DNA from: Chthonomonas sp.
GTDB lineage: Bacteria > Armatimonadota > Fimbriimonadia > Fimbriimonadales > Fimbriimonadaceae
Direction of reading: 5' to 3'
Assembly: GCA_016788425.1 (NCBI GenBank)
Contig: JAEURQ010000004.1
Coordinates: forward strand, 248,001-312,000
Length of the DNA: 64,000 bases
Shown in pieces: positions 1-64,000 of this stretch. Position 1 is the first letter of the stretch. Each line of letters starts with the position of its first letter. Made by a program: the position numbers and the translations under genes. The notes below the pieces were generated by a model, which did no database searches, was not told the DNA's origin, and saw nothing but the letters and a program-made list of their open reading frames with translations.

Positions 1-673
1 CGGCGGATTCAAAGTGCGGAACCTGCTCGCCGAACAATCGGTGCGGCGGTTGCGATTCGATGAACCGCGCGAAGACCTGCGCCACCGGCGTGGCGTCGCC
101 GCCAAAGGGGACCGTGCCGCCCGATTCCAACAGGACCCGCGCAAACTCGCTTTGCGCCGGCAGCAGTTTTCCCTCTTCGATCCAGCGACGGAGTTGCCGC
201 GAGGAGTCGTCGGTGACTTGTTTGCGGCGCAGCGCCAGGAACTTGCTGCGCCAATCCACGAGCTCGCCCAACGAACCCGAGAACAGTCGCGCCGAGCTGA
301 CTCGCGGCGACTGCACCAGGCTCACTTCCTCGATCGAGTCGAGTTCGGCCGAAAGGCCGATGCTCAGCGACTTGGCGTCGCTACGCTCGATGAGGGCGTT
401 GGCTTCGGGCGAAAGGTGGACGGTGCCAAAGAGCTCGCTGCCCTCGACCCACACTTGGGTCAGTCGCCCGAGTTCCAGCGGCGACGTCGCGTGCTCAATG
501 AGCACTGGCACGGGTTCGCCAAACCGCTGCGCCAGACGTTCCAGGTCGGCGGCCTCAAACTCCACGCCCTTGTCCGGGTAGGAGCCAGCCTCAAACAGCT
601 TGGCCGAACGTTCAATCCATTCTTGATTTTCATCCATGTACGCCGGGTTGGCGTTTACATAGACATACGTCAA
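1..673 (-). CDS. HK97-type prohead protease-like protein (S78-like), C-terminus outside window
   Basis: The frame runs off the left edge; about 224 codons are present. Residues 55-61 (VPVLIEH), 102-106 (SLSIG) and 116-123 (EVSLVQSP) follow the order of the HK97/S78 prohead protease core, where a His and a Ser are catalytic; here these would be His61 and Ser104. Numbering assumes the TTG at 673-671, chosen because its TTGA overlaps the TGA stop of the acetyltransferase gene, a coupling also seen at lptG in this window. An alternative start is the ATG at 637. Neither has a clear Shine-Dalgarno site. No capsid, portal or terminase gene is visible nearby, and the gene is the last visible member of the parA-parB operon. 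The family call rests on motif order only; it could be a domesticated protease or an unrelated protein with a similar core. Confidence 0.6.
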   Translation of the reverse strand, partial: MTYVYVNANPAYMDENQEWIERSAKLFEAGSYPDKGVEFEAADLERLAQRFGEPVPVLIEHATSPLELGRLTQVWVEGSELFGTVHLSPEANALIERSDAKSLSIGLSAELDSIEEVSLVQSPRVSSARLFSGSLGELVDWRSKFLALRRKQVTDDSSRQLRRWIEEGKLLPAQSEFARVLLESGGTVPFGGDATPVAQVFARFIESQPPHRLFGEQVPHFESA

Positions 674-1272
674 CTAATCCATTCAAGGAGCGCGGCGGAA
701 TCGCCGGATTCGGGATCAGGCATGTAGTCGCGAATCACGTCCACCAGGGTCAACCCCATCGCGAGCAAAGGGCTGAGCGTCCTGTCCTGCCGCTGACGCT
801 CGCTCACCGCTTGGCAATACGCGCCTGGGTCTTCGAATCCACTCCCTGCGAAATCGGGGATGCGGCACGCGGTGCCATAACGAACTAAGCCGAGTTGCCG
901 CACACACGCAAACCGCGCCTCGTACAGGGCGCGGGCGATGCCGCGGCGACGGAACCCCGGATGCACGCTGATGTCGGCGCCGTACAGCGTGGTGCCATGG
1001 GGCTCATAGTTGCGGAACTCGAATCCGCCGAGCGTCTCCTCCCAGGGTAGGTGCGCTTGCCAGGTCGCCTCGCTGATGCGCAGGGCACTGGCCGACCCGA
1101 CAATCTGCCCCTTGATGTCGGCGACAAACTGTCCCTCGGGAAACGTGATCAAGTGCGCGAGCAGATGCTGCCCTTGCCACAATTGATCCGCCGGAAACGG
1201 CTCGGGAAAGCACGCGCGTTGCAGCGCCACCACGCCCGCCACGTCGCCGACCAGCATCGGCCGCACGTGCAT
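670..1272 (-). CDS. GNAT-family N-acetyltransferase
   Basis: A 200-residue protein with the acetyl-CoA binding signature of GNAT enzymes: an ADISVHPGFRRRGIARALYE stretch (V/I-x-P-x-x-R-x-x-G-I-A) at about residues 98-117, preceded by the central beta strands. Such enzymes transfer an acetyl group from acetyl-CoA to an amine; the substrate cannot be read from the sequence. The ATG overlaps the parB stop by one base (TGATG), and its own TGA lies in a TTGA overlap with the next gene, so it is translated as part of the par operon. The C-terminal 60 residues lie beyond the usual GNAT core. Confidence 0.8.
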   Translation of the reverse strand: MHVRPMLVGDVAGVVALQRACFPEPFPADQLWQGQHLLAHLITFPEGQFVADIKGQIVGSASALRISEATWQAHLPWEETLGGFEFRNYEPHGTTLYGADISVHPGFRRRGIARALYEARFACVRQLGLVRYGTACRIPDFAGSGFEDPGAYCQAVSERQRQDRTLSPLLAMGLTLVDVIRDYMPDPESGDSAALLEWIS

Positions 1273-2114
1273 CAGAGCGAAACGCCGAGGCGCTCCAAAA
1301 TCTGCTGAAGCTCTTCGTCGGAGTGGTAACTAATCGTCATCCGACCGCCAACCTTGCCCGGCTGAATCTCGGTCTGCGAACCCAGATAGGTGCTCAACGC
1401 ACGCTCCAACGCGCTGAGGTTGGGGTCTTTCGGCACGACCGCGCGGGTCGGGTTGGTTTCCGGCGCGGTCTTGCCCGAGACAAGTCGCTCCACTTCGCGA
1501 ACCGTAAGCCCGATTTCCAAAATCTTTTTGAACAGCGCAAGCTGCTGCACGGCGCTATCGAGCCCCAGCAGCGCCCGGGCGTGGCCCTCGCTGATGACGC
1601 CCTGCTCCAGCGCGTCCTGAATATCCGCCGGCAGACGAAGCAGCCGCATGGTGTTGGCCACCGTCGCCCGATTCTTGCCGACGCGGGTCGCGATTTGCTC
1701 TTGCGTCAGGCCATAGAGGTCGGAAAGCTCCTTGAAGGCGCGCGCGCATTCAATCGGGCTGATGTCTTCGCGCTGAATGTTTTCGATCAGCGCCATCTGC
1801 AGCACGTCTTGCGACGTGGCGGCGCGAATGAGCGCCGGAACCTCGGTGAGCCCGGCCAGTTTTGCGGCGCGATAGCGCCGCTCGCCGGCGATGATTTCGT
1901 ACTTGGAATCCGCGACCGCGCGCACCAAAATCGGTTGCAACAGCCCATGCTCCTTAATGGAGGCGGCGAGTTCGGCGATGGTGTCGTCGTCGAACCGGGT
2001 CCGCGGCTGTTGCCGGTTGGGCGTGATCTCGGCCAGCGCCAGGGTGGATACTCCGGTATCTACCTGCTGCTCCTCGATCAGTTGTGCGAGTCCTTTCCCT
2101 AGTGCGCGCCGCAT
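1272..2114 (-). CDS. parB: ParB/Spo0J chromosome-partitioning protein
   Basis: A 280-residue DNA-binding CTPase that loads at parS and works with ParA in origin segregation. Visible are the ParB N-terminal box (PNRQQPRTRFD, about 32-42), the CTP-binding motifs GERRYRA (77-83) and ENIQRED (111-117), and a helix-turn-helix around 136-160 (LTQEQIATRVGKNRATVAN). The C-terminus carries the shorter dimerisation domain. The start overlaps the end of parA by 16 bases and a GGAGGAG/AAGG stretch lies upstream, so the two are co-translated. No canonical parS palindrome was found in this window. Confidence 0.95.
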   Translation of the reverse strand: MRRALGKGLAQLIEEQQVDTGVSTLALAEITPNRQQPRTRFDDDTIAELAASIKEHGLLQPILVRAVADSKYEIIAGERRYRAAKLAGLTEVPALIRAATSQDVLQMALIENIQREDISPIECARAFKELSDLYGLTQEQIATRVGKNRATVANTMRLLRLPADIQDALEQGVISEGHARALLGLDSAVQQLALFKKILEIGLTVREVERLVSGKTAPETNPTRAVVPKDPNLSALERALSTYLGSQTEIQPGKVGGRMTISYHSDEELQQILERLGVSL

Positions 2115-2887
2115 CCTTCTAAAATCTCCTCCGCTAACTGATTGTACGCAACCGCGCCCTTGCTTGTGGGGAATCGCTCCAGTGCGCTCTCTCCGAAGCC
2201 GGGCGATTCGCTAAGACGGACGTTGCGCGGAATGTGGATTGACGACACGCGGTCGCCAAAAAACTTGTGGACCTCCTCCATCACTTGCTGCGTCAGGCGG
2301 TTGCGAGAATCCACCATCGTGAGCACCACCTTTTCGATGGTGAGGCCCGGATTGATGCGGCGTCGAACCACGTCAATGGTCTTCATGAGTTGGCTCAGAC
2401 CCTCCAGCGCGTAGAATTCGCATTGCATGGGGACGATGAGTTTGTGGCTCGCCGCCAGAATGTTGATGGTGAGAATGCCCAGGCTCGGCGGCCCATCAAT
2501 GATCACCGTGTCGTAGCGGCCCTCCAACGTCGCCAGCGCGTCACGCAGGATGAGCTCTTTGCCGACCGCGTTGAGCAGAAGCGGCTCCGCGCCCGCCAAA
2601 TCCAGCGTGGCCGGAATGAGGTCGAGGTTGTCGCGGACGTTGAGGATGGCCGGTTGCAACTCAGCGGCGGTCGTGTCAGGCTCGTCGATCATCGCCTGAA
2701 AGACGTCGAACAACGTGTGCGGCACGCGGGTTTTCTCGACGCCAAAGCCCGAGGTCGCGTTGCCCTGCGGGTCGGCATCCACCGCCAGCACCCGCTGACC
2801 CTTCAGCGCCAAACCGTGGGCGAGATTCACGGTGGTGGTGGTCTTGCCCACCCCTCCCTTTTGATTCACAACGCCCCAAATGGTCAT
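2099..2887 (-). CDS. parA: ParA/Soj chromosome-partitioning ATPase
   Basis: A 262-residue deviant Walker-A ATPase. KGGVGKTTT at residues 10-18 carries the signature lysine, and VIIDGPPSLG is the Walker B region. It binds DNA nonspecifically in the ATP state and drives ParB-parS segregation. It is the first gene of the parA-parB-GNAT-protease operon. The ATG at 2887 lies 6 nt after a perfect TATAAT with no Shine-Dalgarno site, so its mRNA is probably leaderless. Confidence 0.95.
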   Translation of the reverse strand: MTIWGVVNQKGGVGKTTTTVNLAHGLALKGQRVLAVDADPQGNATSGFGVEKTRVPHTLFDVFQAMIDEPDTTAAELQPAILNVRDNLDLIPATLDLAGAEPLLLNAVGKELILRDALATLEGRYDTVIIDGPPSLGILTINILAASHKLIVPMQCEFYALEGLSQLMKTIDVVRRRINPGLTIEKVVLTMVDSRNRLTQQVMEEVHKFFGDRVSSIHIPRNVRLSESPGFGESALERFPTSKGAVAYNQLAEEILEGCGAH

Positions 2888-2893
2888 AGGTCA

Positions 2894-2899
2894 ATTATA
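2894..2899 (-). promoter_or_regulatory. -10 box of the parA promoter (leaderless type)
   Basis: TATAAT on the minus strand, ending 6 nt before the parA ATG, which puts the expected transcription start at the start codon. A weak TTCGGT lies 18 nt upstream as a possible -35. The spacer contains half of the long inverted repeat at 2903-2939. Confidence 0.6.
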
Positions 2900-2902
2900 C
2901 AG

Positions 2903-2939
2903 GCAAGCCTGCCCCAGACCGAAGTCGAAGCAGGCTTGC
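2903..2939. promoter_or_regulatory. Inverted repeat upstream of parA
   Basis: Perfect 10-bp arms GCAAGCCTGC (2903-2912) and GCAGGCTTGC (2930-2939) are separated by 17 nt. The proximal arm is within a shorter palindrome, CAGGCAAGCCTG, that abuts the parA -10 box. It could be an operator for par autoregulation or a weak terminator of the upstream gene; there is no T-run on the minus-strand side. Confidence 0.4.
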
Positions 2940-2958
2940 GTTTTGCGCGGATTGCGGC

Positions 2959-4164
2959 TCAGCGTCGCCAGTCGTCGTCGCCGAATTGGCCGTCGTTGAT
3001 GGCAAATTCCACGATTTGGTAGTTGCCGTAGCGACCTTCTTCGAGCGTGTAGCTGTGCCACGCGGTGCGCTGGTTGCGCCAGGCATCGTAATAGATGTGC
3101 TCGGCCGTCACCCGCACCGTGCTGCACGATCGGTCGTGTTGCACTTGGCGAATGTGGTAGTTCTTCGTCCGCGAGTTCTCAATGAGGTCGGCCATCATGT
3201 CGTAGAAGTCGTCGCTTCCCAACGAGTAAGGTCGCTCCCACCGACTGCGAATGGTCACTCGGTCGCGGCGGGGAATGAGTTCGCCGATGATGCGGGGATC
3301 ATCCTTGTCGAACGCTCGGTCAATCGCCGAAACCGCCATATCCACGCCGTAAGAATCCGATCGGCGGTCGTAGCGCGACCGCGCTTCCCAGCGGTACGTG
3401 TAGCCGAGGTCAACGCGCAGATTCCAGCAATTGTCAAAGCTGATTCGCGTCGTGCTGACGTAACCCGGAAGGTACGAGTAGCTGTACCACGGCGAGAGCG
3501 CGCAACCGTTGTTCACGCTAAAGCTGTAGAACGGATACGAGAAATTGCTATCCGACCAGTACGGATCGTAGTGGTAGTAGCCGGTGCGCCAACGCACGTT
3601 GTTGCCGTTGTTGTAGCCGCCGCGGTTCACGCGGACGCTTTCTTCGCGGTTGGCTTGGCGTCGAATGTCGCTGTAGCTCGGAATGTCTTGCACCTGAACG
3701 TAGTCGCGGGTGTTGCTGCCGCGCACTGAGGCGTTGTTATTGCCCTTGTAAGTGCTTTGGCCCGAACGCCCTTGCGAGGTTTGCTGCGGTCGCCCTCGGT
3801 CCGGCACGATAATCGGGTCGCGACCCGAACGGCTGCCGCCGTCGCGTGCGGGGGGATTGTCGCGCACCGGCACGGTGCCGCTGCCGCCGCCGCGGGTTCC
3901 ACCGGAACTGCTGCCGCCGCCTTGGCTGTTACCGCCGCCGCCGTTGCCTTTGCCGCCGCCTTGACTGCTTCCGCCGCCGCCGTTGCCTTTGCCGCCGCCT
4001 TGACTGCTTCCGCCGCCTTGGCTATTGCCGCCGCCGCCGTTGCCGTTGCCTTTACCGCCGCCACCTCGGCCTCCACCGAGCAAATCGTCCATGGCGAAGC
4101 TCGCCATCGTCGGCGCGACCAGAACAATCGCGGCCATCCATCGAACATAGGAATTGGTTTTCAT
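2959..4164 (-). CDS. Secreted Gly/Ser/Asn-rich repeat protein
   Basis: A 401-residue protein. Residues 1-24 form a signal peptide (MKTNSYVRWMAAIVLVAPTM, then ASFA). Residues about 30-95 are a low-complexity stretch of GGGG, KGNG and SQGGG units, a linker about 40 residues long follows, and then a Tyr/Arg/Asp-rich segment and a folded-looking domain (about 270-400) with two Cys and many aromatic residues. A GAGGAGAG Shine-Dalgarno site lies 5 nt before the ATG and a TACAAT -10-like hexamer lies upstream. The function is not recognised. It may be a surface or envelope-associated protein. Confidence 0.75.
   Translation of the reverse strand: MKTNSYVRWMAAIVLVAPTMASFAMDDLLGGGRGGGGKGNGNGGGGNSQGGGSSQGGGKGNGGGGSSQGGGKGNGGGGNSQGGGSSSGGTRGGGSGTVPVRDNPPARDGGSRSGRDPIIVPDRGRPQQTSQGRSGQSTYKGNNNASVRGSNTRDYVQVQDIPSYSDIRRQANREESVRVNRGGYNNGNNVRWRTGYYHYDPYWSDSNFSYPFYSFSVNNGCALSPWYSYSYLPGYVSTTRISFDNCWNLRVDLGYTYRWEARSRYDRRSDSYGVDMAVSAIDRAFDKDDPRIIGELIPRRDRVTIRSRWERPYSLGSDDFYDMMADLIENSRTKNYHIRQVQHDRSCSTVRVTAEHIYYDAWRNQRTAWHSYTLEEGRYGNYQIVEFAINDGQFGDDDWRR
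3893..4076. repeat. Tandem Gly-codon repeat inside the secreted protein gene
   Basis: Imperfect units of about 36 bp built from GCCGCCGCC and CTTTGCC/CTTGACTG blocks (as read on the plus strand) encode repeated SQGGGKGNGGGG segments. The near-identity of neighbouring units suggests slippage or recombination-driven length change. Confidence 0.75.
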
Positions 4165-4279
4165 TAAAACTCTCCTCTCAAAGCATTGTACGCTTACTTT
4201 CTCCCCCAGTTACGCCGCGATTCGTCGGTGCGGGCCTCAAGCCTCAGTTCGAGATCTGATCCAAGATTGCGAATTGGGG

Positions 4280-4726
4280 TCAGATAGGCTCCATCTTCCG
4301 AAGTGCCTCGCGCATGACATCGGCCATTTCGATCTCCGCAAGAGTTTCCATCAGCCTCTTGTGTTCCGGGCTCATCCTGCTTGCCCTTAGTTGACTATAG
4401 GCGTACGCGATCGCTTCATCTCCCTCTCCGCTTGGATCAATCTCCGGTTGTAAACGAACATATCGTAGATAATCGGGGACCTCGGTAGAAGCATCTCGAT
4501 ACAACGAGTGCATCTCCGGATCAAAGATGAGCCCCAAGCTCGCTGCCAATTCAATCGCCACTGGTTTCAGGCGCTCTGCTTCACCCCGCAGTTCACTGTC
4601 CTTTTCAGAGATCTTTGCGGACCTATCGCGGTCCCTCGCTAGATGGCGACGCTTACTACGTGCACACTCTGCGCGCCACACAAGGTGCTCAGCTAATCGA
4701 GTTACTTCGAATTCGTCGTCATCCAC
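4280..4726 (-). CDS. Hypothetical protein, charged and helical
   Basis: A 148-residue protein, soluble and predicted largely helical. It is rich in Glu, Arg and Lys, with a likely coiled stretch at about 20-55 (RSKRRHLARDRDRSAK). No family is recognised. Base composition is noticeably less GC-rich than its neighbours, which hints at a different origin. The GTG start at 4726 lies 6 nt after TACGAT with no Shine-Dalgarno site, matching the leaderless pattern seen at other genes here. About 115 bases separate it from the Gly-rich gene on one side and the isocitrate dehydrogenase gene on the other. Confidence 0.55.
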   Translation of the reverse strand: MDDDEFEVTRLAEHLVWRAECARSKRRHLARDRDRSAKISEKDSELRGEAERLKPVAIELAASLGLIFDPEMHSLYRDASTEVPDYLRYVRLQPEIDPSGEGDEAIAYAYSQLRASRMSPEHKRLMETLAEIEMADVMREALRKMEPI

Positions 4727-4831
4727 GCAGATATCGTAACCTCAAAGTGTGATTTTTGCACTACCAGGTTGCCTAAGTGCAAGCTACTGACAGAAAATTT
4801 CCTCCTGTTTTGCCCATGAAAAGGAACCGAT

Positions 4832-4837
4832 CATACT
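4832..4837 (+). promoter_or_regulatory. -10 box of the isocitrate dehydrogenase promoter (leaderless type)
   Basis: CATACT ends 6 nt before the ATG at 4844. TTGCCC at 4810-4815 gives a -35 with a 16-bp spacer. No Shine-Dalgarno site lies between the -10 box and the start codon. Confidence 0.5.
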
Positions 4838-4843
4838 AAGTAT

Positions 4844-5857
4844 ATGAGCAAGCGACAGATCGCCGTGATTCCGGGCGACGGAATTGGCCCAGAAATCATG
4901 GAGGCGGTCATCGCCATCCTCGAGACCACCGGATTTTCCGCCGACTGGGTGTACCTCGACGCCGGGCTGAGCGCCGTGGACAAGGGCCTGGACCCCATGC
5001 CCAAGGAAACCCTCGACAAGATTCGCGACATCGGCGTCGCCCTCAAAAGCCCGACGACCACGCCCAAAGGCGGCGGCCACAGCTCGGCCAACGTCGCGCT
5101 GCGCAAGGCGCTCGACCTCTTTGCCAACGTGCGTCCCGCCAAGACGCTGCCCGGCGTCAAGGGGCCGTTTGCCGACAAGAATCTCGACATCATCATCGTG
5201 CGCGAAAACACGGAAGACCTTTACGCGGGCATCGAGTTTATGCCGCACCCGGATATCGCGCAGGGCGTCAAGGTCATCACCCGTCCGGGTTGCCACCGCA
5301 TCGCCAAGTACGCGTTCGAAATGGCCCGCAGCCAGGGTCGCAAGCGCGTGAGCGCCATCCACAAGGCCAACATCATGAAGCTGTGCGACGGCATGTTCCT
5401 TGAAGAGTTTTATAAGGTCGCCAAGGATTACTCGGAGATTCAAGCCGACGACATCATCGTGGATAACTGCTGTATGCAGTTGGTCACGCGGCCCGAGCAG
5501 TTTGACGTGATGGTCACCGAAAACCTCTACGGCGACATCGTAAGCGATCTCTGCGCGGGGTTGGTCGGTGGACTCGGACTCGCGCCGGGTGCGAACATCG
5601 GCCAAAACTGCGCCGTGTTCGAGGCCGTGCACGGCTCCGCGCCTGACATCGCCGGAAAGGGCGTGGCCAATCCCACCGCTCTGCTCATGAGTGCGGTCAT
5701 GATGCTGCGTCACTTGGGCCACATGGAGCAAGCCGACAAACTACAACAGTCGGTGCTGCGGGTATGCCAAGACGGCAAGTGTTTGACCATTGACCTCGGC
5801 GGCAAGGCCAGCACGCGCGAGTTTCAGGTGGAAGTCATTTCGCAGGCGAAAGGCTAA
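4844..5857 (+). CDS. NAD-dependent isocitrate dehydrogenase (isocitrate/isopropylmalate dehydrogenase family)
   Basis: A 337-residue beta-decarboxylating dehydrogenase. Visible are the N-terminal PGDGIGPEI (9-17), the substrate loop SSANVALRK with a following NVRP, the ENTEDLYAG motif, the catalytic Lys in AIHKANIMK and the metal-binding Asp cluster near YGDIVSDL. The SxN substrate loop favours isocitrate (TCA cycle, isocitrate to 2-oxoglutarate) over isopropylmalate or homoisocitrate, but this is not certain without structural comparison. The length fits the short NAD-type IDH. Its stop overlaps the convergent tyrA stop by 4 bases. Confidence 0.8.
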   Translation: MSKRQIAVIPGDGIGPEIMEAVIAILETTGFSADWVYLDAGLSAVDKGLDPMPKETLDKIRDIGVALKSPTTTPKGGGHSSANVALRKALDLFANVRPAKTLPGVKGPFADKNLDIIIVRENTEDLYAGIEFMPHPDIAQGVKVITRPGCHRIAKYAFEMARSQGRKRVSAIHKANIMKLCDGMFLEEFYKVAKDYSEIQADDIIVDNCCMQLVTRPEQFDVMVTENLYGDIVSDLCAGLVGGLGLAPGANIGQNCAVFEAVHGSAPDIAGKGVANPTALLMSAVMMLRHLGHMEQADKLQQSVLRVCQDGKCLTIDLGGKASTREFQVEVISQAKG

Positions 5858-6678
5858 GCCTCGCCGCCCCGCCGAATCCGGTCTGCCTCGGTCAAAAAGG
5901 CTTCAAGCTCCTCGTCGGAACCCGCCGCGAGGAGCGCATCCACATCCTCGATCTTGGCCTTTAGCGCGGCCAAGTGCGCGCGGACATGCTCGCGGTTTTG
6001 CGGAAGAATCTGCGCCCACAACTCGGCGTAGTTGCCGCCCACGCGGGTGAGGTCGCGCCACGATCCGCCGCCCAACCCCACGTGGCTGAGCCCCAAACTT
6101 TGGTGCAACAGCACCGCCGCCAAGATGTGCGGCAAATGCGAAAGCAGCCCCAAGTGGCGGTCGTGCTCCTCGCTCGACATCCAAATCGGTTGCGCGTCGA
6201 GCGCGTACACCATCGTCTCCACGCGGTGACGCACCTCACGGCTCGGCTCAAAGTCATCGCAAAGCGCCCATGGCGCGTCCACAAACAAATCGGGATCGGC
6301 CAGGCTGTGGTGGCTGGCGCTCTTGCCGGCGATCGGGTGGCCGCCGACGAAATGGGAGCCAATGGGGGCCGCCGAATCGCGGAAACTGCCCTTGATGCTG
6401 GCGACGTCGGTCACGACCGAATCGGATTGCCGCAATGCGGCGACCTCGTCGAGCACCGACGCGAGCGTTCGCGGCGGAGTTGCCACGACCCACAAGTCGG
6501 CTTGTTCGGCGCGGCTGAGCTCGGACGCCCCGTAGGCGTCCAATCCGAGTTCGCGAAAGTGATCCACCGCGGGCACGGACGTGTCAAAACCCAGCAGGCG
6601 ATCGGTCAAACCGCTCGCCGCTAGACCACGCAAAATGGACCCGCCGATCAAGCCTAACCCGACAACTGCAACAACCAC
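5854..6678 (-). CDS. tyrA: Prephenate dehydrogenase
   Basis: About 274 residues. The N-terminal Rossmann motif GLGLIGGS begins near residue 8, followed by VVATPP, VTDVASIK and GGHPIAGK, the order typical of TyrA enzymes that oxidatively decarboxylate prephenate to 4-hydroxyphenylpyruvate in tyrosine synthesis. I place the start at the GTG at 6678 because AAAGGGG lies 3-4 nt upstream and a longer frame would add 11 residues ahead of the first beta strand. A TACAAT-like -10 lies farther upstream. No ACT or chorismate mutase domain is fused. Confidence 0.88.
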   Translation of the reverse strand: MVVAVVGLGLIGGSILRGLAASGLTDRLLGFDTSVPAVDHFRELGLDAYGASELSRAEQADLWVVATPPRTLASVLDEVAALRQSDSVVTDVASIKGSFRDSAAPIGSHFVGGHPIAGKSASHHSLADPDLFVDAPWALCDDFEPSREVRHRVETMVYALDAQPIWMSSEEHDRHLGLLSHLPHILAAVLLHQSLGLSHVGLGGGSWRDLTRVGGNYAELWAQILPQNREHVRAHLAALKAKIEDVDALLAAGSDEELEAFLTEADRIRRGGEA

Positions 6679-6739
6679 GACCCCTTTCCCAACAGTATTG
6701 TAGCCTAGCAACTCAGGCCAAAACAGTCAAAATAGAGTC

Positions 6740-7621
6740 GTGAGTGCCGTCAGCGGATTTCGCGCCATCTCCACGTTTCTCGAAATGATCAAATTCGAGC
6801 ATTCGATCTTCGCGCTACCGTTCGCGATGATCGGCATGATGTGGGGATCGCTCGCCGCGACGGGCTCGGCGTGGCCGGGTTGGGCCAAGTTCGGCTGGAT
6901 TCTGTTGGCCATGGTCAGTTGCCGATCCGCCGCCATGGCGTACAACCGTATTGCCGACCGCGACATTGATGCCCTCAATCCGCGCACCAAGATGCGCGCC
7001 ATCCCCGCTGGACTGCTCCGGCTCGGCACCGCGAACCTGCTGTTCTTCATCTCGCTGGGGCTGTTCTTCGGCTCGGCGGCGATGCTCGGCTATTGGCCGC
7101 TCGTGCTCAGTCCGGTCGCCGCTTTTGTCACCCTCATCTACAGTCGCACCAAGCGGTTTACGCCGCTTTGCCATCTGGTTCTGGGGTTGGGGTTGGCCAT
7201 TGCGCCGGGCGCGGCTTACTTGGCAGTTGCCGGGTTTGTCCGGCCGGAAATCGTGGCGCTCATGGTCGCCGTGATCGGCTGGACCGCCGGATTCGACATC
7301 ATTTACGCCTTACAAGACGAGGAATTCGACCGGGAGCATGGGCTACGATCCATCCCCGAGACGCTCGGCAAGGTGGGTGCCATGCGAGTCAGCCGCGCCC
7401 TGCACACGGTCGCCATCGTCGCCCTGCTAGGGGCGACGTGGCTCGCGGACGGCGGGCTATGGGGTTGGGTGGGGGTTGGGTTTGTCGCCAGCGTGCTCGC
7501 CTTTGAGCAATCGCTGGTCAAACCGCATGATCTGAGCCGTGTGAACCTCGCCTTTTTCACCCTCAACGGGTTTGTCAGCCTTGGGTTCTTTGGCTTTTGC
7601 CTACTCGATATCCTGCTCTAA
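6740..7621 (+). CDS. UbiA-family polyprenyltransferase (probable menaquinone/futalosine-route enzyme)
   Basis: A 293-residue integral membrane enzyme with about eight hydrophobic segments. The two Asp-rich prenyl-diphosphate/Mg sites are visible: NRIADRDIDALNPRTKMR at about residue 71-88 and ALQDEEFDREHG in the C-terminal half. UbiA enzymes attach a polyprenyl chain to an aromatic acid. In bacteria without ubiquinone synthesis this subgroup often serves futalosine-pathway menaquinone synthesis, which is an inference here since no mqn gene is nearby. It starts at a GTG and is divergent from tyrA. Confidence 0.82.
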   Translation: MSAVSGFRAISTFLEMIKFEHSIFALPFAMIGMMWGSLAATGSAWPGWAKFGWILLAMVSCRSAAMAYNRIADRDIDALNPRTKMRAIPAGLLRLGTANLLFFISLGLFFGSAAMLGYWPLVLSPVAAFVTLIYSRTKRFTPLCHLVLGLGLAIAPGAAYLAVAGFVRPEIVALMVAVIGWTAGFDIIYALQDEEFDREHGLRSIPETLGKVGAMRVSRALHTVAIVALLGATWLADGGLWGWVGVGFVASVLAFEQSLVKPHDLSRVNLAFFTLNGFVSLGFFGFCLLDILL

Positions 7622-7953
7622 GCCGCCATACGGTAGATCTCACGACCTTCCAACACGGCTTGCAGGTTTTGACTCGTCAGCGCCTCGACCAAGCTTTGAT
7701 CCTCGGCCACGAACACCAGGCGAGCACCATTGATCGCCAAAAGGTCGCGCAACCGATTGATCTGGTCGTGAGCGCCCTCGTCAAATCGTTTTACAAATGT
7801 GGTGTCCAAAACGAATTCCCAGCCGGCAACATCGCCCGCCACGAATTCATCCACCAAGTCGTCCACCATCACGCTGACTTCGCCCGCGGTAATCACGCCG
7901 CCCAGGCTCGCCTCAATTGCGTTGTTTTCTTGATCCCAGTTAAGTAGATACAT
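7618..7953 (-). CDS. STAS-like domain protein
   Basis: A 111-residue soluble protein. The strand/helix pattern (EASLGGVITAGEVSVMVDD early, then FVLDTT, ARLVFVAED and a C-terminal helix) resembles SpoIIAA/STAS-type folds, but there is no diagnostic phosphorylatable serine motif, so the family call is tentative. GGAGG lies 5 nt before the ATG. It is convergent with the prenyltransferase gene, with stops overlapping by 4 bases, and ends the transcript from this side. Confidence 0.55.
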   Translation of the reverse strand: MYLLNWDQENNAIEASLGGVITAGEVSVMVDDLVDEFVAGDVAGWEFVLDTTFVKRFDEGAHDQINRLRDLLAINGARLVFVAEDQSLVEALTSQNLQAVLEGREIYRMAA

Positions 7954-8002
7954 AATCCTCCGACAGGGGTCGTGTTCCGTGGCCGTTGGCCTGCGATTCC
8001 TA

Positions 8003-8025
8003 GTAAAACGTGCGGCCCCGCCGCA
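8003..8025 (-). terminator. Probable intrinsic terminator after hutI
   Basis: On the minus strand TGCGGC-GGG-GCCGCA is followed by CGTTTTAC. The T-run is short, so this is a moderate candidate. A second hairpin (CCGCAC/GTGCGG) lies between it and hutI. Confidence 0.4.
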
Positions 8026-8095
8026 ATCTGGTATTTGTCCGCACGGTAACGGTGCGGGCCGAAATCTTGCCAGCTAGTAACCCTGCCACCAGCAA

Positions 8096-9280
8096 TTATC
8101 GAGACACACGCAGGTTCCCGGCGACCCAAACTTTGCGGGGGAAGACGCCCACCCAATAGCCGATTTCCTCCGGATCCGCGACATCCCACAAAACGAGGTC
8201 CGCGCGCTTGCCAAGTTCCAACGAACCGCGATCCGCCGCCCAGCCAAGCGACTCGGCCCCGCGAATTGTGCTGGCTTGCCAACACTCCATGGCCGTCATC
8301 CCCATGTGTAATCGCGCCAAATGCATGACGCTTGCCATGCTCGCGTAGGGTGCGGTGCCGGGGTTAAAGTCAGTCGCCAGTGCCACCCGGCACCCGGCGT
8401 CGAGCATCGACCGAGCGTTGGCGTAGTGATCGCGCCCAAGCGCCGCCACCGATGCCGGCAACAAACCCGCGACGGTGTTGCTCGCCGCCAGCGCGCGGAT
8501 GCCCGCCTCGCCGGTGAACTCCAGATGGTCGGCGCTTTGCGCGCCGAGTTCCACGGCCAGAGCCGCGCCACCCGCATCGCCAAACTGATCGACATGCAAC
8601 CGCAACGCGAGATCGCCGCGGTGCGCGGCCAGCTTTCGCGCCGCATCCGGCGTAAAGTAGCGGTCCTCCACGAACATGTCCACGGCCCGCGCGAGGCCCT
8701 GTTGCTTAACCGCGGGCAGCATGTCGTGCAACACATGCGCCAGGTATTCGTCGCCGTCAGTGCCGGTGGGAACTGCGTGCGCACCCAGAAACGTCGGGCT
8801 CACAGCAAGACCGGTCGAGGCTTCGAGGCCGCCCGCGACTTCCAGCAAGCGCAGCTCATCGGTTAGCGAAAGGCCGTAACCGCTTTTGACTTCCGCCGAC
8901 GTGGTTCCGTTGGCCAGTAGCCACTCCGCGTGGCGGGTGGCCTGCTGCGTGAGCTCCGGCGTGCTGGCCGCACGCACCTGCTCGACGCTTCGCTTGATGC
9001 CGCCGCCCGCGGCGGCGATTTCCTGGTAACTCGCGCCGGCGTTTCGTTGATCGAACTCGCCCGCGCGGTGCCCCGCGAACACCAAGTGCGTGTGCGAATC
9101 CACAAATCCCGGCGAAACCAGCCCGCCGCGAGCATCCACGGTGTCGCCACCGTAAGCCAGCTCATTGGTCGCGCCGATCCACGAAATGCGCCCGTCGCGC
9201 ACCATCATCGCGCCATCGCGAATGAGGCCACGATCGCCCATGGTCAGCAGCGATGCGTGGATAATGGCAAACTCGCTCAC
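8096..9280 (-). CDS. hutI: Imidazolonepropionase
   Basis: About 394 residues, the usual size. This amidohydrolase converts 4-imidazolone-5-propanoate to N-formimidoyl-L-glutamate in histidine degradation. Visible are the N-terminal beta-sandwich strands, the metal-binding HTHLVFAGHR, the KSGYGL segment, the second metal His in LHVDQFG, SADHLE and the catalytic Asp in ALATDFNPGT. The GTG at 9280 overlaps the hutG stop (GTGA) and gives the expected N-terminus; the frame stays open further upstream inside hutG. It follows hutG in a two-gene unit; hutH and hutU are not in the window. Confidence 0.93.
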   Translation of the reverse strand: MSEFAIIHASLLTMGDRGLIRDGAMMVRDGRISWIGATNELAYGGDTVDARGGLVSPGFVDSHTHLVFAGHRAGEFDQRNAGASYQEIAAAGGGIKRSVEQVRAASTPELTQQATRHAEWLLANGTTSAEVKSGYGLSLTDELRLLEVAGGLEASTGLAVSPTFLGAHAVPTGTDGDEYLAHVLHDMLPAVKQQGLARAVDMFVEDRYFTPDAARKLAAHRGDLALRLHVDQFGDAGGAALAVELGAQSADHLEFTGEAGIRALAASNTVAGLLPASVAALGRDHYANARSMLDAGCRVALATDFNPGTAPYASMASVMHLARLHMGMTAMECWQASTIRGAESLGWAADRGSLELGKRADLVLWDVADPEEIGYWVGVFPRKVWVAGNLRVSR

Positions 9281-10173
9281 GCCTCGCCTCGGGCCAACAC
9301 GCCGGTCGCAAACTCGAGGAAGAACCGAGCCGCCGCCAAACACGAAAGTCCGTTTTGATCGGTGTTCGGGTCAATCTCCACCAAATCCATGGCCCGCACC
9401 GCCGTGCACCGGCCGCACGCGAAGGCCGCCGCGGCGACCTCGTCGGGCGTGAATCCGCCGGGCCGCGCGCCCGGAGTTCCCGGCGAGAAAGCTCGGTCGA
9501 GCACGTCCACGTCGAGGTTCACATACACGGTGAGTCCGCGGGCGGCGAAGTCGTCAAGCGTCCGTTGCACGCAGCCGGCTAGCCCTTGCTCGCGCACTGT
9601 GTTCGCGGTGACGCTCGTGATTCCTTGGCCGCGGGCGTACTCCCAATACTCGCGCGAATTGGCGAAGGGCAGCAGCCCCAACTGAACCACGTTTTCGCCC
9701 GGCAAACCATCGTCCATCAGCGCGCGAATCGGGTTGCCGTTATGCAACCCCGCATCGAAATTCCGCACGTCCAAGTGCGCGTCCAGCGTGAGCAACCCGA
9801 CTTGCTCCAGCGGCACGCCGAGCCCGTGCACTCCCGGACGAGTGATGAAGTTGTCGCCACCCAACAGCACCAACGTCCCCGCCGCCTTTCGCAAAGCAAA
9901 GGCGATCTCCTTGCTCGGGTCGTCGTCGTTGGTCCAGGCGATGTCGCCCGCATCCAGCGCCGCCAAATCGCGCAAGTCGAGGTGATGGTCGGGGTGGTAG
10001 GTGGAGTATTTAAGGAGGGCGTCCCGTATTGCCGCTGGCGCGAGGTCCGCTCGCCCCGGCGAAATCGAGCGCTGAAACGGCACCCCCACCACCGTGAGGG
10101 CCGGATTCGTCGCCGATGCCGAGGCTAGCCATTCGCCCGCGCGGGGCCATTCTGCATCTCTATGCAGGGTCAT
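9277..10173 (-). CDS. hutG: Formimidoylglutamase (arginase/ureohydrolase family)
   Basis: A 298-residue binuclear-metal hydrolase that releases formamide and glutamate from N-formimidoylglutamate. The metal-binding motifs are [16 protein letters not shown] and [18 protein letters not shown] replaces the GGDH of arginases; I recall the same substitution in Bacillus-type HutG, but have not checked it. It precedes hutI with a 4-base overlap. A TAAACT hexamer lies 6 nt before the ATG, in the pattern of leaderless genes here. It is divergent from the carboxypeptidase gene with only 25 bases between the starts. Confidence 0.9.
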
Positions 10174-10198
10174 TCCGTCAGTTTATCAAAGGTTGCCT

Positions 10199-11047
10199 AT
10201 GCGAGTTCGAACCATTGCCGCTCTTGCCCTTGTTGTGGGGTCTGCCACCGCCGCCTGGGCGCAACCTCAGCTGAGCATCAAGGCCGACGCCGGCATCATT
10301 ATCGACGCCGCGACCGGCATTGTGTTGTGGGAAAAAAACCCGGACGCCAAAATGTTTCCGGCCAGCACCACCAAGATCATGACCGGCCTGTTGCTCTTGG
10401 AAAATACGAGCCCCACCGACCAGGTGATTGCGCCGCGCGACGTGACCTCCGTTGGAGAATCGAGCATGAACTTGCGTCCGCGCGAAAAGCTCACCGCCTC
10501 CGACCTGCTCACCGCGATTATGCTGCGCAGCGCCAACGATGCGGCTTACACCGCGGCCATCCATATTGCCGGGAGCAAGGAGAAATTTGCCGCAATGATG
10601 AACGAGCGCGCGGCGGAACTGGGTTGCAGCTCCACGCATTTTATGAATCCGCACGGGCTGCACAACGAGAGCCACTACACCTCCGCCCGCGACTTGGCCA
10701 TCATGGCCCGCGCGGCCATGCACAACGAGGAGTTTCGGGCGGTGGTCCGCCAGCCCGCCTCCACGATTTCGCGCGGCGACCTACGCGAGGAAGAGGTGTC
10801 CAACCGCAATAGGTGGCTGAGCCTGGATAGCAGCGCCGACGGGATTAAGACGGGTTACACGAAAAAGGCGGGGCGGTGCTTCGTCGGCTCCGCCACCCGC
10901 AACGATTGGCAGGTGATTACGGTGCAGCTGCATTCGCCGAATTGGATGGCCGACCAGCCCCGCATGGTCGACTGGGCGTTTACTTCGTTTGCGCATGCGC
11001 CGACCGAGCTCGACGCGGCATTGGGTCTGGAACTCGCGGCTCATTAA
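10199..11047 (+). CDS. Serine-type D-Ala-D-Ala carboxypeptidase (penicillin-binding protein, S11)
   Basis: A 282-residue periplasmic enzyme that trims the terminal D-alanine of peptidoglycan stem peptides. A signal peptide (MRVRTIAALALVVGSATAAW) is cleaved near AQP. The three penicilloyl-serine motifs are SxxK in PASTTKIMTG, SxN in MLRSANDAA, and KTG in GIKTGYTKKAG. The start at 10199 is chosen because AAAGG lies 6 nt upstream and it gives a clean signal peptide; the frame is open for 35 codons further. It lacks the long C-terminal domain and anchor of DacA, so it is the short DacF/PbpG-like form. Confidence 0.9.
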   Translation: MRVRTIAALALVVGSATAAWAQPQLSIKADAGIIIDAATGIVLWEKNPDAKMFPASTTKIMTGLLLLENTSPTDQVIAPRDVTSVGESSMNLRPREKLTASDLLTAIMLRSANDAAYTAAIHIAGSKEKFAAMMNERAAELGCSSTHFMNPHGLHNESHYTSARDLAIMARAAMHNEEFRAVVRQPASTISRGDLREEEVSNRNRWLSLDSSADGIKTGYTKKAGRCFVGSATRNDWQVITVQLHSPNWMADQPRMVDWAFTSFAHAPTELDAALGLELAAH

Positions 11048-11057
11048 TCGCGTCATA

Positions 11058-11087
11058 CTTACGTGAATGTAAGAAAAGCTTACATTC
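11058..11087. promoter_or_regulatory. Operator-like inverted repeats before the XRE-ImmA gene
   Basis: A perfect 9-bp inverted repeat GAATGTAAG (11065-11073) and CTTACATTC (11079-11087) has a 5-nt spacer. A third half-site CTTAC at 11058-11062 forms a second inverted pair with GTAAG. Three half-sites ahead of a helix-turn-helix gene suggest autoregulation. Confidence 0.6.
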
Positions 11088-11113
11088 TGGGCAAAATCTG
11101 CCGAAACTAGCGT

Positions 11114-12310
11114 ATGGCTCTTTCTCAAAAAACTCTCGGAGCGCGATTGCAAAGTGCGCGCAAAAGCGCGGCGCTTACTCAGGCGATTGCTTCGCGGGAA
11201 GTGGGCATTTCCCGCGAGACCCTGGCCCAAATCGAAGCTGGCGTCCGCAGCGTTAACTCGCTGGAAATTTCGCGCCTGGCGCGGCTGTATGGTCGGTCGC
11301 TCGGTTCGATCCTGAGTCCGGAAGGCAACTCCGAGGACGAGCCGCTCACCCCGCTCTTCCGGATGCAAGAAACCTTGGCCGAATCACCCGGACTGCGTGA
11401 GAAACTCATGTGGTTCACCAGCGTATTCCAAGAAGCTCGCACCATCGAGCGCCTACTCGGCGACGAGCCGTTGCCGCTGCCGCCGGACTATGGCATGCGC
11501 GACCCGCGCTCGATCGCCGAAGCGTATGAGCAGGGCCAGGAGTTAGCCAATCAAGAGCGTCAACGGCTGGGTTTGGGATCGGGTCCGATTGCAGATGTGG
11601 CCGAAGTGCTTGCCCAACAAGGGGTCTGGGCCGTCGCCGCCGCCATGCCGGAAAACGTCTCGGGCATCTGCCTGATCCACCCCGCGATCGGCGCGGCCGC
11701 GATCGTGAATCAGAGCCACCACCGCAGTCGCCGCCGATTCTCCTATGCTCATGAGTACGCCCACATCTTGGCGGATCGAGTGGGCCGACCCACTTCGGTG
11801 AGTGGTGCGAGCAACGCCAAGGATCTGATGGAGCGGCGAGCGAACAGCTTTGCCAGCGAGTTTTTGATGCCAACCAAAGGCATATTGGAGTTGCTCGCGC
11901 GGCTCGACAAAGGTGGTGCGAGCCGCGAGCCGATGTCGTTTTTCGATAACAGTAGCGATGCAGGCGAGCTGATTGAAAAGCGCAACCCGCCCGGCTCGCA
12001 AGAGATCGATTTTCACGATGTCGCGTTTATCGCGGATTGGTTTCAGGTGAGTTATGACGCGGCGGCTTATCGGCTAAGTGATCTCGGAAAAGTCACTCGC
12101 GAAAAACTGCAAACCTTGCTGACTAAGCGTAGCGCGCGCAAGTGGGTGGAAGCGTCCGACCAGCCGTATCTTGAAACCTACTTGCGCTGGCTTGTCCGCG
12201 AAGCCTATCGGCGCGAAGTTATCTCGGGCGGGCGCTTTCGTGACTTCTGCACTCTCGCAAAGTTAGATGTAGAAGAAGAATTTGCGCAGGTGCAAGCGCA
12301 TTTTGATTGA
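11114..12310 (+). CDS. XRE-family regulator fused to an ImmA/IrrE metallopeptidase
   Basis: A 398-residue protein. Residues about 7-65 form an XRE helix-turn-helix (LQSARKSAALTQAIASREVG, then RETLAQIEAG), and a central ImmA/IrrE-type zinc peptidase carries the HEYAH motif (HExxH) in FSYAHEYAHILAD. Such proteins usually act as repressors that cleave themselves or a partner on a signal, and often sit with toxin-like or mobile-element genes. The next gene starts in the same stop (TGATG), so they form one unit. The C-terminal 150 residues (YRLSDLGKVTREKLQTL region) may sense or bind the partner. A three-half-site operator lies just upstream. Confidence 0.82.
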   Translation: MALSQKTLGARLQSARKSAALTQAIASREVGISRETLAQIEAGVRSVNSLEISRLARLYGRSLGSILSPEGNSEDEPLTPLFRMQETLAESPGLREKLMWFTSVFQEARTIERLLGDEPLPLPPDYGMRDPRSIAEAYEQGQELANQERQRLGLGSGPIADVAEVLAQQGVWAVAAAMPENVSGICLIHPAIGAAAIVNQSHHRSRRRFSYAHEYAHILADRVGRPTSVSGASNAKDLMERRANSFASEFLMPTKGILELLARLDKGGASREPMSFFDNSSDAGELIEKRNPPGSQEIDFHDVAFIADWFQVSYDAAAYRLSDLGKVTREKLQTLLTKRSARKWVEASDQPYLETYLRWLVREAYRREVISGGRFRDFCTLAKLDVEEEFAQVQAHFD

Positions 12311-12801
12311 TGGCGGATACGCTCCTTATTGCTGATGCTTCGACGTTGTTGAACTTTCTACGTGTGAGGCGCTTCGACCTCATTGAAAACTTGGGATACC
12401 AAGTTCACGTTGTTGATGCGGTGATTGATGAGATTTTGACCGAGCGAGATACGCTTCATCGCCTTATTGACGACGGGAAGATCAGCACTCTCAGCCTGGA
12501 GGGAGTTACCCTGAGCGACACTGTCGCGGCCCTGCTCAGTCTTGGCTTGGGCAACGGAGAAGCGTTTTGCTTCGCCGCGGCAGTTAAGCTTGGCGCGAGC
12601 CTCGCCATTGACGATCGCCGCGCGATCAAGCGAGCCCAACCAGTGGCGCCGGATGTCAACATTGTCACGTCTTGCGACATTGTCGTGGCAAACATCCGCG
12701 CAAACCAACTTACCATCGCCGGGGCCGACGCAATCAAAACGGAGTGGGCGGAGCACCACCAGTTTCGCCTAAAGTTTGCTAGTTTTACGGATTTGGTTTA
12801 A
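12310..12801 (+). CDS. PIN-like domain protein, partner of XRE-ImmA
   Basis: A 163-residue protein. The PIN-like acidic residues appear in order: Asp in LIADAST near the N-terminus, Glu in VIDEILTE, Glu in GNGEAFCFA and the Asp pair in LAIDDRRA. PIN domains are usually Mg-dependent ribonucleases. The gene begins at the ATG whose A is the last base of the preceding TGA (a TTG one codon earlier is possible). Small PIN-like proteins are known next to XRE-ImmA genes, so this could be the effector of a toxin-antitoxin-like pair. RNase activity is inferred only. Confidence 0.65.
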   Translation: MADTLLIADASTLLNFLRVRRFDLIENLGYQVHVVDAVIDEILTERDTLHRLIDDGKISTLSLEGVTLSDTVAALLSLGLGNGEAFCFAAAVKLGASLAIDDRRAIKRAQPVAPDVNIVTSCDIVVANIRANQLTIAGADAIKTEWAEHHQFRLKFASFTDLV

Positions 12802-13288
12802 CCCGCTTCAACTCCATGCGATGGCTAAACTCCCACGCGGATTTCCCCGCCCAGAGCAGGGATTTGTCACTCACAAACCCATCCTTAGTAAACGTATAAC
12901 GAAACCGCATCCGCGAGTTCCCCATCTCACTTTCGCGATCCGTTTCAATTTGAAACCAATCCGAACGCCCCGCGCAAAACTCCGCCCAATTTGACAAGTC
13001 AAATCGCTCCACCTCAAAGCTACTATTGCGGTCCAGCCACACGGTACCGTCCATGGAAACTGAGATCACGCCAATGCTTAACTGATATTGGCCGGGCTGA
13101 AAACGGTACTTGAACAACGCCGTTGCGCCATCCGAGAACGGGGTCCACCGCAAGCTAATCGGAAACGATCTTCGCTCCTTGGCAAACGTATCGTAAAAGG
13201 CCATCGTCCCCTCAAATTGCCCCTCCAGACGGGCAAATCCAGCTGAGTGATCAATGGAGATCAGCGAAATCAGGGCCAAGGCCATCAT
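12785..13288 (-). CDS. Hypothetical secreted protein
   Basis: A 167-residue protein with a short hydrophobic N-terminus (MMALALISLISIDHSAGFA) that could be a signal peptide. The rest is beta-rich with aromatic residues (RFRYTFTKDGF, SLLWAGKSAWEFSH). No family is recognised. It is convergent with the PIN gene, overlapping it by 17 bases, and divergent from the pseudouridine synthase gene across a 21-bp gap that holds a palindrome. Confidence 0.55.
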   Translation of the reverse strand: MMALALISLISIDHSAGFARLEGQFEGTMAFYDTFAKERRSFPISLRWTPFSDGATALFKYRFQPGQYQLSIGVISVSMDGTVWLDRNSSFEVERFDLSNWAEFCAGRSDWFQIETDRESEMGNSRMRFRYTFTKDGFVSDKSLLWAGKSAWEFSHRMELKRVKPNP

Positions 13289-13294
13289 ACTTAA

Positions 13295-13308
13295 GGGAGT
13301 CTACTCCC
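13295..13308. promoter_or_regulatory. Palindrome containing the ribosome-binding site of the pseudouridine synthase gene
   Basis: GGGAGT-CT-ACTCCC lies in the 21-bp divergent gap. GGGAG is the likely Shine-Dalgarno site for the ATG at 13310 and would be paired in this hairpin. It could be a repressor site for both genes or a chance palindrome. Confidence 0.35.
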
Positions 13309-13309
13309 C

Positions 13310-14041
13310 ATGTCCACCCCCGAAACCGAACGTCTGCACAAGTTCCTCGCCCGCTGCGGGGTGGCTTCGCGGCGCAAAGCCGAAGAGCTGATTCGCGAGG
13401 GCGCGGTGGAGGTCAACGGGAGCATGGTCATCGAAATGGGGGTCCGCGTCGGGCCCGAAGACGAGGTCCGCGTGTTTGGCCGCCCCGTCGTCGCCGAGCG
13501 ATTTTTGTACGTGGTGATGAACAAGCCGAAGGGCTACGTGACCACCACCAGCGACGAGCGCAACCGCCGCACCGTGATGGATCTGCTGCCCGACATGAGC
13601 GTCTCGCTGAAGCCGGTGGGCCGCCTCGACCTGGACACCGAGGGCGTGCTCCTGTTTACCAACGACGGCGAACTCGCCGCCCGCCTGACCCACGCGCGCT
13701 ACGCCGTGGATAAGGAATATCTGGTCAAAATCCACGGCGTGATGCCGCCGGAAAAACTGGCCAAACTCCGCGCCGGCGTGTGGATCGAAGGCGGAAAGAC
13801 CAAGCCGATTCAAGCCGAACTCGTCCACCAATCGGACAAGGAAACCGTACTCCGCCTCACCCTGCACGAGGGTCGCAACCGCCAGATTCGGCGCATGTGC
13901 GAGGCGTTAGGCCACGACGTGATGTCGCTTAAGCGCGAGCGTATTGCGTTCATTTCCGTCAAAGGAATGGCGCTCGGCGAGTGCCGCACGGTCGGGCAAA
14001 AGGACATTCAGCGCCTGCGCGCGATGGTCAAACTTCAGTAG
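13310..14041 (+). CDS. RNA pseudouridine synthase, RsuA/RluB type
   Basis: A 243-residue enzyme that isomerises uridine in ribosomal RNA. An N-terminal S4 RNA-binding domain (HKFLARCGVASRRKAEELI, about 8-26) is followed by the catalytic motif GRLDLDTEGVLLFTNDGELA with the nucleophilic Asp, then LVHQSDKETVLRLTLHEGRNRQIRRM. Length and motifs fit RluB/RsuA, which modify one specific uridine; the exact site cannot be assigned. It is convergent with the small membrane protein, overlapping it by 7 bases. Confidence 0.93.
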   Translation: MSTPETERLHKFLARCGVASRRKAEELIREGAVEVNGSMVIEMGVRVGPEDEVRVFGRPVVAERFLYVVMNKPKGYVTTTSDERNRRTVMDLLPDMSVSLKPVGRLDLDTEGVLLFTNDGELAARLTHARYAVDKEYLVKIHGVMPPEKLAKLRAGVWIEGGKTKPIQAELVHQSDKETVLRLTLHEGRNRQIRRMCEALGHDVMSLKRERIAFISVKGMALGECRTVGQKDIQRLRAMVKLQ

Positions 14042-14397
14042 TTTTTGCCGACCACACCCTCAAAGCCCTTGCTAAAGGCGTGCAACTGCTTGCTCGTCGG
14101 CCGCACCGCGCCAACCTCGGGCGTGCACGGACCCACCGTGTCTTGCACTTCTTGCACCACGCGGCTCACGTAGGCGCGGTCGCGCTCCTTGCGTTCGGCT
14201 TGCAGCGCCCGAAAGCCGTCTTCGGCAATCGCTTTACGCGCCAATCGCTCGCCGCATCTAAGCCATCTAGCGTTCACCGCGCCCTTCATACTGCGATCCA
14301 CTACCGAGTACGTCACGGCCACGACCGTGCCGATCATCATGATCATCCCGAGGTTACGGCCAAGTCGCCGCGAAGCCGGAGCAGGCGCTGAATCCAT
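14035..14397 (-). CDS. Small membrane-anchored hypothetical protein
   Basis: A 120-residue protein. One transmembrane segment (LGMIMMIGTVVAVTYSVV) near residues 17-34 is followed by a charged, mostly helical tail. The ATG at 14397 lies 2 nt beyond the TAA of cysS, and the frame also stays open into cysS. It is probably co-transcribed with cysS. No family is recognised. Confidence 0.55.
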   Translation of the reverse strand: MDSAPAPASRRLGRNLGMIMMIGTVVAVTYSVVDRSMKGAVNARWLRCGERLARKAIAEDGFRALQAERKERDRAYVSRVVQEVQDTVGPCTPEVGAVRPTSKQLHAFSKGFEGVVGKNY

Positions 14398-14399
14398 GA

Positions 14400-15881
14400 T
14401 TACACCGTGCGAGTGAGCCGCCACACCACGCCATCCGGCGTGTCGCGCAGCTCCACTCCCATCGCCGCGAGCTCATCGCGAATCGCGTCGGCCCGTGCGA
14501 AATCGCGCGCCGATTTGGCTTCGGCCCGCTCGTCCACTTTCGACTGAATCAGACCCTCGTCCACCGCCAGATTCGCGCCGGTTTGCGCCTCGAATGGCAC
14601 AATTCCCAGCAGGTTGTTGATTGCGTGCAGGTAGCGCAAAGCCGATTCGCCCGCCGCTGCCGACATCGTGCGGCCCTCGCGGAAAATCACGCCCGTGCCT
14701 TCCAACGCCTTGGCCAGCGCCACGCTCGTGTTCAGGTCTTCCAGCATCGCACCGAGCGCGGCGTCCGCGAGCTCGTCCAGCGCCGCGCCCACCGTATCCG
14801 GCCCGGGCAAACCTCGGTCTACGGCGGCTTCGGCCATCAGCCGGCACTCTTCGTAGCGCAACACCTTGGCTTCGCTATCCCGCAAAAGGTCCATGGTAAA
14901 GTTGGCCGGTTTGCCATAAGGCACCGAAATCAAGGCGTAGCGCAGCGCCAGCGGATGAATGCCCTTATCCTGCACCAGCTCGCGCACGGTGTAAAAGTTG
15001 CCCTTGCTCTTGGACATCTTTTCGCCTTCAACGCTCAGGAACTTGGTGTGGATCCAATGATTCGAAAACGCCTTGCCGGTGAGGCATTCGCTCTGCGCCA
15101 TCTCGCATTCGTGGTGCGGGAAAATCAGGTCCTCGCCGCCGCCGTGCAAGTCAATCGTTTCGCCCAGATAGGCCATCGCCATCACCGAGCACTCGATATG
15201 CCAACCCGGAAAGCCCCATCCCCACGGCGAATACCACTGCATTAGGTGCTTGTCGTCCTTTTTCCAAAGCGCAAAATCGGCTTGGTGACGCTTGTTATCG
15301 TCCAGGACCACATCGCGCGCGCCGGCCTTCAGGTTGTCCAGTTCGGTGTTGCCGCTGAGCGCGCCTCGGCGCGCAAACTTGGCGCTGTCAAAGTAAACAC
15401 CGGTCGGAGTTTCGTACGCAAAGCCGTCCTCAATGAGCTGCTGCACGGCCAAAATCTGCTCGCGCATGTGTTCAGTGGCGCGCGGCCACACCATCGGTCG
15501 GCGCAACCCCAGCTGATCCCAATCTTGCTGAAATGCGGTGGCGTAGTGGCCGGCCAATTCCCACACATTCTTAAATTGTTCGCCCTCTTTGCTGCGCAGG
15601 GCCTTCTCCATTTTGTCGTCGCCGGTCGCATCGGCCTGGTCGTCGGTGGTCAGGTGGCCCACGTCGGTGATGTTGCTGACGTAGCTGACCCGCCAACCGA
15701 GCGCCTCGGCGGTGCGGACGATGAGGTCGGCGGTGAGGAAGGTGCGGAAGTTGCCGATGTGGGCGTACGAGTAGACCGTCGGTCCGCACGAATAGAAGCG
15801 AAGATGCCCAGGTTCGCTGAGAACCAAGGGCTTCACGGTCCTGCTTTCGGTGTCGAACAGACGAAATTCGCGCTCACTCAT
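14400..15881 (-). CDS. cysS: Cysteinyl-tRNA synthetase
   Basis: A 493-residue class I aminoacyl-tRNA synthetase that charges tRNA-Cys. The HIGH-equivalent HIGN is in [18 protein letters not shown] near residue 32-49, and the KMSKS loop is in [13 protein letters not shown]. The zinc ligands follow the usual order (Cys near the N-terminus, then [10 protein letters not shown] and [10 protein letters not shown]). The C-terminal domain with the helical anticodon-binding part is complete. No T-box or long leader precedes it. The gap to the right holds the tRNA-Arg fragment and repeats. Confidence 0.97.
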
Positions 15882-15934
15882 GGGGAATCTTGATGGTACC
15901 TTGAACTACGCCCACCCCCCGGCCGCGCGTTCGG

Positions 15935-15962
15935 GCGGGTTGGAATACCTTACTCCGCGCCA
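15935..15962 (+). pseudogene. Degenerate tRNA-Arg 3'-end fragment
   Basis: 24 of 28 bases match the last 28 bases of the intact tRNA-Arg gene at 35515-35542, including an exact ACTCCGCGCCA end with CCA. A T-run follows at once. No 5' half (acceptor, D-arm or anticodon arm) is present upstream. It is a possible relic of element integration or a truncated tRNA. Confidence 0.6.
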
Positions 15963-16014
15963 TTTTTTTCGTGGGCGTTGGTCCGGCTCTTGTTTCGGGG
16001 TTGTTCGGCCCTTC

Positions 16015-16170
16015 GCCGCGTCGGCCCACGAATGTGATTTGGCGCCAATCGTCCTCACGTGGCAGGAGGACGATGCGAGCCCAAGTTGCGCTCCTTCGCC
16101 AGCCCCTTTTGCTCCTACATTCAGGGCCAGCTCAGCCGAGTCCGGGGGAGTGGCCGTGGGCCGACGCGGC
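16015..16170. repeat. 156-bp element with perfect 16-bp terminal inverted repeats
   Basis: It begins GCCGCGTCGGCCCACG and ends with the exact reverse complement CGTGGGCCGACGCGGC. The interior holds a GTCCTC/GAGGAC hairpin and a diverged copy of sequence found in the repeat arrays at 17.2-17.4 and 18.5-18.7 kb. It is noncoding and MITE- or REP-like. Confidence 0.65.
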
Positions 16171-16217
16171 TGGAAGCGGGTTCTGAACGCGTTGCGCGGG
16201 GTTGCGTCGGGGCCGAC

Positions 16218-17147
16218 CTAGCGGCGACGGCGAATCATCATCCCAAGTCCAGCGAGCAAGCCCACCATCCCCCCTGGCTCAGGCACAGGCGCAGCCCCGA
16301 TGAGCGTGTACTTGGCACCAATATTCTGCCAGGGTTCGGGATAATCGTCTACGTTCCTTCGAAAGCCCATGTTATTTCCGTGGCCAGTTTGCTCCCCCCC
16401 TGTGGTGTACAAGTGTAAGCCGGTTTCAAATCCGTTAGCACCGTAGGTTTCTCCAAGGCTCAAGGCATTCGTGTAAGTAGAAGTGCAAAAATGAACGACC
16501 TCACCCGGAACTATCTTTCTCCAACCAGAGGCAACAAATCCATCAAGCAAATCATAATTTGGGGTGATGCTGAAGTTTGTGCCCACACCGCGTGCTTGGA
16601 CCGCGGAGTCGCTGCCGCCAATGTATGCCCCCATGCCACGGCCAGCACTCGTACCGTAAGTCGCAATGTCAGGGACACCATCACCATTCACGTCGACCGG
16701 GTTGCGATGAACATCGTAAACAGTGCCTGAACCGAACTCGCTAAGGTTTTGACTGAGCTGATTTGAAGCAGTGTATACGGGAGATATCTTTCGGAATGAG
16801 CTCGCATCTAAGGGCGCTGCTGAAGTATAGGCAACGTTCGACAGGATGGCTCGATCGTAAACAACATAGCTCTGAAACGTTCTAAGAAAAACCGATCCGT
16901 ATCCGTTTGCAATATGCTGCATCGAAACCCCTACCGAGAAGGTAGACAGTGAAGGAACAGCCAACGAAACATTGTTTGGGATTTCGGCACCGATCTCCGC
17001 GTCAGAATCGGAACCGCTGCTACGCGCTAACTGCACCAACTGCGGATCTTGATAGGTGAGAAAATACCGGAACTGACGCGCTTGCGCGAGCGCGAGCCCC
17101 GGCAGTAGCGCCGCCGCGACTAACCCCAAACCAGCAATCTTCCTCAT
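16218..17147 (-). CDS. PEP-CTERM sorting domain protein (paralogue A)
   Basis: About 309 residues. A signal peptide (MRKIAGLGLVAAALLPGLAL) is followed by a beta-rich domain (FRYFLTYQDPQLVQLARS), and the C-terminus is VPEPGG, a hydrophobic segment and RRRR, the classic PEP-CTERM tripartite signal. Such proteins are exported and processed by an exosortase; none is visible here. It is a tandem paralogue of the next gene: both ends are nearly identical while the middle has diverged. The start is set at the Met before the signal peptide (17147), because upstream extensions lie in a conserved noncoding region. Confidence 0.85.
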   Translation of the reverse strand: MRKIAGLGLVAAALLPGLALAQARQFRYFLTYQDPQLVQLARSSGSDSDAEIGAEIPNNVSLAVPSLSTFSVGVSMQHIANGYGSVFLRTFQSYVVYDRAILSNVAYTSAAPLDASSFRKISPVYTASNQLSQNLSEFGSGTVYDVHRNPVDVNGDGVPDIATYGTSAGRGMGAYIGGSDSAVQARGVGTNFSITPNYDLLDGFVASGWRKIVPGEVVHFCTSTYTNALSLGETYGANGFETGLHLYTTGGEQTGHGNNMGFRRNVDDYPEPWQNIGAKYTLIGAAPVPEPGGMVGLLAGLGMMIRRRR

Positions 17148-17458
17148 GTGAAACACAACTCCGGGCGAAATCCGCCTGAGCACACAGTATAAGCCACATC
17201 TGGTCAAAATCGATGGCGAAGTTTCCGCCGTCGGGGCGGTCGGGGCGGGAGGACGACGCGAGCCCCGCGAGCGAGTCCGGCTTGCCCTCCTTTGCCAGCC
17301 ACTTTGCTCCTACTGTCAGGGCCAGCCTTAGCCGCGTCGGGGCGGGAGGACGACGCGAGCCCCGCGAGCGAGTCCGGGGGAGTGGCCGTGGGCCGACGCG
17401 GCGGGAATCGGTTCGGAACCACCCGGACCTCCTCATGCGGGGTTGCAGCGGAGCCGAG
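17148..17458. repeat. Repeat-filled gap between the two PEP-CTERM paralogues
   Basis: The first ~75 bases (17157-17230) match the upstream region of paralogue B (18398-18473) closely and include a TATAAGCCACA stretch, the likely shared promoter region. The rest holds a partial and a full copy of the 72-bp element (full copy 17331-17402) and sequence also found near 16.1 kb. Confidence 0.7.
17331..17402. repeat. 72-bp repeat element, copy 1
   Basis: It starts GCCGCGTCGG and ends CCGACGCGGC, a perfect 10-bp terminal inverted repeat. Read on the opposite strand it differs from the copy at 18468-18539 by one base. Confidence 0.75.
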
Positions 17459-18388
17459 CTAGTGACGACGGCGAATCAAAATCCCGAGTCCAGCGAGCAA
17501 GCCAAGCATCACCCCAGGCTCCGGCACAGGCGCGGCCCCGATGAGGGTGTACTTGGCGCCGATGTTCTGCCAGGGTTCGGGATTATCATCAGCCAAACGA
17601 TAAAACCCCATGTTGTTACCATTCCCATTCTGTTCACCACCTGTAGTGTGAAGCAACAGACCAGTCTCCCCTTCACTGGAACCAAACACCTCTCCAACCT
17701 CAAGATTACTTACGTAAGTCGCATCGCAAATGTGATGAATTGCTTCGGGAAGGACCTTAAACCAGCCAGAACCGATGAACCCGTTTAGCAGGTCGTAATC
17801 GGGGGTCATGGGAAATGCTGTTCCGGCGCCTCTCACCTGAGTTGCACCGTCATTGCCACTAACATAGGCTCCAGAGCCGCGACCAGCATTTGTTCCATAC
17901 GTACCAATGTCTGGTTGCCCGTCGAGATCAATATCTATTGTGTTTCGGTTCAGATCATACACAATCCCTGAACCAAAATTGCTTAGGTTATTTCGAAGTT
18001 GATTTGAGCCAGTGAACAGCGGAGAAATCTTCCTAAATGAGTTCTGGTCTAACGGCGGCGCTGAAAGAAATGCTCCGTTTGAGAGCAGGGCGCGGTCGTA
18101 GGCAATGAAACTCCTGAAATGATTCAAGTAAACGGGGCCGAGCCCGTTCGCCAAATGCTGCATTGCAAGGCCAACCGTGAATGAGCCCATCGTCGGTACG
18201 GATAACCGTACCGTTACAGGAATCTCACCCCCAATTTCGGCGGCAGGGTCGGAACCTGTGGATCGTGCTAACCGAACCAGTTCAGAATCTCGATAAGTGA
18301 GAAAATACCGAAATTGACGCGCTTGTGCGAGCGCAAGCCCCGGCAGCAACGCCGTTGCGACAAACCCCAAACCAGCAATCTTCCTCAT
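17459..18388 (-). CDS. PEP-CTERM sorting domain protein (paralogue B)
   Basis: About 309 residues, the same length and layout as paralogue A: signal peptide MRKIAGLGFVATALLPGLAL, then a diverged middle, ending VPEPGVMLGLLAGLGILIRRRH. Conserved between the two are FRYFLTY at the mature N-terminus, GRGSGAYVSG/GRGMGAYIGG, TTGGEQ(N/T)G and EPWQNIGAKYTLIGAAPVPEP at the C-terminus. An extracellular anchored role is inferred from PEP-CTERM biology. The start at 18388 is placed at the signal peptide; codons upstream fall in repeat DNA. Confidence 0.85.
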   Translation of the reverse strand: MRKIAGLGFVATALLPGLALAQARQFRYFLTYRDSELVRLARSTGSDPAAEIGGEIPVTVRLSVPTMGSFTVGLAMQHLANGLGPVYLNHFRSFIAYDRALLSNGAFLSAPPLDQNSFRKISPLFTGSNQLRNNLSNFGSGIVYDLNRNTIDIDLDGQPDIGTYGTNAGRGSGAYVSGNDGATQVRGAGTAFPMTPDYDLLNGFIGSGWFKVLPEAIHHICDATYVSNLEVGEVFGSSEGETGLLLHTTGGEQNGNGNNMGFYRLADDNPEPWQNIGAKYTLIGAAPVPEPGVMLGLLAGLGILIRRRH

Positions 18389-18467
18389 GTGAAACACAAC
18401 TCCAGGCGAACTCCGCCTGAGCACCCAGTATAAGCCACATCTGGCGAAAATCGATGGCGAAGTTTCC

Positions 18468-18539
18468 GCCGCGTCGGCCCACGGCCACTCCCCCGGACTT
18501 GCTCGCGGGGCTCGCGTCGTCCTCCCGCCCCGACGCGGC
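18468..18539. repeat. 72-bp repeat element, copy 2
   Basis: Perfect 10-bp inverted ends (GCCGCGTCGG / CCGACGCGGC). One mismatch to copy 3 and one to the reverse complement of copy 1. Confidence 0.75.
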
Positions 18540-18798
18540 TGAGTTGGCCCTTTGAAAAAGGGACGAGCAGCTGGCGAAAGTTCCCAAGCGTGAGACTCGT
18601 TCGCGGGACTCGCGGTGTCCTCCCGCCCCGGCGCGACTAGTGCTGGCCCTTGGAAAATGGGACGGGCAACTGGCGAAGGTTCGCCAGCGTCAGACTCGCT
18701 CGGGGGAGCTCGCCTACTCCTTTCGCCCCGACGCAACAGTGGTGGAAGTAATGAGCCTGCCTCTATCGAATGAGCTTGTTGAGGGTGAGCCCCGGCGC

Positions 18799-18870
18799 GC
18801 CGCGTCGGCCCACGGCCACTCCCCCGGACTTGCTCGCGGGGCTCGCTTCGTCCTCCCGCCCCGACGCGGC
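18799..18870. repeat. 72-bp repeat element, copy 3
   Basis: Same orientation as copy 2; it differs from it by a single G-to-T change in the CTCGCGTCG stretch. Confidence 0.75.
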
Positions 18871-19163
18871 TGAGACTGGCGCTTTGGAGGAGTGAGGTCG
18901 TTGCGAAAGTCAGGGATGTACCTGACTCGCTCGCGGGGCTCGCGTCGTCCTCCCGCCTCGACGCGGCTGTGCCGAACCCTATAAGTGGAGGTTATTCGAA
19001 AGTGCGAGGTCGGAAGTGGCCTTTAGCGAAGGGCTCGCAGCGTCCTCCCGCCTCGACGCGGCGAAGGCGGACGCTGGCGAGCGGAATCAAGCGATGGTCC
19101 AGCCCCAACGCGGCCAAGGCTTGCGTCAAAAAGCCAACCAAGGTGACCCCGCAAAACCCAGCC

Positions 19164-20615
19164 CTAACCCAACAACTCCGACGGGAAATCTTGGTAGCAA
19201 ACCGGGCGCAGCCAGCGCCGAATCGCCGCGTCCCCGACCGCCGTAAACCGGCTGTCGCTGGCTGCCGGATACGGGCCGCCGTGAACCGTCGCCGCGCCGA
19301 CCTCGAGGCCGGTGGGGAAGCCGTTGGCGATGATGCGCCCGGCCACATGCGGCAAGGTGCGCAGCAGATCGCGCGCCGCCGGAGCGTCGGCGGCCGCCAT
19401 GTGCAGCGAGGCGGCCAACTGGCCGGTGAGCGCCTCGGCGATGCCCGCAAAATCCGCCACGGAATCGCACACCACGAGCAGCGCGGCCGGGCCAAATACC
19501 TCGTGGCGCAGGTCGGGGTTGGCCAAAAACGCGCTCGCCTCCACCTCAAAAATCGCCGCCGAACCGGTGTTTGCGCCCGAGTCCTCGCCATGTCCCAGCA
19601 GAGCGGAGCCCCCGCGAAACCGGTCGCAGCCACGGCGATAATTTTCGGCGATACCGGCGGTCAGCATGGTTGCACCGGTGCTCCCATTGACCAGCTTAAC
19701 CAACCGATTCCGAAACGCGTCGAGTGCGGGCCCGCGCACGGCGACCACGATTCCGGGGTTCGTGCAAAACTGCCCGACGCCGAGCGTGAGGCTGCCAAAA
19801 AACGCTTCCGCAAACTGCGCCGCGCCTTCGGCCAGGCGGCCCGGGAAGACAAACTGCGGGTTCATGCTGCCCATTTCGGCGAACACCGGAATTGGGCGCG
19901 GACGCGCCGCGGCCAGGTCCATGAGGTGCCGACCGACCCCAAGCGAGCCCGTGAAGCCGACCCCCGCGAGCGATTCGTGCTGCACCAGCGCGCCGGCGTC
20001 GTCGTTGCTCAGGAACAAACATTCGAACACCGAGCCGGGCGCGCCGACCTCGCGGATGGCGCTGCGCACGCAACCCGCGACGAGCTCGCTGGTGCCCGGG
20101 TGCGCGCTATGCGCCTTCACCACGATGGAGCATCCGGCGGCCAGCGCGGAGGCCGAATCGCCGCCCATCACGCTGTACGCGAGCGGAAAATTCGAGGCGC
20201 CAAACACCGCAATCGGCCCGATTGGCAGCGACGTTTGGCGCATGTCGGGTCGCGGAAGCGGCGCCCGATTGGGGTTGCCGGGAACGTGGACATCGCCGCG
20301 CCAACCGGTCTGGCCGATGAGCCGCGCGAACAGCCGAATCTGCATGCATGTGCGATCGAGCTCGCCATTCAGTCGGGGCAGCGGGAGGGCGGTTTCGAGG
20401 TTCGCTCGCTCGACAATGGTGGCGCGGGCGGCTTCCATGTTGACCGCAATCTGCTCCAGAAGACCGGCGCGCAGCGCGTCGTTGCGGATCCAATCGGTCG
20501 CCAAAAGTGCGTGACCGCCGCGAACGGCGACGTCCATTTGCGCGCGGCTGGCGAGCGGAAACTCGCCCGGGAGCGGGTCGTTAGTGGCGGGGTTGGTGGC
20601 GTGCAAAGTGCTCAT
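19164..20615 (-). CDS. 2,5-dioxopentanoate (alpha-ketoglutarate semialdehyde) dehydrogenase
   Basis: About 483 residues, aldehyde dehydrogenase family. The catalytic Glu is in FAEMGSMNPQF and the nucleophilic Cys in GVGQFCTNPG, the order seen in the KGSA dehydrogenase subgroup. It oxidises 2,5-dioxopentanoate to 2-oxoglutarate, the last step of hydroxyproline breakdown. The true start is the ATG at 20615, in an ATGA overlap with the preceding stop; the frame stays open another 99 codons inside that gene. It is the last gene of the four-gene operon. Confidence 0.9.
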   Translation of the reverse strand: MSTLHATNPATNDPLPGEFPLASRAQMDVAVRGGHALLATDWIRNDALRAGLLEQIAVNMEAARATIVERANLETALPLPRLNGELDRTCMQIRLFARLIGQTGWRGDVHVPGNPNRAPLPRPDMRQTSLPIGPIAVFGASNFPLAYSVMGGDSASALAAGCSIVVKAHSAHPGTSELVAGCVRSAIREVGAPGSVFECLFLSNDDAGALVQHESLAGVGFTGSLGVGRHLMDLAAARPRPIPVFAEMGSMNPQFVFPGRLAEGAAQFAEAFFGSLTLGVGQFCTNPGIVVAVRGPALDAFRNRLVKLVNGSTGATMLTAGIAENYRRGCDRFRGGSALLGHGEDSGANTGSAAIFEVEASAFLANPDLRHEVFGPAALLVVCDSVADFAGIAEALTGQLAASLHMAAADAPAARDLLRTLPHVAGRIIANGFPTGLEVGAATVHGGPYPAASDSRFTAVGDAAIRRWLRPVCYQDFPSELLG

Positions 20616-21826
20616 GAGAATCGGTGGGGGTCCAGGGGAATGAGGCTGAGATCGGTGGTTTCGTCGCGCAAAAGTTGGCCGACCAGGTGGCCGGTGATGG
20701 GGCCCAAACTCATGCCCATCATGGCGTGGCCAGTCGCGATAATCACGCGCGGATCGGTTCTTACACGGCCAATGTAGGGCAGGCCGTCGGGCGAGCAGGG
20801 CCGAAGCCCGCTCCACACGCGCTCTTTTCCCGCGTCGGATTCGGCGAAGGCGATGATCTGCGGCGCGAGATCGGGCAGGGTGCGGCGGGCCGTGGACAAA
20901 ACGCCTTCCCACCGCGCCGGATTAATGCCGGCGGCTTCCGCGCCCAGTTCCATGGTGCCCGCGATGCGCACGGCTCCGGCCATCGGGGTGATCGCGGTGC
21001 GGCCCTCGACCATGATCAGCGGGGTGGTGGGCGGTTCCTCCACGGGCACAATCAGCGAATATCCTTTGCCGCCGATCAGCGGCATTTTGAGGCCAAATGA
21101 GCGGGTAAGAGCGCTCGATTCGGCACCGGCCGCGATCACGATTTGGTCGGCGTCTATCTCATCGAGGCGCGTCACGCGGGACTGGAGACGAGTCACTCCC
21201 CGTGCGGCAAGGTCCGCGTCCAACGCCGCTAAAACATCGCCGGGATTGAGGTGCGAATCGCACTTGAAAAACACGCCGCCGACCGAACTCACGCGTTGCC
21301 CGAAGCGCTCTTGCGTCTCGTGGTCGCTCAGCACCTCGGCTTCCAGACCCAGGTTTTTGGCGACCTTCACGCTCTCGGTTTCGTGGTCCAGCGTATCCCA
21401 GCGCTCGCACCCCAGCAACAGCCCGGCTTCGGAAATCTTGGCGTCCGGCCAGCCCTGAGCCCATTCGCGATAGAGGCGCTGACTCCGGAGATTGAGGTCC
21501 AAAATTAGCTGGTGCGTGGCCGCAACATGGCGCTTCGTGCAGTGCCGCGCGAACCGCAGCAGCCAGGAAAGCATCTCGCCACGCATCGGCTGGTGAATCC
21601 CAAACGGCGAGTCGCGGTGCGGCAACATCCGCAGGCCGGCGAGCAGCATGCCCGGGCTGGCGAGAGGCGAAAAATGGCTGGGCACAAGGTAGCCGCTGTT
21701 GCCCCACGAGCAGCCGCGATGGTCGGCGGGCTCGGCGTCAATGAGTGTCACGCGGTGGCTCTCGCTGGCCACGCGGGCGATGCATCGTCCAATGATTCCG
21801 CCCCCGACAATGGCGACGTGCTTCAT
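20612..21826 (-). CDS. FAD-dependent D-amino acid oxidoreductase (probable D-hydroxyproline dehydrogenase)
   Basis: A 404-residue DAO-type flavoprotein. The N-terminal FAD-binding VAIVGGGIIG is at residues 4-13, and GLRPCSPDGLPYIGR and ATGHAMMGMSLGP near the C-terminus are typical of DadA-like enzymes. Operon position between the hydroxyproline epimerase and KGSA dehydrogenase points to oxidation of cis-4-hydroxy-D-proline to pyrroline-4-hydroxy-2-carboxylate. It overlaps both neighbours by 4 bases (ATGA). Quinone- or oxygen-linked chemistry cannot be told from sequence. Confidence 0.85.
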   Translation of the reverse strand: MKHVAIVGGGIIGRCIARVASESHRVTLIDAEPADHRGCSWGNSGYLVPSHFSPLASPGMLLAGLRMLPHRDSPFGIHQPMRGEMLSWLLRFARHCTKRHVAATHQLILDLNLRSQRLYREWAQGWPDAKISEAGLLLGCERWDTLDHETESVKVAKNLGLEAEVLSDHETQERFGQRVSSVGGVFFKCDSHLNPGDVLAALDADLAARGVTRLQSRVTRLDEIDADQIVIAAGAESSALTRSFGLKMPLIGGKGYSLIVPVEEPPTTPLIMVEGRTAITPMAGAVRIAGTMELGAEAAGINPARWEGVLSTARRTLPDLAPQIIAFAESDAGKERVWSGLRPCSPDGLPYIGRVRTDPRVIIATGHAMMGMSLGPITGHLVGQLLRDETTDLSLIPLDPHRFS

Positions 21827-22734
21827 GCCCAGGTCAATCCGTGCCGCAGCGGGTCGAGGTCATCAAAGTGCAGCGCGCCTTCGGCGGTGATGAAGGCCTG
21901 GCCGCGAATTGTGGGCCGCACGCCCCCTTCGGCGAGTTCGTAGCTGGCTTCAAAGCACTCGCCCGAGATGCCGCGCACGCGCCACGATTCTCCCGGTTGG
22001 AGCTTGCCATCCCCGGCGAGGCAGGCGAGTTTGGCCGAGGTCCCGGTGCCGCACGGCGAGCGATCGAACGCGCCGCTGGGGGTGATGACAAAGTTGCGCG
22101 CGTCGCAGGTGTCGTCGCCCGGCCACACGTACTCCACATGGTCAATCCGCGCGCCGTCGGCACCGGTGATTCCGCGGTGGGCAAGCTCGGCCATCAGGGC
22201 TTGGCCCTTCTTTTCCAAGCTCCAAACGCTCTCCGAGAGCGCCAGCCCGTGGTCTTGGCAGATGTAAAACCAGTTGCCTCCGTACGCAATGTCACCGGTG
22301 ACGGAGCCGCACGCGACGCCGGTCGAATCGCGGTAACTCAGCACGTTGCGCAGGCTCACGTCGTTGCGGCCGAGAATATTCACGGTTACCAAACCGGCGG
22401 GTGTGCCCATGGTGTACGTGCCCACACCAAGGCGGCCCAGACGCTGCAACGTCACCCCCAGCCCGATGGTGCCGTGGCCGCACATCCCGAGGTTGCCGGT
22501 TGTATTGTAAAAGATTACGCCAAAATCATAGTCGTTAGTATGGGGCAACAGGATTCCGCCGACCCACACATCGTTGCCGCGTGGCTCGCCGAGAGTCGCC
22601 GCGTACACCCACGGAAACCGCGACGCCAGGTCGGCGGCTTGCTCGGCAACCGACTCGCCTACCAACGAAGGGAACGAGGTGAGGATGCGCGTGGGTTCGC
22701 CCGCGGTGTGCGAGTCGACGAAGGAAAGCATCAT
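21823..22734 (-). CDS. 4-hydroxyproline 2-epimerase (proline racemase family)
   Basis: A 303-residue cofactor-independent epimerase that converts trans-4-hydroxy-L-proline to cis-4-hydroxy-D-proline. Both catalytic cysteines are visible, in NLGMCGHGTIG and DRSPCGTGTSAKLACL, so it fits the epimerase branch rather than the Thr-containing dehydratases. It starts MMLSFVDSHTAGEP at an ATGA overlap with the upstream gene. Substrate is assigned from motif and operon context together. Confidence 0.9.
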   Translation of the reverse strand: MMLSFVDSHTAGEPTRILTSFPSLVGESVAEQAADLASRFPWVYAATLGEPRGNDVWVGGILLPHTNDYDFGVIFYNTTGNLGMCGHGTIGLGVTLQRLGRLGVGTYTMGTPAGLVTVNILGRNDVSLRNVLSYRDSTGVACGSVTGDIAYGGNWFYICQDHGLALSESVWSLEKKGQALMAELAHRGITGADGARIDHVEYVWPGDDTCDARNFVITPSGAFDRSPCGTGTSAKLACLAGDGKLQPGESWRVRGISGECFEASYELAEGGVRPTIRGQAFITAEGALHFDDLDPLRHGLTWA

Positions 22735-23636
22735 AGGCTGGGGCGGCGGGCGAGCCCTTCATGAATAATGCGCATCGCATCCGCGCGTTCGGCACCCTCC
22801 AGGTTCAGGCGCGGCCCGCGCACGTGCTCGGTTCCGAATCCAACTTCTTGCAGGCAAAGTTTAATCTTTTGCACGAATTTTGTGCCGATATCCAGACCGA
22901 GCAGCGGCGAATACCAGCGGTACAACGCCAGCGCCTTGTCCCATTCGCCCGCCTGAATCATCTCCCAGAGCGCTTGGTTTTCGCGGGGGAACGCGAGCCC
23001 CACGCCCGCGACCCAACCGTGCGCACCGAGCGCGCCGACCTCAAGAATCAGGTCGTCAACGCCGCCAAAGATCGCGAGCCGGTCGCCGATCTGATTGAAG
23101 ATTTGCGTGACGCGCCGGGTGTCGGCGCTCGATTCCTTCACCGCGACGAACTTCTCGTTTTCGGCGAGTTGCTCAAGCAGGTGGGGGGTGAGGTCCACGG
23201 GGTAGGCCAGCGGGTTGTTGTAGATCATGAGCGGCTGGGTCGCCGCGTCGGCGACGGTGCGGAAGTGGTGCAGCGCCTCGCGGTCATCGGCGCGGTAAAC
23301 CATGGCCGGCATCACCATGTGGCCGTTCACACCGGCTTTCTCCGCGGCGCGCACAAAATCCACGGCGGCGGCGGTGCTGAGTTCGCTGACGCCGGTGAGG
23401 ACCGGCATCTTGTCGCCCACCGTACCAACCGCCATGCTGAGAACCTCAATTTTTTCGGCGAAGGTCAGGGCGTTGTTTTCGCCGAGCGACCCCAGCATCA
23501 CCACGCCACGAATACCGCTGTCGGCGATCGCGCTGAGGTGGTACGCAGTTGCGTCCAAGTCGAGCGAGCCGTCCGCCCGAAACTGGGTTGTGAGAGCGGG
23601 GAAGACACCAGACCAAAGAAGAGCCATTACGGTCAT
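22731..23636 (-). CDS. Dihydrodipicolinate synthase-family enzyme (probable pyrroline-4-hydroxy-2-carboxylate deaminase)
   Basis: About 301 residues, a class I Schiff-base TIM barrel. The GSLGENNALTFAEK substrate loop, the IYNNP motif and the Schiff-base Lys in FVAVKES are visible. With the epimerase and KGSA dehydrogenase in the same operon, deamination of pyrroline-4-hydroxy-2-carboxylate to KGSA is more likely than lysine synthesis. The start is the ATG at 23636 or 23627; sequence before that is promoter and terminator. TATTAT at 23655-23660 (minus strand) is a -10 candidate. It is the first gene of the operon. Confidence 0.85.
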   Translation of the reverse strand: MTVMALLWSGVFPALTTQFRADGSLDLDATAYHLSAIADSGIRGVVMLGSLGENNALTFAEKIEVLSMAVGTVGDKMPVLTGVSELSTAAAVDFVRAAEKAGVNGHMVMPAMVYRADDREALHHFRTVADAATQPLMIYNNPLAYPVDLTPHLLEQLAENEKFVAVKESSADTRRVTQIFNQIGDRLAIFGGVDDLILEVGALGAHGWVAGVGLAFPRENQALWEMIQAGEWDKALALYRWYSPLLGLDIGTKFVQKIKLCLQEVGFGTEHVRGPRLNLEGAERADAMRIIHEGLARRPSL

Positions 23637-23654
23637 TTTGACCGAATGGCGGGC

Positions 23655-23686
23655 ATAATAAATCCCCCGACCCAGGGGGTCGGGGG
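23655..23686 (-). terminator. Intrinsic terminator after the large secreted protein gene
   Basis: On the minus strand a perfect 10-bp stem CCCCCGACCC / GGGTCGGGGG with a 3-nt loop is followed by ATTTATTATG. It separates the gene ending at 23700 from the hydroxyproline operon, whose -10 candidate (TATTAT) overlaps the tail. Confidence 0.75.
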
Positions 23687-23699
23687 AGAGGGTCAACCC

Positions 23700-26552
23700 C
23701 TAGGGTCGGTCGCCCACCTTGTCGAAGTTGCCCGCGAGAAGGTGATAGTCGAGAATGTCGATGATGCCATCGCCATTCAGGTCGGCCCGTGCATCCCAGT
23801 TTTCGCTGGGCTGGTCGCCTTCCGCCACCGGATCCGTGTCGCGCACGGCATCAAAGGCCAAAGCCAGCAGCGAGTAGTCGGCGATATCCACGATGTTATC
23901 GCGGTTCACGTCGCCAGCCAGCAGCAACACGTTGCCGAAGTTACCCATGCCGTCGGCAATGGTCACTCGAACCCGGCGAGCCAGGTTGGAGCAACCGCTC
24001 AGATACAGGTCGTAGGTGCCGTTGGGCAGCGTCGGGAACAGGTTAAGATTCCCGAAGTTATCCAGCTGACCGGTGGCCGAGGCCTTGTACGTCGAACCCT
24101 GATAGAACAGAGCCTGACAGACCACCGCGTGAGGTTCACCCACGAACCCTTCCAACGTGACTCGGCCCGCCACATTCGGCGTGCCGCCGCCATCGGCGGG
24201 TGGGCAGGGAAGCTCCACGTCGCCGACAGTCGTTTTGTCGCACGTCCCGCTGACGCCATTCACGTCTTCGAGGATCGAGTTCAGATAGGTACCGCCAGTG
24301 ACCGGGACACCCTGAATGCCGTAGGCAATCGGCGAGCCGCAGAACGTGGGAGCCGGGAACGGCCCCATGTAGTCGCTCGTGAACCACACGCGCGGGCCCA
24401 TGCCGGGCACGCTCGCGCAGTCCGTTCCGTAGTCGTAGTCTATGCCGCCGGCCGCGTTATGTCCGCTGCTTTGGCCAAGACCGAACGTCGCCGGACTGGG
24501 AACCCACTGATTGGCGGGCCCGCAAGTGAACTCCAGACCGCGGCTACGGTGCGGATAGTTGCTCGTCAGAGCGGCGTTGGGGCCGCTGGCGTGCGTGCTC
24601 ATCCAGGGGAAGCTGGGAATGTTCCAGCCCGTACCCATGCCGCGCTCGGCCACACCCATCTTGCCGGTTGGCGAGAAGCTAATGTCCGAGACCGGCATGC
24701 TCGCCGGAATGTTGCCCAAGCTCGGAATGCCGGGCATATCCACTTCCCAGCGATCGCTGGTCGGAACAAACGCGCCGGAGCCGTTGAGCGCCACCGAGCG
24801 AATGTGGTTTTGCATCGTCGGGTTGATAAAGTTGCCATCTTCTACCCACACTGAGTAGTACAGGCGGCCATTGTGATATTCGCAGGCCCAGAGCAGTTCG
24901 CCGCGCGGAGCAAAGCCCGGCGCGCCGTTGTCGGCGACCATCGGGTCGAAGGTGCTCAGCAACACGCCCGCCATGCTGTAGCGGTAGATCTTGCCATTGT
25001 CCATACAGGTAGCGAAAATCTGGTTGTTGGTCCCGTCGAAGCACACGTCGCCCACTTCCGGATAGCGTTCCTCGGTAGTGTACGTGTTCGTAATGTTGGG
25101 ATCAATGGTGCTCGGCATCGAGACCGGGTTGAAGACGCTAATCGCGCCAGAACCGTTGGCGATCTTAAAGACCGTGCCGTGCAGAGCCGAGCCCCAACGC
25201 GTGGTCGCGGCGATTTGGTCCGAGTTGTACGCCGACGACTGGGCGACATACATGTTGCCTTGGTTGTCGATGCAAAGCCCGAACACTTGGCCCAGGTTTT
25301 CGAGAGTCCAGAAGTTCGGACCGGCGCCTTCGTTGTGGAAGCCAAGCGGAGCTGGCATCCAGTTGGTGCCCACCGCCGGCGGCGCGCAACGGTAGTTGTC
25401 GAGGTTCATCCACGCGACAACCGGCTCGTTGGGGAGCTGGCCCATGCACGTGATGGCGGCCGTCGTTCGCGGTCGGAACGGCGACCAAACGTCGTTGTTG
25501 TAGTCGGGCTTCCGGGAGGTGCATTCGCCGGGAACCAGGACGCACGGCCCGCAATCGGGAAGCGTGATGCAGATTTGCTTGTTGCAACACTGGACGCCGC
25601 CCGCATAGAGCGCGATGTAGAAGCACACCGTTTCGCCGGGTTGAACCCCATTGATGGTGATGGTGCCGCCGCCGGTCCCGCCCATCGGCGGCATGGTGAC
25701 GTTAAAGAAGTTCGGCGTGATGGTCATGCCCGTGGGGCTAGCCGGCACGATGAGAATTTTGGTGACATTGTACGGCGACAGGTTCTGCAAGAAGAAAGAC
25801 CATGTCAGCACGCCATTGTCGCAGCGAGCGATGTCTTCCAAAATCTGGAAGCAGTCGCAGTCGGGCAGCTTGATGCACCACTTGGTTTCGCAGCACTCCG
25901 AAAGGTCGGGCGTGTGGAACGCCATCTTCCAGCACAGCTCGGTGTTCGGTTGAACGCCGCAGAACTCCCAGGTGAGAGTCCGGGTTTCGCCGGGCATCAG
26001 CGGTGGGGTCAGTTGAACCGGGTTGTTCGGCGTCGTGACGCCAGCCGGTAAGTCAAAGAAAATCCAACCCATCGGGAAGGTCGCGTTGTTGGTGAGCGTA
26101 AAGGTGTACTTGACGCAACCCGGACGCGTGGGATCCCACAGAATCCGCTTGTCCACGATGGTGACGCAGCGATCGTGCAGCGCGATGGACACGTTCGCAA
26201 CCGAGCCCGCGTTGACGATCACCTTCTTGGTTTCGAGCGGGGTTCCGTCGACCAACTTGCGCTTGCCGGAGATATCCGGGAAGACGGTGTATTCGCCGGG
26301 CAGCAAGCCCTGAACCATGATGCGGCCATCGGCGCCAGAAACCGCATGGAAGGTGCCGAGGTCGCCTCCGCCGACGAGAAGTTCGTGCCCGGCGATGCCC
26401 GCTTCGCCGAGGTCTTGCAGACCGTTCATGTTCGGGTCGTCGAACACGGCAATCCGGAGCGAGCCGGTTTGCGCGAAGCCAACCATGGTCATCGCCATGA
26501 TCGCGAACGCAAGAACCAGGCGACTCCACTTGAGCCAAGTGCCTCTATTCAT
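23700..26552 (-). CDS. Large secreted multidomain protein with C-terminal dockerin-like repeats
   Basis: About 950 residues. A signal peptide (residues about 1-29) is followed by an SdrD/Cna-B-like beta domain (DDPNMNGLQDLGEAGIAGHEL), a Cys-rich middle with repeated WEFCGVQPNTELCWKM-type strands, a probable propeller-like region (about 370-770), a beta domain (GRVTLEGFVGEPHAVVCQAL) and two EF-hand-like units (GDVNRDNIVDIADYSLL and ADLNGDGIIDILDYHLL). A GGGAG site lies 8 nt before the ATG at 26552. The Ca-binding repeats mirror those of two other secreted proteins here; no cohesin is visible. Function unknown, probably surface or matrix. Confidence 0.8.
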   Translation of the reverse strand: MNRGTWLKWSRLVLAFAIMAMTMVGFAQTGSLRIAVFDDPNMNGLQDLGEAGIAGHELLVGGGDLGTFHAVSGADGRIMVQGLLPGEYTVFPDISGKRKLVDGTPLETKKVIVNAGSVANVSIALHDRCVTIVDKRILWDPTRPGCVKYTFTLTNNATFPMGWIFFDLPAGVTTPNNPVQLTPPLMPGETRTLTWEFCGVQPNTELCWKMAFHTPDLSECCETKWCIKLPDCDCFQILEDIARCDNGVLTWSFFLQNLSPYNVTKILIVPASPTGMTITPNFFNVTMPPMGGTGGGTITINGVQPGETVCFYIALYAGGVQCCNKQICITLPDCGPCVLVPGECTSRKPDYNNDVWSPFRPRTTAAITCMGQLPNEPVVAWMNLDNYRCAPPAVGTNWMPAPLGFHNEGAGPNFWTLENLGQVFGLCIDNQGNMYVAQSSAYNSDQIAATTRWGSALHGTVFKIANGSGAISVFNPVSMPSTIDPNITNTYTTEERYPEVGDVCFDGTNNQIFATCMDNGKIYRYSMAGVLLSTFDPMVADNGAPGFAPRGELLWACEYHNGRLYYSVWVEDGNFINPTMQNHIRSVALNGSGAFVPTSDRWEVDMPGIPSLGNIPASMPVSDISFSPTGKMGVAERGMGTGWNIPSFPWMSTHASGPNAALTSNYPHRSRGLEFTCGPANQWVPSPATFGLGQSSGHNAAGGIDYDYGTDCASVPGMGPRVWFTSDYMGPFPAPTFCGSPIAYGIQGVPVTGGTYLNSILEDVNGVSGTCDKTTVGDVELPCPPADGGGTPNVAGRVTLEGFVGEPHAVVCQALFYQGSTYKASATGQLDNFGNLNLFPTLPNGTYDLYLSGCSNLARRVRVTIADGMGNFGNVLLLAGDVNRDNIVDIADYSLLALAFDAVRDTDPVAEGDQPSENWDARADLNGDGIIDILDYHLLAGNFDKVGDRP

Positions 26553-26656
26553 TTGTGTTTCTCCCAAGTCCCAACCGGGCCCTGTAGACATATTTATATC
26601 TCTCTTATCCCGAAGCGGCATAGAATTCCGAGGAATTATTCGAAAGTTGGCATGGG

Positions 26657-26662
26657 TACACT
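26657..26662 (+). promoter_or_regulatory. -10 box of the aminotransferase promoter (leaderless type)
   Basis: TACACT ends 6 nt before the ATG at 26669. No Shine-Dalgarno site and no clear -35 hexamer are seen. Confidence 0.45.
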
Positions 26663-26668
26663 TTTCGT

Positions 26669-27925
26669 ATGGACGCCGATGCTGTTCTGGCTCACGTCGT
26701 TTCTGGTTATCAAAACCACATCAATCCCAACCTCGCCAAGCTGATGAACTTCGCCGGTTTTGGCGTGGAAGCCCGGGCCGAGGGCTGCTACGTGTGGGAT
26801 CACGAAGGCAACCGGTACCTGGATTGTTTAGGCGGCTACGGCGTATTTTCGCTGGGGCATCGCCATCCCAAAGTCGTGCAGGCCGTCAAGGATCAGCTCG
26901 ATCTGATGCCGCTCAGCAGCAAAGTTTTCTTTGGCCCACGTCAAGCGGAACTGGCCACCAAGCTGGCCGAAGTCGCGCCCGAAGGACTCGACTACACCTT
27001 CTTTAGCAACAGCGGAACCGAGGCCGTGGAGGCCGCGCTGAAGTTTGCCAAGGGCACCAAGGGCGCGAGCAAGATCGTCAGCACCATTGGCAGTTACCAC
27101 GGCAAGACCCTGGGCGCGCTCTCTGTGACCGGTCGCGAGAAGTACCAAACCAAGTTTGCGCCGCTGGTCCCGGGCGCGGTTTTTGTGCCGTTCGGCGACA
27201 CCGCGGCGATGCTCGCCGCGATTGATGGCGACACCGCCGCCGTGATTCTCGAAGTCGTGCAAGGCGAAGGTGGCATCAACTTGGCCCCCGCGGGTTACAT
27301 GACCGCCGTGCGCAAGGCGTGCGACGAGCACGACGTGCTACTGATTGTGGACGAAGTGCAAACCGGCATGGGCCGTACCGGCACCATGTTTGCCTGCGAG
27401 CACGAGGGCATTCGTCCGGACATCATGACCCTCGCCAAATGCCTGGGCGGCGGTGTCATGCCGATCGGTGCGACGATGTTCACCCGGCGCGTCTACGACC
27501 GCGTTTACGGCGATAATCCGCTGATGCACACGAGCACCTTCGGTGGCAACGGTCTGGCCTGCGCGGCGGGTATTGCGACCCTGGAAGTGATCGCCGAGGA
27601 GGGTCTGATCGAGAAGAGCCGCGACACCGGCGCTTACTTTATGGCGCGCCTGCGCGAGGTGCAAGCCAAGCACCCCGATACGGTCAGCGAGGTGCGCGGG
27701 CTGGGTCTGATGATCGGCCTTGAGTTTTCCTTAGACGAAGTCGGTGAACTGACGATTGCGCAGATGACAAAGCGCGGTCTGATCGCCGCCTACACGCTCA
27801 ACAATCCGCGCGTCATTCGCATTGAGCCGCCGCTCATCATCACTCGCGAGCAGTGCGACTTCGCCGCCAGCGTGATTGATGAAGCGCTGAGCGAAACCGA
27901 GGCTCTGCTGGCGGCATTGGTCTAG
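26669..27925 (+). CDS. Class III aminotransferase (putrescine/ornithine aminotransferase-like)
   Basis: A 418-residue PLP enzyme of the omega-aminotransferase class. Visible are the NSGTEAVEAALKFAK phosphate-binding motif, the IVDEVQTGMGRTG segment, and the PLP Lys in MTLAKCLGGGVMPIG, plus THE-like GGNGLACAAG. The overall pattern (LGGYGVFSLGHRHPKV, EVVQGEGG) is closest to putrescine or 4-aminobutyrate/acetylornithine aminotransferases, and the substrate cannot be fixed. The following glycosyltransferase gene begins right after its TAG. Confidence 0.82.
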   Translation: MDADAVLAHVVSGYQNHINPNLAKLMNFAGFGVEARAEGCYVWDHEGNRYLDCLGGYGVFSLGHRHPKVVQAVKDQLDLMPLSSKVFFGPRQAELATKLAEVAPEGLDYTFFSNSGTEAVEAALKFAKGTKGASKIVSTIGSYHGKTLGALSVTGREKYQTKFAPLVPGAVFVPFGDTAAMLAAIDGDTAAVILEVVQGEGGINLAPAGYMTAVRKACDEHDVLLIVDEVQTGMGRTGTMFACEHEGIRPDIMTLAKCLGGGVMPIGATMFTRRVYDRVYGDNPLMHTSTFGGNGLACAAGIATLEVIAEEGLIEKSRDTGAYFMARLREVQAKHPDTVSEVRGLGLMIGLEFSLDEVGELTIAQMTKRGLIAAYTLNNPRVIRIEPPLIITREQCDFAASVIDEALSETEALLAALV

Positions 27926-28933
27926 ATGGAGCGCTACACCGGCCAGCCTATCGCGGCCAACGCGCGGATCGCGCTGATTGCAAACGATGCGATCGGCATG
28001 TTTGTCGTGGTCACGCCGCTATTGCGGATGATTCGGCGGCAGTTTCCTGGCGCACACGTGACGCTGTTCACCGGAACCCGTGTTCAGGAGTTCACGGACA
28101 AAAGCGACCTGGCCGACGAGACGGTATTTTTGCTGGGTGGGGCGATGCCGGAGTGGATTGCTTTGGGGGCTGGGCCCGGTTACGACCTGGTGCTCAACAC
28201 CGAGCAAAGCACTATTGCCAAGTTCATGGCGATGGCGTTGGTTACGCCTTCTGGCTTCGTGGCGGGGCCGTGCGTTCGCGCGGATGGCCGCGGCGACTGG
28301 GAGTACCCAAGCGACGCCCGCGGTGACCTTTGGCGCGACCAAGATTGGATTTCGCCGAAGATCACGGACAAGTATCCGTTCCTGCGAACGCCCTGGATTG
28401 TTGAGATTTTTGCCCGGCTGTTCTCGCTCGAAGGTCCGGTTCCCGGCTACGAGATTCCCGCGGGGAAGCCCGAGGTCGCCACGCCCCAGATTCTGCTGAA
28501 CACCGGCGCGAGCCTGGAAAGCAAACTGTGGACACCCGAAAAATGGGTGGCGCTCACCCAGTGGCTCCACGCCCGCGGCAAGAGCATCGGCCTCATCGGC
28601 GCGCCGCCCTCGACGGCGGCTCTGCACTGGAAGGGCGGCAACGTAGATGACACGATTTTGGCCACGGGTTTTGTGCAAGATTTACGCGGAAAGTATTCGC
28701 TTCCTGGTGTGGTCGGCGCGGTAGACGCCGCCGAGGCAGTGGTGAGTTTGGACAACGGGATCATGCACTTGGCCGCATTCCGCGAAACCCCGGTGGTGGG
28801 CCTCTTCCGCGAAGGCATCCACCGCCTGTGGGCGCCGCCCGCCGACAATGTGCGGGTGTTGATTCCGCCGGCGGGCAAGTTGCCCGCCGAAATTACTGTA
28901 GAATCGGTGCAGCAGGAACTTGCCCATGTTTGA
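27926..28933 (+). CDS. Glycosyltransferase family 9 (heptosyltransferase-like)
   Basis: A 335-residue GT-B enzyme of the ADP-heptose:LPS heptosyltransferase group. N-terminal IANDAIGMFVVVTPLLRMIRRQFP matches the GDxxxxTPxxxxLR entry of GT9, with a second Rossmann half (LNTGASLESKLWTPEKWVALTQWL, VVSLDNGIMHLAA). It probably adds a sugar during envelope polysaccharide or LPS core assembly. It starts immediately after the aminotransferase stop, and its stop overlaps the amidase start by 8 bases. Confidence 0.8.
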   Translation: MERYTGQPIAANARIALIANDAIGMFVVVTPLLRMIRRQFPGAHVTLFTGTRVQEFTDKSDLADETVFLLGGAMPEWIALGAGPGYDLVLNTEQSTIAKFMAMALVTPSGFVAGPCVRADGRGDWEYPSDARGDLWRDQDWISPKITDKYPFLRTPWIVEIFARLFSLEGPVPGYEIPAGKPEVATPQILLNTGASLESKLWTPEKWVALTQWLHARGKSIGLIGAPPSTAALHWKGGNVDDTILATGFVQDLRGKYSLPGVVGAVDAAEAVVSLDNGIMHLAAFRETPVVGLFREGIHRLWAPPADNVRVLIPPAGKLPAEITVESVQQELAHV

Positions 28934-29519
28934 TCTCTTTTTGTCGTTCGCCGTTGTTGTCGCCCAGGATAAGTTTGTTGATCCAGGCCCGAACAAACTG
29001 GTCTGGTTCGCCAGCCCGCACTTTGGGCCGCGCCCGGTGGACGCGCCGATCGACACGATTGTGTTGCACCACACCGCGGGAGATTCGCTCGCCGGAACCG
29101 TGAAGTGGTTCCAAATGGCGGAGAGCCAGGTGAGCGCGCACTTTACTGTGGGGAAGGATGGCAGCATCGTGCAGCATGTCAGCACCTTCGACCGCGCCTG
29201 GCATGCCGGCAATAGCATGGACATCAGCGGGCGCACGAACGTGAACAACTTCTCCATCGGCATCGAAATTGTGAACATCGGCGACGGCAAGCACCCCTAC
29301 CCGCAGGCGCAGGTGGATGCGGTTCACCACCTTTGCGCGCACTTGGTGCGTCACCGGTTCCCGGGGATCAAGCAGATTACGAGCCACGAGTTCATTGCGG
29401 TGCCCTTCGGACGCAAGAACGATCCGATTCTCTACCCGTGGGATTCGCTCAAGGACCTCGGGCTCCCGATCAACGTGGACCCGAAGAACCGCAAAGACGG
29501 CGGGAAGAAACCTCAGTAA
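28926..29519 (+). CDS. N-acetylmuramoyl-L-alanine amidase (amidase_2 family)
   Basis: A 197-residue zinc amidase that cuts the bond between N-acetylmuramate and L-alanine in peptidoglycan. The zinc ligands fit HHTAG near residue 43, WHAGN, and SHEF with GRKNDP near the C-terminus. A short hydrophobic N-terminus (MFDLFLSFAVVVAQ) suggests export. The start is the ATG at 28926, which overlaps the previous gene. Its stop overlaps the convergent PLP enzyme gene by 7 bases. Confidence 0.85.
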   Translation: MFDLFLSFAVVVAQDKFVDPGPNKLVWFASPHFGPRPVDAPIDTIVLHHTAGDSLAGTVKWFQMAESQVSAHFTVGKDGSIVQHVSTFDRAWHAGNSMDISGRTNVNNFSIGIEIVNIGDGKHPYPQAQVDAVHHLCAHLVRHRFPGIKQITSHEFIAVPFGRKNDPILYPWDSLKDLGLPINVDPKNRKDGGKKPQ

Positions 29520-30670
29520 GCCGCGGCGAGGCCGCGTTCGACATCCTGGATGAGGTCCGCGGGGTCTTCGAGGCCGCAGTACAGCCGGATGACCCATTGC
29601 GGCTCCGTCCAACTGGGGAGCTTGAGGTGAATCGGCACGCAAAGGCTCTCGAATCCGCCCCAACTCACGCCCAACTGGAAGAGTTCCAGGGTGTCCGCGA
29701 AGGCATGCATGCGGTCTTCGGTGGGGTCCTGGATTTCGAAGCTGAGTAGCCCGCCGGAGCCGGTCATCTGCTTGCGCCAGAGGTCGGCCTGCGGATGTTG
29801 ATCGTCCACATGGTTGACCGCCGTGACGCGCGGATGTTGCCGCAGGAACGCGGCCATGGCGTTGCCGACTTTTTCAGCTTGCGCCATGCGGAGTCCAAGC
29901 GTGCGCATCCCGCGCAGCATCAGCCAGGCGTTGAATGGCGCCAGAGTCGCGCCGATAAGGGCCACCTCGCCGACCATCAGTTTTGCATAGTGCTCCTCGT
30001 TGCAGGCGAGCGCTCCGGCGACGACATCGCTATGGCCGCACAGATACTTGGTCGCCGAGTGGACGACGATGTCCACGCCAAACCTTGAAGGCTGCTGGAT
30101 AAGGCCGGCGGAATAGCTGTTATCCATGGCGACCATGGCTCCCTTCTCGTGGGCAAAGGCGCTGAGCGCAGTTAAGTCTTGCAGCCGAAAGAGGATGCTG
30201 CCGGGTGATTCGAGATAGAGCAGGGTTGTTTCCGGCTGCCAGGCCGCCTTTACGGCCGCAATGTCGCGAGTATCCACGAACGTGCTTGTCACGCCGAAGC
30301 GAGGCAAATAGTCGCGCAAGAATTCTTGCGTCGGGCCGTAGACGGTTTCGTCGGCAACGACGTGCGCCCCCGCTTGGGTGCAACTCATGATGGCCGCCGA
30401 GATCGCGCCCATGCCCGAGCTAAACAAGCGGGCCCGATCCATGCCTTCCAGGGTGGCCACTTTGATCTCCACTTGTGCGAGGTTGGGGTTCGAAATGCGG
30501 CTGTAGACGTGCTCATTCTCCGGATCAAACTGCCCCGACATTCGTTGCTTAAAGGTCTCAAAGTCGGGCATGACAAAGAGACTTGTCTGCACGATCGGCG
30601 GCGTCACTGCGCCGGCGAGATGCTCCTCCTCGCCCAAATGCTGCAGCATAGTCCAAGCTCCCCAATCCAT
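29513..30670 (-). CDS. Cys/Met-metabolism PLP enzyme (cystathionine lyase/synthase family)
   Basis: A 385-residue member of the trans-sulfuration PLP family. The PLP Lys is in VHSATKYLCGHSDVVAG, with the upstream SSGMGAISAAIMS motif and the C-terminal WGGFESL loop. It may be a cystathionine gamma-synthase, gamma-lyase or methionine gamma-lyase. A CATAGT hexamer lies 6 nt before the ATG, with TTGTGT 18 nt farther upstream, so it fits the leaderless pattern. Confidence 0.85.
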   Translation of the reverse strand: MDWGAWTMLQHLGEEEHLAGAVTPPIVQTSLFVMPDFETFKQRMSGQFDPENEHVYSRISNPNLAQVEIKVATLEGMDRARLFSSGMGAISAAIMSCTQAGAHVVADETVYGPTQEFLRDYLPRFGVTSTFVDTRDIAAVKAAWQPETTLLYLESPGSILFRLQDLTALSAFAHEKGAMVAMDNSYSAGLIQQPSRFGVDIVVHSATKYLCGHSDVVAGALACNEEHYAKLMVGEVALIGATLAPFNAWLMLRGMRTLGLRMAQAEKVGNAMAAFLRQHPRVTAVNHVDDQHPQADLWRKQMTGSGGLLSFEIQDPTEDRMHAFADTLELFQLGVSWGGFESLCVPIHLKLPSWTEPQWVIRLYCGLEDPADLIQDVERGLAAAY

Positions 30671-30701
30671 GACTCAACTATGGCACAAAGTGGGGTGCAT
30701 A

Positions 30702-30736
30702 CACAAAAAATCCCCCCAGCCGAAGCTGAGGGGATT
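30702..30736 (-). terminator. Intrinsic terminator after the dockerin-like protein gene at 30758
   Basis: On the minus strand a 12-bp stem AATCCCCTCAGC / GCTGGGGGGATT (one G-U pair) has a TTCG tetraloop and is followed by a T-run. It is a strong intrinsic terminator. Confidence 0.85.
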
Positions 30737-30757
30737 GAGGTTCTCGAAGAACGTCCC

Positions 30758-32650
30758 TTACGGGGCGTCGTCGACGAGGTCGAACGAAGCCGACAGGACA
30801 GTGTAGTCAGCAATGTCTACGAAGCCATCTTCGTTGAGGTCAGCTCGAGCATCGTAACCGGAGTCGCCGGGGAAGAGGTCGAATGCTGCCGCAAGGATCG
30901 AGTAGTCGCCGATGTCAACGATACCGTCGTTGTTCACGTCGCCGTTGGTAACCGAGGCGTTAGCCACGGCGTTGCCACCGGAGATGGTGATCGAGACCTT
31001 CTTGGTCAGCCAGCCGCGACCAGCATCGATGAGCAGGTCATAGTTGCCGTCCGGTTGGGTCGTGGTGAACGAGTAACCGCCACCGAGGTCGAGGTTGTCG
31101 GTTGCCGTTTCAACAACGTTACCGAGGTTAGCCAGCGAGAAGGTGACCGATCGGCCGCCCGGTCCCGGCAGGTAGTCCTGCAGGTTCAGGGTGCCGCTCA
31201 CGCCGCCACCGCCGCCGCCGCCCGTACCAGCGTTGGTGCGGATGTTGAGCCAAGCACTACCAGCTGCCGTGGTCGTCAGGATTTCTGCCTTCCAGTTGGA
31301 GCCGAAGCGCGTTTGGTATCGACCCATGGCGATGTAGTAATCGCCGGCCGGGAGGTCACCGTTTTGGCCAGTGGCGGAAAGGCCGGTCGAGCCGGTCACC
31401 AGGCGAGGAGTCGTATCGCCCCACGAGAGTTGCGATTCGAGTCCGTCGGCGCTGTCGTCGTCGAGTCCGATGCACTTACCGGTGCTGTCGTACACGGCAA
31501 TTTCCGTATCGAACGAGATGCCCGAGAAGTCAGTGGTGTCGATGTCCAAGAACTTGCCGCCAGCCGCCGTCACGGCTTCCGACAACGTGAACTTGAACCA
31601 CTTAACCTCGCTGTCGCCGAACGCGAGTTCACCCGTTTCGAGGTCGGCAACGTCATAGTCGTTGCTCGGGTTGGTCAGGGTGCCTAGGTTCGTGCTCGTG
31701 GGAGCCGTCGTGCTCAGCGTTTCTGCGATGTTCGTGCGAATTTCGAGCGTACGAACATCTGTGTCCGTCGCTGTGCTCGTTGCGCCGAAGCCGCCCGAGA
31801 AAGTAGCCGTGGTACCACCAATGGCAACGTAGTACGTACCCGGTTGGAGTCCACCCGTCGTGAGGGGGCCAGCCCAGCTGTTCCCGTTTTGCGTGGCACT
31901 TCGGCGAGTTTCCGGTCCAGCGAGAAGCTTAAGAACGGTGGTCGTCGACGTCGTCGAGCCGCTGCCTTGGAGCTCACCGGTCGAACTGTAGATGCCGATA
32001 GCGCGCGTTGCGGCACCGGTCACATCAAAGTCCAGATATCGTCCGGTTTGCGGGTTGAATGCGGTGGTCGTCGTGAACTTGAACCACTGAATGGCGCCGC
32101 CTGTGGACGTGCCGCTCATGTCGGCGTTGGCGTAGTCGCTTTCCGGGTCGACAAGGGTGCCGAGGTCCGTCGCGACCGGAGGCATGATGGCCTCGTCGGT
32201 AAATGTCACCGTCGCGTTGACCGTTGCATCAGCTTCGCCCGACGGAGCATCGCGGAAGCTGTTGCGGAACGTGTACGACCACGTACCCGAAATGGTTGCG
32301 TTGGCGAAGAAGAACGTGTTCAACGGAGCCGAAGTAACCGTGCCGGTGTATCCATTTGTCGTGAACGGCGAGAGTTCGGTCGTCAGACCGCTCGGTGACG
32401 TGAATCGAATTTTGTTTTCCGAAGCAAAGTCACCCGTCGTGTTGATCGTTTCGGTGCAGTCAGCGTTCAGCTGGATGCGACCAAGGGTGTAACCCGTAAC
32501 GGCCGGAGTACGCGTTTCAACAACGGCTGTGTCCGGTGCGGCGTACGAAAGAACGCCCGTGAATGTGAACGTCTCTTGATCCACGGCGAAGGCGGCTGCA
32601 CCGACTCCGATCGCGCCCAAGAGCACTGTTGTCTTGAAGAATGAGTTCAT
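30758..32650 (-). CDS. Secreted protein with PPC-like repeats and C-terminal dockerin-like repeats
   Basis: About 630 residues. The signal peptide MNSFFKTTVLLGAIGVGAAA is followed by an N-terminal beta domain, then two tandem beta domains (IQWFKFTTTTAF..PGTYYVAIGG and VKWFKFTLSEAV..AGDYYIAMGR) resembling pre-peptidase C-terminal (PPC) domains, a Gly-rich linker, a beta domain (GTLNLQDYLPGPGG) and two EF-hand-like repeats (GDVNNDGIVDIGDYSIL, ADLNEDGFVDIADYTVL). AGGAGAG precedes the ATG at 32650 by 5 nt. No catalytic domain is seen. Confidence 0.8.
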   Translation of the reverse strand: MNSFFKTTVLLGAIGVGAAAFAVDQETFTFTGVLSYAAPDTAVVETRTPAVTGYTLGRIQLNADCTETINTTGDFASENKIRFTSPSGLTTELSPFTTNGYTGTVTSAPLNTFFFANATISGTWSYTFRNSFRDAPSGEADATVNATVTFTDEAIMPPVATDLGTLVDPESDYANADMSGTSTGGAIQWFKFTTTTAFNPQTGRYLDFDVTGAATRAIGIYSSTGELQGSGSTTSTTTVLKLLAGPETRRSATQNGNSWAGPLTTGGLQPGTYYVAIGGTTATFSGGFGATSTATDTDVRTLEIRTNIAETLSTTAPTSTNLGTLTNPSNDYDVADLETGELAFGDSEVKWFKFTLSEAVTAAGGKFLDIDTTDFSGISFDTEIAVYDSTGKCIGLDDDSADGLESQLSWGDTTPRLVTGSTGLSATGQNGDLPAGDYYIAMGRYQTRFGSNWKAEILTTTAAGSAWLNIRTNAGTGGGGGGGVSGTLNLQDYLPGPGGRSVTFSLANLGNVVETATDNLDLGGGYSFTTTQPDGNYDLLIDAGRGWLTKKVSITISGGNAVANASVTNGDVNNDGIVDIGDYSILAAAFDLFPGDSGYDARADLNEDGFVDIADYTVLSASFDLVDDAP

Positions 32651-32810
32651 ACTTTCTCTCCTGAAGAGGACGGGGACACAGCACAAGTCGCAGAATCCCT
32701 TGGGCTCTAGTATATGTCTTTTTTATGCCAACACCTCGAACTTTTTCTGAAACCGGTAAAAGTAACAGGAGACAGCTTCCCAGACTATAAACTCGGGCCC
32801 GGATAGCTGA

Positions 32811-32816
32811 TAATAT
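32811..32816 (+). promoter_or_regulatory. -10 box of the alpha-glucan phosphorylase promoter (leaderless type)
   Basis: TAATAT ends 7 nt before the ATG at 32824. It is overlapped by GATAAT at 32809-32814. No Shine-Dalgarno site. Confidence 0.45.
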
Positions 32817-32823
32817 TGCGTGT

Positions 32824-35433
32824 ATGTTTCAGTTGAAATTTGCGCGTTCCTTTGAAGTGGTGAGCTCCCTGCCCGACGCCCTTAGTGGGCTGCGGGAACT
32901 CGCGCTGAATTTCCGCTGGACCTGGCACCCCGAAACGCAGGCGCTGTTTGAGGAGACCGACCCCAAGCTGTGGGCCGAGGTCGAGCACAACCCGGCGCAG
33001 CTCATCTCGCGCCTCACCACCGAGCGCAAGGACCAACTTGCCGGTGACTCGGTTTACTTGGCGCGCCTCAAAACCTGCGTCGAAGAGCTTCATCGCTACC
33101 TGGCCGCCGACCAAACGTGGTTCAAATCGCAGTATCCGGCCGACGACAACCGCACCAAGGTCGCCTACTTCTGCTTCGAATTCGGAATCTCGGAATCGCT
33201 CCCCATCTATAGCGGCGGTCTCGGCGTTCTCGCCGGCGACCACCTCAAAGCGGCCAGCGACCTTGGCGTTCCGCTGGTGGCGGTTGGGCTGCTCTACAGC
33301 CGCGGTTACTTCCGGCAAAGCCTTTCGCCCGACAACTGGCAGGTCGAAAAATATCCGAACTACGACTTCTTCCAGATGCCGCTCCAACTGATGCGCGACG
33401 AAAACGATGTCCCGCTCAGCATCGAAGTCGAATTCCCGGATCGCGTGGTGACCTGCCATATCTGGCGGGCCATGGTTGGCCGCATTTCGCTATACCTGCT
33501 GGATAGCAACGTGCTGAGCAACGCGCAAGACGACAAGCAGATCACCGATGCCCTCTATGGCGGCGACGAGCAAATGCGCCTGCGCCAAGAAATGATTCTC
33601 GGCATCGGCGGAATGCGTGCGCTCAAGCGACTCGGAATCCGCCCAAGCACATGCCACCTCAACGAGGGCCACGCCGGCTTCCTCACCATCGAGCGGCTCA
33701 ACCAGATCATGGGCGAAGAAGGCGTGGACACCAAGACCGCCCGCCAAGCCATGGTCGCCGGCAACATTTTTACAACGCACACGCCGGTGCCCGCCGGATT
33801 CGACGTGTTCCGTCCGGAACTGCTGAACACCTATCTTAAGAAAGAAATCGAGGGCAAGCTAAAAATGCCCATGGAAGAGTTCGTTCGCATGGGGCGGTTC
33901 CAGCCGGACAACTCAGCCGAGGACTTGAACATGGCCGTGCTGGCCATGGAGAATTCCAACGCCGTCAACGGCGTCTCGAAGCTGCACGCTGAGGTGAGCC
34001 GCGGCATGTTTGGCGAGCGCTGGCCGCAATATCCGATCCAAGAGGTGCCCGTGGATTCGGTGACCAACGGGATTCACACCGCCACATGGATGGCACCGCA
34101 AATGGTGGCCCTGTTCGATCGCCACTTTAGCCGGGCCTGGCGCGACAGCGATTCGGACTACAAACTCTGGCAACGCGTTGAAGAGATTCCCGACCAGGAA
34201 CTCTGGGAACTGCGCGAGAATCTGCGCGGCGACTTCATCCGGTTCTTACGCAAGCAGATTGTCAAGGCGCTCCAAGCCAAGAACGCCAGTCGCAGCGAGA
34301 TTTCTTCAGCCAGCACCGTGCTCGATCCGCGGGTGCTGACAATCGGCTTTGCTCGGCGGTTTGCGACCTACAAGCGCGCGCACCTGCTGATGACGGATCG
34401 CGAGCGCCTGCTCAGCATCCTTCACAATTCCGAGCGGCCGGTGCAGTTCGTGTTCGCCGGGAAGAGCCACCCGCGCGACGATGGCGGCAAAAACATTATT
34501 CAGGAGATCAATAACTTCATTCAGCAAGGCGGCGCTCGCGGCCGAATGGTGTTCTTGGAGGATTACGACATGGAAATTGCGCGGCACATGGTGCGCGGCG
34601 TGGACGTGTGGCTGAACAATCCGCGCCGACCGATGGAAGCCAGCGGCACCAGCGGCATGAAGGTCGTCCCGAACGGCGGCCTCAATGCGAGCGTGCTGGA
34701 CGGTTGGTGGGCCGAGGCGTACAACAACGAGGTGGGCTGGGCCATCGGCGACGGCACCGAACATGCCGATCCGGCGCACCAAGATTGGCTGGATTCCCGC
34801 TCCTTGTATCAACTGCTCGAACAGGAGATCGTGCCGAAGTTTTACAGCCGCGGCGAAAGCGGAATCCCGACCCAGTGGGTGGAAATGGTGAAGGCCAGCA
34901 TGGCTCAGCACGCGCCGGTCTACAGCACCGCCCGTATGGTCCGCGAATACGCGTCCCGCTACTACGTGCCGTGCTCCGAGCGGCACCTGAAGCTTCGCGC
35001 CGATCACTGCGCCGAGGCCGGAAAGGCCATCGAATGGCGTGGCAAGGTGCGGCAAGCCTGGCCGAACGTGCACATCGAGGACGTCTCGGATACGACGGCG
35101 GCAAGCAACTTGGTGGGCACCGAGTTTGAAATCTCCGCTCGCGTGCAACTGGGCGGCCTCAGCGCCGAAGACGTGCGAGTACAAGTTTTAGTGGGTAAAG
35201 CTACCGCTAGTCGCGAACTGACCGACGTGCAGGTTCATGATATGGAACCGCAAGGCGACGGCAACTACCGGCTTAGAGCGAGTTGCGATTTTGTCGGCCA
35301 GATGGGCTATTGCCTGCGCGTGATTCCACACCACGACCTGGTGAGCGTGGCGCACGAGCTTCCGCTAGTTGTGTGGCAGAACGACGCGCCCGGCTCGGAG
35401 GCGATGAAGGCGAGTTTATTGCAGTCGGTGTAG
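32824..35433 (+). CDS. glgP: Alpha-glucan (glycogen) phosphorylase
   Basis: An 869-residue phosphorylase of the group with a short N-terminal domain (DUF3417-like: FRWTWHPETQALF near residue 35). It uses PLP phosphate to release glucose 1-phosphate from alpha-1,4-glucans. The PLP region is EASGTSGMKVVPNGGLNASVLDGWW with the Schiff-base Lys; the catalytic loop and YCLRV-type C-terminus are complete. It stands alone between the PPC protein and tRNA-Arg. Other glycogen genes are absent from this window. Confidence 0.92.
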   Translation: MFQLKFARSFEVVSSLPDALSGLRELALNFRWTWHPETQALFEETDPKLWAEVEHNPAQLISRLTTERKDQLAGDSVYLARLKTCVEELHRYLAADQTWFKSQYPADDNRTKVAYFCFEFGISESLPIYSGGLGVLAGDHLKAASDLGVPLVAVGLLYSRGYFRQSLSPDNWQVEKYPNYDFFQMPLQLMRDENDVPLSIEVEFPDRVVTCHIWRAMVGRISLYLLDSNVLSNAQDDKQITDALYGGDEQMRLRQEMILGIGGMRALKRLGIRPSTCHLNEGHAGFLTIERLNQIMGEEGVDTKTARQAMVAGNIFTTHTPVPAGFDVFRPELLNTYLKKEIEGKLKMPMEEFVRMGRFQPDNSAEDLNMAVLAMENSNAVNGVSKLHAEVSRGMFGERWPQYPIQEVPVDSVTNGIHTATWMAPQMVALFDRHFSRAWRDSDSDYKLWQRVEEIPDQELWELRENLRGDFIRFLRKQIVKALQAKNASRSEISSASTVLDPRVLTIGFARRFATYKRAHLLMTDRERLLSILHNSERPVQFVFAGKSHPRDDGGKNIIQEINNFIQQGGARGRMVFLEDYDMEIARHMVRGVDVWLNNPRRPMEASGTSGMKVVPNGGLNASVLDGWWAEAYNNEVGWAIGDGTEHADPAHQDWLDSRSLYQLLEQEIVPKFYSRGESGIPTQWVEMVKASMAQHAPVYSTARMVREYASRYYVPCSERHLKLRADHCAEAGKAIEWRGKVRQAWPNVHIEDVSDTTAASNLVGTEFEISARVQLGGLSAEDVRVQVLVGKATASRELTDVQVHDMEPQGDGNYRLRASCDFVGQMGYCLRVIPHHDLVSVAHELPLVVWQNDAPGSEAMKASLLQSV

Positions 35434-35466
35434 CCGCGCTTTTGCGGTAAACTGCCGGTCTGGCAG

Positions 35467-35542
35467 GCGGAGTTAGCTCAATGGATAGAGCAACAGTCTT
35501 CGGAACTGTAGGTTGGGGGTTCGAGTCCCTTACTCCGCGCCA
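35467..35542 (+). tRNA. tRNA-Arg (anticodon TCG)
   Basis: 76 nt with complete arms: acceptor GCGGAGT/ACTCCGC, D-stem GCTC/GAGC, anticodon stem ACAGT/ACTGT around loop CTTCGGA (anticodon TCG), T-arm GGGGG-TTCGAGT-CCCTT, discriminator G and an encoded CCA. It decodes CGA, and probably other CGN codons by wobble. Confidence 0.95.
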
Positions 35543-35568
35543 ATTCTCATTTTTGTCCAGATCGGGCG

Positions 35569-36174
35569 CTACTTCTTGCGCCTCAGCGCGAGCAAGGCGA
35601 CGCCTGCCGCGAGCGAGGCGATTGACGCCGGTTCGGGGACGACTCGCAGGCTGATGTCGTCAACGGTGTAGTCGTTACCGGCCGACGCCGTGGATGGCGG
35701 GAGTAGTTGGATAACGTGCGACCCGGTAGACGGCGCGACGATCGTGTAGGTCCATTGCGACCAGGCGGTGGTGGAGACGGAGACCGTCGAGCCGGAGAGG
35801 ACCGAGCCGTTGAGGCCGAGTTGAAGGCTCTCGGGAGAGTAAGGGCTTCGCACCCATGCCGAGAAGCTGTAGCTCGTGCCACCCACTAGGCTTACGGTTT
35901 GATACCAAGGCGAAGTGCCGATGCTGGTTCTGCCGTTGATGATGAGCATTTTCCCGGCGCCCGACGTATGGTCGCCGTAGCTCAGCCACAGGCTGTGGTG
36001 GTTGTTCGGGTTCGTATCCACCGCATAAATGCCCTCGGGCGTGTAATCCAGCGGGCTGTGCACGTAGTCCGAGGAGAAGCCGGTGTTGCCGAGCTCAAAG
36101 TCACCGTTGGTCAGCAGGTTCGCCTGCGCTCCGACCGCGGCTGCGAGTATGAAGAAAGCGAAGACTTCTTTCAT
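35569..36174 (-). CDS. PEP-CTERM sorting domain protein
   Basis: About 201 residues. A signal peptide (MKEVFAFFILAAAVGAQA) is followed by LLTNGDFELGN, a carbohydrate-binding-like beta fold (LNGSVLSGSTVSVSTTAW), and the C-terminal VPEPAS, hydrophobic segment and RRKK. Single-domain proteins starting NLLTNGDFE are common PEP-CTERM clients. The start is the Met at 36174. It is unrelated in the middle to the two paralogues near 17 kb. Confidence 0.85.
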   Translation of the reverse strand: MKEVFAFFILAAAVGAQANLLTNGDFELGNTGFSSDYVHSPLDYTPEGIYAVDTNPNNHHSLWLSYGDHTSGAGKMLIINGRTSIGTSPWYQTVSLVGGTSYSFSAWVRSPYSPESLQLGLNGSVLSGSTVSVSTTAWSQWTYTIVAPSTGSHVIQLLPPSTASAGNDYTVDDISLRVVPEPASIASLAAGVALLALRRKK

Positions 36175-36323
36175 GTTGAAACCAAGTATATTGAAATTCG
36201 CGCGTCGAGCCCCCAGCAAAGTTACTGGACATGCGGACTAGTCACCCGGCCCCGCGCAATGACTCCGGAGCAGATAACTGCCTAGGGTGCCACCCATGTC
36301 TCCGGAACGGAGAAAGAGAGAAG

Positions 36324-36399
36324 TGGTGCCGCAAGCCGGACTCGAACCGGCGACCCAAGCATTTTCAGTGCTTTGCTCTACCAACTGAGCTACCGCGGC
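36324..36399 (-). tRNA. tRNA-Phe (anticodon GAA)
   Basis: 76 nt on the minus strand: acceptor GCCGCGG/TTGCGGC (two G-U pairs), anticodon stem AAGCA/TGCTT around CTGAAAA (GAA), T-arm GCCGG-TTCGAGT-CCGGC, discriminator A and an encoded CCA. It is separated from tRNA-Asp by 6 nt, so the two are probably co-transcribed. Confidence 0.95.
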
Positions 36400-36405
36400 A
36401 CACTA

Positions 36406-36481
<76 letters not shown>

Positions 36482-36547
36482 GCGTGAGTTGGAAGTATTC
36501 CACAAAAGCCGACCGTTTGCAAGGGGCTCCGGTAATCTGAACGCCGT

Positions 36548-37141
36548 ATGCGCGCGCGCCAAATGGGCTTGGATAGCTGGATTGTGGATGGCTTAGGTTC
36601 ACAAAGTTCCGCGTTTCTGGCGTTGGCCATGCAGGAAAAGTTTCCCGATCTGGAATTCACACCCGCGTTTTCGTCCATCGGCGTGCGAGGGACCGCCGAA
36701 TCTCCCTTGACTTTGTTCTCCGGCGTGGAACCCCTGGCCGGCGCCGGGCGGCGTCACGAGATTCCGGTCTGCTTGGAACTGGGGCTCGATCCGCACGAGC
36801 ATGCAGCGTCACTGTTCGCGGTGGATCTCACGGTGGTGGCGCTCGGATTTCAGCCCGGGTTCCCGTATCTCTCGGGGCTAGCGCCGGAGCTTTGCGGCAT
36901 ACCGCGTCGACCGGAGCCCCGGCCGCGACTCCCACGCGGGTCGGTGGCGATCGCCATGGACATGGCCGGAATCTATCCCGCAGAACTCCCCGGCGGTTGG
37001 ACCGTGCTCGGCCGCACGCCGCTCACGATTTGCGAGGCTGGCTCCGATTTCTTTCCGATTCGAGCCGGAGACACTGTGCGATTTGTCCGCATCAGCGAAG
37101 CCGAATTCGCGGCGAAGGAGGGTCAACGGCTTGCGGATTAA
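36548..37141 (+). CDS. pxpB: 5-oxoprolinase subunit B (KipI-like)
   Basis: A 197-residue protein. The core LTVVALGFQPGFPYLSGL and PRGSVAIAMDMAGIYP are hallmark KipI/PxpB motifs. With PxpA and PxpC it forms the ATP-dependent 5-oxoprolinase that hydrolyses pyroglutamate to glutamate. It is shorter than the common ~230-240 residues, missing part of the N-terminal lobe. pxpA starts within its last codons. Confidence 0.85.
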   Translation: MRARQMGLDSWIVDGLGSQSSAFLALAMQEKFPDLEFTPAFSSIGVRGTAESPLTLFSGVEPLAGAGRRHEIPVCLELGLDPHEHAASLFAVDLTVVALGFQPGFPYLSGLAPELCGIPRRPEPRPRLPRGSVAIAMDMAGIYPAELPGGWTVLGRTPLTICEAGSDFFPIRAGDTVRFVRISEAEFAAKEGQRLAD

Positions 37142-37766
37142 CGTGGATTGCGGGGAAGGGCAGCCCTGGGATGCTGAGCTTGCCGAGTTCGCCGATATGC
37201 TCAACGTATGCGGCGGCGCGCACGCTGGCTCGCGGGAGATTTCGGCGCAGACCGTGGCGCTGGCCCGGGCAAATGGCTTGGCGTGGGGCATGCATCCCGG
37301 CTATCCTGACCCTGAGCATTTCGGGCGCAGACCTCTATCCTCACTAAACGCGGCAAGGGTTGCGGAGAGTTTGCGCCAGCAAGTGGAGTTCCTCGCCGCG
37401 CTCGGTGGAGCCAGTTACCTCAAGCCGCACGGTGCGTTTTATCACGACTCGCAGGTGCCTGGCGATGCCGCCGACCTGCTCCTGGAAATCCTGGGGGGCT
37501 TGCCCTTGGTCGGGTTCCCTGGAAGCTACCACCAGCAAATAGCCGCCGCCGCGGGCGTGGAGTTTTGGGCGGAGGGCTTTGCCGAGCGCGGCTACGCCGT
37601 CGACGGTCGGCTGCTCCCCCGAAGCGAGCCGGGCGCGCTCCTCACTACCGAAAGTGAAATCAAGGCCCAGGTGGCTCAGCTTCGCGTCGATACCATCTGC
37701 GTCCACGGCGACTCGCCCGGCTGCGTGCAAGCGATTCGTTGGGTGCGCGAGGCGCTGGCGCGATGA
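37131..37766 (+). CDS. pxpA: 5-oxoprolinase subunit A (LamB/YcsF family)
   Basis: About 211 residues. The N-terminal RINVDCGEGQPWD is the metal-binding signature of the LamB/YcsF fold. I place the start at TTG 37131 because GGAGG lies 9 nt upstream; an ATG at 37083 would add 16 residues inside pxpB. It is the catalytic subunit for pyroglutamate. The stop overlaps pxpC (ATGA). Confidence 0.88.
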   Translation: MRINVDCGEGQPWDAELAEFADMLNVCGGAHAGSREISAQTVALARANGLAWGMHPGYPDPEHFGRRPLSSLNAARVAESLRQQVEFLAALGGASYLKPHGAFYHDSQVPGDAADLLLEILGGLPLVGFPGSYHQQIAAAAGVEFWAEGFAERGYAVDGRLLPRSEPGALLTTESEIKAQVAQLRVDTICVHGDSPGCVQAIRWVREALAR

Positions 37767-38545
37767 ACCTGGTGTCCGCGCTCGGGCTCACGACCTGGAT
37801 CGAACCAACCCGCCCGAATCGCCGCGCCTTTGGCGTGCCGGATGGTGGCCCGCTCGATGCCGTGAGTTTCCGCATCGCCACAGCGCTGGCCGGATCCAGA
37901 AGCAAGGTGCTCGAAGTTGTCGGCGCGCCGGTCGAGCTCGCGTTTGACGAGCCTACTTGGGTCGCGATTGCCGGAGCCGAGGGCGCGTTGACCATCGACG
38001 GCCTATCGCGCTCGCATCGCAACGGACGGCATCGCGTGCAGCGCAGCCTGGTGCTCGCCGCGCCGACCCACGGCTGGGTCACTTATGTTGCGCTCGCCAG
38101 CAAGTTGGGCGCGCTCGCGCTCGGCCATCCCGAAACGCTCGACCACTCGACCCCGTTGCGCATGACGCCGTCGCCGGACGACTTGGACCAATCCGACGTG
38201 GTCGGCCGCGAATGGACGGTCAGCATCACCTCCGATCGACGCGGCTGGCGATTGGAAGGAGACGCCGCGCAAGGCGGCCCGCAGGGCGAAAGCGAGATGG
38301 CGATTCCGGGGCTGGTGCAACTCCCGCCGGGCGGAAAGCCGATTGTGCTGGGCCCAGACGGCCCGACCGTGGGCGGCTACGCCAAGCTCGGCGTGTTGCT
38401 GCCCAGCGACCGATTTGCTCTGGCTCAGAAAAGGCCGGGAACTCCCGTCCAGTTGGCGTCCGTAACATGGGAAGAAGCCAGGCAGGCGGAGTCGACCTTC
38501 GAAGCAGCCCTCAACGAGACCACGGCCCGCCTCGCTTGGCTTTGA
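37763..38545 (+). CDS. pxpC: 5-oxoprolinase subunit C (KipA-like)
   Basis: About 260 residues, starting at the ATG in an ATGA overlap with pxpA. The TWIEPTRPNRRAFGVPDGGPLD entry and GPTVGGYAKLGVLLPSD are typical KipA/PxpC motifs. It completes the three-subunit 5-oxoprolinase. It is somewhat shorter than many homologues. Confidence 0.85.
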   Translation: MNLVSALGLTTWIEPTRPNRRAFGVPDGGPLDAVSFRIATALAGSRSKVLEVVGAPVELAFDEPTWVAIAGAEGALTIDGLSRSHRNGRHRVQRSLVLAAPTHGWVTYVALASKLGALALGHPETLDHSTPLRMTPSPDDLDQSDVVGREWTVSITSDRRGWRLEGDAAQGGPQGESEMAIPGLVQLPPGGKPIVLGPDGPTVGGYAKLGVLLPSDRFALAQKRPGTPVQLASVTWEEARQAESTFEAALNETTARLAWL

Positions 38546-38547
38546 TG

Positions 38548-38553
38548 TAGAAT
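38548..38553 (+). promoter_or_regulatory. -10 box ahead of the HisB-like gene (leaderless type)
   Basis: TAGAAT ends 6 nt before the ATG at 38560, just after the pxpC stop. It suggests the HisB-like gene is also transcribed on its own. Confidence 0.45.
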
Positions 38554-38559
38554 CCCATC

Positions 38560-39156
38560 ATGAGTAAGGGTGCGCCGAGCGTTCGCTACGCCGAAATTGA
38601 ACGGGAATCTCCCGGCATGCGCTCCAGCGTCGTGCTCGACTTTGATGGCGGAACCCATCGCGACGTCTCGACCGGCAGCCCGATCCTCGATTTTTGGCTT
38701 CGCCAATTCGCCTACTACGGCCAGTTCAATCTGGGTCTGCAAGTCACCTCCGATCGGCCGATGCATTGCCACCAACTCTGCGTGGAAGTCGGGCTCGCCC
38801 TCGGCCACGCGATTCGCGAATGCCTAGAAGACTCGCGCGACATCCGGCGCATGGCGAGCACCCACGCGGTGGTCGAAGATGCCTTGATGCTCGTCGCGAT
38901 TGACCTCGGAGGTCGGAGCCACTTCTCGTGGGATGTGAATCCAGGCCGGGAGACGATCGCCGAAATCTCCAGCCAAAGCGCGCGCGAGCTTTTCGCCGCC
39001 CTTTGCGACGAGGGTCGGATGGCGCTGCACGTGCGCCAAGAATCGGGCGTCAACGCCAACAATGTGCTGGAATCCGTGTTCCGCGGCCTTGGCCGGAGCC
39101 TGCACGTGGCCGCGGAACTTGTGGATCGGTCGGGCGGAAACGGCTCGCGCCGTTAG
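38560..39156 (+). CDS. HisB-like (imidazoleglycerol-phosphate dehydratase fold) protein lacking most metal ligands
   Basis: A 198-residue protein that aligns end to end with HisB: ILDFWLRQF at 42-50 for ILDHML, VEVGLALGHAI at 75-85 for TVEDTGIALG, VEDALMLVAIDLGGR at 105-119, and GVNANNVLESVF at 163-174 for NAHHIIEALF. But the metal-binding residues are replaced: the HisB ILDHML His is Phe46, the first HH pair is HQ (71-72), its Glu is Val75, and the second HH pair is NN (167-168). Dehydratase activity in histidine synthesis is therefore unlikely. It may be a pseudoenzyme with another role. It follows pxpC by 14 nt. Confidence 0.75.
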   Translation: MSKGAPSVRYAEIERESPGMRSSVVLDFDGGTHRDVSTGSPILDFWLRQFAYYGQFNLGLQVTSDRPMHCHQLCVEVGLALGHAIRECLEDSRDIRRMASTHAVVEDALMLVAIDLGGRSHFSWDVNPGRETIAEISSQSARELFAALCDEGRMALHVRQESGVNANNVLESVFRGLGRSLHVAAELVDRSGGNGSRR

Positions 39157-39632
39157 CCCAAGTGCGAGTCGAGAAGCCACATCTGCTCCTCAAGGGCGCG
39201 GCAATGGGCCGTCAACAGGTCGGCGGTAATCGGCTCGTCTTCAACCGCCGAAATCCCCGCGCGCATGGTTTTGCTCGTCGCCTGCAGCGATTCGCAAAGA
39301 TTCGCAATGGCATCGGCCGCGCTGAGTTCGCCGGTCGGGAACTTGGGTAGCGTGCTTTCTTTCGAGACCACGCTCGAGCGGGCATCCACGGTGCCACCGA
39401 GTTGCCGAATCCGTTCGGCGACCTGGTCAATGGCGGCGTGAGCGACGGCCAACGTGGCGTCGAGTTGCTTGTGAACGGCGATAAAGTTGGCATCGCGCAG
39501 GTTCCAGTGAGCATGCCGCGTTTGGTTCGCGAGTTCCATAAGATCAAGTAAAGTCGAACTCAGAGCCTCATTCGCGACCTTGGCGATTTTGGCGTCGACG
39601 GGGAGGTGGCGGGAGCGAGTTGTGGAAACCAT
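39153..39632 (-). CDS. dps: Dps-family ferritin-like protein
   Basis: About 159 residues. The ferroxidase residues of the Dps fold lie in HAHWNLRDANFIAVHKQLD and AAIDQVAERIRQLGGT (His, His, Asp, Glu). It stores iron and protects DNA from peroxide. The start is the ATG at 39632, inside an inverted repeat; the frame upstream enters the divergent intergenic region. It is convergent with the HisB-like gene (4-base overlap). Confidence 0.85.
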   Translation of the reverse strand: MVSTTRSRHLPVDAKIAKVANEALSSTLLDLMELANQTRHAHWNLRDANFIAVHKQLDATLAVAHAAIDQVAERIRQLGGTVDARSSVVSKESTLPKFPTGELSAADAIANLCESLQATSKTMRAGISAVEDEPITADLLTAHCRALEEQMWLLDSHLG

Positions 39633-39646
39633 ACTAGTTGTTTCCA
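39623..39646. promoter_or_regulatory. Inverted repeat over the dps start codon
   Basis: TGGAAAC (39623-39629) and GTTTCCA (39640-39646) form a perfect 7-bp inverted repeat with a 10-nt spacer that contains the dps ATG. It is a possible operator for iron- or stress-responsive control. Confidence 0.4.
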
Positions 39647-39715
39647 ACGCCGAGGCGGGCGCAACCGTCGCAAAAATTGGGCGGGCCAAAGTCCCAGATT
39701 CCGGGTTCTGGACCG

Positions 39716-39721
39716 TATAAT
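39716..39721 (+). promoter_or_regulatory. -10 box of the small membrane protein promoter (leaderless type)
   Basis: TATAAT ends 6 nt before the GTG at 39728. No Shine-Dalgarno site. Confidence 0.5.
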
Positions 39722-39727
39722 GTGGTC

Positions 39728-40057
39728 GTGCCGTTCGATCCTGAATTTATCATTCCTCTTGCCGCCGTCGTCATGATTTTCGGGATTCCGATCGTCGCGA
39801 TCTTGACCGGGCACCAGCGCAAAATGGCGGAGATAATGCGCGGCAACCAAACGGTGGACAACTCCGCTCACCTGGCCCGGGAGTTTCAAATGCTCCGCGA
39901 GGAGGTGCGCACCTTAAGGGATCAGGTTAATCGTCAGGCGCTCGCGCTCGACGATCGCGGCGTGCAGCCGCTCACGCCGGATTACGACGCAACTTCGCTG
40001 GGTAACGCCTCAGCGCAGCCGCGGCAAATGCCGCCGGACCTTCCGCAGAACCGCTAG
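39728..40057 (+). CDS. Small membrane protein with coiled-coil tail
   Basis: About 109 residues. An N-terminal transmembrane segment (FIIPLAAVVMIFGIPIVAIL) is followed by a likely coiled coil (HLAREFQMLREEVRTLRDQV) and a Pro/Gln-rich tail. The GTG at 39728 is chosen because TATAAT lies 6 nt upstream; earlier in-frame codons would leave no leader. No family is recognised. Confidence 0.6.
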   Translation: MPFDPEFIIPLAAVVMIFGIPIVAILTGHQRKMAEIMRGNQTVDNSAHLAREFQMLREEVRTLRDQVNRQALALDDRGVQPLTPDYDATSLGNASAQPRQMPPDLPQNR

Positions 40058-40059
40058 TC

Positions 40060-41283
40060 CTACTGGCCGACAGCGTCGAAGTTGGTAGCGAGAATCGTGT
40101 AGTCGGCGATGTCAACGATGTTGTCGCGATTCAAATCCGCCCGCACGTCCCATCCCGCCGAAGTCGAGGTGAGATCAAACTTGCTCGCAAGGAGCGAGTA
40201 GTCGGCGATATCAATGATATTGTCGCCGTTGCAGTCGCCGTTCAGAGCATTCCCTTGGGCGATGTTGCGCGTCCAGCCGTTGGTGATATTCACCACCTGA
40301 CTGCGGCTGAGCCACGTGCCGGCCTTCACCCGCACCCGGTAGTTGCCACGGAGCGCCGTAGAGATGGTCCAACCACCATCAATGGCGATCGGACTGGCGC
40401 TGGTTTCAAGCTGAGCGTCGGTGGTTACGTCGTGAATCGTGACGTTCGCCGCCGTGTTGGTCATCGGAATGGACAAGTTCGAGAGCACGATGGTCCCCGA
40501 GACACGGCCCGGATTCATCGAGTTGAGCGTGCTTTCAATCCAACCGCCATCGGCGCTGAGCTTGCTGAACCCCGAGACCGACCCGAAGAGCAGCGGGTTC
40601 GGATTGTCGTCGAAACGGCCATTGAACGAGTTGATCCCGACCAGGTGAGGCACTCCGCCGATATCCATGAACAGGCCACCGCCCGAATCGCCAGTGCCCA
40701 GATGCCCTTCTGTCGCCGTCGCCGCTTGGAGTGAACCCGGCAAGGTGTTGTTGGTCGCCGATCCATCGTCAAAGTCGGTCCACCAGCAGTTGGGGCCGTC
40801 TCCAAAGTTCTCGATCACATTCGTGCCGGCTCGGCGGACGCCGTTGCCGGTGGTCGCGCCGCCCGTGCCCACCCCAGTGATGCCGTAACCCGCGATGACG
40901 CCCGTCTGTCCGGCGGCGTTGCCGGTGGACATTTTCACCGGGGCGATAGTGGTGACTCGGGTGGTGATGCGGCCGATCGTGAAGTCGTGGCCGTTCACGA
41001 TATTGCCGCCGTTGTAGAGCGGATCGCGCATGCAGTTGGTGACCTGGTAGGTCACACCGTTCAGGACAAACGGCACGGTCGCCGCTCCGCCCGGGAACAA
41101 GTGGCCAGCCGTCAGCACCATGTTGTCGCCGATGAGGACGCCGCTGTTGCCGTTAAACCGCCCGACGAACAAATAGCTCTGGCCGAGGGTGACGTAGGAG
41201 CTCTCGGGCACCGTGGTCAGCCGAATAATTCCCGAACTTGTCGCGGCCACAACAAGGCCGGCGGTCAAAAGCAACGATCGCAT
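40060..41283 (-). CDS. Secreted trypsin-like serine protease with C-terminal dockerin-like repeats
   Basis: A 407-residue protein with a signal peptide and a chymotrypsin-fold protease: catalytic His61 in VLTAGH, Asp100 in NGHDFTIGRI and Ser200 in GTGDSGGGLF, complete and in order. A beta domain (GRVSGTIVLSNLSIPMTN) and two EF-hand-like repeats (GDCNGDNIIDIADYSLL, ADLNRDNIVDIADYTIL) follow. It is probably an extracellular protease held at the surface or in a matrix. A clear promoter lies directly upstream, with no ribosome-binding site. Confidence 0.88.
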   Translation of the reverse strand: MRSLLLTAGLVVAATSSGIIRLTTVPESSYVTLGQSYLFVGRFNGNSGVLIGDNMVLTAGHLFPGGAATVPFVLNGVTYQVTNCMRDPLYNGGNIVNGHDFTIGRITTRVTTIAPVKMSTGNAAGQTGVIAGYGITGVGTGGATTGNGVRRAGTNVIENFGDGPNCWWTDFDDGSATNNTLPGSLQAATATEGHLGTGDSGGGLFMDIGGVPHLVGINSFNGRFDDNPNPLLFGSVSGFSKLSADGGWIESTLNSMNPGRVSGTIVLSNLSIPMTNTAANVTIHDVTTDAQLETSASPIAIDGGWTISTALRGNYRVRVKAGTWLSRSQVVNITNGWTRNIAQGNALNGDCNGDNIIDIADYSLLASKFDLTSTSAGWDVRADLNRDNIVDIADYTILATNFDAVGQ

Positions 41284-41289
41284 GGGAAA

Positions 41290-41318
41290 AGTATACGGCA
41301 GATTCTGTGCCAGACCAA
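41290..41318 (-). promoter_or_regulatory. Complete leaderless promoter of the serine protease gene
   Basis: On the minus strand TTGGTC (41313-41318), a 17-bp spacer and TATACT (41290-41295), then exactly 6 nt to the ATG at 41283. It is the best-formed example of the pattern in the window. Confidence 0.7.
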
Positions 41319-41340
41319 ATGTCTTGGCGTGGGAACCGAC

Positions 41341-41658
41341 TTAGGGCCAGGGGCCGTGCACGGTGGCGTCGAAGTGCATCTCGCTGAGCAGCTCTTCCAG
41401 CGCGAGTTTCACCGCGTCAAACTGCGCGGAATCGCCTTCGGTGAGCCAGTTTAGGCGGAGAATGTGGGTGACCTGCCCGGCGTCGGGGGCGGCGACTTCT
41501 TGATACTCTTGATCGATGGCGAAGGCCACCTTGCCCGAGTGACGCGCGAACACCTCGCGGACGAGGCTCTCCAGATCGGGTCGGAGATCGTTGGCGCCCG
41601 TCGAATCGCCCTCGGCGATCATCAAATTTCCGAAGTTATCCGTACCTTCCCAGCGCAC
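41341..41658 (-). CDS. Hypothetical protein
   Basis: A 105-residue acidic soluble protein with alternating strand/helix segments (KVAFAIDQEYQEVA, VTHILRLNWLTEGD). The GTG start directly follows the TAA of the zinc-finger protein gene, so they are probably one transcript. No family is recognised. Confidence 0.55.
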   Translation of the reverse strand: MRWEGTDNFGNLMIAEGDSTGANDLRPDLESLVREVFARHSGKVAFAIDQEYQEVAAPDAGQVTHILRLNWLTEGDSAQFDAVKLALEELLSEMHFDATVHGPWP

Positions 41659-41928
41659 TTAGTTATTCACCGAGTAGTAGCTTAGCGGAATACTGGGCAT
41701 GCGCGCGGCCATAACGGTGTGAAGCTGAATCATTTCGGCCAGGGCTTCGCGGCAGGAGGGGCAGTTGCTCAGATGCTCGCTGACCGTCCGCGATTCGCTG
41801 GTGGTCAGCTCGTCACAGACGTACAGGTACAGGAAGTCCCTAACATCATCACAACTCATATGGTTCTCGCTTTCAACAATTAATGCAGATGTAAATAAAA
41901 GAGCGTCTTGCTCGCAAGATTCGTCCAT
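41659..41928 (-). CDS. Zinc-finger anti-sigma factor candidate (ZAS-like)
   Basis: An 89-residue protein. The HxxxCxxC motif (HLSNCPSC) in a DDVRDFLYLYVCDEL/SEHLSNCPSC context is the zinc-binding anti-sigma fold. It has no transmembrane segment, so it would be soluble. GGGAG lies 6 nt before the ATG at 41928. It is divergent from an ECF sigma gene 264 bp away, which suggests it regulates that sigma factor. Confidence 0.7.
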   Translation of the reverse strand: MDESCEQDALLFTSALIVESENHMSCDDVRDFLYLYVCDELTTSESRTVSEHLSNCPSCREALAEMIQLHTVMAARMPSIPLSYYSVNN

Positions 41929-42061
41929 GAAATCTCCCTTTCTTTTTGTCATTTTCAGTTCAATTTGTGACCGACTAGGCACTTTTCCCCAAAATCTCAC
42001 CAGGACATTACCCGGCACCACCCAAGTAATTATGCGGGAAACATAGAAATGTTGAAAAAGT

Positions 42062-42103
42062 TTGTCACAGATTTCGGCTGTCTGGACAATACTAGTCGGT
42101 ATT
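42062..42103 (+). promoter_or_regulatory. Promoter and inverted repeat ahead of the ECF sigma gene
   Basis: TTGTCA (42062-42067) and GACAAT (42085-42090) with a 17-bp spacer form a sigma-70-type promoter pointing toward 42193. An inverted repeat AATAC/GTATT (42088-42103) overlaps the -10 box. Confidence 0.4.
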
Positions 42104-42192
42104 AAGCGATCCGCCCAATTGATGGTGGAGGCGAAAACCAAACTAATTTGCTTAGTCCCGATGTTGGGGCTTGCACGAGGGGATAAAAAAGA

Positions 42193-42753
42193 ATGAACGA
42201 GGTCACGGATTTCGTAGACTCGACGGCGCTAGCCATTCGGGCTCGCACTGGTGATGAATCAAAAGCAGGGGTACTGTCACAGGTCCTCCGAGAATCCTTT
42301 GTCAAGAAATTTCTTGCCATTGGCCTAGGCTTTGACGACGCCAATGAACTTGCGCAGGACTGCGTCTGCGAGGTGATGCTCAATTTGGGCCGCTTCGACG
42401 AGAATCGCGCCAACTTCCAATCATGGGCCAGCGGCTTTGCCCGCACCCATCTGCGCGCCTGGCGTCGCAAGGAGTTGGGTCGCCGCAGCGTAGAGCATAG
42501 CCTGGAAGACGTGGCCGAAGCCGCCGTCGTGGACGAAGAACTGAACGAAGTGGATTGCGCGCTGCGCACCTGCCTCGGCAGTCTGCCCGTCGTGGATCGC
42601 GAGCTGCTCATCATGCGCTTTTCGCTGGGCCTCTCGTTCGACGAAATTGCCGAACGCGCCAATCTCAGTTCCGTTAACGCTCGCAAGCGCCTTTCGCGCG
42701 CCATGGAGCGGCTCCGCCGCGACCCCGTTCTGCGCGAAGCTTTAGGCATGTAA
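42193..42753 (+). CDS. ECF-type RNA polymerase sigma factor
   Basis: A 186-residue sigma-70 family ECF factor. Region 2 (FDDANELAQDCVCEVMLNLGRFD, with FQSWASGFARTHLRAWRRK) and region 4 (LPVVDRELLIMRFSLGLSFDEIAERANLSSVNARKRLSRAMERLR) are complete. It is divergent from the zinc-finger anti-sigma candidate. A GAGGGG stretch lies about 11 nt before the ATG. A bidirectional terminator ends it. Confidence 0.9.
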   Translation: MNEVTDFVDSTALAIRARTGDESKAGVLSQVLRESFVKKFLAIGLGFDDANELAQDCVCEVMLNLGRFDENRANFQSWASGFARTHLRAWRRKELGRRSVEHSLEDVAEAAVVDEELNEVDCALRTCLGSLPVVDRELLIMRFSLGLSFDEIAERANLSSVNARKRLSRAMERLRRDPVLREALGM

Positions 42754-42780
42754 CGCAACAACCCCTCAACACAAGAAAAA

Positions 42781-42810
42781 AGAGTCCGGTGCAGCGTGGC
42801 ACCGGACTCT
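42781..42810. terminator. Bidirectional intrinsic terminator
   Basis: A perfect 12-bp stem AGAGTCCGGTGC / GCACCGGACTCT has a 6-nt loop, a T-rich tail on the plus side (CTTGTTTTGG) and an A-run ahead of it that serves the minus side. It ends both the sigma factor gene and the convergent lipoprotein gene. Confidence 0.85.
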
Positions 42811-42833
42811 CTTGTTTTGGCGAGGGGCTCTTG

Positions 42834-43652
42834 TTAGGCCTTAACGAACTTGCTACCCGGGCGTCCGCCGAGCATGTAGATCATCGCGCCGCCCTTGCTT
42901 TGGAACACGTACGGCTTGACGTCCTGCTCAAACTTCGGCTTTTCGCCGTTGATGGCGGTCGGCATCAGCATGATATCCTGGCCTTTCACCTGAATCACGC
43001 CCGTTGAAACTCGCTTGCCTTGGCTGAACTTGAACGTGCCGTTGGGATTCAGAACGAACTCAAAGCGGGGAACTGCCTTGCCTTCCTTCTTGAGTTTGGC
43101 GTTGAGCTCTTGCATCTTCGGGCCGACTTGCAGAGCCCAGGTGCCGGCATACGGCTTGAAGTTGCCGGTCGCGGCGGGAGCCTTCCAATTCTTCAACGCC
43201 ACCATCTTCGGCGTCTTGTCGCGAACAGGTTCGGACGTGACTTCGGTACCCGAGCCGCCCGGCTTGGTCGGCATCACCTTGTCGCCCTTCGGAGTCGCGT
43301 ACCGATCCATGGACTTTGGGGGGTTCTCCATCGGCTTCGGCGCGTTTTGCATTTGAACCGAGTCCATCGGCTTGGCCAGGTTCTTATTGTCGCCCGGAGC
43401 ATCTGGCGCGGTGCCGCGATTCGGATTTTCGGTCGGAGCGGGCTGCGGAGCCGGCTTTCCAGCCTCCGTCGCGGCGGCGGGTTTCGCTTCTTCGCTGCCC
43501 TTCGCGGCTTCGGCCGAATCCTTCGTCGGAGTGCCCGAGTTCGATGCCACGGTCGTGCCTTCGGCGGCAGGTGCGGCTGCTTCTTCCGATTTACAACCCA
43601 CGACGCCCAGCATCAATGCGCCAGCGACCAAGAAAAGTGATGTCAGTTTCAT
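42834..43652 (-). CDS. Lipoprotein with Pro/Ala/Lys-rich linker and beta-rich C-terminal domain
   Basis: About 272 residues. The lipobox is MLGVVGC in a short signal peptide (MKLTSLFLVAGALMLGVVGC). A long low-complexity linker (residues ~25-150) is followed by a compact beta domain (FVLNPNGTFKFSQGKRVSTG, VQSKGG-type strands). GAGGG lies 7 nt before the ATG at 43652. Function unknown; an envelope protein. Confidence 0.75.
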   Translation of the reverse strand: MKLTSLFLVAGALMLGVVGCKSEEAAAPAAEGTTVASNSGTPTKDSAEAAKGSEEAKPAAATEAGKPAPQPAPTENPNRGTAPDAPGDNKNLAKPMDSVQMQNAPKPMENPPKSMDRYATPKGDKVMPTKPGGSGTEVTSEPVRDKTPKMVALKNWKAPAATGNFKPYAGTWALQVGPKMQELNAKLKKEGKAVPRFEFVLNPNGTFKFSQGKRVSTGVIQVKGQDIMLMPTAINGEKPKFEQDVKPYVFQSKGGAMIYMLGGRPGSKFVKA

Positions 43653-43733
43653 AATGATTCCCTCAATTATATGACAAATGAACCGGCGAAGCCAAGGGTT
43701 AGTTCCCTCGGCCCTGGATTCCCGGCACAATCG

Positions 43734-45158
43734 TCAGCTTCCCCAACGAGTTTCTACCGAGTAGGTGAGCTTGCGCACTTCGCCCGGCTTCAAAGTCACC
43801 GTGAAAACAATCGCGTTGGCGTTTGCTTTGGTGTACTTTTCGGTGGATTCGGTGACCTTCCAGTCGCCGTAAAATCGCTCGATGAGAGTCACGGTCTCGG
43901 CGACCTTCTTGCGATTGCGAAGCTCGGTGACAAAGGTTTCGGTCGCGCCAATGGTCTTTTTGCCGCTGACAATGCGCTTGTACGAACTGCGGTTGCGCTG
44001 GGCAACGATGTCGAACGCGCGCCCCACATCAAGGCTGATCCGTTCATCGGCCGGAGTGTGATCAATCGAGTCCTCGCCGACTAACTGGGTCGCGCCTTCG
44101 CTATCGCGCTGGTACAGCTTGACTGTTCCGGCGGGCAACGGCATGCCCAGTCCCGATGCCTTGGCGTTGACGATGGTGTACTTGACCAGCGGCTTGATGG
44201 AGCCGGTGCCGATTTCGCCTTCGCTGGCGCGGTACGAGCCGTAGTTCAGAGTCGGATCGAAAACAATCTGCTTGGCGATCTTGATCTTGGGAGATTCGAG
44301 CAGGCTCAGCTGCTTCATCTCGTTGTTGAGCACCGTCGCGGGGCGGGGCAGTGTATAGAGGTGGTACTCGCCAAACTGCTCCTCTTGCATGTCGTGATCC
44401 TTCATCTTGTATTCACGAAGGAAGCGCCCGGCATCTGCGGGCGTTTTCGCCGGTGCACTTCGGTTGACTTCGCCGGCCAAAAGCTTCAGGCGGCAGTCAA
44501 CATAGCTGGTCCCCGACGTGTTGTTCATCGTTACCCAGCCCTTGAGGCTGCCCGAGTTGCCGTCGTCCTCCAGCAGAATCACGTAGTTGGCGATCCACGA
44601 AAGGCCGCCGGTCAGATAGCTCAGTTCGACCGTGTTCGCGCCTGCCTTGTCGGCGTCGAGATCCCAAAACAGGGTCGGCTTGCTTACCAGATCGCCCGGA
44701 AGTTTCTTCACCTCAATGGTGCCAGGCGGATTCAGCAACACGCCCCCATTCTTGAGGCGGATGGTCACGCCCGTGTTGGTCGCGGCGAGTGCCTCATTGA
44801 CGGGCGCGGAAAGCAGCGTGCCCTCCTCGCGAGCGACCGTACCGTTGGCCAGCACCTGCGTGATTGTCACCTCTTCGCCGATGGATTTTTGCAGAATCGC
44901 GAACGGGCTGATGAGGTCGTAGCGGAAGTTCTGCTCCATCACCTCGAACGAGCCCGGCGCGGACAGGCTGCGAACCGCGACGCTGTCGCGCTCGATCATG
45001 GCGGCAACGTTGGGCACCGGAATCGTTTGACGACCGGCCGCGAGCTCGACGACGCGGACGTCTTTCACGAGGCCGAAGCCTCCGTTGTAAACGGTAAGGG
45101 AAGTTTGGGGAGTGGTTGCTTGCATTAAAGTAAGTGACGCGGAAATGAGACTAAACAT
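43734..45158 (-). CDS. DUF4139-like secreted or periplasmic protein
   Basis: A 474-residue protein. A hydrophobic N-terminus (MFSLISASLTLMQATTPQTS) is followed by VYNGGFGLVKDVRVVELAAG and a beta-rich body (WIANYVILLEDDGNSGSLKGW), fitting the DUF4139 family. GAGGAG lies about 10 nt before the start. It follows the MacB-like permease and nuoD genes on the same strand; whether they share a transcript is not shown. Function unknown. Confidence 0.7.
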   Translation of the reverse strand: MFSLISASLTLMQATTPQTSLTVYNGGFGLVKDVRVVELAAGRQTIPVPNVAAMIERDSVAVRSLSAPGSFEVMEQNFRYDLISPFAILQKSIGEEVTITQVLANGTVAREEGTLLSAPVNEALAATNTGVTIRLKNGGVLLNPPGTIEVKKLPGDLVSKPTLFWDLDADKAGANTVELSYLTGGLSWIANYVILLEDDGNSGSLKGWVTMNNTSGTSYVDCRLKLLAGEVNRSAPAKTPADAGRFLREYKMKDHDMQEEQFGEYHLYTLPRPATVLNNEMKQLSLLESPKIKIAKQIVFDPTLNYGSYRASEGEIGTGSIKPLVKYTIVNAKASGLGMPLPAGTVKLYQRDSEGATQLVGEDSIDHTPADERISLDVGRAFDIVAQRNRSSYKRIVSGKKTIGATETFVTELRNRKKVAETVTLIERFYGDWKVTESTEKYTKANANAIVFTVTLKPGEVRKLTYSVETRWGS

Positions 45159-45210
45159 GATGAGACGCTCCTCGCAATCATGAGTGATTTTCGCGCGGCA
45201 AATCGTTCAG

Positions 45211-46404
45211 TTATTCTTGGCGCATCGCGTCGACGGGGTCTTTGCGCGAGGCCCGCACCGCCGGGATCATGCCCGACACAAACCCCACAAAGATACAAGT
45301 TCCGAAGCAAAGGCTAATCACTTGCCAGTTAATCTCGGGCTTGATGGGCGTGTATTGCGTCAGGAAAAAGCCCGCGATCGCGCTGAAAAGAAGTCCGACG
45401 GTTCCGCCTAGAACCGCGATCAGCACGCTCTCGAACATGAACTGCACAAAGATATCTTTGCGCTTCGCGCCGACCGTCTTGCGGATCCCGATTTCGCGGC
45501 TGCGCTCGTTCACGCTCATCATCATCACCGCGGTAATGCCGATGCCGCCGACGAACAGCGCGATGCTTGTCAGGCCTACCAGTAGCCATGTGAGGATGCT
45601 CATGACCTTGAACACGAGGTTCAGCAAATCCTCTTGCGTGAGGATGCTGAATTGCAGGTCGCTAAGTTGGCTGGTCATCGCCGCGTTGAGCGCCGGGACC
45701 AGCTGTTTGGGGTCGTAGTCGCTGCGGCTTTGCACCATCAGGCGATCGGTTTGCTGGTTCTCGGTGAGCTGCTTTTGCGCGTGGTAGGGAATGTAAACCA
45801 CGTTTTGCAGGCCGCCCATGCTAAAGAGGCTCTGCTCGCTTTTCTTATCGACGGTCACGCCGACCACGCGAAATTGTTGGCCGTTGACATTCACCTGCTT
45901 GCCCACGCTGTCCACGCCCTCGCCGAAGAGTTCGTCGCTGGCGATGCTACCGATCACCGCGATCCGCTCGCTGGTCAGCGGATCAGTAAAAGCGCGTCCC
46001 GATCGGAACGACATCGGCCGGATGAGGAACCAGTCACTGGTGGTGGCAATGATGAACGGAGCGGCTTCCTTTTTGCCAGCACGAATGCCACCGCCGACAA
46101 ACGTCATGGGGCAGGCGCGAACCACGCCCGAGACCTTGCGCAAGGCGGGGAGGTGCCGCTCCTTGAGGTAGCTTTGACCGCCGATGTTGGGGTTGAATTG
46201 GCCAAAACCGACTTTGCCGGGCATGACGACGATCGTGTTTACGCCGAGGTCTTCAACCTGGCCGCGGATGTCCTTTTGCACGCCGATGGCGATGCTGACC
46301 AGCATCACAATGGCGATGGCGGCCACGGTCACGCCCAGCGCGCTGAGCACGGACCGACTCCGGTTTTCCCACAGTCCGGTCAAGGCCTCCCGAAAGTTTT
46401 GCAC
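45211..46404 (-). CDS. MacB-like ABC transporter permease
   Basis: A 397-residue permease with the MacB/FtsX layout: an N-terminal transmembrane helix (LSALGVTVAAIAIVMLVSIAIG), a large periplasmic domain (about 45-270) and three C-terminal helices with the conserved ERSREIGIRKTVGAKR segment. It moves macrolides, peptides or lipoproteins with a partner ATPase that is not adjacent. The GTG start at 46404 follows nuoD by 17 nt. Confidence 0.85.
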   Translation of the reverse strand: MQNFREALTGLWENRSRSVLSALGVTVAAIAIVMLVSIAIGVQKDIRGQVEDLGVNTIVVMPGKVGFGQFNPNIGGQSYLKERHLPALRKVSGVVRACPMTFVGGGIRAGKKEAAPFIIATTSDWFLIRPMSFRSGRAFTDPLTSERIAVIGSIASDELFGEGVDSVGKQVNVNGQQFRVVGVTVDKKSEQSLFSMGGLQNVVYIPYHAQKQLTENQQTDRLMVQSRSDYDPKQLVPALNAAMTSQLSDLQFSILTQEDLLNLVFKVMSILTWLLVGLTSIALFVGGIGITAVMMMSVNERSREIGIRKTVGAKRKDIFVQFMFESVLIAVLGGTVGLLFSAIAGFFLTQYTPIKPEINWQVISLCFGTCIFVGFVSGMIPAVRASRKDPVDAMRQE

Positions 46405-46421
46405 GAAGCTGTTCTACGAGG

Positions 46422-47639
46422 TCAGCGGTCGATTTCGCCGAGCACAATGTCCACCGAGCCAATAATCGCGATGACGTCGGCGATCATGCGGCCAATCGAA
46501 AGGACCTCAAGCGTCTTCAGGTTCATAAACGAGCTGGGTCGCTCGTGCCAGCGGTAGGGTCGGTTCGATCCATCGCTTACGATATAGAAGCCGAGCTCGC
46601 CCTTCGAGCCTTCGACGGCGGCATAAGCCTCGCCCACCGGCGGGTGGAAGCCCTCGGTGTAGAGCTTAAAGTGGTGGATGAGCGACTCCATCGAGTTGTC
46701 GAGCTCTTCGCGGGGCGGCGGCGCGATCTTGCGGTCGTTGGTGTTCCACGGCCCGCTCGGCAGGTTGTCAATCGCTTGCTCGATGATCTTGGCCGACTCC
46801 TTCATCTCGGCGATGCGCACCAAGAATCGGTCGTAAACGTCGCCGGTCTTGCCGATCGGCACTCCGAAGTCAAAGTCTTCGTAGCTGCTGTAGGGGTTGC
46901 TCTTGCGGAGGTCCCACGCCACGCCGCTGCCACGAGCGATGGGGCCAGAGCAGCCGAGCGCCAACGCCTGTTCGGCGGTGAGGATGCCTACGCCTTGGGT
47001 GCGCTCCTTCCAAATCGGGTTTTCGACGAGAAGGTCTTCAACGACCTTGAGTTCTTCGCGGAAGCTCTTGAGGAAGGCGCGCAGGCGCGGCTCGAATTCC
47101 TCGGGCATGTCGCCGCGGAGTCCTCCGGGGACGATCCACGAGGGCATCATGCGCACGCCGCTGAACATCTCGAACAGGTCGAGAATCAGTTCTCGTTGCT
47201 GCATGATGTAGAAGAACGGGGTCATCGCGCCCAGGTCCAGGCCGCTGGTGCCGAGCCACACGCAGTGACTGGCGATGCGGCTGAGCTCGGCTAAGATCAC
47301 GCGCAGGTATTGGCCGCGCTTGGGCACTTCGCATCCGAGCAGCTTTTCCACCGCCAGAGCGTGGGCCAGATTGTTGCCGTTCGCGTTCAGATAATCCATG
47401 CGGTCGGTCATGACCACGCACTTGTGATACTGCTGATATTCGGCCTCCTTTTCCATGCCCGTGTGGAGGTAGCCAATGACGCACTTGCACTGCACGATGG
47501 TTTCGCCATCGAGCTCGCAGATAATGCGAAGGACGCCGTGAGTGCTGGGGTGCTGCGGCCCCATGTTCACGATCATGGTGTTCTCCCCGACACGCTGGAA
47601 AACGGTCTCGGTCGAAGGGATAAACGTTTGCGTCGACAT
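46422..47639 (-). CDS. nuoD: NADH-quinone oxidoreductase subunit D
   Basis: A 405-residue homologue of the 49-kDa subunit of complex I. NMGPQHPSTHGVLR at the N-terminus, GYLHTGMEKEAEYQQ and the conserved YSSYEDFDFGVPIG are all visible. It helps form the quinone-binding site. The other nuo genes are not in the window. A TAAAAT and an AAAGG stretch lie 7 nt and 3 nt before the ATG. Confidence 0.93.
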   Translation of the reverse strand: MSTQTFIPSTETVFQRVGENTMIVNMGPQHPSTHGVLRIICELDGETIVQCKCVIGYLHTGMEKEAEYQQYHKCVVMTDRMDYLNANGNNLAHALAVEKLLGCEVPKRGQYLRVILAELSRIASHCVWLGTSGLDLGAMTPFFYIMQQRELILDLFEMFSGVRMMPSWIVPGGLRGDMPEEFEPRLRAFLKSFREELKVVEDLLVENPIWKERTQGVGILTAEQALALGCSGPIARGSGVAWDLRKSNPYSSYEDFDFGVPIGKTGDVYDRFLVRIAEMKESAKIIEQAIDNLPSGPWNTNDRKIAPPPREELDNSMESLIHHFKLYTEGFHPPVGEAYAAVEGSKGELGFYIVSDGSNRPYRWHERPSSFMNLKTLEVLSIGRMIADVIAIIGSVDIVLGEIDR

Positions 47640-47663
47640 CGCCTTTATTTTACTGTGAGAAAC

Positions 47664-47695
47664 AAAAAAGAATCTCGCTCTTTCGAGCGAGATTC
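47664..47695 (-). terminator. Intrinsic terminator after the small lipoprotein gene
   Basis: On the minus strand an 11-bp perfect stem GAATCTCGCTC / GAGCGAGATTC with a GAAA loop is followed by TTTTTTG. It ends the prepilin-lipoprotein unit before nuoD. Confidence 0.85.
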
Positions 47696-47716
47696 TAGGT
47701 TCAGACCAGGTTTGGC

Positions 47717-47935
47717 TTACTTGCCGGTGCCCTTGCTACCGACGTGGCTGTTCGCTTCGGCTTCCGAGATACTCGGAGTCATATCAGCGGACGCTGCGCC
47801 ACCACCTTGCTTGGGGCCTTCGCCTGCACCCTGCTCAACCGGAGCGGGTTCGGCATCCTTCTTTTCGCCTCCACCGCAACCAACGAGGGCTACGCCGAAG
47901 AGGGCAAGTGCGATCAATACCAGGTTCTTTTTCAT
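47717..47935 (-). CDS. Small lipoprotein
   Basis: 72 residues. The lipobox is ALVGC after MKKNLVLIALALFGVALVG, followed by a GGGEKKDAEPAP low-complexity tail. It starts 1 nt after the stop of the prepilin gene, so it is translated with it. Small lipoproteins paired with prepilins are a recurring layout; function unknown. Confidence 0.7.
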   Translation of the reverse strand: MKKNLVLIALALFGVALVGCGGGEKKDAEPAPVEQGAGEGPKQGGGAASADMTPSISEAEANSHVGSKGTGK

Positions 47936-47936
47936 A

Positions 47937-48815
47937 TTATTCGATGTCCCAGAGGTACTTGGTCTTGTCTTGCAACAGGAGTCCGTTTGCACCACTTACC
48001 CAGGTACCGTTGGCCAGTTTACCAAAGTTGGTACCGGCGGTCATAGCACCCCAGTTCTTGGAGCTGACGTGTCCGTCAGTCCAGGAGACAACCATTTGAC
48101 CCGTACCGCGCATCGAAACAGCACCGGTGTAAGCACCAGCGGCTTCCTTGCGAGCAAGAATCGTGTCGGCGAGGAACTGAGCACTACCCCAGTCGTAACC
48201 GCAGACAACGGTGGGATCCGGCGAGCAGTACGGTTGTTGGACGGTCAACTGAATGTTGTACGTACCAGCACCGAACCACCAGAAACCGGTGGGAGTCGTG
48301 AGACCCTTGACTTCCGAGCGGCTGTTCTTAGCCGTGTAGAGCACGGTGTCGGCCGGGTTGGCAACGTTGGTCATACCTTGAACGTTGTGCGTGATGGTCG
48401 TCGAAGCGATGACTTGAGCCAGACCATCAACGTTGAAGCCCATTTCCGGTTGGAACGCCTTAGCAACGAGGACGGGCCATACGGCCGGCCAGGCGAGGGG
48501 TCCGGGTGCTTGCGGGTCCATCAGGATGTCCGCATTCTTCATGTAGGGCATAACGAGCCAAGTCCAAGGACTGGTCGAAACACCACCAACGGTGGCCGGG
48601 CCGCCGCCGCCCCAAGTTTGGGCCGGGTGAATCATGTCATCAACATCGTTGCTGTACATGATCGAAGCGAGCGTCGTTTGCTTGGCGTTGCTGATCGCCT
48701 GGGTCTTCTTCGCCGCAGCCTTAGCTTGGGTGAAGACGGGGAACAGGATGGCCGCCAGAATCGCGATGATCGCGATAACGACGAGAAGTTCAATGAGTGT
48801 AAATGCCTTTCGCAT
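47937..48815 (-). CDS. Type IV prepilin-like protein (H-X9-DG type)
   Basis: About 292 residues. The prepilin peptidase site and methylated Phe are in MRKAFTLIELLVV, followed by a long hydrophobic helix (IAIIAILAAILFPVFTQAK). SWTDGHVSSKNWG near the C-terminus fits the H-X9-DG family found in Planctomycetes and Armatimonadota. It is probably a pseudopilin or surface filament subunit. A GAGGA stretch lies upstream of the ATG at 48815. Confidence 0.85.
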   Translation of the reverse strand: MRKAFTLIELLVVIAIIAILAAILFPVFTQAKAAAKKTQAISNAKQTTLASIMYSNDVDDMIHPAQTWGGGGPATVGGVSTSPWTWLVMPYMKNADILMDPQAPGPLAWPAVWPVLVAKAFQPEMGFNVDGLAQVIASTTITHNVQGMTNVANPADTVLYTAKNSRSEVKGLTTPTGFWWFGAGTYNIQLTVQQPYCSPDPTVVCGYDWGSAQFLADTILARKEAAGAYTGAVSMRGTGQMVVSWTDGHVSSKNWGAMTAGTNFGKLANGTWVSGANGLLLQDKTKYLWDIE

Positions 48816-49101
48816 TGGTTTCAGATTCCTCTTAACCGGAGATCGAGCCTGTACATATCGCGGCAAGCCGCATTTATAGCTGTCAGGGGGCTCGTGCCTC
48901 CGGAGTCGTGGCCGACGAATCGGCTTGATAACAATCTTAGCATGATCCGCGCCAAAAGTTAAACTGATTTAACAATTCCCTTTTTTGCTGGAACTCGCTA
49001 ACCCTAGGACACCGTACGGCATCCGAAAGTTCCACCTACTATAATTTAATTTTTAGCCTGATCGGCTAAGTAAAATTACCAGGTTCGGTGGAAAACTAAG
49101 C
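48816..49101. other. Intergenic region upstream of the prepilin gene
   Basis: 286 bases with no gene seen. It contains an inverted repeat GTTAAA-CTGA-TTTAAC (48958-48973), a weak TTAGCC/GGCTAA hairpin near 49053-49069 that could end the guanylyltransferase transcript, and a TATAAA near 48875 that may belong to the prepilin promoter. No riboswitch is recognised. Confidence 0.5.
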
Positions 49102-50199
49102 CTAAGTAACCGGCAATCCCTGCTGGCTGAAAATTTCCACCACGCCACGAACCTGCTGCGCATCGTCTTTGCGGCACACCAACACGGCGTCGGCGGTGAC
49201 CACTACGACCACGTCTTCCATGCCCAGGACACCAACCGCCAAGCCGGTTTCGTTAACCACGATGGAATTTTTGGTATTCACTAGGGCCAAAGTCCCGCCT
49301 TGGGTCACGTTGCCCGCCTCGTCGTGGGGCATGGTCCGGTCGAGCGCGTCCCAAGCTCCGATGTCGTCCCAATCAAACGAGGACTCTGCGGTCCACGTGT
49401 TCTTGGCTCGCTCGCCGATCGCGTAGTCGTAGCTGATGCTCGGCAGCTTTTCGAAAATGGCGCTTGCCGCGGCCGTATCTCCCGCCTGGAGCGCGGGAAC
49501 CATTTCGTGGATCGCGCGGAAGTGCTCCGGCGATGAGGTCTCGGTCTCGCGCATGAACGCCGCCAAGGTGAAGACAAACATGCCGCTGCTCCACAGGAAC
49601 TCGCCGCTCGCGACGTACTCTTCGGCGGTGGCGAGGTCGGGCTTTTCCACCGTGCGTTTGAGCGGGCGCACCGGGACGTCGGCAGTGCCCATCGCGGTCG
49701 CGTCGCGATCCACTTGCAGGTAACCGTAACCCGTCTCCGGTCGCGAGGGGCGGATGCCAAAGTTCAACAGGCCGCCGTTGGCCTCCACCGCGCCGAACGC
49801 AACTTCAACCGTGTGCAAAAACTTTTCCTGCGGACTGATCAGATGGTCGCCACTTAGCACGACAATGCTGGTGTCCATGCCGAATCCGGTGGCCATGAGG
49901 TTTGCCGCGAACCAACTGAGGCATCCCATGGTGTTGCGCTTGTGTGGCTCGGCAAGGATGTTTTCAGCGGCCAACTGCGGCAGGTGCTCGCGACAAGCTT
50001 GCTGAAGGTGCGGCACGGTGGCCACATAAACCTTGTCGAGGCTGATCATCGGGGCGATCCGCGCCACCGTTTGCTCAATCATCGACTCCGTGGGGCTGGC
50101 GAGTTTGAGAAGCTGCTTGGGTCGGAGTTTGCGGCTGGCCGGCCAAAAGCGTTCGCCGGAACCTCCCGCCATGATAACGGCAATGCGTTGGTGCGCCAT
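49102..50199 (-). CDS. Mannose-1-phosphate guanylyltransferase
   Basis: A 365-residue nucleotidyltransferase that makes GDP-mannose for surface polysaccharides. The N-terminal motif GGSGERFWPASRKLRPKQLL (12-31), the FGIRPSRPETGYGYL segment and the FVEKPD-equivalent VEKPDLATAEEYV are visible. It lacks a C-terminal isomerase domain, so it is the single-function ManC type. It is divergent from glnE across 24 nt. Confidence 0.9.
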   Translation of the reverse strand: MAHQRIAVIMAGGSGERFWPASRKLRPKQLLKLASPTESMIEQTVARIAPMISLDKVYVATVPHLQQACREHLPQLAAENILAEPHKRNTMGCLSWFAANLMATGFGMDTSIVVLSGDHLISPQEKFLHTVEVAFGAVEANGGLLNFGIRPSRPETGYGYLQVDRDATAMGTADVPVRPLKRTVEKPDLATAEEYVASGEFLWSSGMFVFTLAAFMRETETSSPEHFRAIHEMVPALQAGDTAAASAIFEKLPSISYDYAIGERAKNTWTAESSFDWDDIGAWDALDRTMPHDEAGNVTQGGTLALVNTKNSIVVNETGLAVGVLGMEDVVVVVTADAVLVCRKDDAQQVRGVVEIFSQQGLPVT

Positions 50200-50217
50200 G
50201 ACCCGAAAGGATACACT
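50188..50217 (+). promoter_or_regulatory. Leaderless promoter of glnE
   Basis: TTGGTG (50188-50193) and TACACT (50212-50217) have an 18-bp spacer, then exactly 6 nt to the GTG at 50224. The -35 lies over the start of the divergent guanylyltransferase gene. Confidence 0.6.
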
Positions 50218-50223
50218 CCGCTG

Positions 50224-52434
50224 GTGAGCGAATTCCTAACCCCGGCGGATGCGGAGGCGGCCGCCGCCAACTGGGAGCGGTGGCTCGCCATCACTGGGAA
50301 TCAGGCGGTGCACCGGGAGGCGCAGGAATCCGTGCCGCTCACCGTGATCTTCGGCGCGAGTCAGCAGCTCAGCGAAAGCATCATCCAAAACCCGGAACTC
50401 GCTTACAGCCTGCTCGACGAAGAGTGGCTTGTGACCGAACTCACCGTGGCGGAAGTTCTCCGCGAAGGCGACCGCCTGATGCGGGCCGCGCCGAGCCACA
50501 GCTACAAGCTCGATCGGCTTCGCTATCTTAAACAGTGGCTGGGATTGCGGGTGGCCGCGCGCGACCTGCTGGACCTCGCTCCCCAGCCCCAGATTTGGCG
50601 CGAACTCAGCGCCTTGGCCGACGGCATTGTGCAATTGGCGCACGCCGTGGTGTGGGAAAACTTTGCGCTGGAACGCCAAGTTGAAGCGCCCAATCCGGTC
50701 GCAGTCTTCGCCTTCGGCAAGCTCGGCGGCTCGGAAGTGAACTACAGTAGCGACATTGACCTGGTATACGTCATCCCCGACGACGCGCCTGAGATCGAAG
50801 AAAAGCTGCTGATTCGATACTGCGAGCGGCTGGGGCGCTCGCTGAGTGATGCGATGGGGCGGGGCGCATTATATAGGGTGGACCTGCGGCTGCGACCCTA
50901 CGGCACGAGCGGCCCCATTTTCCTGAACATGACCGCGTGGCGGCGCTATTACGAAAACTACAGTGAGCCTTGGGAACAGCTGGCCCTCATTCGGGCGCGC
51001 CAAGTTTGCGGCCCGGAGTTGCCGGAGTTCGAAGAAATGCGACGCGGAATGGTGTTCGAGCGGCCGCACGGCGATTGGTTCGTGGATCAACTGCTCGCGA
51101 TGCGGTCGGCCATCGAAGGGTTGCGCACGGATCGCGACCTGAAGCGAGGGGTCGGCGGTATCCGCGACATCGAGTTTCTCACTCAGATTCTGCAAATGCT
51201 CTCGGGCAACGAGCAGCGATTCACCTTGGACGCCCTCGCCGTGACGAAAATTTCCGCCGCCGACAAGGCATATCTGGCCGAGTCGTACACGTTTTATCGC
51301 CGGTTGGAGCACCGCATTCAGTTGGGCGAAGGGTTGCAAACCCACGACCTTCCGGAGAATGAGCGAGAACTCGCCCGAGTGGCGCACCTGATGGGCTTTG
51401 CCAGCGGAGCGGATCTGGAGCACGAGCTGGCCGAGCGCCGCGACAGTGTGCGCGACATCTATAACCGCACACTGGGACAAGGCGATTCTGCCAATGAACC
51501 ATCAATGGTCCCCGCCGCATTGGCTCGTTTGCGGGAAACCGCACCTTTTCTTGCGGCTCAGGTGGAGGCGCAGCCCGCTCTGCTCGACCAAGTTCTGTCC
51601 GGCGAAATCGAGGAAGACCTGCCGCCGTGGTCGGGTCACCACCCCGAATTGCGACGGCTCGTTATTCTCACTCGTTTCGCTTTGGGGTTCGACGATTCGC
51701 CGTGGGCGTCGCTGAGCGATCTGGCCGACGCCATGGTGGCCAAGCACCTGGCTAGTTCGGCTCTCACCGCCGTGACGCTGGGCTCGTTTGCCGCGCGCGA
51801 ACTCGGCCCGGCGTCCGATCTGGACATGCTATTTCTGGCCAACGGCGATCAGTCGCACGCCGAGCGCGAGGTCGAAGCTGCCCTTCGGCGCTGGCCAAAG
51901 GAGCCGTTTGAGCTCGACCTTCGCTTGCGGCCCAACGCCGGGCGAGGGTTGCTCGCCCCGACGCCGGACGCTTTGCTCCACTACGCGGAGACCGAGATGG
52001 AGAACTGGGAGCGCCTCGCGCTACGCCGTTTCCGCACCAGTTTGCCCGAAACTTCAATCGCGCAAGCCAACCGCCTGGACTGGACGCCGGAAACCATCGC
52101 CGAACTCCGCGCGATGAAGGCGCGCATCGAAACCGAGCGGAGTCGCGGCGAGCACGACCTGAAACTTGGGCCCGGCGGCATTGACGATTTGCAGTGGGCG
52201 ATGCAGATTTCTGCGCTCAACGCGGGCCGGGCGCTACCGACTTCGACTCCCGAAGCCCTCGACGCATTGGGGCAGCAAGACTTGATTCCGATTTGGCGAG
52301 ACTTGCTCCGCGCGCGGTACGCATCGTACGTGGCGACCGGCGAACCCGACTTCGCGCCCAAAGGCTCAGTTTCTGGCCGCCACCTCATTCGCGAACTTCT
52401 GGAAAACGCGTGGCGCGTCGCCCAGTCAAAATAA
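50224..52434 (+). CDS. glnE: Glutamine synthetase adenylyltransferase/adenylyl-removase
   Basis: About 736 residues. Both nucleotidyltransferase active sites are present: FGKLGGSEVNYSSDIDLVYV in the N-terminal half and ARELGPASDLDMLFL in the C-terminal half. It controls glutamine synthetase by adenylylation in response to nitrogen status. Typical bifunctional GlnE is about 950 residues, so this is a compact form, with the second motif diverged. The GTG start lies 6 nt after a TACACT -10 box. It leads into plsY 37 nt downstream. Confidence 0.88.
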   Translation: MSEFLTPADAEAAAANWERWLAITGNQAVHREAQESVPLTVIFGASQQLSESIIQNPELAYSLLDEEWLVTELTVAEVLREGDRLMRAAPSHSYKLDRLRYLKQWLGLRVAARDLLDLAPQPQIWRELSALADGIVQLAHAVVWENFALERQVEAPNPVAVFAFGKLGGSEVNYSSDIDLVYVIPDDAPEIEEKLLIRYCERLGRSLSDAMGRGALYRVDLRLRPYGTSGPIFLNMTAWRRYYENYSEPWEQLALIRARQVCGPELPEFEEMRRGMVFERPHGDWFVDQLLAMRSAIEGLRTDRDLKRGVGGIRDIEFLTQILQMLSGNEQRFTLDALAVTKISAADKAYLAESYTFYRRLEHRIQLGEGLQTHDLPENERELARVAHLMGFASGADLEHELAERRDSVRDIYNRTLGQGDSANEPSMVPAALARLRETAPFLAAQVEAQPALLDQVLSGEIEEDLPPWSGHHPELRRLVILTRFALGFDDSPWASLSDLADAMVAKHLASSALTAVTLGSFAARELGPASDLDMLFLANGDQSHAEREVEAALRRWPKEPFELDLRLRPNAGRGLLAPTPDALLHYAETEMENWERLALRRFRTSLPETSIAQANRLDWTPETIAELRAMKARIETERSRGEHDLKLGPGGIDDLQWAMQISALNAGRALPTSTPEALDALGQQDLIPIWRDLLRARYASYVATGEPDFAPKGSVSGRHLIRELLENAWRVAQSK

Positions 52435-52471
52435 GGGGGCCGCTCGTCTTGACCTTTAGGCTGTTTGCACC

Positions 52472-53071
52472 ATGAATCACTGGACCCTGTTGCCGTTCGC
52501 GTTTTTGTTGGGCGCGGTTCCCTTTGGGTACCTCGTGGCCCGCGCAAAGGGCGTCAACATTTTTGAAGCGGGCAGCGGCAACATCGGTGCGACCAACGTC
52601 AACCGGGTGCTCGGCGCCAAGGCCGGTTTGCTGGTGCTGTTTTTGGATATCGCCAAGGGACTGGCGCCCGCGCTCTATGGCGTGCACATGCTCCACAGCA
52701 TCGAGAGCGGTCTGTGGCTGGGCCTCGCGGCGGTGCTGGGGCATACGTTTTCGCCGTTCCTCAAGTTCAAAGGCGGCAAAGGCGTGGCCACCACGCTCGG
52801 CGTGGTCATCGGCGCGACTCCGCTCGTGGCGCTGGGCTCGGCGGTGGTGTTTTTGCCGCTGCTGGCGATGTTCCGCTACGTCAGTCTTAGTAGCATCGTG
52901 GCCGCCGCCTCGCTGCCGCTCTGGGACTTGCTCTTCAAAATGCCGCCGGTGGCCATCGTCTTCCACAGCGTCATTGCCGCGTTCATTTTGTTCAAACACC
53001 GGGCAAACATCGTCCGCATCCGCAACGGAACCGAAAGCAAATTCCGTGAGAAAAAGGAGCCCGAGGCATGA
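52472..53071 (+). CDS. plsY: Acyl-phosphate:glycerol-3-phosphate acyltransferase
   Basis: A 199-residue integral membrane enzyme for the first acylation of glycerol-3-phosphate in phospholipid synthesis. GSGNIGATNVNRVLGAKAG (33-51) and FKFKGGKGVATTLG are the conserved loops. Its TGA overlaps the next ATG (ATGA). Confidence 0.92.
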   Translation: MNHWTLLPFAFLLGAVPFGYLVARAKGVNIFEAGSGNIGATNVNRVLGAKAGLLVLFLDIAKGLAPALYGVHMLHSIESGLWLGLAAVLGHTFSPFLKFKGGKGVATTLGVVIGATPLVALGSAVVFLPLLAMFRYVSLSSIVAAASLPLWDLLFKMPPVAIVFHSVIAAFILFKHRANIVRIRNGTESKFREKKEPEA

Positions 53072-53868
53072 GCTTTGTCGACAGGGTTGCGGCGAACCCG
53101 CTCGGGTGCGTAGGGGGTTGCTTGGTTTGGATTCCGATCGGGATCTGGATTTATCTGGCAATCAACTGGATGATCATGGGCGAGCTGGAAGTGCTGCCCG
53201 GCATTTTTTGCATTTGCGTGGCGTTTAGCCTCGGCTACTTCACCGCCAACCCGCCCACTCCGGCGCTGGGATTTGTGTTTATGGGCACCAGCGTGGCGAG
53301 TTTGCTGGCCATTCCGATCATAAAAAGCCTGACCCACGCGCGCGCCATGGGCAGCATTCATCAGGATCAAATCCGGGGATACTGCGACACGCTTAGGCAG
53401 AGGCCGAATCCCGGCACCGAGTTTCGCGTGGCCGCGTCGGTGTGGGATACCGGCGACATGCGACGCGCAATCGCGATCGGCGCGCGCGTGATTCCGGACC
53501 TGCACAAGGCGCACTTTTCGCAGGAACATCGCGAGTTTGAGCATTGGCAAATGCGCGGCCATATCCGCGCCGACAGTCTGTCCGGCGAGACGCAGGTTTG
53601 CACCAAGTGCGGAGCCACAACGAACCTGAGCGCGATCTTCTGCGCCTCGTGCGGCGATACGCTGGTTCTGCATTCGGTGACTAATTCGAGCGCCGGCTTG
53701 GTCGCGCGACTGATGCTGGGTTGGGCGATCACCGTTGGCCTCATTGTCGGGCTCCCGATCGTCGTGGTGAAGCTACCTGGCCTTGCCGCGATTCCGGTCA
53801 TTGTGCTGGTCGTCGCGGGAGCCGCATACGCCCTGGTGCGCCTCCTGGGAAGGGAAGTTTCAACTTGA
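53068..53868 (+). CDS. Membrane protein with a zinc-ribbon segment
   Basis: A 266-residue protein. Three N-terminal and two C-terminal transmembrane segments flank a cytoplasmic region with CTKCG and CASCG (residues about 175-196), a CxxC-CxxC zinc ribbon. It sits between plsY and lptG, overlapping both by 4 bases, which points to a role tied to envelope lipid or LPS assembly. No family is recognised. Confidence 0.65.
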   Translation: MSFVDRVAANPLGCVGGCLVWIPIGIWIYLAINWMIMGELEVLPGIFCICVAFSLGYFTANPPTPALGFVFMGTSVASLLAIPIIKSLTHARAMGSIHQDQIRGYCDTLRQRPNPGTEFRVAASVWDTGDMRRAIAIGARVIPDLHKAHFSQEHREFEHWQMRGHIRADSLSGETQVCTKCGATTNLSAIFCASCGDTLVLHSVTNSSAGLVARLMLGWAITVGLIVGLPIVVVKLPGLAAIPVIVLVVAGAAYALVRLLGREVST

Positions 53869-54944
53869 AAAAGCTGGATCGCTACGTGTTGCGCGAGATG
53901 GTGCTGCCGTTTCTCATCGGCACCTTCATGGTCGTGCTCATGTTCCAAGCGAACCAGCTGATCGCCCTTTACAAGGATCAAAACATCAACATGCAGCGGG
54001 TGCCCTTTGTGGCCGTGCTGCAATTCATCTTGCTGAAAACCCCCAGCTGGTTGCAACTGACGATGCCGGTGGGGATCGCGCTGGGCGCCTCGTTGAGTCT
54101 CTCCCGGATAGCCCGCGAAAGCGAGCTGACGGCGATTCGCTCCGCCGGAATTCCGATCCGCCGCGTGCTGGTGCCGGTGCTCATCGCGGGGGTGTTCGGA
54201 GCCGGTCTCAACTATTGGATCACCGAGCATTTGATGCCGCGCTCGGAGCGCGCCTCCACCAAGTTGCTCGGCGAAATGGGGCAGCTTGCTTTGCAGCCGA
54301 CGTTCAAAAGCAATGTGTCCTTGAGTCTGAACGGTTGGATTGTCACAATCGGCACGGTCACGCGCGGCGAGGGCGACACGATGAACATGAGCAACGTGAT
54401 GCTCGCGCAGAAGGATTCGCGCGGCGAGGAGACGGTCGTGATCGCCGATCAAGGCAGCTATCGGCAGGGCAACTGGGTGTTTCCGCTAGCCACCGTGCGG
54501 GTGTTCAAGGGCAAAGACCTCACTCAGATTCGCACCAAATCCGAGATGCGCATCAACCAGCGCATCAGCGTGGAGAATTTCTTTGGCGGATCGCAAACCC
54601 AGGAGATGAGCATTCCCGAACTTCGGGCGGCGATCGCCGCCCAACGCGAGGCGAAGTTGGACCCGCGCAACCTGGAAATCGAGTTCTACCTGCGCTACAG
54701 CTTGCCCGCGAGTTGCGCCATATTTGCGTTCACCGGCGCCGTGCTGGCGGTGTCGTTCGCGCGGAACGGCCCGTTCGTCGGCGTGATGCTCACCTTCGTG
54801 CTGGTGATGGTGTACTACAACGCCTTCGTCATCGCCAAGGAAATCATTGGTCGCAACGGCTATTTGCCGCCGATCGCCGCCGCGTGGACGCCGAACGTGG
54901 TGTTCTTGCTGCTGGGCTTGTGGATGCTGAGGCGCGCCGAATGA
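53865..54944 (+). CDS. LptF/LptG-family LPS export permease
   Basis: About 359 residues. The YjgP/YjgQ layout is clear: N-terminal helices (FLIGTFMVVLMFQANQLIALY), a conserved ESELTAIRSAGIPIRRV segment, a periplasmic beta-jellyroll middle and C-terminal helices. With LptB it extracts LPS from the inner membrane. The start is TTG 53865, in a TTGA overlap with the preceding stop and with AAGGGAAG upstream. Only one such permease is seen here. Confidence 0.85.
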   Translation: MKKLDRYVLREMVLPFLIGTFMVVLMFQANQLIALYKDQNINMQRVPFVAVLQFILLKTPSWLQLTMPVGIALGASLSLSRIARESELTAIRSAGIPIRRVLVPVLIAGVFGAGLNYWITEHLMPRSERASTKLLGEMGQLALQPTFKSNVSLSLNGWIVTIGTVTRGEGDTMNMSNVMLAQKDSRGEETVVIADQGSYRQGNWVFPLATVRVFKGKDLTQIRTKSEMRINQRISVENFFGGSQTQEMSIPELRAAIAAQREAKLDPRNLEIEFYLRYSLPASCAIFAFTGAVLAVSFARNGPFVGVMLTFVLVMVYYNAFVIAKEIIGRNGYLPPIAAAWTPNVVFLLLGLWMLRRAE

Positions 54945-57211
54945 GGTCGTTGGGCGTGCTCGCCGCGGCCCTGCTGGTGGCAATTGCTCCCGCGCAAATG
55001 GGGCATTTGGGGAGCGTGATCAAGCGCGGCGTGGAGATGGCAAAAAAGCTCCCCACCCCGCCGCCGAAGCAGACCCTGCCCGAGCCGAAACTCACAGACA
55101 AGAAGTTTGTGCTGCTCAACGCCGGCGACTCTCAACGAGACGGCGACGGCAACTTTGCCGCGAAGGGCGATATCCATTTTCTTTATCGCGGGTTTGAGGT
55201 GTTTTGCGACGAGGTCGTGGGGAACTTCAACACCCGCATTTTCGAGATGACGGGCCGGGTTCGTGTGCAAGGCAAGGGCACCGAAATCGCGGGGTCGCGG
55301 GTAGTGGTGAACTTCCTTGACGAGACCTACGAGGCGGAGGGCTCGCAGACGGTGGTGAAGCCGGAAAGCATTGGCAATCGGCTGACCGGCCCGCTCTACA
55401 TCACGAGCGACGGCTTCGGCGGCGGCGGAAATCGGCTGGTGGGGCGGGGTACCTCGATCACCTCGTGCGATCGAACCGATCCTCACTATCACATCGAGGC
55501 GGTCGAAAGCGACTTGCGTCGCGGCGATCGCTTGATTCTGCGCGGTGCCTCGCTGCATATCGGGGGCAAAAAGATCTTCTCATTGCCGACTCTCACGATC
55601 CCGCTCAACGAGCGCGGCGAGCGGTACACGCCGAAGATGGGTTACAGTCGCGACGAAGGCTACTACATCCTCAACCAGTTCTCATTTGCTCGCGGCGCGC
55701 GGGACATCGTGACCAGCCGCGTGGACTATTTCACGCGCTTGGGGTTTGGCTTAGGGGCCGACTACCGGTATGGGTCGGGCGCCCGAACCGGGCTGGCGCG
55801 GGTGTATGGGCTGACCGGAGCCTCGGCTAGTCGCCTTGCGAGCATTGATCATCGCGACAGGTTTCTCGGCGCAGACTTTACCGTTTCTTCCGTCTATCAG
55901 GCCAACAACTACTTGGTCGCGCCGGGCACCACAAACTGGACCACACGCGCGGCCATTGGTCGCCGAATTGGCAACGGCGCCACGCGCTTGACCTGGAATC
56001 GCACTGATTCGGATTCATCAACGTTCAATTTTAAGAACTCAAACTTTGCGTTATCCGACCAGCGAGAACTCGGTGGACGAACTCGCACCTCGCTCGATCT
56101 CATTCTCTCCGGCTCAGAATCCAAGAGCACCAGCTCCGCGCTGACCACTCGCCGCGAGCAACTCGACCTGCGATTCCGGGCCACCAAACAGCTCAGCAGT
56201 TCGGAGTTTGAGCTGCTCTACCAACGGGCCATTCCGATCGAAACCACGGCCAACTTCTTCAGCGCCGCCGACCGCACGCCGCTCTTCACCTGGCGCACCG
56301 AAAGCTCGCGTTGGGGCAGTTCGCCCTTTGCCAAGGAGTGGCCCATCCGCGCCGAACTGAGCGTTGGCGAACTCAGCGAGACCCAAGGCAAGCGCCTCAC
56401 GCGCACCAACTTTGATGGCAGCGTCAACCGCAATTGGCGAGCCAAAAACGGCTCCGAGTTCCGCGTGAATTCGCGGTTTCGGCAGAGCCTCTACAGCGAC
56501 GATACGGCGCAGTTTGTGGTCGCGCTCGACGGCGGTTACCGCTGGCAGTTTGGCAAAAAGTCGTACCTCGATTGGCGGCACAACTACCTGCAGCCGGAGG
56601 GCTTCACGCCGCTCGGCATCGACCGATCCGGCAAGTCGAACCTTAGCACGGTGGACATGCTGTCCGAGTTCGGGCGGGGATTCAGGGCGGGGTTCCAAAC
56701 GGGCTACGACTTCCGGAACAAGGAACGCAATCTCGCACCGTGGCAGCTCGTGAACATGCGCCTCGACTACGAGCCGACCCGCGACCTGTACGTGCGAACG
56801 ACCACTAGCTACGACAGTCTTCGCGCAAAGTGGCAAAACGTGCGGATCAATGGTGGGTTGCGTTTCGCGCAGGACAAGTTCCTCAACTTCGGCACCAGGT
56901 TCGACGCCGAGCGTCATGTCTGGGGAAATGTCAATATCTACGCCGAAGGACTTACTTATAAGCAGTTTCGATTTAACGCCTTGCTCAGCTACAACGGCTA
57001 CCTCAAGCAGTTCGAAAGTCGGCAACTCCAAGCCATTTACGACATGCACTGCACCGAGCTGATCGTCCAGGTGAGTGACACGCGGGTCGGCTTCCGCCGG
57101 GGAACGGAGTTTGGAATCTACCTTCGCATTAAGGCGGTGCCGTTCGAAACGCCGTTCGGCATCGGGCGACGCGGCCAGGCTCTCGGCACCGGCACGGGCT
57201 TCGGGAACTAG
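54941..57211 (+). CDS. LptD/OstA-like outer-membrane LPS assembly protein
   Basis: About 756 residues, starting at an ATGA overlap with the permease. A signal peptide (MRSLGVLAAALLVAIAPAQ) leads into an OstA/LptA-like jellyroll (FAAKGDIHFLYRGFEVFCDE, EMTGRVRVQGKGTEIAGS) and a long beta-rich C-terminal part that fits a barrel. It would insert LPS or a related glycolipid in the outer membrane. Barrel length and lack of a clear LptE suggest a divergent form. Confidence 0.78.
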   Translation: MRSLGVLAAALLVAIAPAQMGHLGSVIKRGVEMAKKLPTPPPKQTLPEPKLTDKKFVLLNAGDSQRDGDGNFAAKGDIHFLYRGFEVFCDEVVGNFNTRIFEMTGRVRVQGKGTEIAGSRVVVNFLDETYEAEGSQTVVKPESIGNRLTGPLYITSDGFGGGGNRLVGRGTSITSCDRTDPHYHIEAVESDLRRGDRLILRGASLHIGGKKIFSLPTLTIPLNERGERYTPKMGYSRDEGYYILNQFSFARGARDIVTSRVDYFTRLGFGLGADYRYGSGARTGLARVYGLTGASASRLASIDHRDRFLGADFTVSSVYQANNYLVAPGTTNWTTRAAIGRRIGNGATRLTWNRTDSDSSTFNFKNSNFALSDQRELGGRTRTSLDLILSGSESKSTSSALTTRREQLDLRFRATKQLSSSEFELLYQRAIPIETTANFFSAADRTPLFTWRTESSRWGSSPFAKEWPIRAELSVGELSETQGKRLTRTNFDGSVNRNWRAKNGSEFRVNSRFRQSLYSDDTAQFVVALDGGYRWQFGKKSYLDWRHNYLQPEGFTPLGIDRSGKSNLSTVDMLSEFGRGFRAGFQTGYDFRNKERNLAPWQLVNMRLDYEPTRDLYVRTTTSYDSLRAKWQNVRINGGLRFAQDKFLNFGTRFDAERHVWGNVNIYAEGLTYKQFRFNALLSYNGYLKQFESRQLQAIYDMHCTELIVQVSDTRVGFRRGTEFGIYLRIKAVPFETPFGIGRRGQALGTGTGFGN

Positions 57212-57993
57212 CTACTCGCGCTGGAGTAATGCCGCACCGAATACACCCAAAACGCCCGGCAAATGGCGAGGCTGAGGAACGCGTACAGAATTCCCAACCC
57301 CAACATGGGCAGGCTCGCGCCGGTGCGCAAGGCGCTGGCGGGGATGGTGCTGATGAACGCGATCGGCAGCCCGTAGGTCAGAGCCCGCCGCAACGCCACC
57401 GGAAAAATGTCAATCGGGAAGCGGCTTACCTGGAACGCGGTGTCGCCTAGCACCCACAGGTTGTCCACCCGCACAAACCAAATGCCGAGCGTCATGAGGC
57501 AACTCATGATGCCGAAAAACACGCCCACGGCGCACAGAATGAGCGCGCCGAATGCGCCCCAATCGAGCACCGTTGGCGTGCGGCCCAGGTTCGCCGCGCC
57601 CCACCCAATGAAGATGATCGCGGCGATGAACTGCCCCAACTGGTCGAGGCTCACCTTGCGCAAACTCACCCAAAGCTGGGCGTCCACCGGCTTGGTCACC
57701 ACGAAATCGAGGGTGCCCATGCGCACCTGCTGCGGAATCTCCATTAGCGAAAATGCGAACGTGCGGATGATGGCGTCCACCGCGAAGCACGAGCCCGCGA
57801 GAATCGCCGCTTCGTGCCGGTTCCAGCCGGCCACCATCTCCGTGTGCGAGTACGTGACGAGCAAAATCACGATGAAGAAAACGATCCACACCATGTTGCG
57901 CAGAATTTTCGCGAAGAAATTCGCCCGAAATTCGAGTTCTCGTTGAATCGAACTGCGGGCGAATTCGCGATAAATGCGCCAGAACCTTCGCAC
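57208..57993 (-). CDS. ABC-2 type transporter permease
   Basis: A 261-residue membrane protein with six predicted helices. The layout (FRANFFAKILRNMVWIVFFIVI, MGTLDFVVTKPVDAQL) fits ABC-2-type permeases of the DUF990/ABC2_membrane_6 group. The GTG at 57993 lies 6 nt after TAACCT. The matching ATPase is not next to it. It is convergent with lptD (4-base overlap) and divergent from the GT-C gene. Confidence 0.78.
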   Translation of the reverse strand: MRRFWRIYREFARSSIQRELEFRANFFAKILRNMVWIVFFIVILLVTYSHTEMVAGWNRHEAAILAGSCFAVDAIIRTFAFSLMEIPQQVRMGTLDFVVTKPVDAQLWVSLRKVSLDQLGQFIAAIIFIGWGAANLGRTPTVLDWGAFGALILCAVGVFFGIMSCLMTLGIWFVRVDNLWVLGDTAFQVSRFPIDIFPVALRRALTYGLPIAFISTIPASALRTGASLPMLGLGILYAFLSLAICRAFWVYSVRHYSSASS

Positions 57994-58015
57994 TCGCCGA
58001 GGTTACCCGCCTAGC

Positions 58016-58021
58016 TATAAT
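58016..58021 (+). promoter_or_regulatory. -10 box of the GT-C gene promoter (leaderless type)
   Basis: TATAAT ends 7 nt before the ATG at 58029. No Shine-Dalgarno site. A TAACCT on the opposite strand at 58000-58005 serves the divergent ABC-2 gene. Confidence 0.5.
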
Positions 58022-58028
58022 CGTTCTC

Positions 58029-59897
58029 ATGTTCGGCGTGCTCCTCGCCTTTCTCGTCGCGTTCGGATTCGCCGGGCTCTTTCGGCCGTTGGTGCGTCGC
58101 CTCGCGCCGGGCCTCAGCGAGACGGAATCCATCGGAATCGGCGGTTTGGTCGGGCTCACGGTGCTCGGTTGGGCGGCTTTCTTTGTGCTGCCGCCACGGC
58201 TCGGCTGGACGCTTTGCCTGCCCGCGATTGTTGGTTTGGCCATGCTCGTGAAACCCCTTCAGGGCTGGCGTCCGAAGCCGGGAATCTGGAGCCTAGTCGC
58301 CTTGGTCGGGCTCATTTTTGGCGTCGTCAGCGCGATGTCGTTGCCGACCTCGCTGGAATGGGACACGCTCGCTTATCACTTTGCCGTTCCCAAGCTTTGG
58401 CTAAAGGCCGATGCCACGGCGTACATCCCGTTCATCCACCACAGCAATTTTCCGTTCACCATAGACAGCCTGTTCATGGTCGGGCTGAGCGCGAATCAGG
58501 AGCCGATGGCGAGGGCATTCACCGTGGCGATTCCGGTGCTGGGCGCGATCACGATTTCAGGGTTGCTCGCCCGCCGCGGCCATGCCTCGGCCACGCCGTG
58601 GGTGCTGCTGCTGGCGCTCGGCATGCCGGTGATGTTCAGCCAATTGGGCACGGGTTACATTGACCTGAGCCATGGCGTCTACTTCGGGCTTGGCGCGGTG
58701 TATGGCTTGCTAAGCCTCACCGAGGAAAGTCCAACATGGGCCGTCGCCGGATTGCTCTTGGGCGGAGCGCTTGGCAGCAAGACGACGGGCATGCTGGCCG
58801 GGGTTGGATTGGTCGCCGTTGCACTCGTGTTGGGGTTGGGGCGGCGCGGCCAGCCGGGAGCGGCGCGCGGTTTAGCGCTCGCGGCGGGAATCGCGCTGCT
58901 CATCTCGGGCGGATGGTTTGTCCGCAACGTGGTCAACACCGGCAACCCGGTGTATCCGTTTTTCTATAGCTCGCTCGGCGGGCGCGGCTGGGATCAATGG
59001 CGCGCCGACACCTACAGCTTCGAGCAAAAGTCGTTTGGCGTCGGCATGCAGCCGGGGCACGCCATTTTGGGCTTGGGCTATCAGCCCGGACGCTATATTA
59101 ACCCCAACCCACAGGCAGGGACGGGCTTCCCGCAAGGCGCGGTCGGCGCGGCGTGGGTGCTGGCTCTGGTCGCGAGTTTGGCAACGCTGCGGCGGTCGCG
59201 ATTAGCCGTCGTGGGCGCGGTGTTTGTGGGCGTGCAATTGGCGGTGTGGATGGTACTGAGCCAGCAGGCCCGCTACCTCGGCGGAACTTATGTGGTGGTG
59301 GCTGTGCTCGCCGCCGACCTTTTCGCGCGGCGCGATGCCATGGCCATGATGCTCAAGGCGTTGGCCGGTGTGCAGGCGCTCTACACCGTGTACTTGCAGC
59401 ACACGATTCTCACCGCCGGGCAGCTCAGTTCGATCGGCTCCGCCGACAAGCGACTCGCCTACCAGCGCGAAATGACCCCCTTCGCCAAGATCGCGGGTGA
59501 CGTGACGTCCGCGGTGGGGCCAGGTCGGGTGGCGCTCTACGACGAGGTGTTCGGCTACCTGCTAGATTGCGACTACATCTGGGCGAATCCGGGCCACTCG
59601 ATGCTCTTGGATCAAGGCCCGAACAGCACGGTGGAACAGTACATGGCGAGCCTGCTGCGCAACCGCATTAGCCACGTTTATCTCAACTTGGGTCTGCAAG
59701 ATAAGGAGACGCGCGACCGATGGCTGACCGCGCTGAGCGGCGGCGCGCCCTTCCCGGATGACGAGCGCACGGCGATGATGAGCGACCCTGGTCTTGCCTG
59801 GAAAGTACTCGTGACGGAGGCGGTTCGCGGCCGCTATCTGGAATTGTTGCCCGGTTCCACCGGGTCGCGACTCCTTTTTCGCGTGCGCAAAACCTAA
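58029..59897 (+). CDS. Membrane glycosyltransferase, GT-C type
   Basis: A 622-residue polytopic membrane protein (about 10-12 helices). The N-terminal loop carries LPTSLEWDTLAYHFAVPKLW, with the Asp typical of lipid-linked-sugar GT-C enzymes, and a hydrophilic C-terminal domain begins near 470. It probably transfers a sugar from a polyprenyl-phosphate donor to a glycan or protein. Confidence 0.7.
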   Translation: MFGVLLAFLVAFGFAGLFRPLVRRLAPGLSETESIGIGGLVGLTVLGWAAFFVLPPRLGWTLCLPAIVGLAMLVKPLQGWRPKPGIWSLVALVGLIFGVVSAMSLPTSLEWDTLAYHFAVPKLWLKADATAYIPFIHHSNFPFTIDSLFMVGLSANQEPMARAFTVAIPVLGAITISGLLARRGHASATPWVLLLALGMPVMFSQLGTGYIDLSHGVYFGLGAVYGLLSLTEESPTWAVAGLLLGGALGSKTTGMLAGVGLVAVALVLGLGRRGQPGAARGLALAAGIALLISGGWFVRNVVNTGNPVYPFFYSSLGGRGWDQWRADTYSFEQKSFGVGMQPGHAILGLGYQPGRYINPNPQAGTGFPQGAVGAAWVLALVASLATLRRSRLAVVGAVFVGVQLAVWMVLSQQARYLGGTYVVVAVLAADLFARRDAMAMMLKALAGVQALYTVYLQHTILTAGQLSSIGSADKRLAYQREMTPFAKIAGDVTSAVGPGRVALYDEVFGYLLDCDYIWANPGHSMLLDQGPNSTVEQYMASLLRNRISHVYLNLGLQDKETRDRWLTALSGGAPFPDDERTAMMSDPGLAWKVLVTEAVRGRYLELLPGSTGSRLLFRVRKT

Positions 59898-59932
59898 AGT
59901 AAATCTAAGAAAGTGGCAAAATTCTAGACAAG

Positions 59933-60436
59933 ATGCTTTGGAAACCGGAATTCACGACGCGAATTGAATCGGGGGAAGGTCCGCCGCCCCTCGAGGCGAC
60001 TTCGCTCATCGGTGGCCAAGGACTCCTTGAGCCGGGCACGGTCTGGGTTTTCGGATTCGATTTTCAGCACATCGCAACGTGGGAAATCTGGGCGCGCCTT
60101 TTGGATGACACGGCACCGGGCCACCCCAAGATCAGCTTTGCCTACGTGACGCCGGTCGCCGAACGCAAGCACCTTGCCGTACTCGACCAGTGCATGCCGA
60201 TCTCGCGCCATCGCCGAACCTACCTGTTGAGCGATTCGACGCTGAGCCTGCTGAAATGGAGCAACTTCCATCTTGAAGAAAAGGTGCTCGCCGTGATCAT
60301 TCGGCCGGATGGAACGGCGCTGCGAATGCACGGATTGCCCACCGAAGACGCGTGGGAACAGTTCGAAACCGAGCTCTTGGCGGTGCTTAACGGCCCGGCT
60401 GAATCAGCTTCGCTCCCGCCGGCAAGCGGAAGCTAA
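59933..60436 (+). CDS. Hypothetical protein, possibly thioredoxin-like fold
   Basis: A 167-residue protein. The C-terminal pattern (KVLAVIIRPDGTALRMHGLPTEDAWEQFETELL) resembles the end of thioredoxin-fold proteins, but no CxxC is present. It follows the GT-C gene on the same strand, and its 3' end overlaps the convergent gene by 50 bases. Function unknown. Confidence 0.5.
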   Translation: MLWKPEFTTRIESGEGPPPLEATSLIGGQGLLEPGTVWVFGFDFQHIATWEIWARLLDDTAPGHPKISFAYVTPVAERKHLAVLDQCMPISRHRRTYLLSDSTLSLLKWSNFHLEEKVLAVIIRPDGTALRMHGLPTEDAWEQFETELLAVLNGPAESASLPPASGS

Positions 60437-61157
60437 ACGTCCCCGCATCGTTGGGCAGCGACCCCGGATAAATCGCGGCCGACCACTTGGTCGTGCGGAG
60501 TTCACCCATTAGCGTTTCGCGCTTAAAGTAGGTGAGCGTGGACAGCCATTCGTCGCCAACGATGTCAAGATCGGGATCGTTGATTCCGTAGTAAAACTGC
60601 TCGGTCCGGTTACCCGTTTCCAAGACAAAGAGCCCTTCGTCGAAGGTGGCGGTGGGCTGCCAAGGTCGCCAGCTATTCGCGTTGCGTGTGTAGGTATCGC
60701 CAAGAAACTTTACCAAATGAACGACTTGGCTACGCGTTGTCGCATTCAGCTTTTGTAGCAGCGAGTCGATGGGGGTTTGCGACGCGCTGCGGGTTTGCGC
60801 CCCGAACGGCGTCGCCGAGTACACATTGCCGCGGAAGCTGTACGCGTAAAGAATCTCGTCTTGCACCCAGGTGGCCGCCACTTGAGAAAGCTGCCCGTTT
60901 TCGGGGCCGAGGAACTCGCGAATCATCAGCTGTGGTGGCACGGTCTTGGTCCCGGCGTCGAGGAAAATCTCAATGCGAAACTCGTCAACTTTGTTGTTGA
61001 CGCGGAGCGAGCCGGTGGTGATGATCGAGCACGTGTTGGAGCGCTGGTTTTGCGCCAACGCGGCTTGGATTTCGGCAATCGCCAGCGCCTTATCGTCCGC
61101 GTGGACGAGGCTCGTGGCGGCCAAAACGCCGATCATCGCAATCAAACTTCGCTTCAT
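60387..61157 (-). CDS. Secreted or periplasmic protein, LolA/DUF2092-like
   Basis: About 256 residues. A signal peptide (MKRSLIAMIGVLAATSLVHA) is followed by a beta-rich mature part with a half-barrel-like pattern (IEIFLDAGTKTVPPQLMIRE, GLFVLETGNRTEQFYYG) like LolA or DUF2092 proteins. The start at 61157 is chosen because GGA lies 6 nt upstream and it gives a clean signal peptide; 61163 is an alternative. It follows the ACC deaminase-like gene by 29 nt. Confidence 0.65.
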   Translation of the reverse strand: MKRSLIAMIGVLAATSLVHADDKALAIAEIQAALAQNQRSNTCSIITTGSLRVNNKVDEFRIEIFLDAGTKTVPPQLMIREFLGPENGQLSQVAATWVQDEILYAYSFRGNVYSATPFGAQTRSASQTPIDSLLQKLNATTRSQVVHLVKFLGDTYTRNANSWRPWQPTATFDEGLFVLETGNRTEQFYYGINDPDLDIVGDEWLSTLTYFKRETLMGELRTTKWSAAIYPGSLPNDAGTFSFRLPAGAKLIQPGR

Positions 61158-61186
61158 TTGCATTCCATAGACGGGTCCGCCGGGTC

Positions 61187-62140
61187 TCAGGTTCCCGAGC
61201 CGTGCGTGAAGAGGGCCGGAAATCCGCCCGTGTGCCAATAGCAAATACGGCCGCGCAGGGTTTTTGCCTCAATCATGTCGAGCAGCCCGGCGAACGCTTT
61301 CGCCCCGTAAGTCGGGTCCAAGAAGATGCCTTCGGTTCGCGCCAGTAATACTGTGGCATGGGTTCCGGCGGGACTGGGGAACCCGTAGCCCGCGCCGACA
61401 AAGTCGGTCGAAAGGTTGACCGAATGCGGCGTCGCGGTGTCCAGCATCGCCGCGAGTTGACCGGCGAGATCGAGCACCACATCGGCCAACTCGGGCTCAG
61501 GGTCGGCGGCCATGCCCCACACTTCAGTCGCGCGCCCGGCAAATGCCGTCGCGAGCCCGGCGTGGGTGGAGCCGGAACTGGTCGGACAAACGATGTGATC
61601 GAATTCGGCTGCAAGTTCCTGCGCGGCCAGATAGAAGGCATACGCGCCTTCGACGCTGCTCCCGCCTAAGGGCACCACCGCCACACGACGGCCGTCAGCG
61701 CGAAGCTTCTCCGCCAAATGCAGCGCAGCGTCATCAAGCTCATCCCACGTGCCGTCGGGCAACTCGTGGAGGTGCGCGCCCACCAATTCGGTCAGCACGC
61801 GGTTTCCGCCCAAATGGGCAACCACGCCGGGTTCCTGGCGACCGGGCTCAAACGGCATGGGCATGGTTACGGCGTGGAATTCCAGCCCGACCATGCGCGC
61901 CGCCACGGCGAGATGCCGCACGAAATTGCTCTGACTCGCGCCGCTGGTCACCACCGTGTCCGCGCCCTCGGCCAGGATTTTTGGCAACAGGAATTCGAGT
62001 TTTCGGCCCTTGTTGCCGCCGCCCGCGAAGCCGGTGAGGTCGTCGCGCTTGATCCACAACTCCACGCCCAACTGCTCGCTCAGGCGGGGGAGCAGATGGC
62101 ACGGCGTTGGGGCACAGATTAGCGGCGTTCGTGGCAACAT
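61187..62140 (-). CDS. PLP-dependent D-cysteine desulfhydrase / ACC deaminase family enzyme
   Basis: A 317-residue fold-type II PLP enzyme. The PLP Lys is in GFAGGGNKGRKLEF, with SGASQSNFVRHLAVAA downstream as in YedO/DcyD and ACC deaminases. It cleaves D-cysteine, L-cysteate or 1-aminocyclopropane-1-carboxylate; substrate not determined. A TACCTT hexamer lies 8 nt before the ATG. Confidence 0.82.
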   Translation of the reverse strand: MLPRTPLICAPTPCHLLPRLSEQLGVELWIKRDDLTGFAGGGNKGRKLEFLLPKILAEGADTVVTSGASQSNFVRHLAVAARMVGLEFHAVTMPMPFEPGRQEPGVVAHLGGNRVLTELVGAHLHELPDGTWDELDDAALHLAEKLRADGRRVAVVPLGGSSVEGAYAFYLAAQELAAEFDHIVCPTSSGSTHAGLATAFAGRATEVWGMAADPEPELADVVLDLAGQLAAMLDTATPHSVNLSTDFVGAGYGFPSPAGTHATVLLARTEGIFLDPTYGAKAFAGLLDMIEAKTLRGRICYWHTGGFPALFTHGSGT

Positions 62141-62227
62141 TCTCGTTCAAGGTACCCGGCAAAAGTCGCGGTTTCGTGGCCGCCCAAGCCGATTGGCCCC
62201 CGACTTGCACCGTTACACCCTGTCGGA

Positions 62228-62307
62228 CGATTCCGGAGTCCGGCCAACCAACCTAATACTGCAATGATAAGGAGAGAGGCACCCAGCTTGCTGGGTGCTA
62301 TTTTTTT
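62228..62307 (+). ncRNA. Possible small RNA ending at a plus-strand intrinsic terminator
   Basis: A strong terminator (GCACCCAGC-TT-GCTGGGTGC, then TATTTTTTT, 62279-62307) points to plus-strand transcription, but no plus-strand gene lies upstream. A CGGAC/GTCCG hairpin precedes it. A small RNA starting within about 80 nt is one explanation. No promoter is convincing. Confidence 0.35.
62279..62307 (+). terminator. Strong intrinsic terminator on the plus strand
   Basis: A perfect 9-bp stem with a 2-nt loop is followed by TATTTTTTT. The T-run overlaps the TAA of the minus-strand MFS gene. On the minus strand the stem is followed by CTCTCTCC, so it would not end that gene. Confidence 0.8.
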
Positions 62308-63541
62308 ACGTCGCAGACTCGGCGGGCGGCACCGGTCGCAGACCCCAGGCCGCGAACGCCGGAATGAGGATGAGTCCGCCGCCGAGCAGGTACGGGTAGG
62401 CCGGGTTCTTTTGAAACAACGGGTTGCTGACAATCGGGCCGACAGTCCGGGCCAGCGCGCCCAGCGCCATCGAGATGCCAAAGATTCCGCCTTGCATGGT
62501 GATCGGCGCATTATGCGAGGTGAGCGCACTGAGGCTCGGATTCGCGAGGCCGTTGCCGATACCAATGAGCGCGACAACGATCAGCGTCGGCGCCCAGAGC
62601 GTGCCGTGTGGCACCAGCAGGAGCCCGATCGCGGTGATGAGGAACCCCCACTTCACCAGATTGATCTCGCCAAAGCGCTTGATGGCCGGGCCGACCAGCC
62701 CGCCTTGCATAATGGCGGCGACCACGCCGACGAAGGTGAGCACCCAACCGCCGGCGACCTTCGCCTGTTCGGCCGTGAGTTGGTAGTTCGAGCGAGGACT
62801 CTCCAAAAGCTGGAAGTACGTTGTCTCGAGGTTGGTGAACCCGAGCGAGAGCACAAAGCTCATGATGAGCAGCAAGCGCAGCTGCGGGTAGGTCCATGCG
62901 AGTCGGAAATTTTGCCAGAGCGATGGCGCGTCTTTGCCCAGGTTCTCGCGGGGAGATTCGGCCAGCCCGAACTGGATAAACAGCACGTTGACCAGAATCA
63001 GCGCCGCACCGACATAGCCGAGCAGGGCCGGCGAATCCTTGCCGAGATGAAGCAGGAGCACGCCGAGCGGCGGCCCCAAGACGAAGCCCAATCCAAATGC
63101 CGCGCCAATCATGCCGAGGCCCTTGCCGCGGTTCTCGGGCGTGGTCACGTCGGCCACATAGGCAAACGCCACCCCAAGATTCGCCGCGCCGATGCCGGTC
63201 ATCAGGCGCGACACCATGATCAGCGAGAAGCTGGTCGCGTTGGCATAGATCAGGTAGCCAATCAGCGTGAAAATAGCCGACCAAAGCAGCACGATTTTGC
63301 GGCCGCGGGCATCGCTCAGGCGACCCATGATCGGCGAGATAATCAGCTGCGCTAGCGAGAAAATGGCGAGCGAAAAGCCCACGAGCATGCCCAGTTGCAC
63401 GCTATCTGACAATGGGTTGACGCCGAGAACTTGCGCCGCGAGTTGCTTGCCGCGAATCTGCAAGTCCGGAATGAACATCCCGAACCCCAGCATGTCGAGG
63501 AAAACGGTGAGGAAGATGCCGAACAGGGCGTTCTTTCTCAA
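62306..63541 (-). CDS. MFS efflux transporter (TetA-like)
   Basis: A 411-residue, 12-helix major facilitator. Conserved MFS loops appear as GRLSDARGRKIVLLWSA between helices 2 and 3 and ENRGKGLGMIGAAFGLGFVLGPPLG in the second quarter, fitting DHA1/TetA drug exporters. The start is a TTG at 63541 with GAGG 8 nt upstream. It is divergent from the phosphatase gene. Confidence 0.85.
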   Translation of the reverse strand: MRKNALFGIFLTVFLDMLGFGMFIPDLQIRGKQLAAQVLGVNPLSDSVQLGMLVGFSLAIFSLAQLIISPIMGRLSDARGRKIVLLWSAIFTLIGYLIYANATSFSLIMVSRLMTGIGAANLGVAFAYVADVTTPENRGKGLGMIGAAFGLGFVLGPPLGVLLLHLGKDSPALLGYVGAALILVNVLFIQFGLAESPRENLGKDAPSLWQNFRLAWTYPQLRLLLIMSFVLSLGFTNLETTYFQLLESPRSNYQLTAEQAKVAGGWVLTFVGVVAAIMQGGLVGPAIKRFGEINLVKWGFLITAIGLLLVPHGTLWAPTLIVVALIGIGNGLANPSLSALTSHNAPITMQGGIFGISMALGALARTVGPIVSNPLFQKNPAYPYLLGGGLILIPAFAAWGLRPVPPAESAT

Positions 63542-63608
63542 AGCGAAAACCTCGGGTGGGGGATCATAGGTTCACTTTGACATGAAAGTGCCGACATAAT
63601 TGTTAACC

Positions 63609-64000
63609 ATGACCCGCGTGCTGTTCGTCTGCCTCGGCAATATCTGTCGGAGCCCCATCGCCGAAGCGATCTTCGCGGATGAGGTGGAGGCGCGTGGACT
63701 CGAAGCCGACTACGACTGGGATTCGGCGGGCACCGGCGGCTGGCACGAAGGCGAAACCCCCGACCCGCGCAGCATCGCGATATTGGCCAAGCACGGCCAC
63801 AATTGGCGGAGCCGGGCGCGCAAACTTCTGGTGAAAGACCTGGCCGAATTCGACCTGCTCGTCGCCATGGACCGCTCCAACTTGGCCGATATACGCGGCG
63901 TCCCCGGCGCCGACGCCAGCCGTATTCGGTTGTTGCTGGATGGCCCGGTCAGCGAGGTCCCCGACCCCTATTACGGTGGTCCCGAAGGGTTCGAGAAAGT
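63609..64000 (+). CDS. Low-molecular-weight protein-tyrosine phosphatase, 3' end outside window
   Basis: 131 codons are present before the right edge. The catalytic P-loop CLGNICRS (CX5RS) is at residues 8-15 and the general acid Asp in DPYYGG near 119-124. It dephosphorylates phosphotyrosine in regulators or exopolysaccharide tyrosine kinases. A CATAAT -10-like hexamer lies 8 nt before the ATG at 63609. Confidence 0.92.
   Translation, partial: MTRVLFVCLGNICRSPIAEAIFADEVEARGLEADYDWDSAGTGGWHEGETPDPRSIAILAKHGHNWRSRARKLLVKDLAEFDLLVAMDRSNLADIRGVPGADASRIRLLLDGPVSEVPDPYYGGPEGFEK

Follow-up and report, generated by a model that had tools for sequence, protein, structure and literature searches.

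HisB, or imidazoleglycerol-phosphate (IGP) dehydratase (IGPD), is usually regarded as an enzyme with one function. The locus described here raises the question of what such a protein might be kept for once the residues of its active site have been replaced. It lies within a stretch of 64,000 nucleotides (the window) from Chthonomonas sp., a member of the Fimbriimonadales, which is an order of soil and water bacteria within the Armatimonadota. The genome concerned (G000) amounts to 2.67 Mb, is 99.9 % complete and is contained in four contigs. The features of the locus are collected in Table 1.

Table 1. Features around the HisB-like gene, in positions of the window
Feature	Coordinates	Strand	Remarks
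pxpB, pxpA and pxpC	36548..38545	+	pxpB 36548-37141, pxpA 37083-37766, pxpC 37739-38545; assigned by Pfam; upstream neighbours of the HisB-like gene
-10-like box TAGAAT	38548..38553	+	12 nt upstream of the HisB-like ATG
Putative HisB/IGPD-derived pseudoenzyme	38560..39156	+	198 aa; losses F45, Q72, V75, N167, N168, G19, E106, Y53 and GSR tail; retained H71, H157, E171
Dps/ferritin-like gene	39153..39689	-	convergent; separates the HisB-like gene from c2
c2, small single-TM coiled-coil protein	39638..40057	+	motif HQRKMAE; next gene downstream of native hisB in the ancestral arrangement; real start probably within the ORF given

The HisB-like open reading frame starts with ATG (protein N-terminus MSKGAPSVRYAEIERES), and its similarity to IGPD, which the initial annotation had described as running from end to end, is borne out by a Pfam search in which PF00475 covers the whole protein (model positions 1-144 of 144, 115 bits, E 4e-33), a full-length match at which chance similarity to HisB was rejected. 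In contrast, the protein falls below the cut-off of every NCBIfam HisB equivalog model that it matched (best 121.7 versus 328). With the Mn ligand list and the Arabidopsis (At) numbering of PMC4509728, where in the first half of the protein the window number equals the At number minus 2, the ligand string H H H E H H H E of an active IGPD reads F H Q V H N N E in the window protein. Five of the eight Mn ligands are gone (H47 to F45, H74 to Q72, E77 to V75, and H169 and H170 to N167 and N168), and the two-Mn-site arrangement of an active IGPD is lost with them. Those still present are H71 (At H73), H157 (At H145) and E171 (At E173), so Mn1 retains one of four ligands, counting His74, which we infer to be the fourth, and Mn2 retains two of four. 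The annotation had read the first histidine pair as HQ (H71-Q72), its glutamate as valine and the second pair as NN, all of which stands; it had also placed a phenylalanine at a histidine position, correctly except that the residue is Phe45 rather than Phe46, and had taken the Mn sites to be lost altogether, which goes too far in view of the three remaining ligands.

Further losses had escaped that first description. The catalytic residues E21 and D108, whose roles are described in PMC4509728, are replaced by G19 and E106, and neither matches an active IGPD. At the phosphate site the window protein carries Y53 (H55), R97 (R99), R119 (R121), R175 (K177), G195 (S199) and R197 (K201), so that only two arginines, R97 and R119, are kept out of the complement of an active enzyme, and the phosphate-binding C-loop has changed from S-T-K to G-S-R. 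On these residues the window protein is almost certainly catalytically dead as an IGP dehydratase. Its fold is another matter. The AlphaFold2 model, built on an alignment of 63 relatives, has a pLDDT of 91.6 and a pTM of 0.88, and Foldseek superposes it on the solved plant IGPDs 8qax, 2f1d and 4mu3 with TM scores of 0.89-0.96 and rmsd of 1.2-1.6, so that Pfam, model and Foldseek together give an IGPD fold over the full length. The protein thus resembles HisB/IGPD (PF00475, EC 4.2.1.19) in its complete fold, in the order of its secondary structure, in its descent from native Fimbriimonadales HisB and in the shared residues R9, E12, D29, D44, H157, N165 and E171, and differs in lacking five of eight Mn ligands, the catalytic Glu, the equivalents of Asp108 and His55, and the Ser and Lys of the C-loop. 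A homologous fold from which essential catalytic residues have been lost is one mark of a pseudoenzyme, and the window protein, as judged from its sequence and predicted structure, bears it.

The initial annotation had advised a search of the genome for the true hisB, and one is there. The single other PF00475 gene of G000 (C4:401459, 189 bits) encodes a HisB with 8/8 Mn ligands and an STK tail, and the Pfam assignments around it describe a hisG-D-B-H-F-A operon, with HisG and HisD before it and, after it, a glutamine amidotransferase and then two His_biosynth proteins. The operon HisB has only about 27 % identity to the window protein, whose gene falls within the native family; a recent duplication of the operon hisB is therefore rejected. 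Membership of the native family is seen in a shared N-terminus, in 35-45 % identity with the majority of intact native HisBs and in the presence of c2 downstream. By this kinship the window gene is, as it appears, the native Fimbriimonadales HisB after its IGPD activity had lapsed. The tree of HisB proteins agrees in placing the G000 operon HisB apart from the native HisBs, in a group with the second HisB of G012 and that of G069 (100/99), and it contains a separate, fully supported group made up of the intact copies of G007, G080, G032, G034 and G026. Genomes with a dead native HisB hold compact his operons of two unrelated kinds, one at L032 (G000), L043 (G012) and L067 (G069) and the other at L042, L070, L061 and L062 (G007, G080, G032 and G034). 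The occurrence of two operon kinds beside a dead native HisB suggests that histidine synthesis was lost and later regained, and the simplest reading would be that the compact operons were acquired horizontally, at least twice.

Whether the losses are conserved among orthologues was the other check proposed. Across an order represented by 113 genomes, 78 HisB proteins were read individually, and the rest of the genomes were scored with Pfam alone. Eighteen native copies lack one or more Mn ligands, namely those of G000, G003, G007, G012, G013, G014, G016, G020, G021, G028, G032, G034, G038, G066, G068, G069, G071 and G080. The idea that the window gene merely reflects a sequencing or assembly error is refuted by comparable, independent losses in another 17 genomes, and the open frame and the near-complete, four-contig assembly add to the case against it; its likelihood is negligible. 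In all 18 genomes either HisD and HisG are absent (the HisD of G038 being a fragment of 44 positions only) or a second, intact HisB is present. Ligand loss thus affects 18 of the 21 native copies in genomes that lack HisD/HisG or have a second HisB, and 0 of the 48 that are the sole HisB of a genome with HisD/HisG (Fisher p 7.7e-14, a value outweighed by the rpoB tree, because the copies are non-independent draws). Of 17 degenerate proteins, 15 no longer have the catalytic E21. Three pathway-less genomes (G005, G009 and G041) keep the eight ligands and have altered phosphate or C-loop residues, the absence of the pathway being less sure in G041, a draft that is 73 % complete. Genomes without HisG and a full HisD may go either way, as 12 of them (at least 91 % complete) still carry a HisB-like gene and six (G010, G018, G084, G030, G082 and G083; at least 97 % complete) have no HisB. 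In the congener G001, an 87 % complete draft, the native HisB (L046:2909-3442) has eight Mn ligands and a frame that ends at residue 178, without a C-loop and 6 nt before c2; this early end may reflect an error of assembly, and no other hisB was found in the draft genome or on its hisI-hisG-hisD-hisF contig.

The number of independent losses was assessed on an rpoB tree, which is a single-gene tree with several weak nodes and in which G036 is partial. The window genome is there the sister of G001 (100), whose HisB has 8/8 ligands; G014 goes with G091 (98) and G021 plus G071 with G074 (89), dead and intact copies being mixed in each group, and the degenerates of the f5 clade are sister to the intact G036 (96). 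G066, G080, G007, G069, G068 and G016 form one clade (99; g16/g7/g10/g42), and G012, G003 and G020 are placed elsewhere. These splits between dead and intact copies, together with the separate clades, imply at least six independent losses. The HisB tree groups the window copy with those of G012 and the g16 clade; since rpoB puts G000 with G001 (100), this grouping is treated as long-branch attraction and was rejected as evidence of kinship.

A gene that has lost its enzymatic function may simply be decaying, and a redundant native hisB might be drifting with its frame open by chance. The window copy is indeed among the longest branches (1.48) and has one of the two lowest ligand counts (3/8), and six pathway-less genomes have lost the gene. 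However, in the two clades in which all copies are degenerate the substitutions are not those of a drifting gene. NG86 dN/dS is 0.19-0.30 in the g16 trio and 0.11 and 0.22 in the computable f5 pairs, and codon likelihood rejects omega=1 for g16 (2dlnL 216), for f5 (403) and for the trio of the window copy, G001 and the G012 b copy (186), which mixes live and dead branches; the absolute omega values of the codon model (0.017-0.036) were set aside, dS being saturated. Purifying selection after loss is thus found in the g16 and f5 clades. The window copy differs from that of G002 by 110 amino-acid substitutions and zero internal indels, most other degenerates likewise lack indels, and the frames are open in all independent degenerate lineages. 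A neutral simulation to about 50 % identity, in which indels are ignored, yields a mean of 2.8 stops and leaves 5-7 % of runs stop-free, so that the neutral survival of so many independent open frames is improbable. GC by codon position in the window gene is still gene-like (0.69/0.46/0.75). With dS saturated on the window branch, the case for selection there rests on the intact frame, the lack of indels and the mixed trio; by these signs the window gene is very probably under purifying selection, and simple decay is correspondingly improbable. What has changed is also unevenly distributed. Among columns conserved in intact copies, degenerates retain active-site columns at 0.53 and other columns at 0.74 (p 0.002), and erosion is concentrated in the active site. 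The columns of the N-terminal sheet are retained at 0.83, a suggestive but non-significant difference from those of the C-terminal sheet (p 0.09).

With a true hisB elsewhere in the genome, losses that recur in orthologues and persisting selection on the frame, the pseudoenzyme reading put forward in the initial annotation is upheld. We favour, at a probability of roughly 0.65, a recurrent HisB-derived pseudoenzyme that would be selected for a metal-independent role other than IGP dehydration, probably in binding or scaffolding. That role is likely to be independent of histidine synthesis. A dead subunit might instead co-assemble with the operon HisB in a mixed 24-mer, by analogy with dead paralogues that regulate live enzymes, and seven genomes do combine a dead native HisB with an intact second one. 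However, at least nine pathway-less genomes hold a degenerate copy and no active HisB for it to partner, so dead HisB is not only a partner of live HisB; given also the low identity of the two G000 copies, co-assembly is improbable as the explanation. A further alternative is a repurposed enzyme, in which the pocket would bind another metal or substrate and carry out new chemistry. H71, H157 and E171 remain in the window protein, and H157 is invariant in all degenerates. A shared active site should nevertheless give a shared residue pattern, and the divergence of the lost positions counts against one: position 45 is occupied by F, A, S, G, D, Q, E, R, Y or L, and position 72 by Q, D, F, S, L or R. 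As the lost positions converge on no common residues, a single new shared enzyme is improbable, and new chemistry in general is an unlikely account of the gene.

A binding or scaffold role for the retained fold and outer face would then be the best remaining choice, although its probability as against new catalysis is put at about even. In known IGPDs the Mn ligands are contributed by two chains (PMC4509728, PMC10978614), Mn removal yields trimers in some species, and in the plant enzyme the N-terminal sheet forms the outer face of the 24-mer (PMC10978614). In the most likely mechanism, native HisB would have a second role needing neither Mn nor IGP; once the catalytic role lapses, the active site would erode while fold and surface are kept, the N-terminal sheet best of all; and a metal-free assembly, perhaps a trimer, would work as a binding or scaffold protein. 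The trimer is a reasonable guess because of the species in which Mn removal has that effect (PMC10978614). We infer both the second role and its presence already in active HisB, and the six near-complete pathway-less genomes without the gene indicate that such a role is dispensable. No conserved partner gene that would identify it was found. In a broader form, for and against which we see the odds as equal, the HisB of the Fimbriimonadales would moonlight, with a metal-independent function that outlasts histidine biosynthesis; several lineages would have lost the native pathway but kept HisB for that function, and some of them would later have regained histidine synthesis through a compact his operon, so that the old HisB was left with no enzymatic task and served the second function alone.

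The position of the HisB-like gene after pxpBAC, as first annotated, is confirmed by Pfam for all three genes, the pxpC stop being 14 bp from the HisB-like start. pxpBAC was found next to no other hisB locus examined, and a functional link with it was rejected, the neighbourhood being local to the window. The HisB-like and Dps genes run towards each other and share 4 bp where their stop codons meet (39153-39156). The -10 box of its own that had been claimed for the gene is there, as a -10-like hexamer 5' of the ATG. Such a hexamer precedes the start by 11-24 nt in 30 of 42 intact native genes (5.8 expected from shuffling), in four of four mild ones (0.7 expected) and in 11 of 17 degenerate ones (2.3 expected), the p values being optimistic because the pattern was picked after inspecting the sequences; it precedes 0 of 8 operon hisB copies. 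The native locus reads hisB-hisH-hisA-c2-rpoB in many genomes, which is the ancestral neighbourhood of hisB; at the degenerate f1 loci hisB stays while hisH and hisA are gone, as they are from the window locus. The c2 gene, whose product had no match in a Pfam search, is conserved throughout the Fimbriimonadales at a place between the his cluster and rpoB, with tandem copies in some loci. Retention of hisB as a translational leader for c2 was rejected as a general cause, since in the window the Dps gene stands between the two, and the surroundings of the degenerate hisB in G014 and in G080 yielded no c2.

Among comparable systems are other pseudoenzymes descended from enzymes of amino-acid biosynthesis. 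HisZ is a dead paralogue of HisRS that regulates HisG. The partner on which it acts is live and belongs to the same pathway, whereas degenerate HisB is found mostly in genomes without such a pathway, and, unlike in HisZ, the decay of HisB has happened many times independently. What HisZ, degenerate HisB and the reported pseudoenzyme of plant indole synthesis (PMC12727527) have in common is a dead homologue kept by selection. The open-licence literature yielded no relevant report on a HisB pseudoenzyme, a moonlighting IGPD or histidine biosynthesis in Armatimonadota, and no full-length, low-scoring HisB was found outside the Fimbriimonadales in the sample of the phylum. As far as checked, this is a recurrent pseudoenzyme from a family without reported pseudoenzymes. 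At least six independent cases in which catalytic residues were lost and the gene was kept suggest a hidden function for the IGPD fold, and the copies, which grade from intact through mild to dead, amount to a natural mutational series by which that function can be separated from catalysis. The presence of PF00475 also does not equate with histidine prototrophy, as at least 11 genomes here would be mis-scored as having an active HisB in a working pathway.

A similar fate may have befallen a second gene of the native locus. Directly downstream of hisB in the f5 clade lie truncated, degenerate HisA-like ORFs (L059, L038, L040, L082 and L039, in G038, G032, G028, G041 and G034, respectively), and L139 (G040) also has one. 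Like the window HisB-like gene they are degenerate native his genes at the same locus; unlike it they are confined to f5 and are absent from the window. These ORFs, possibly a second retained pseudoenzyme, keep a segment like GAPQNV...H.AELVLGLGV.RVV.
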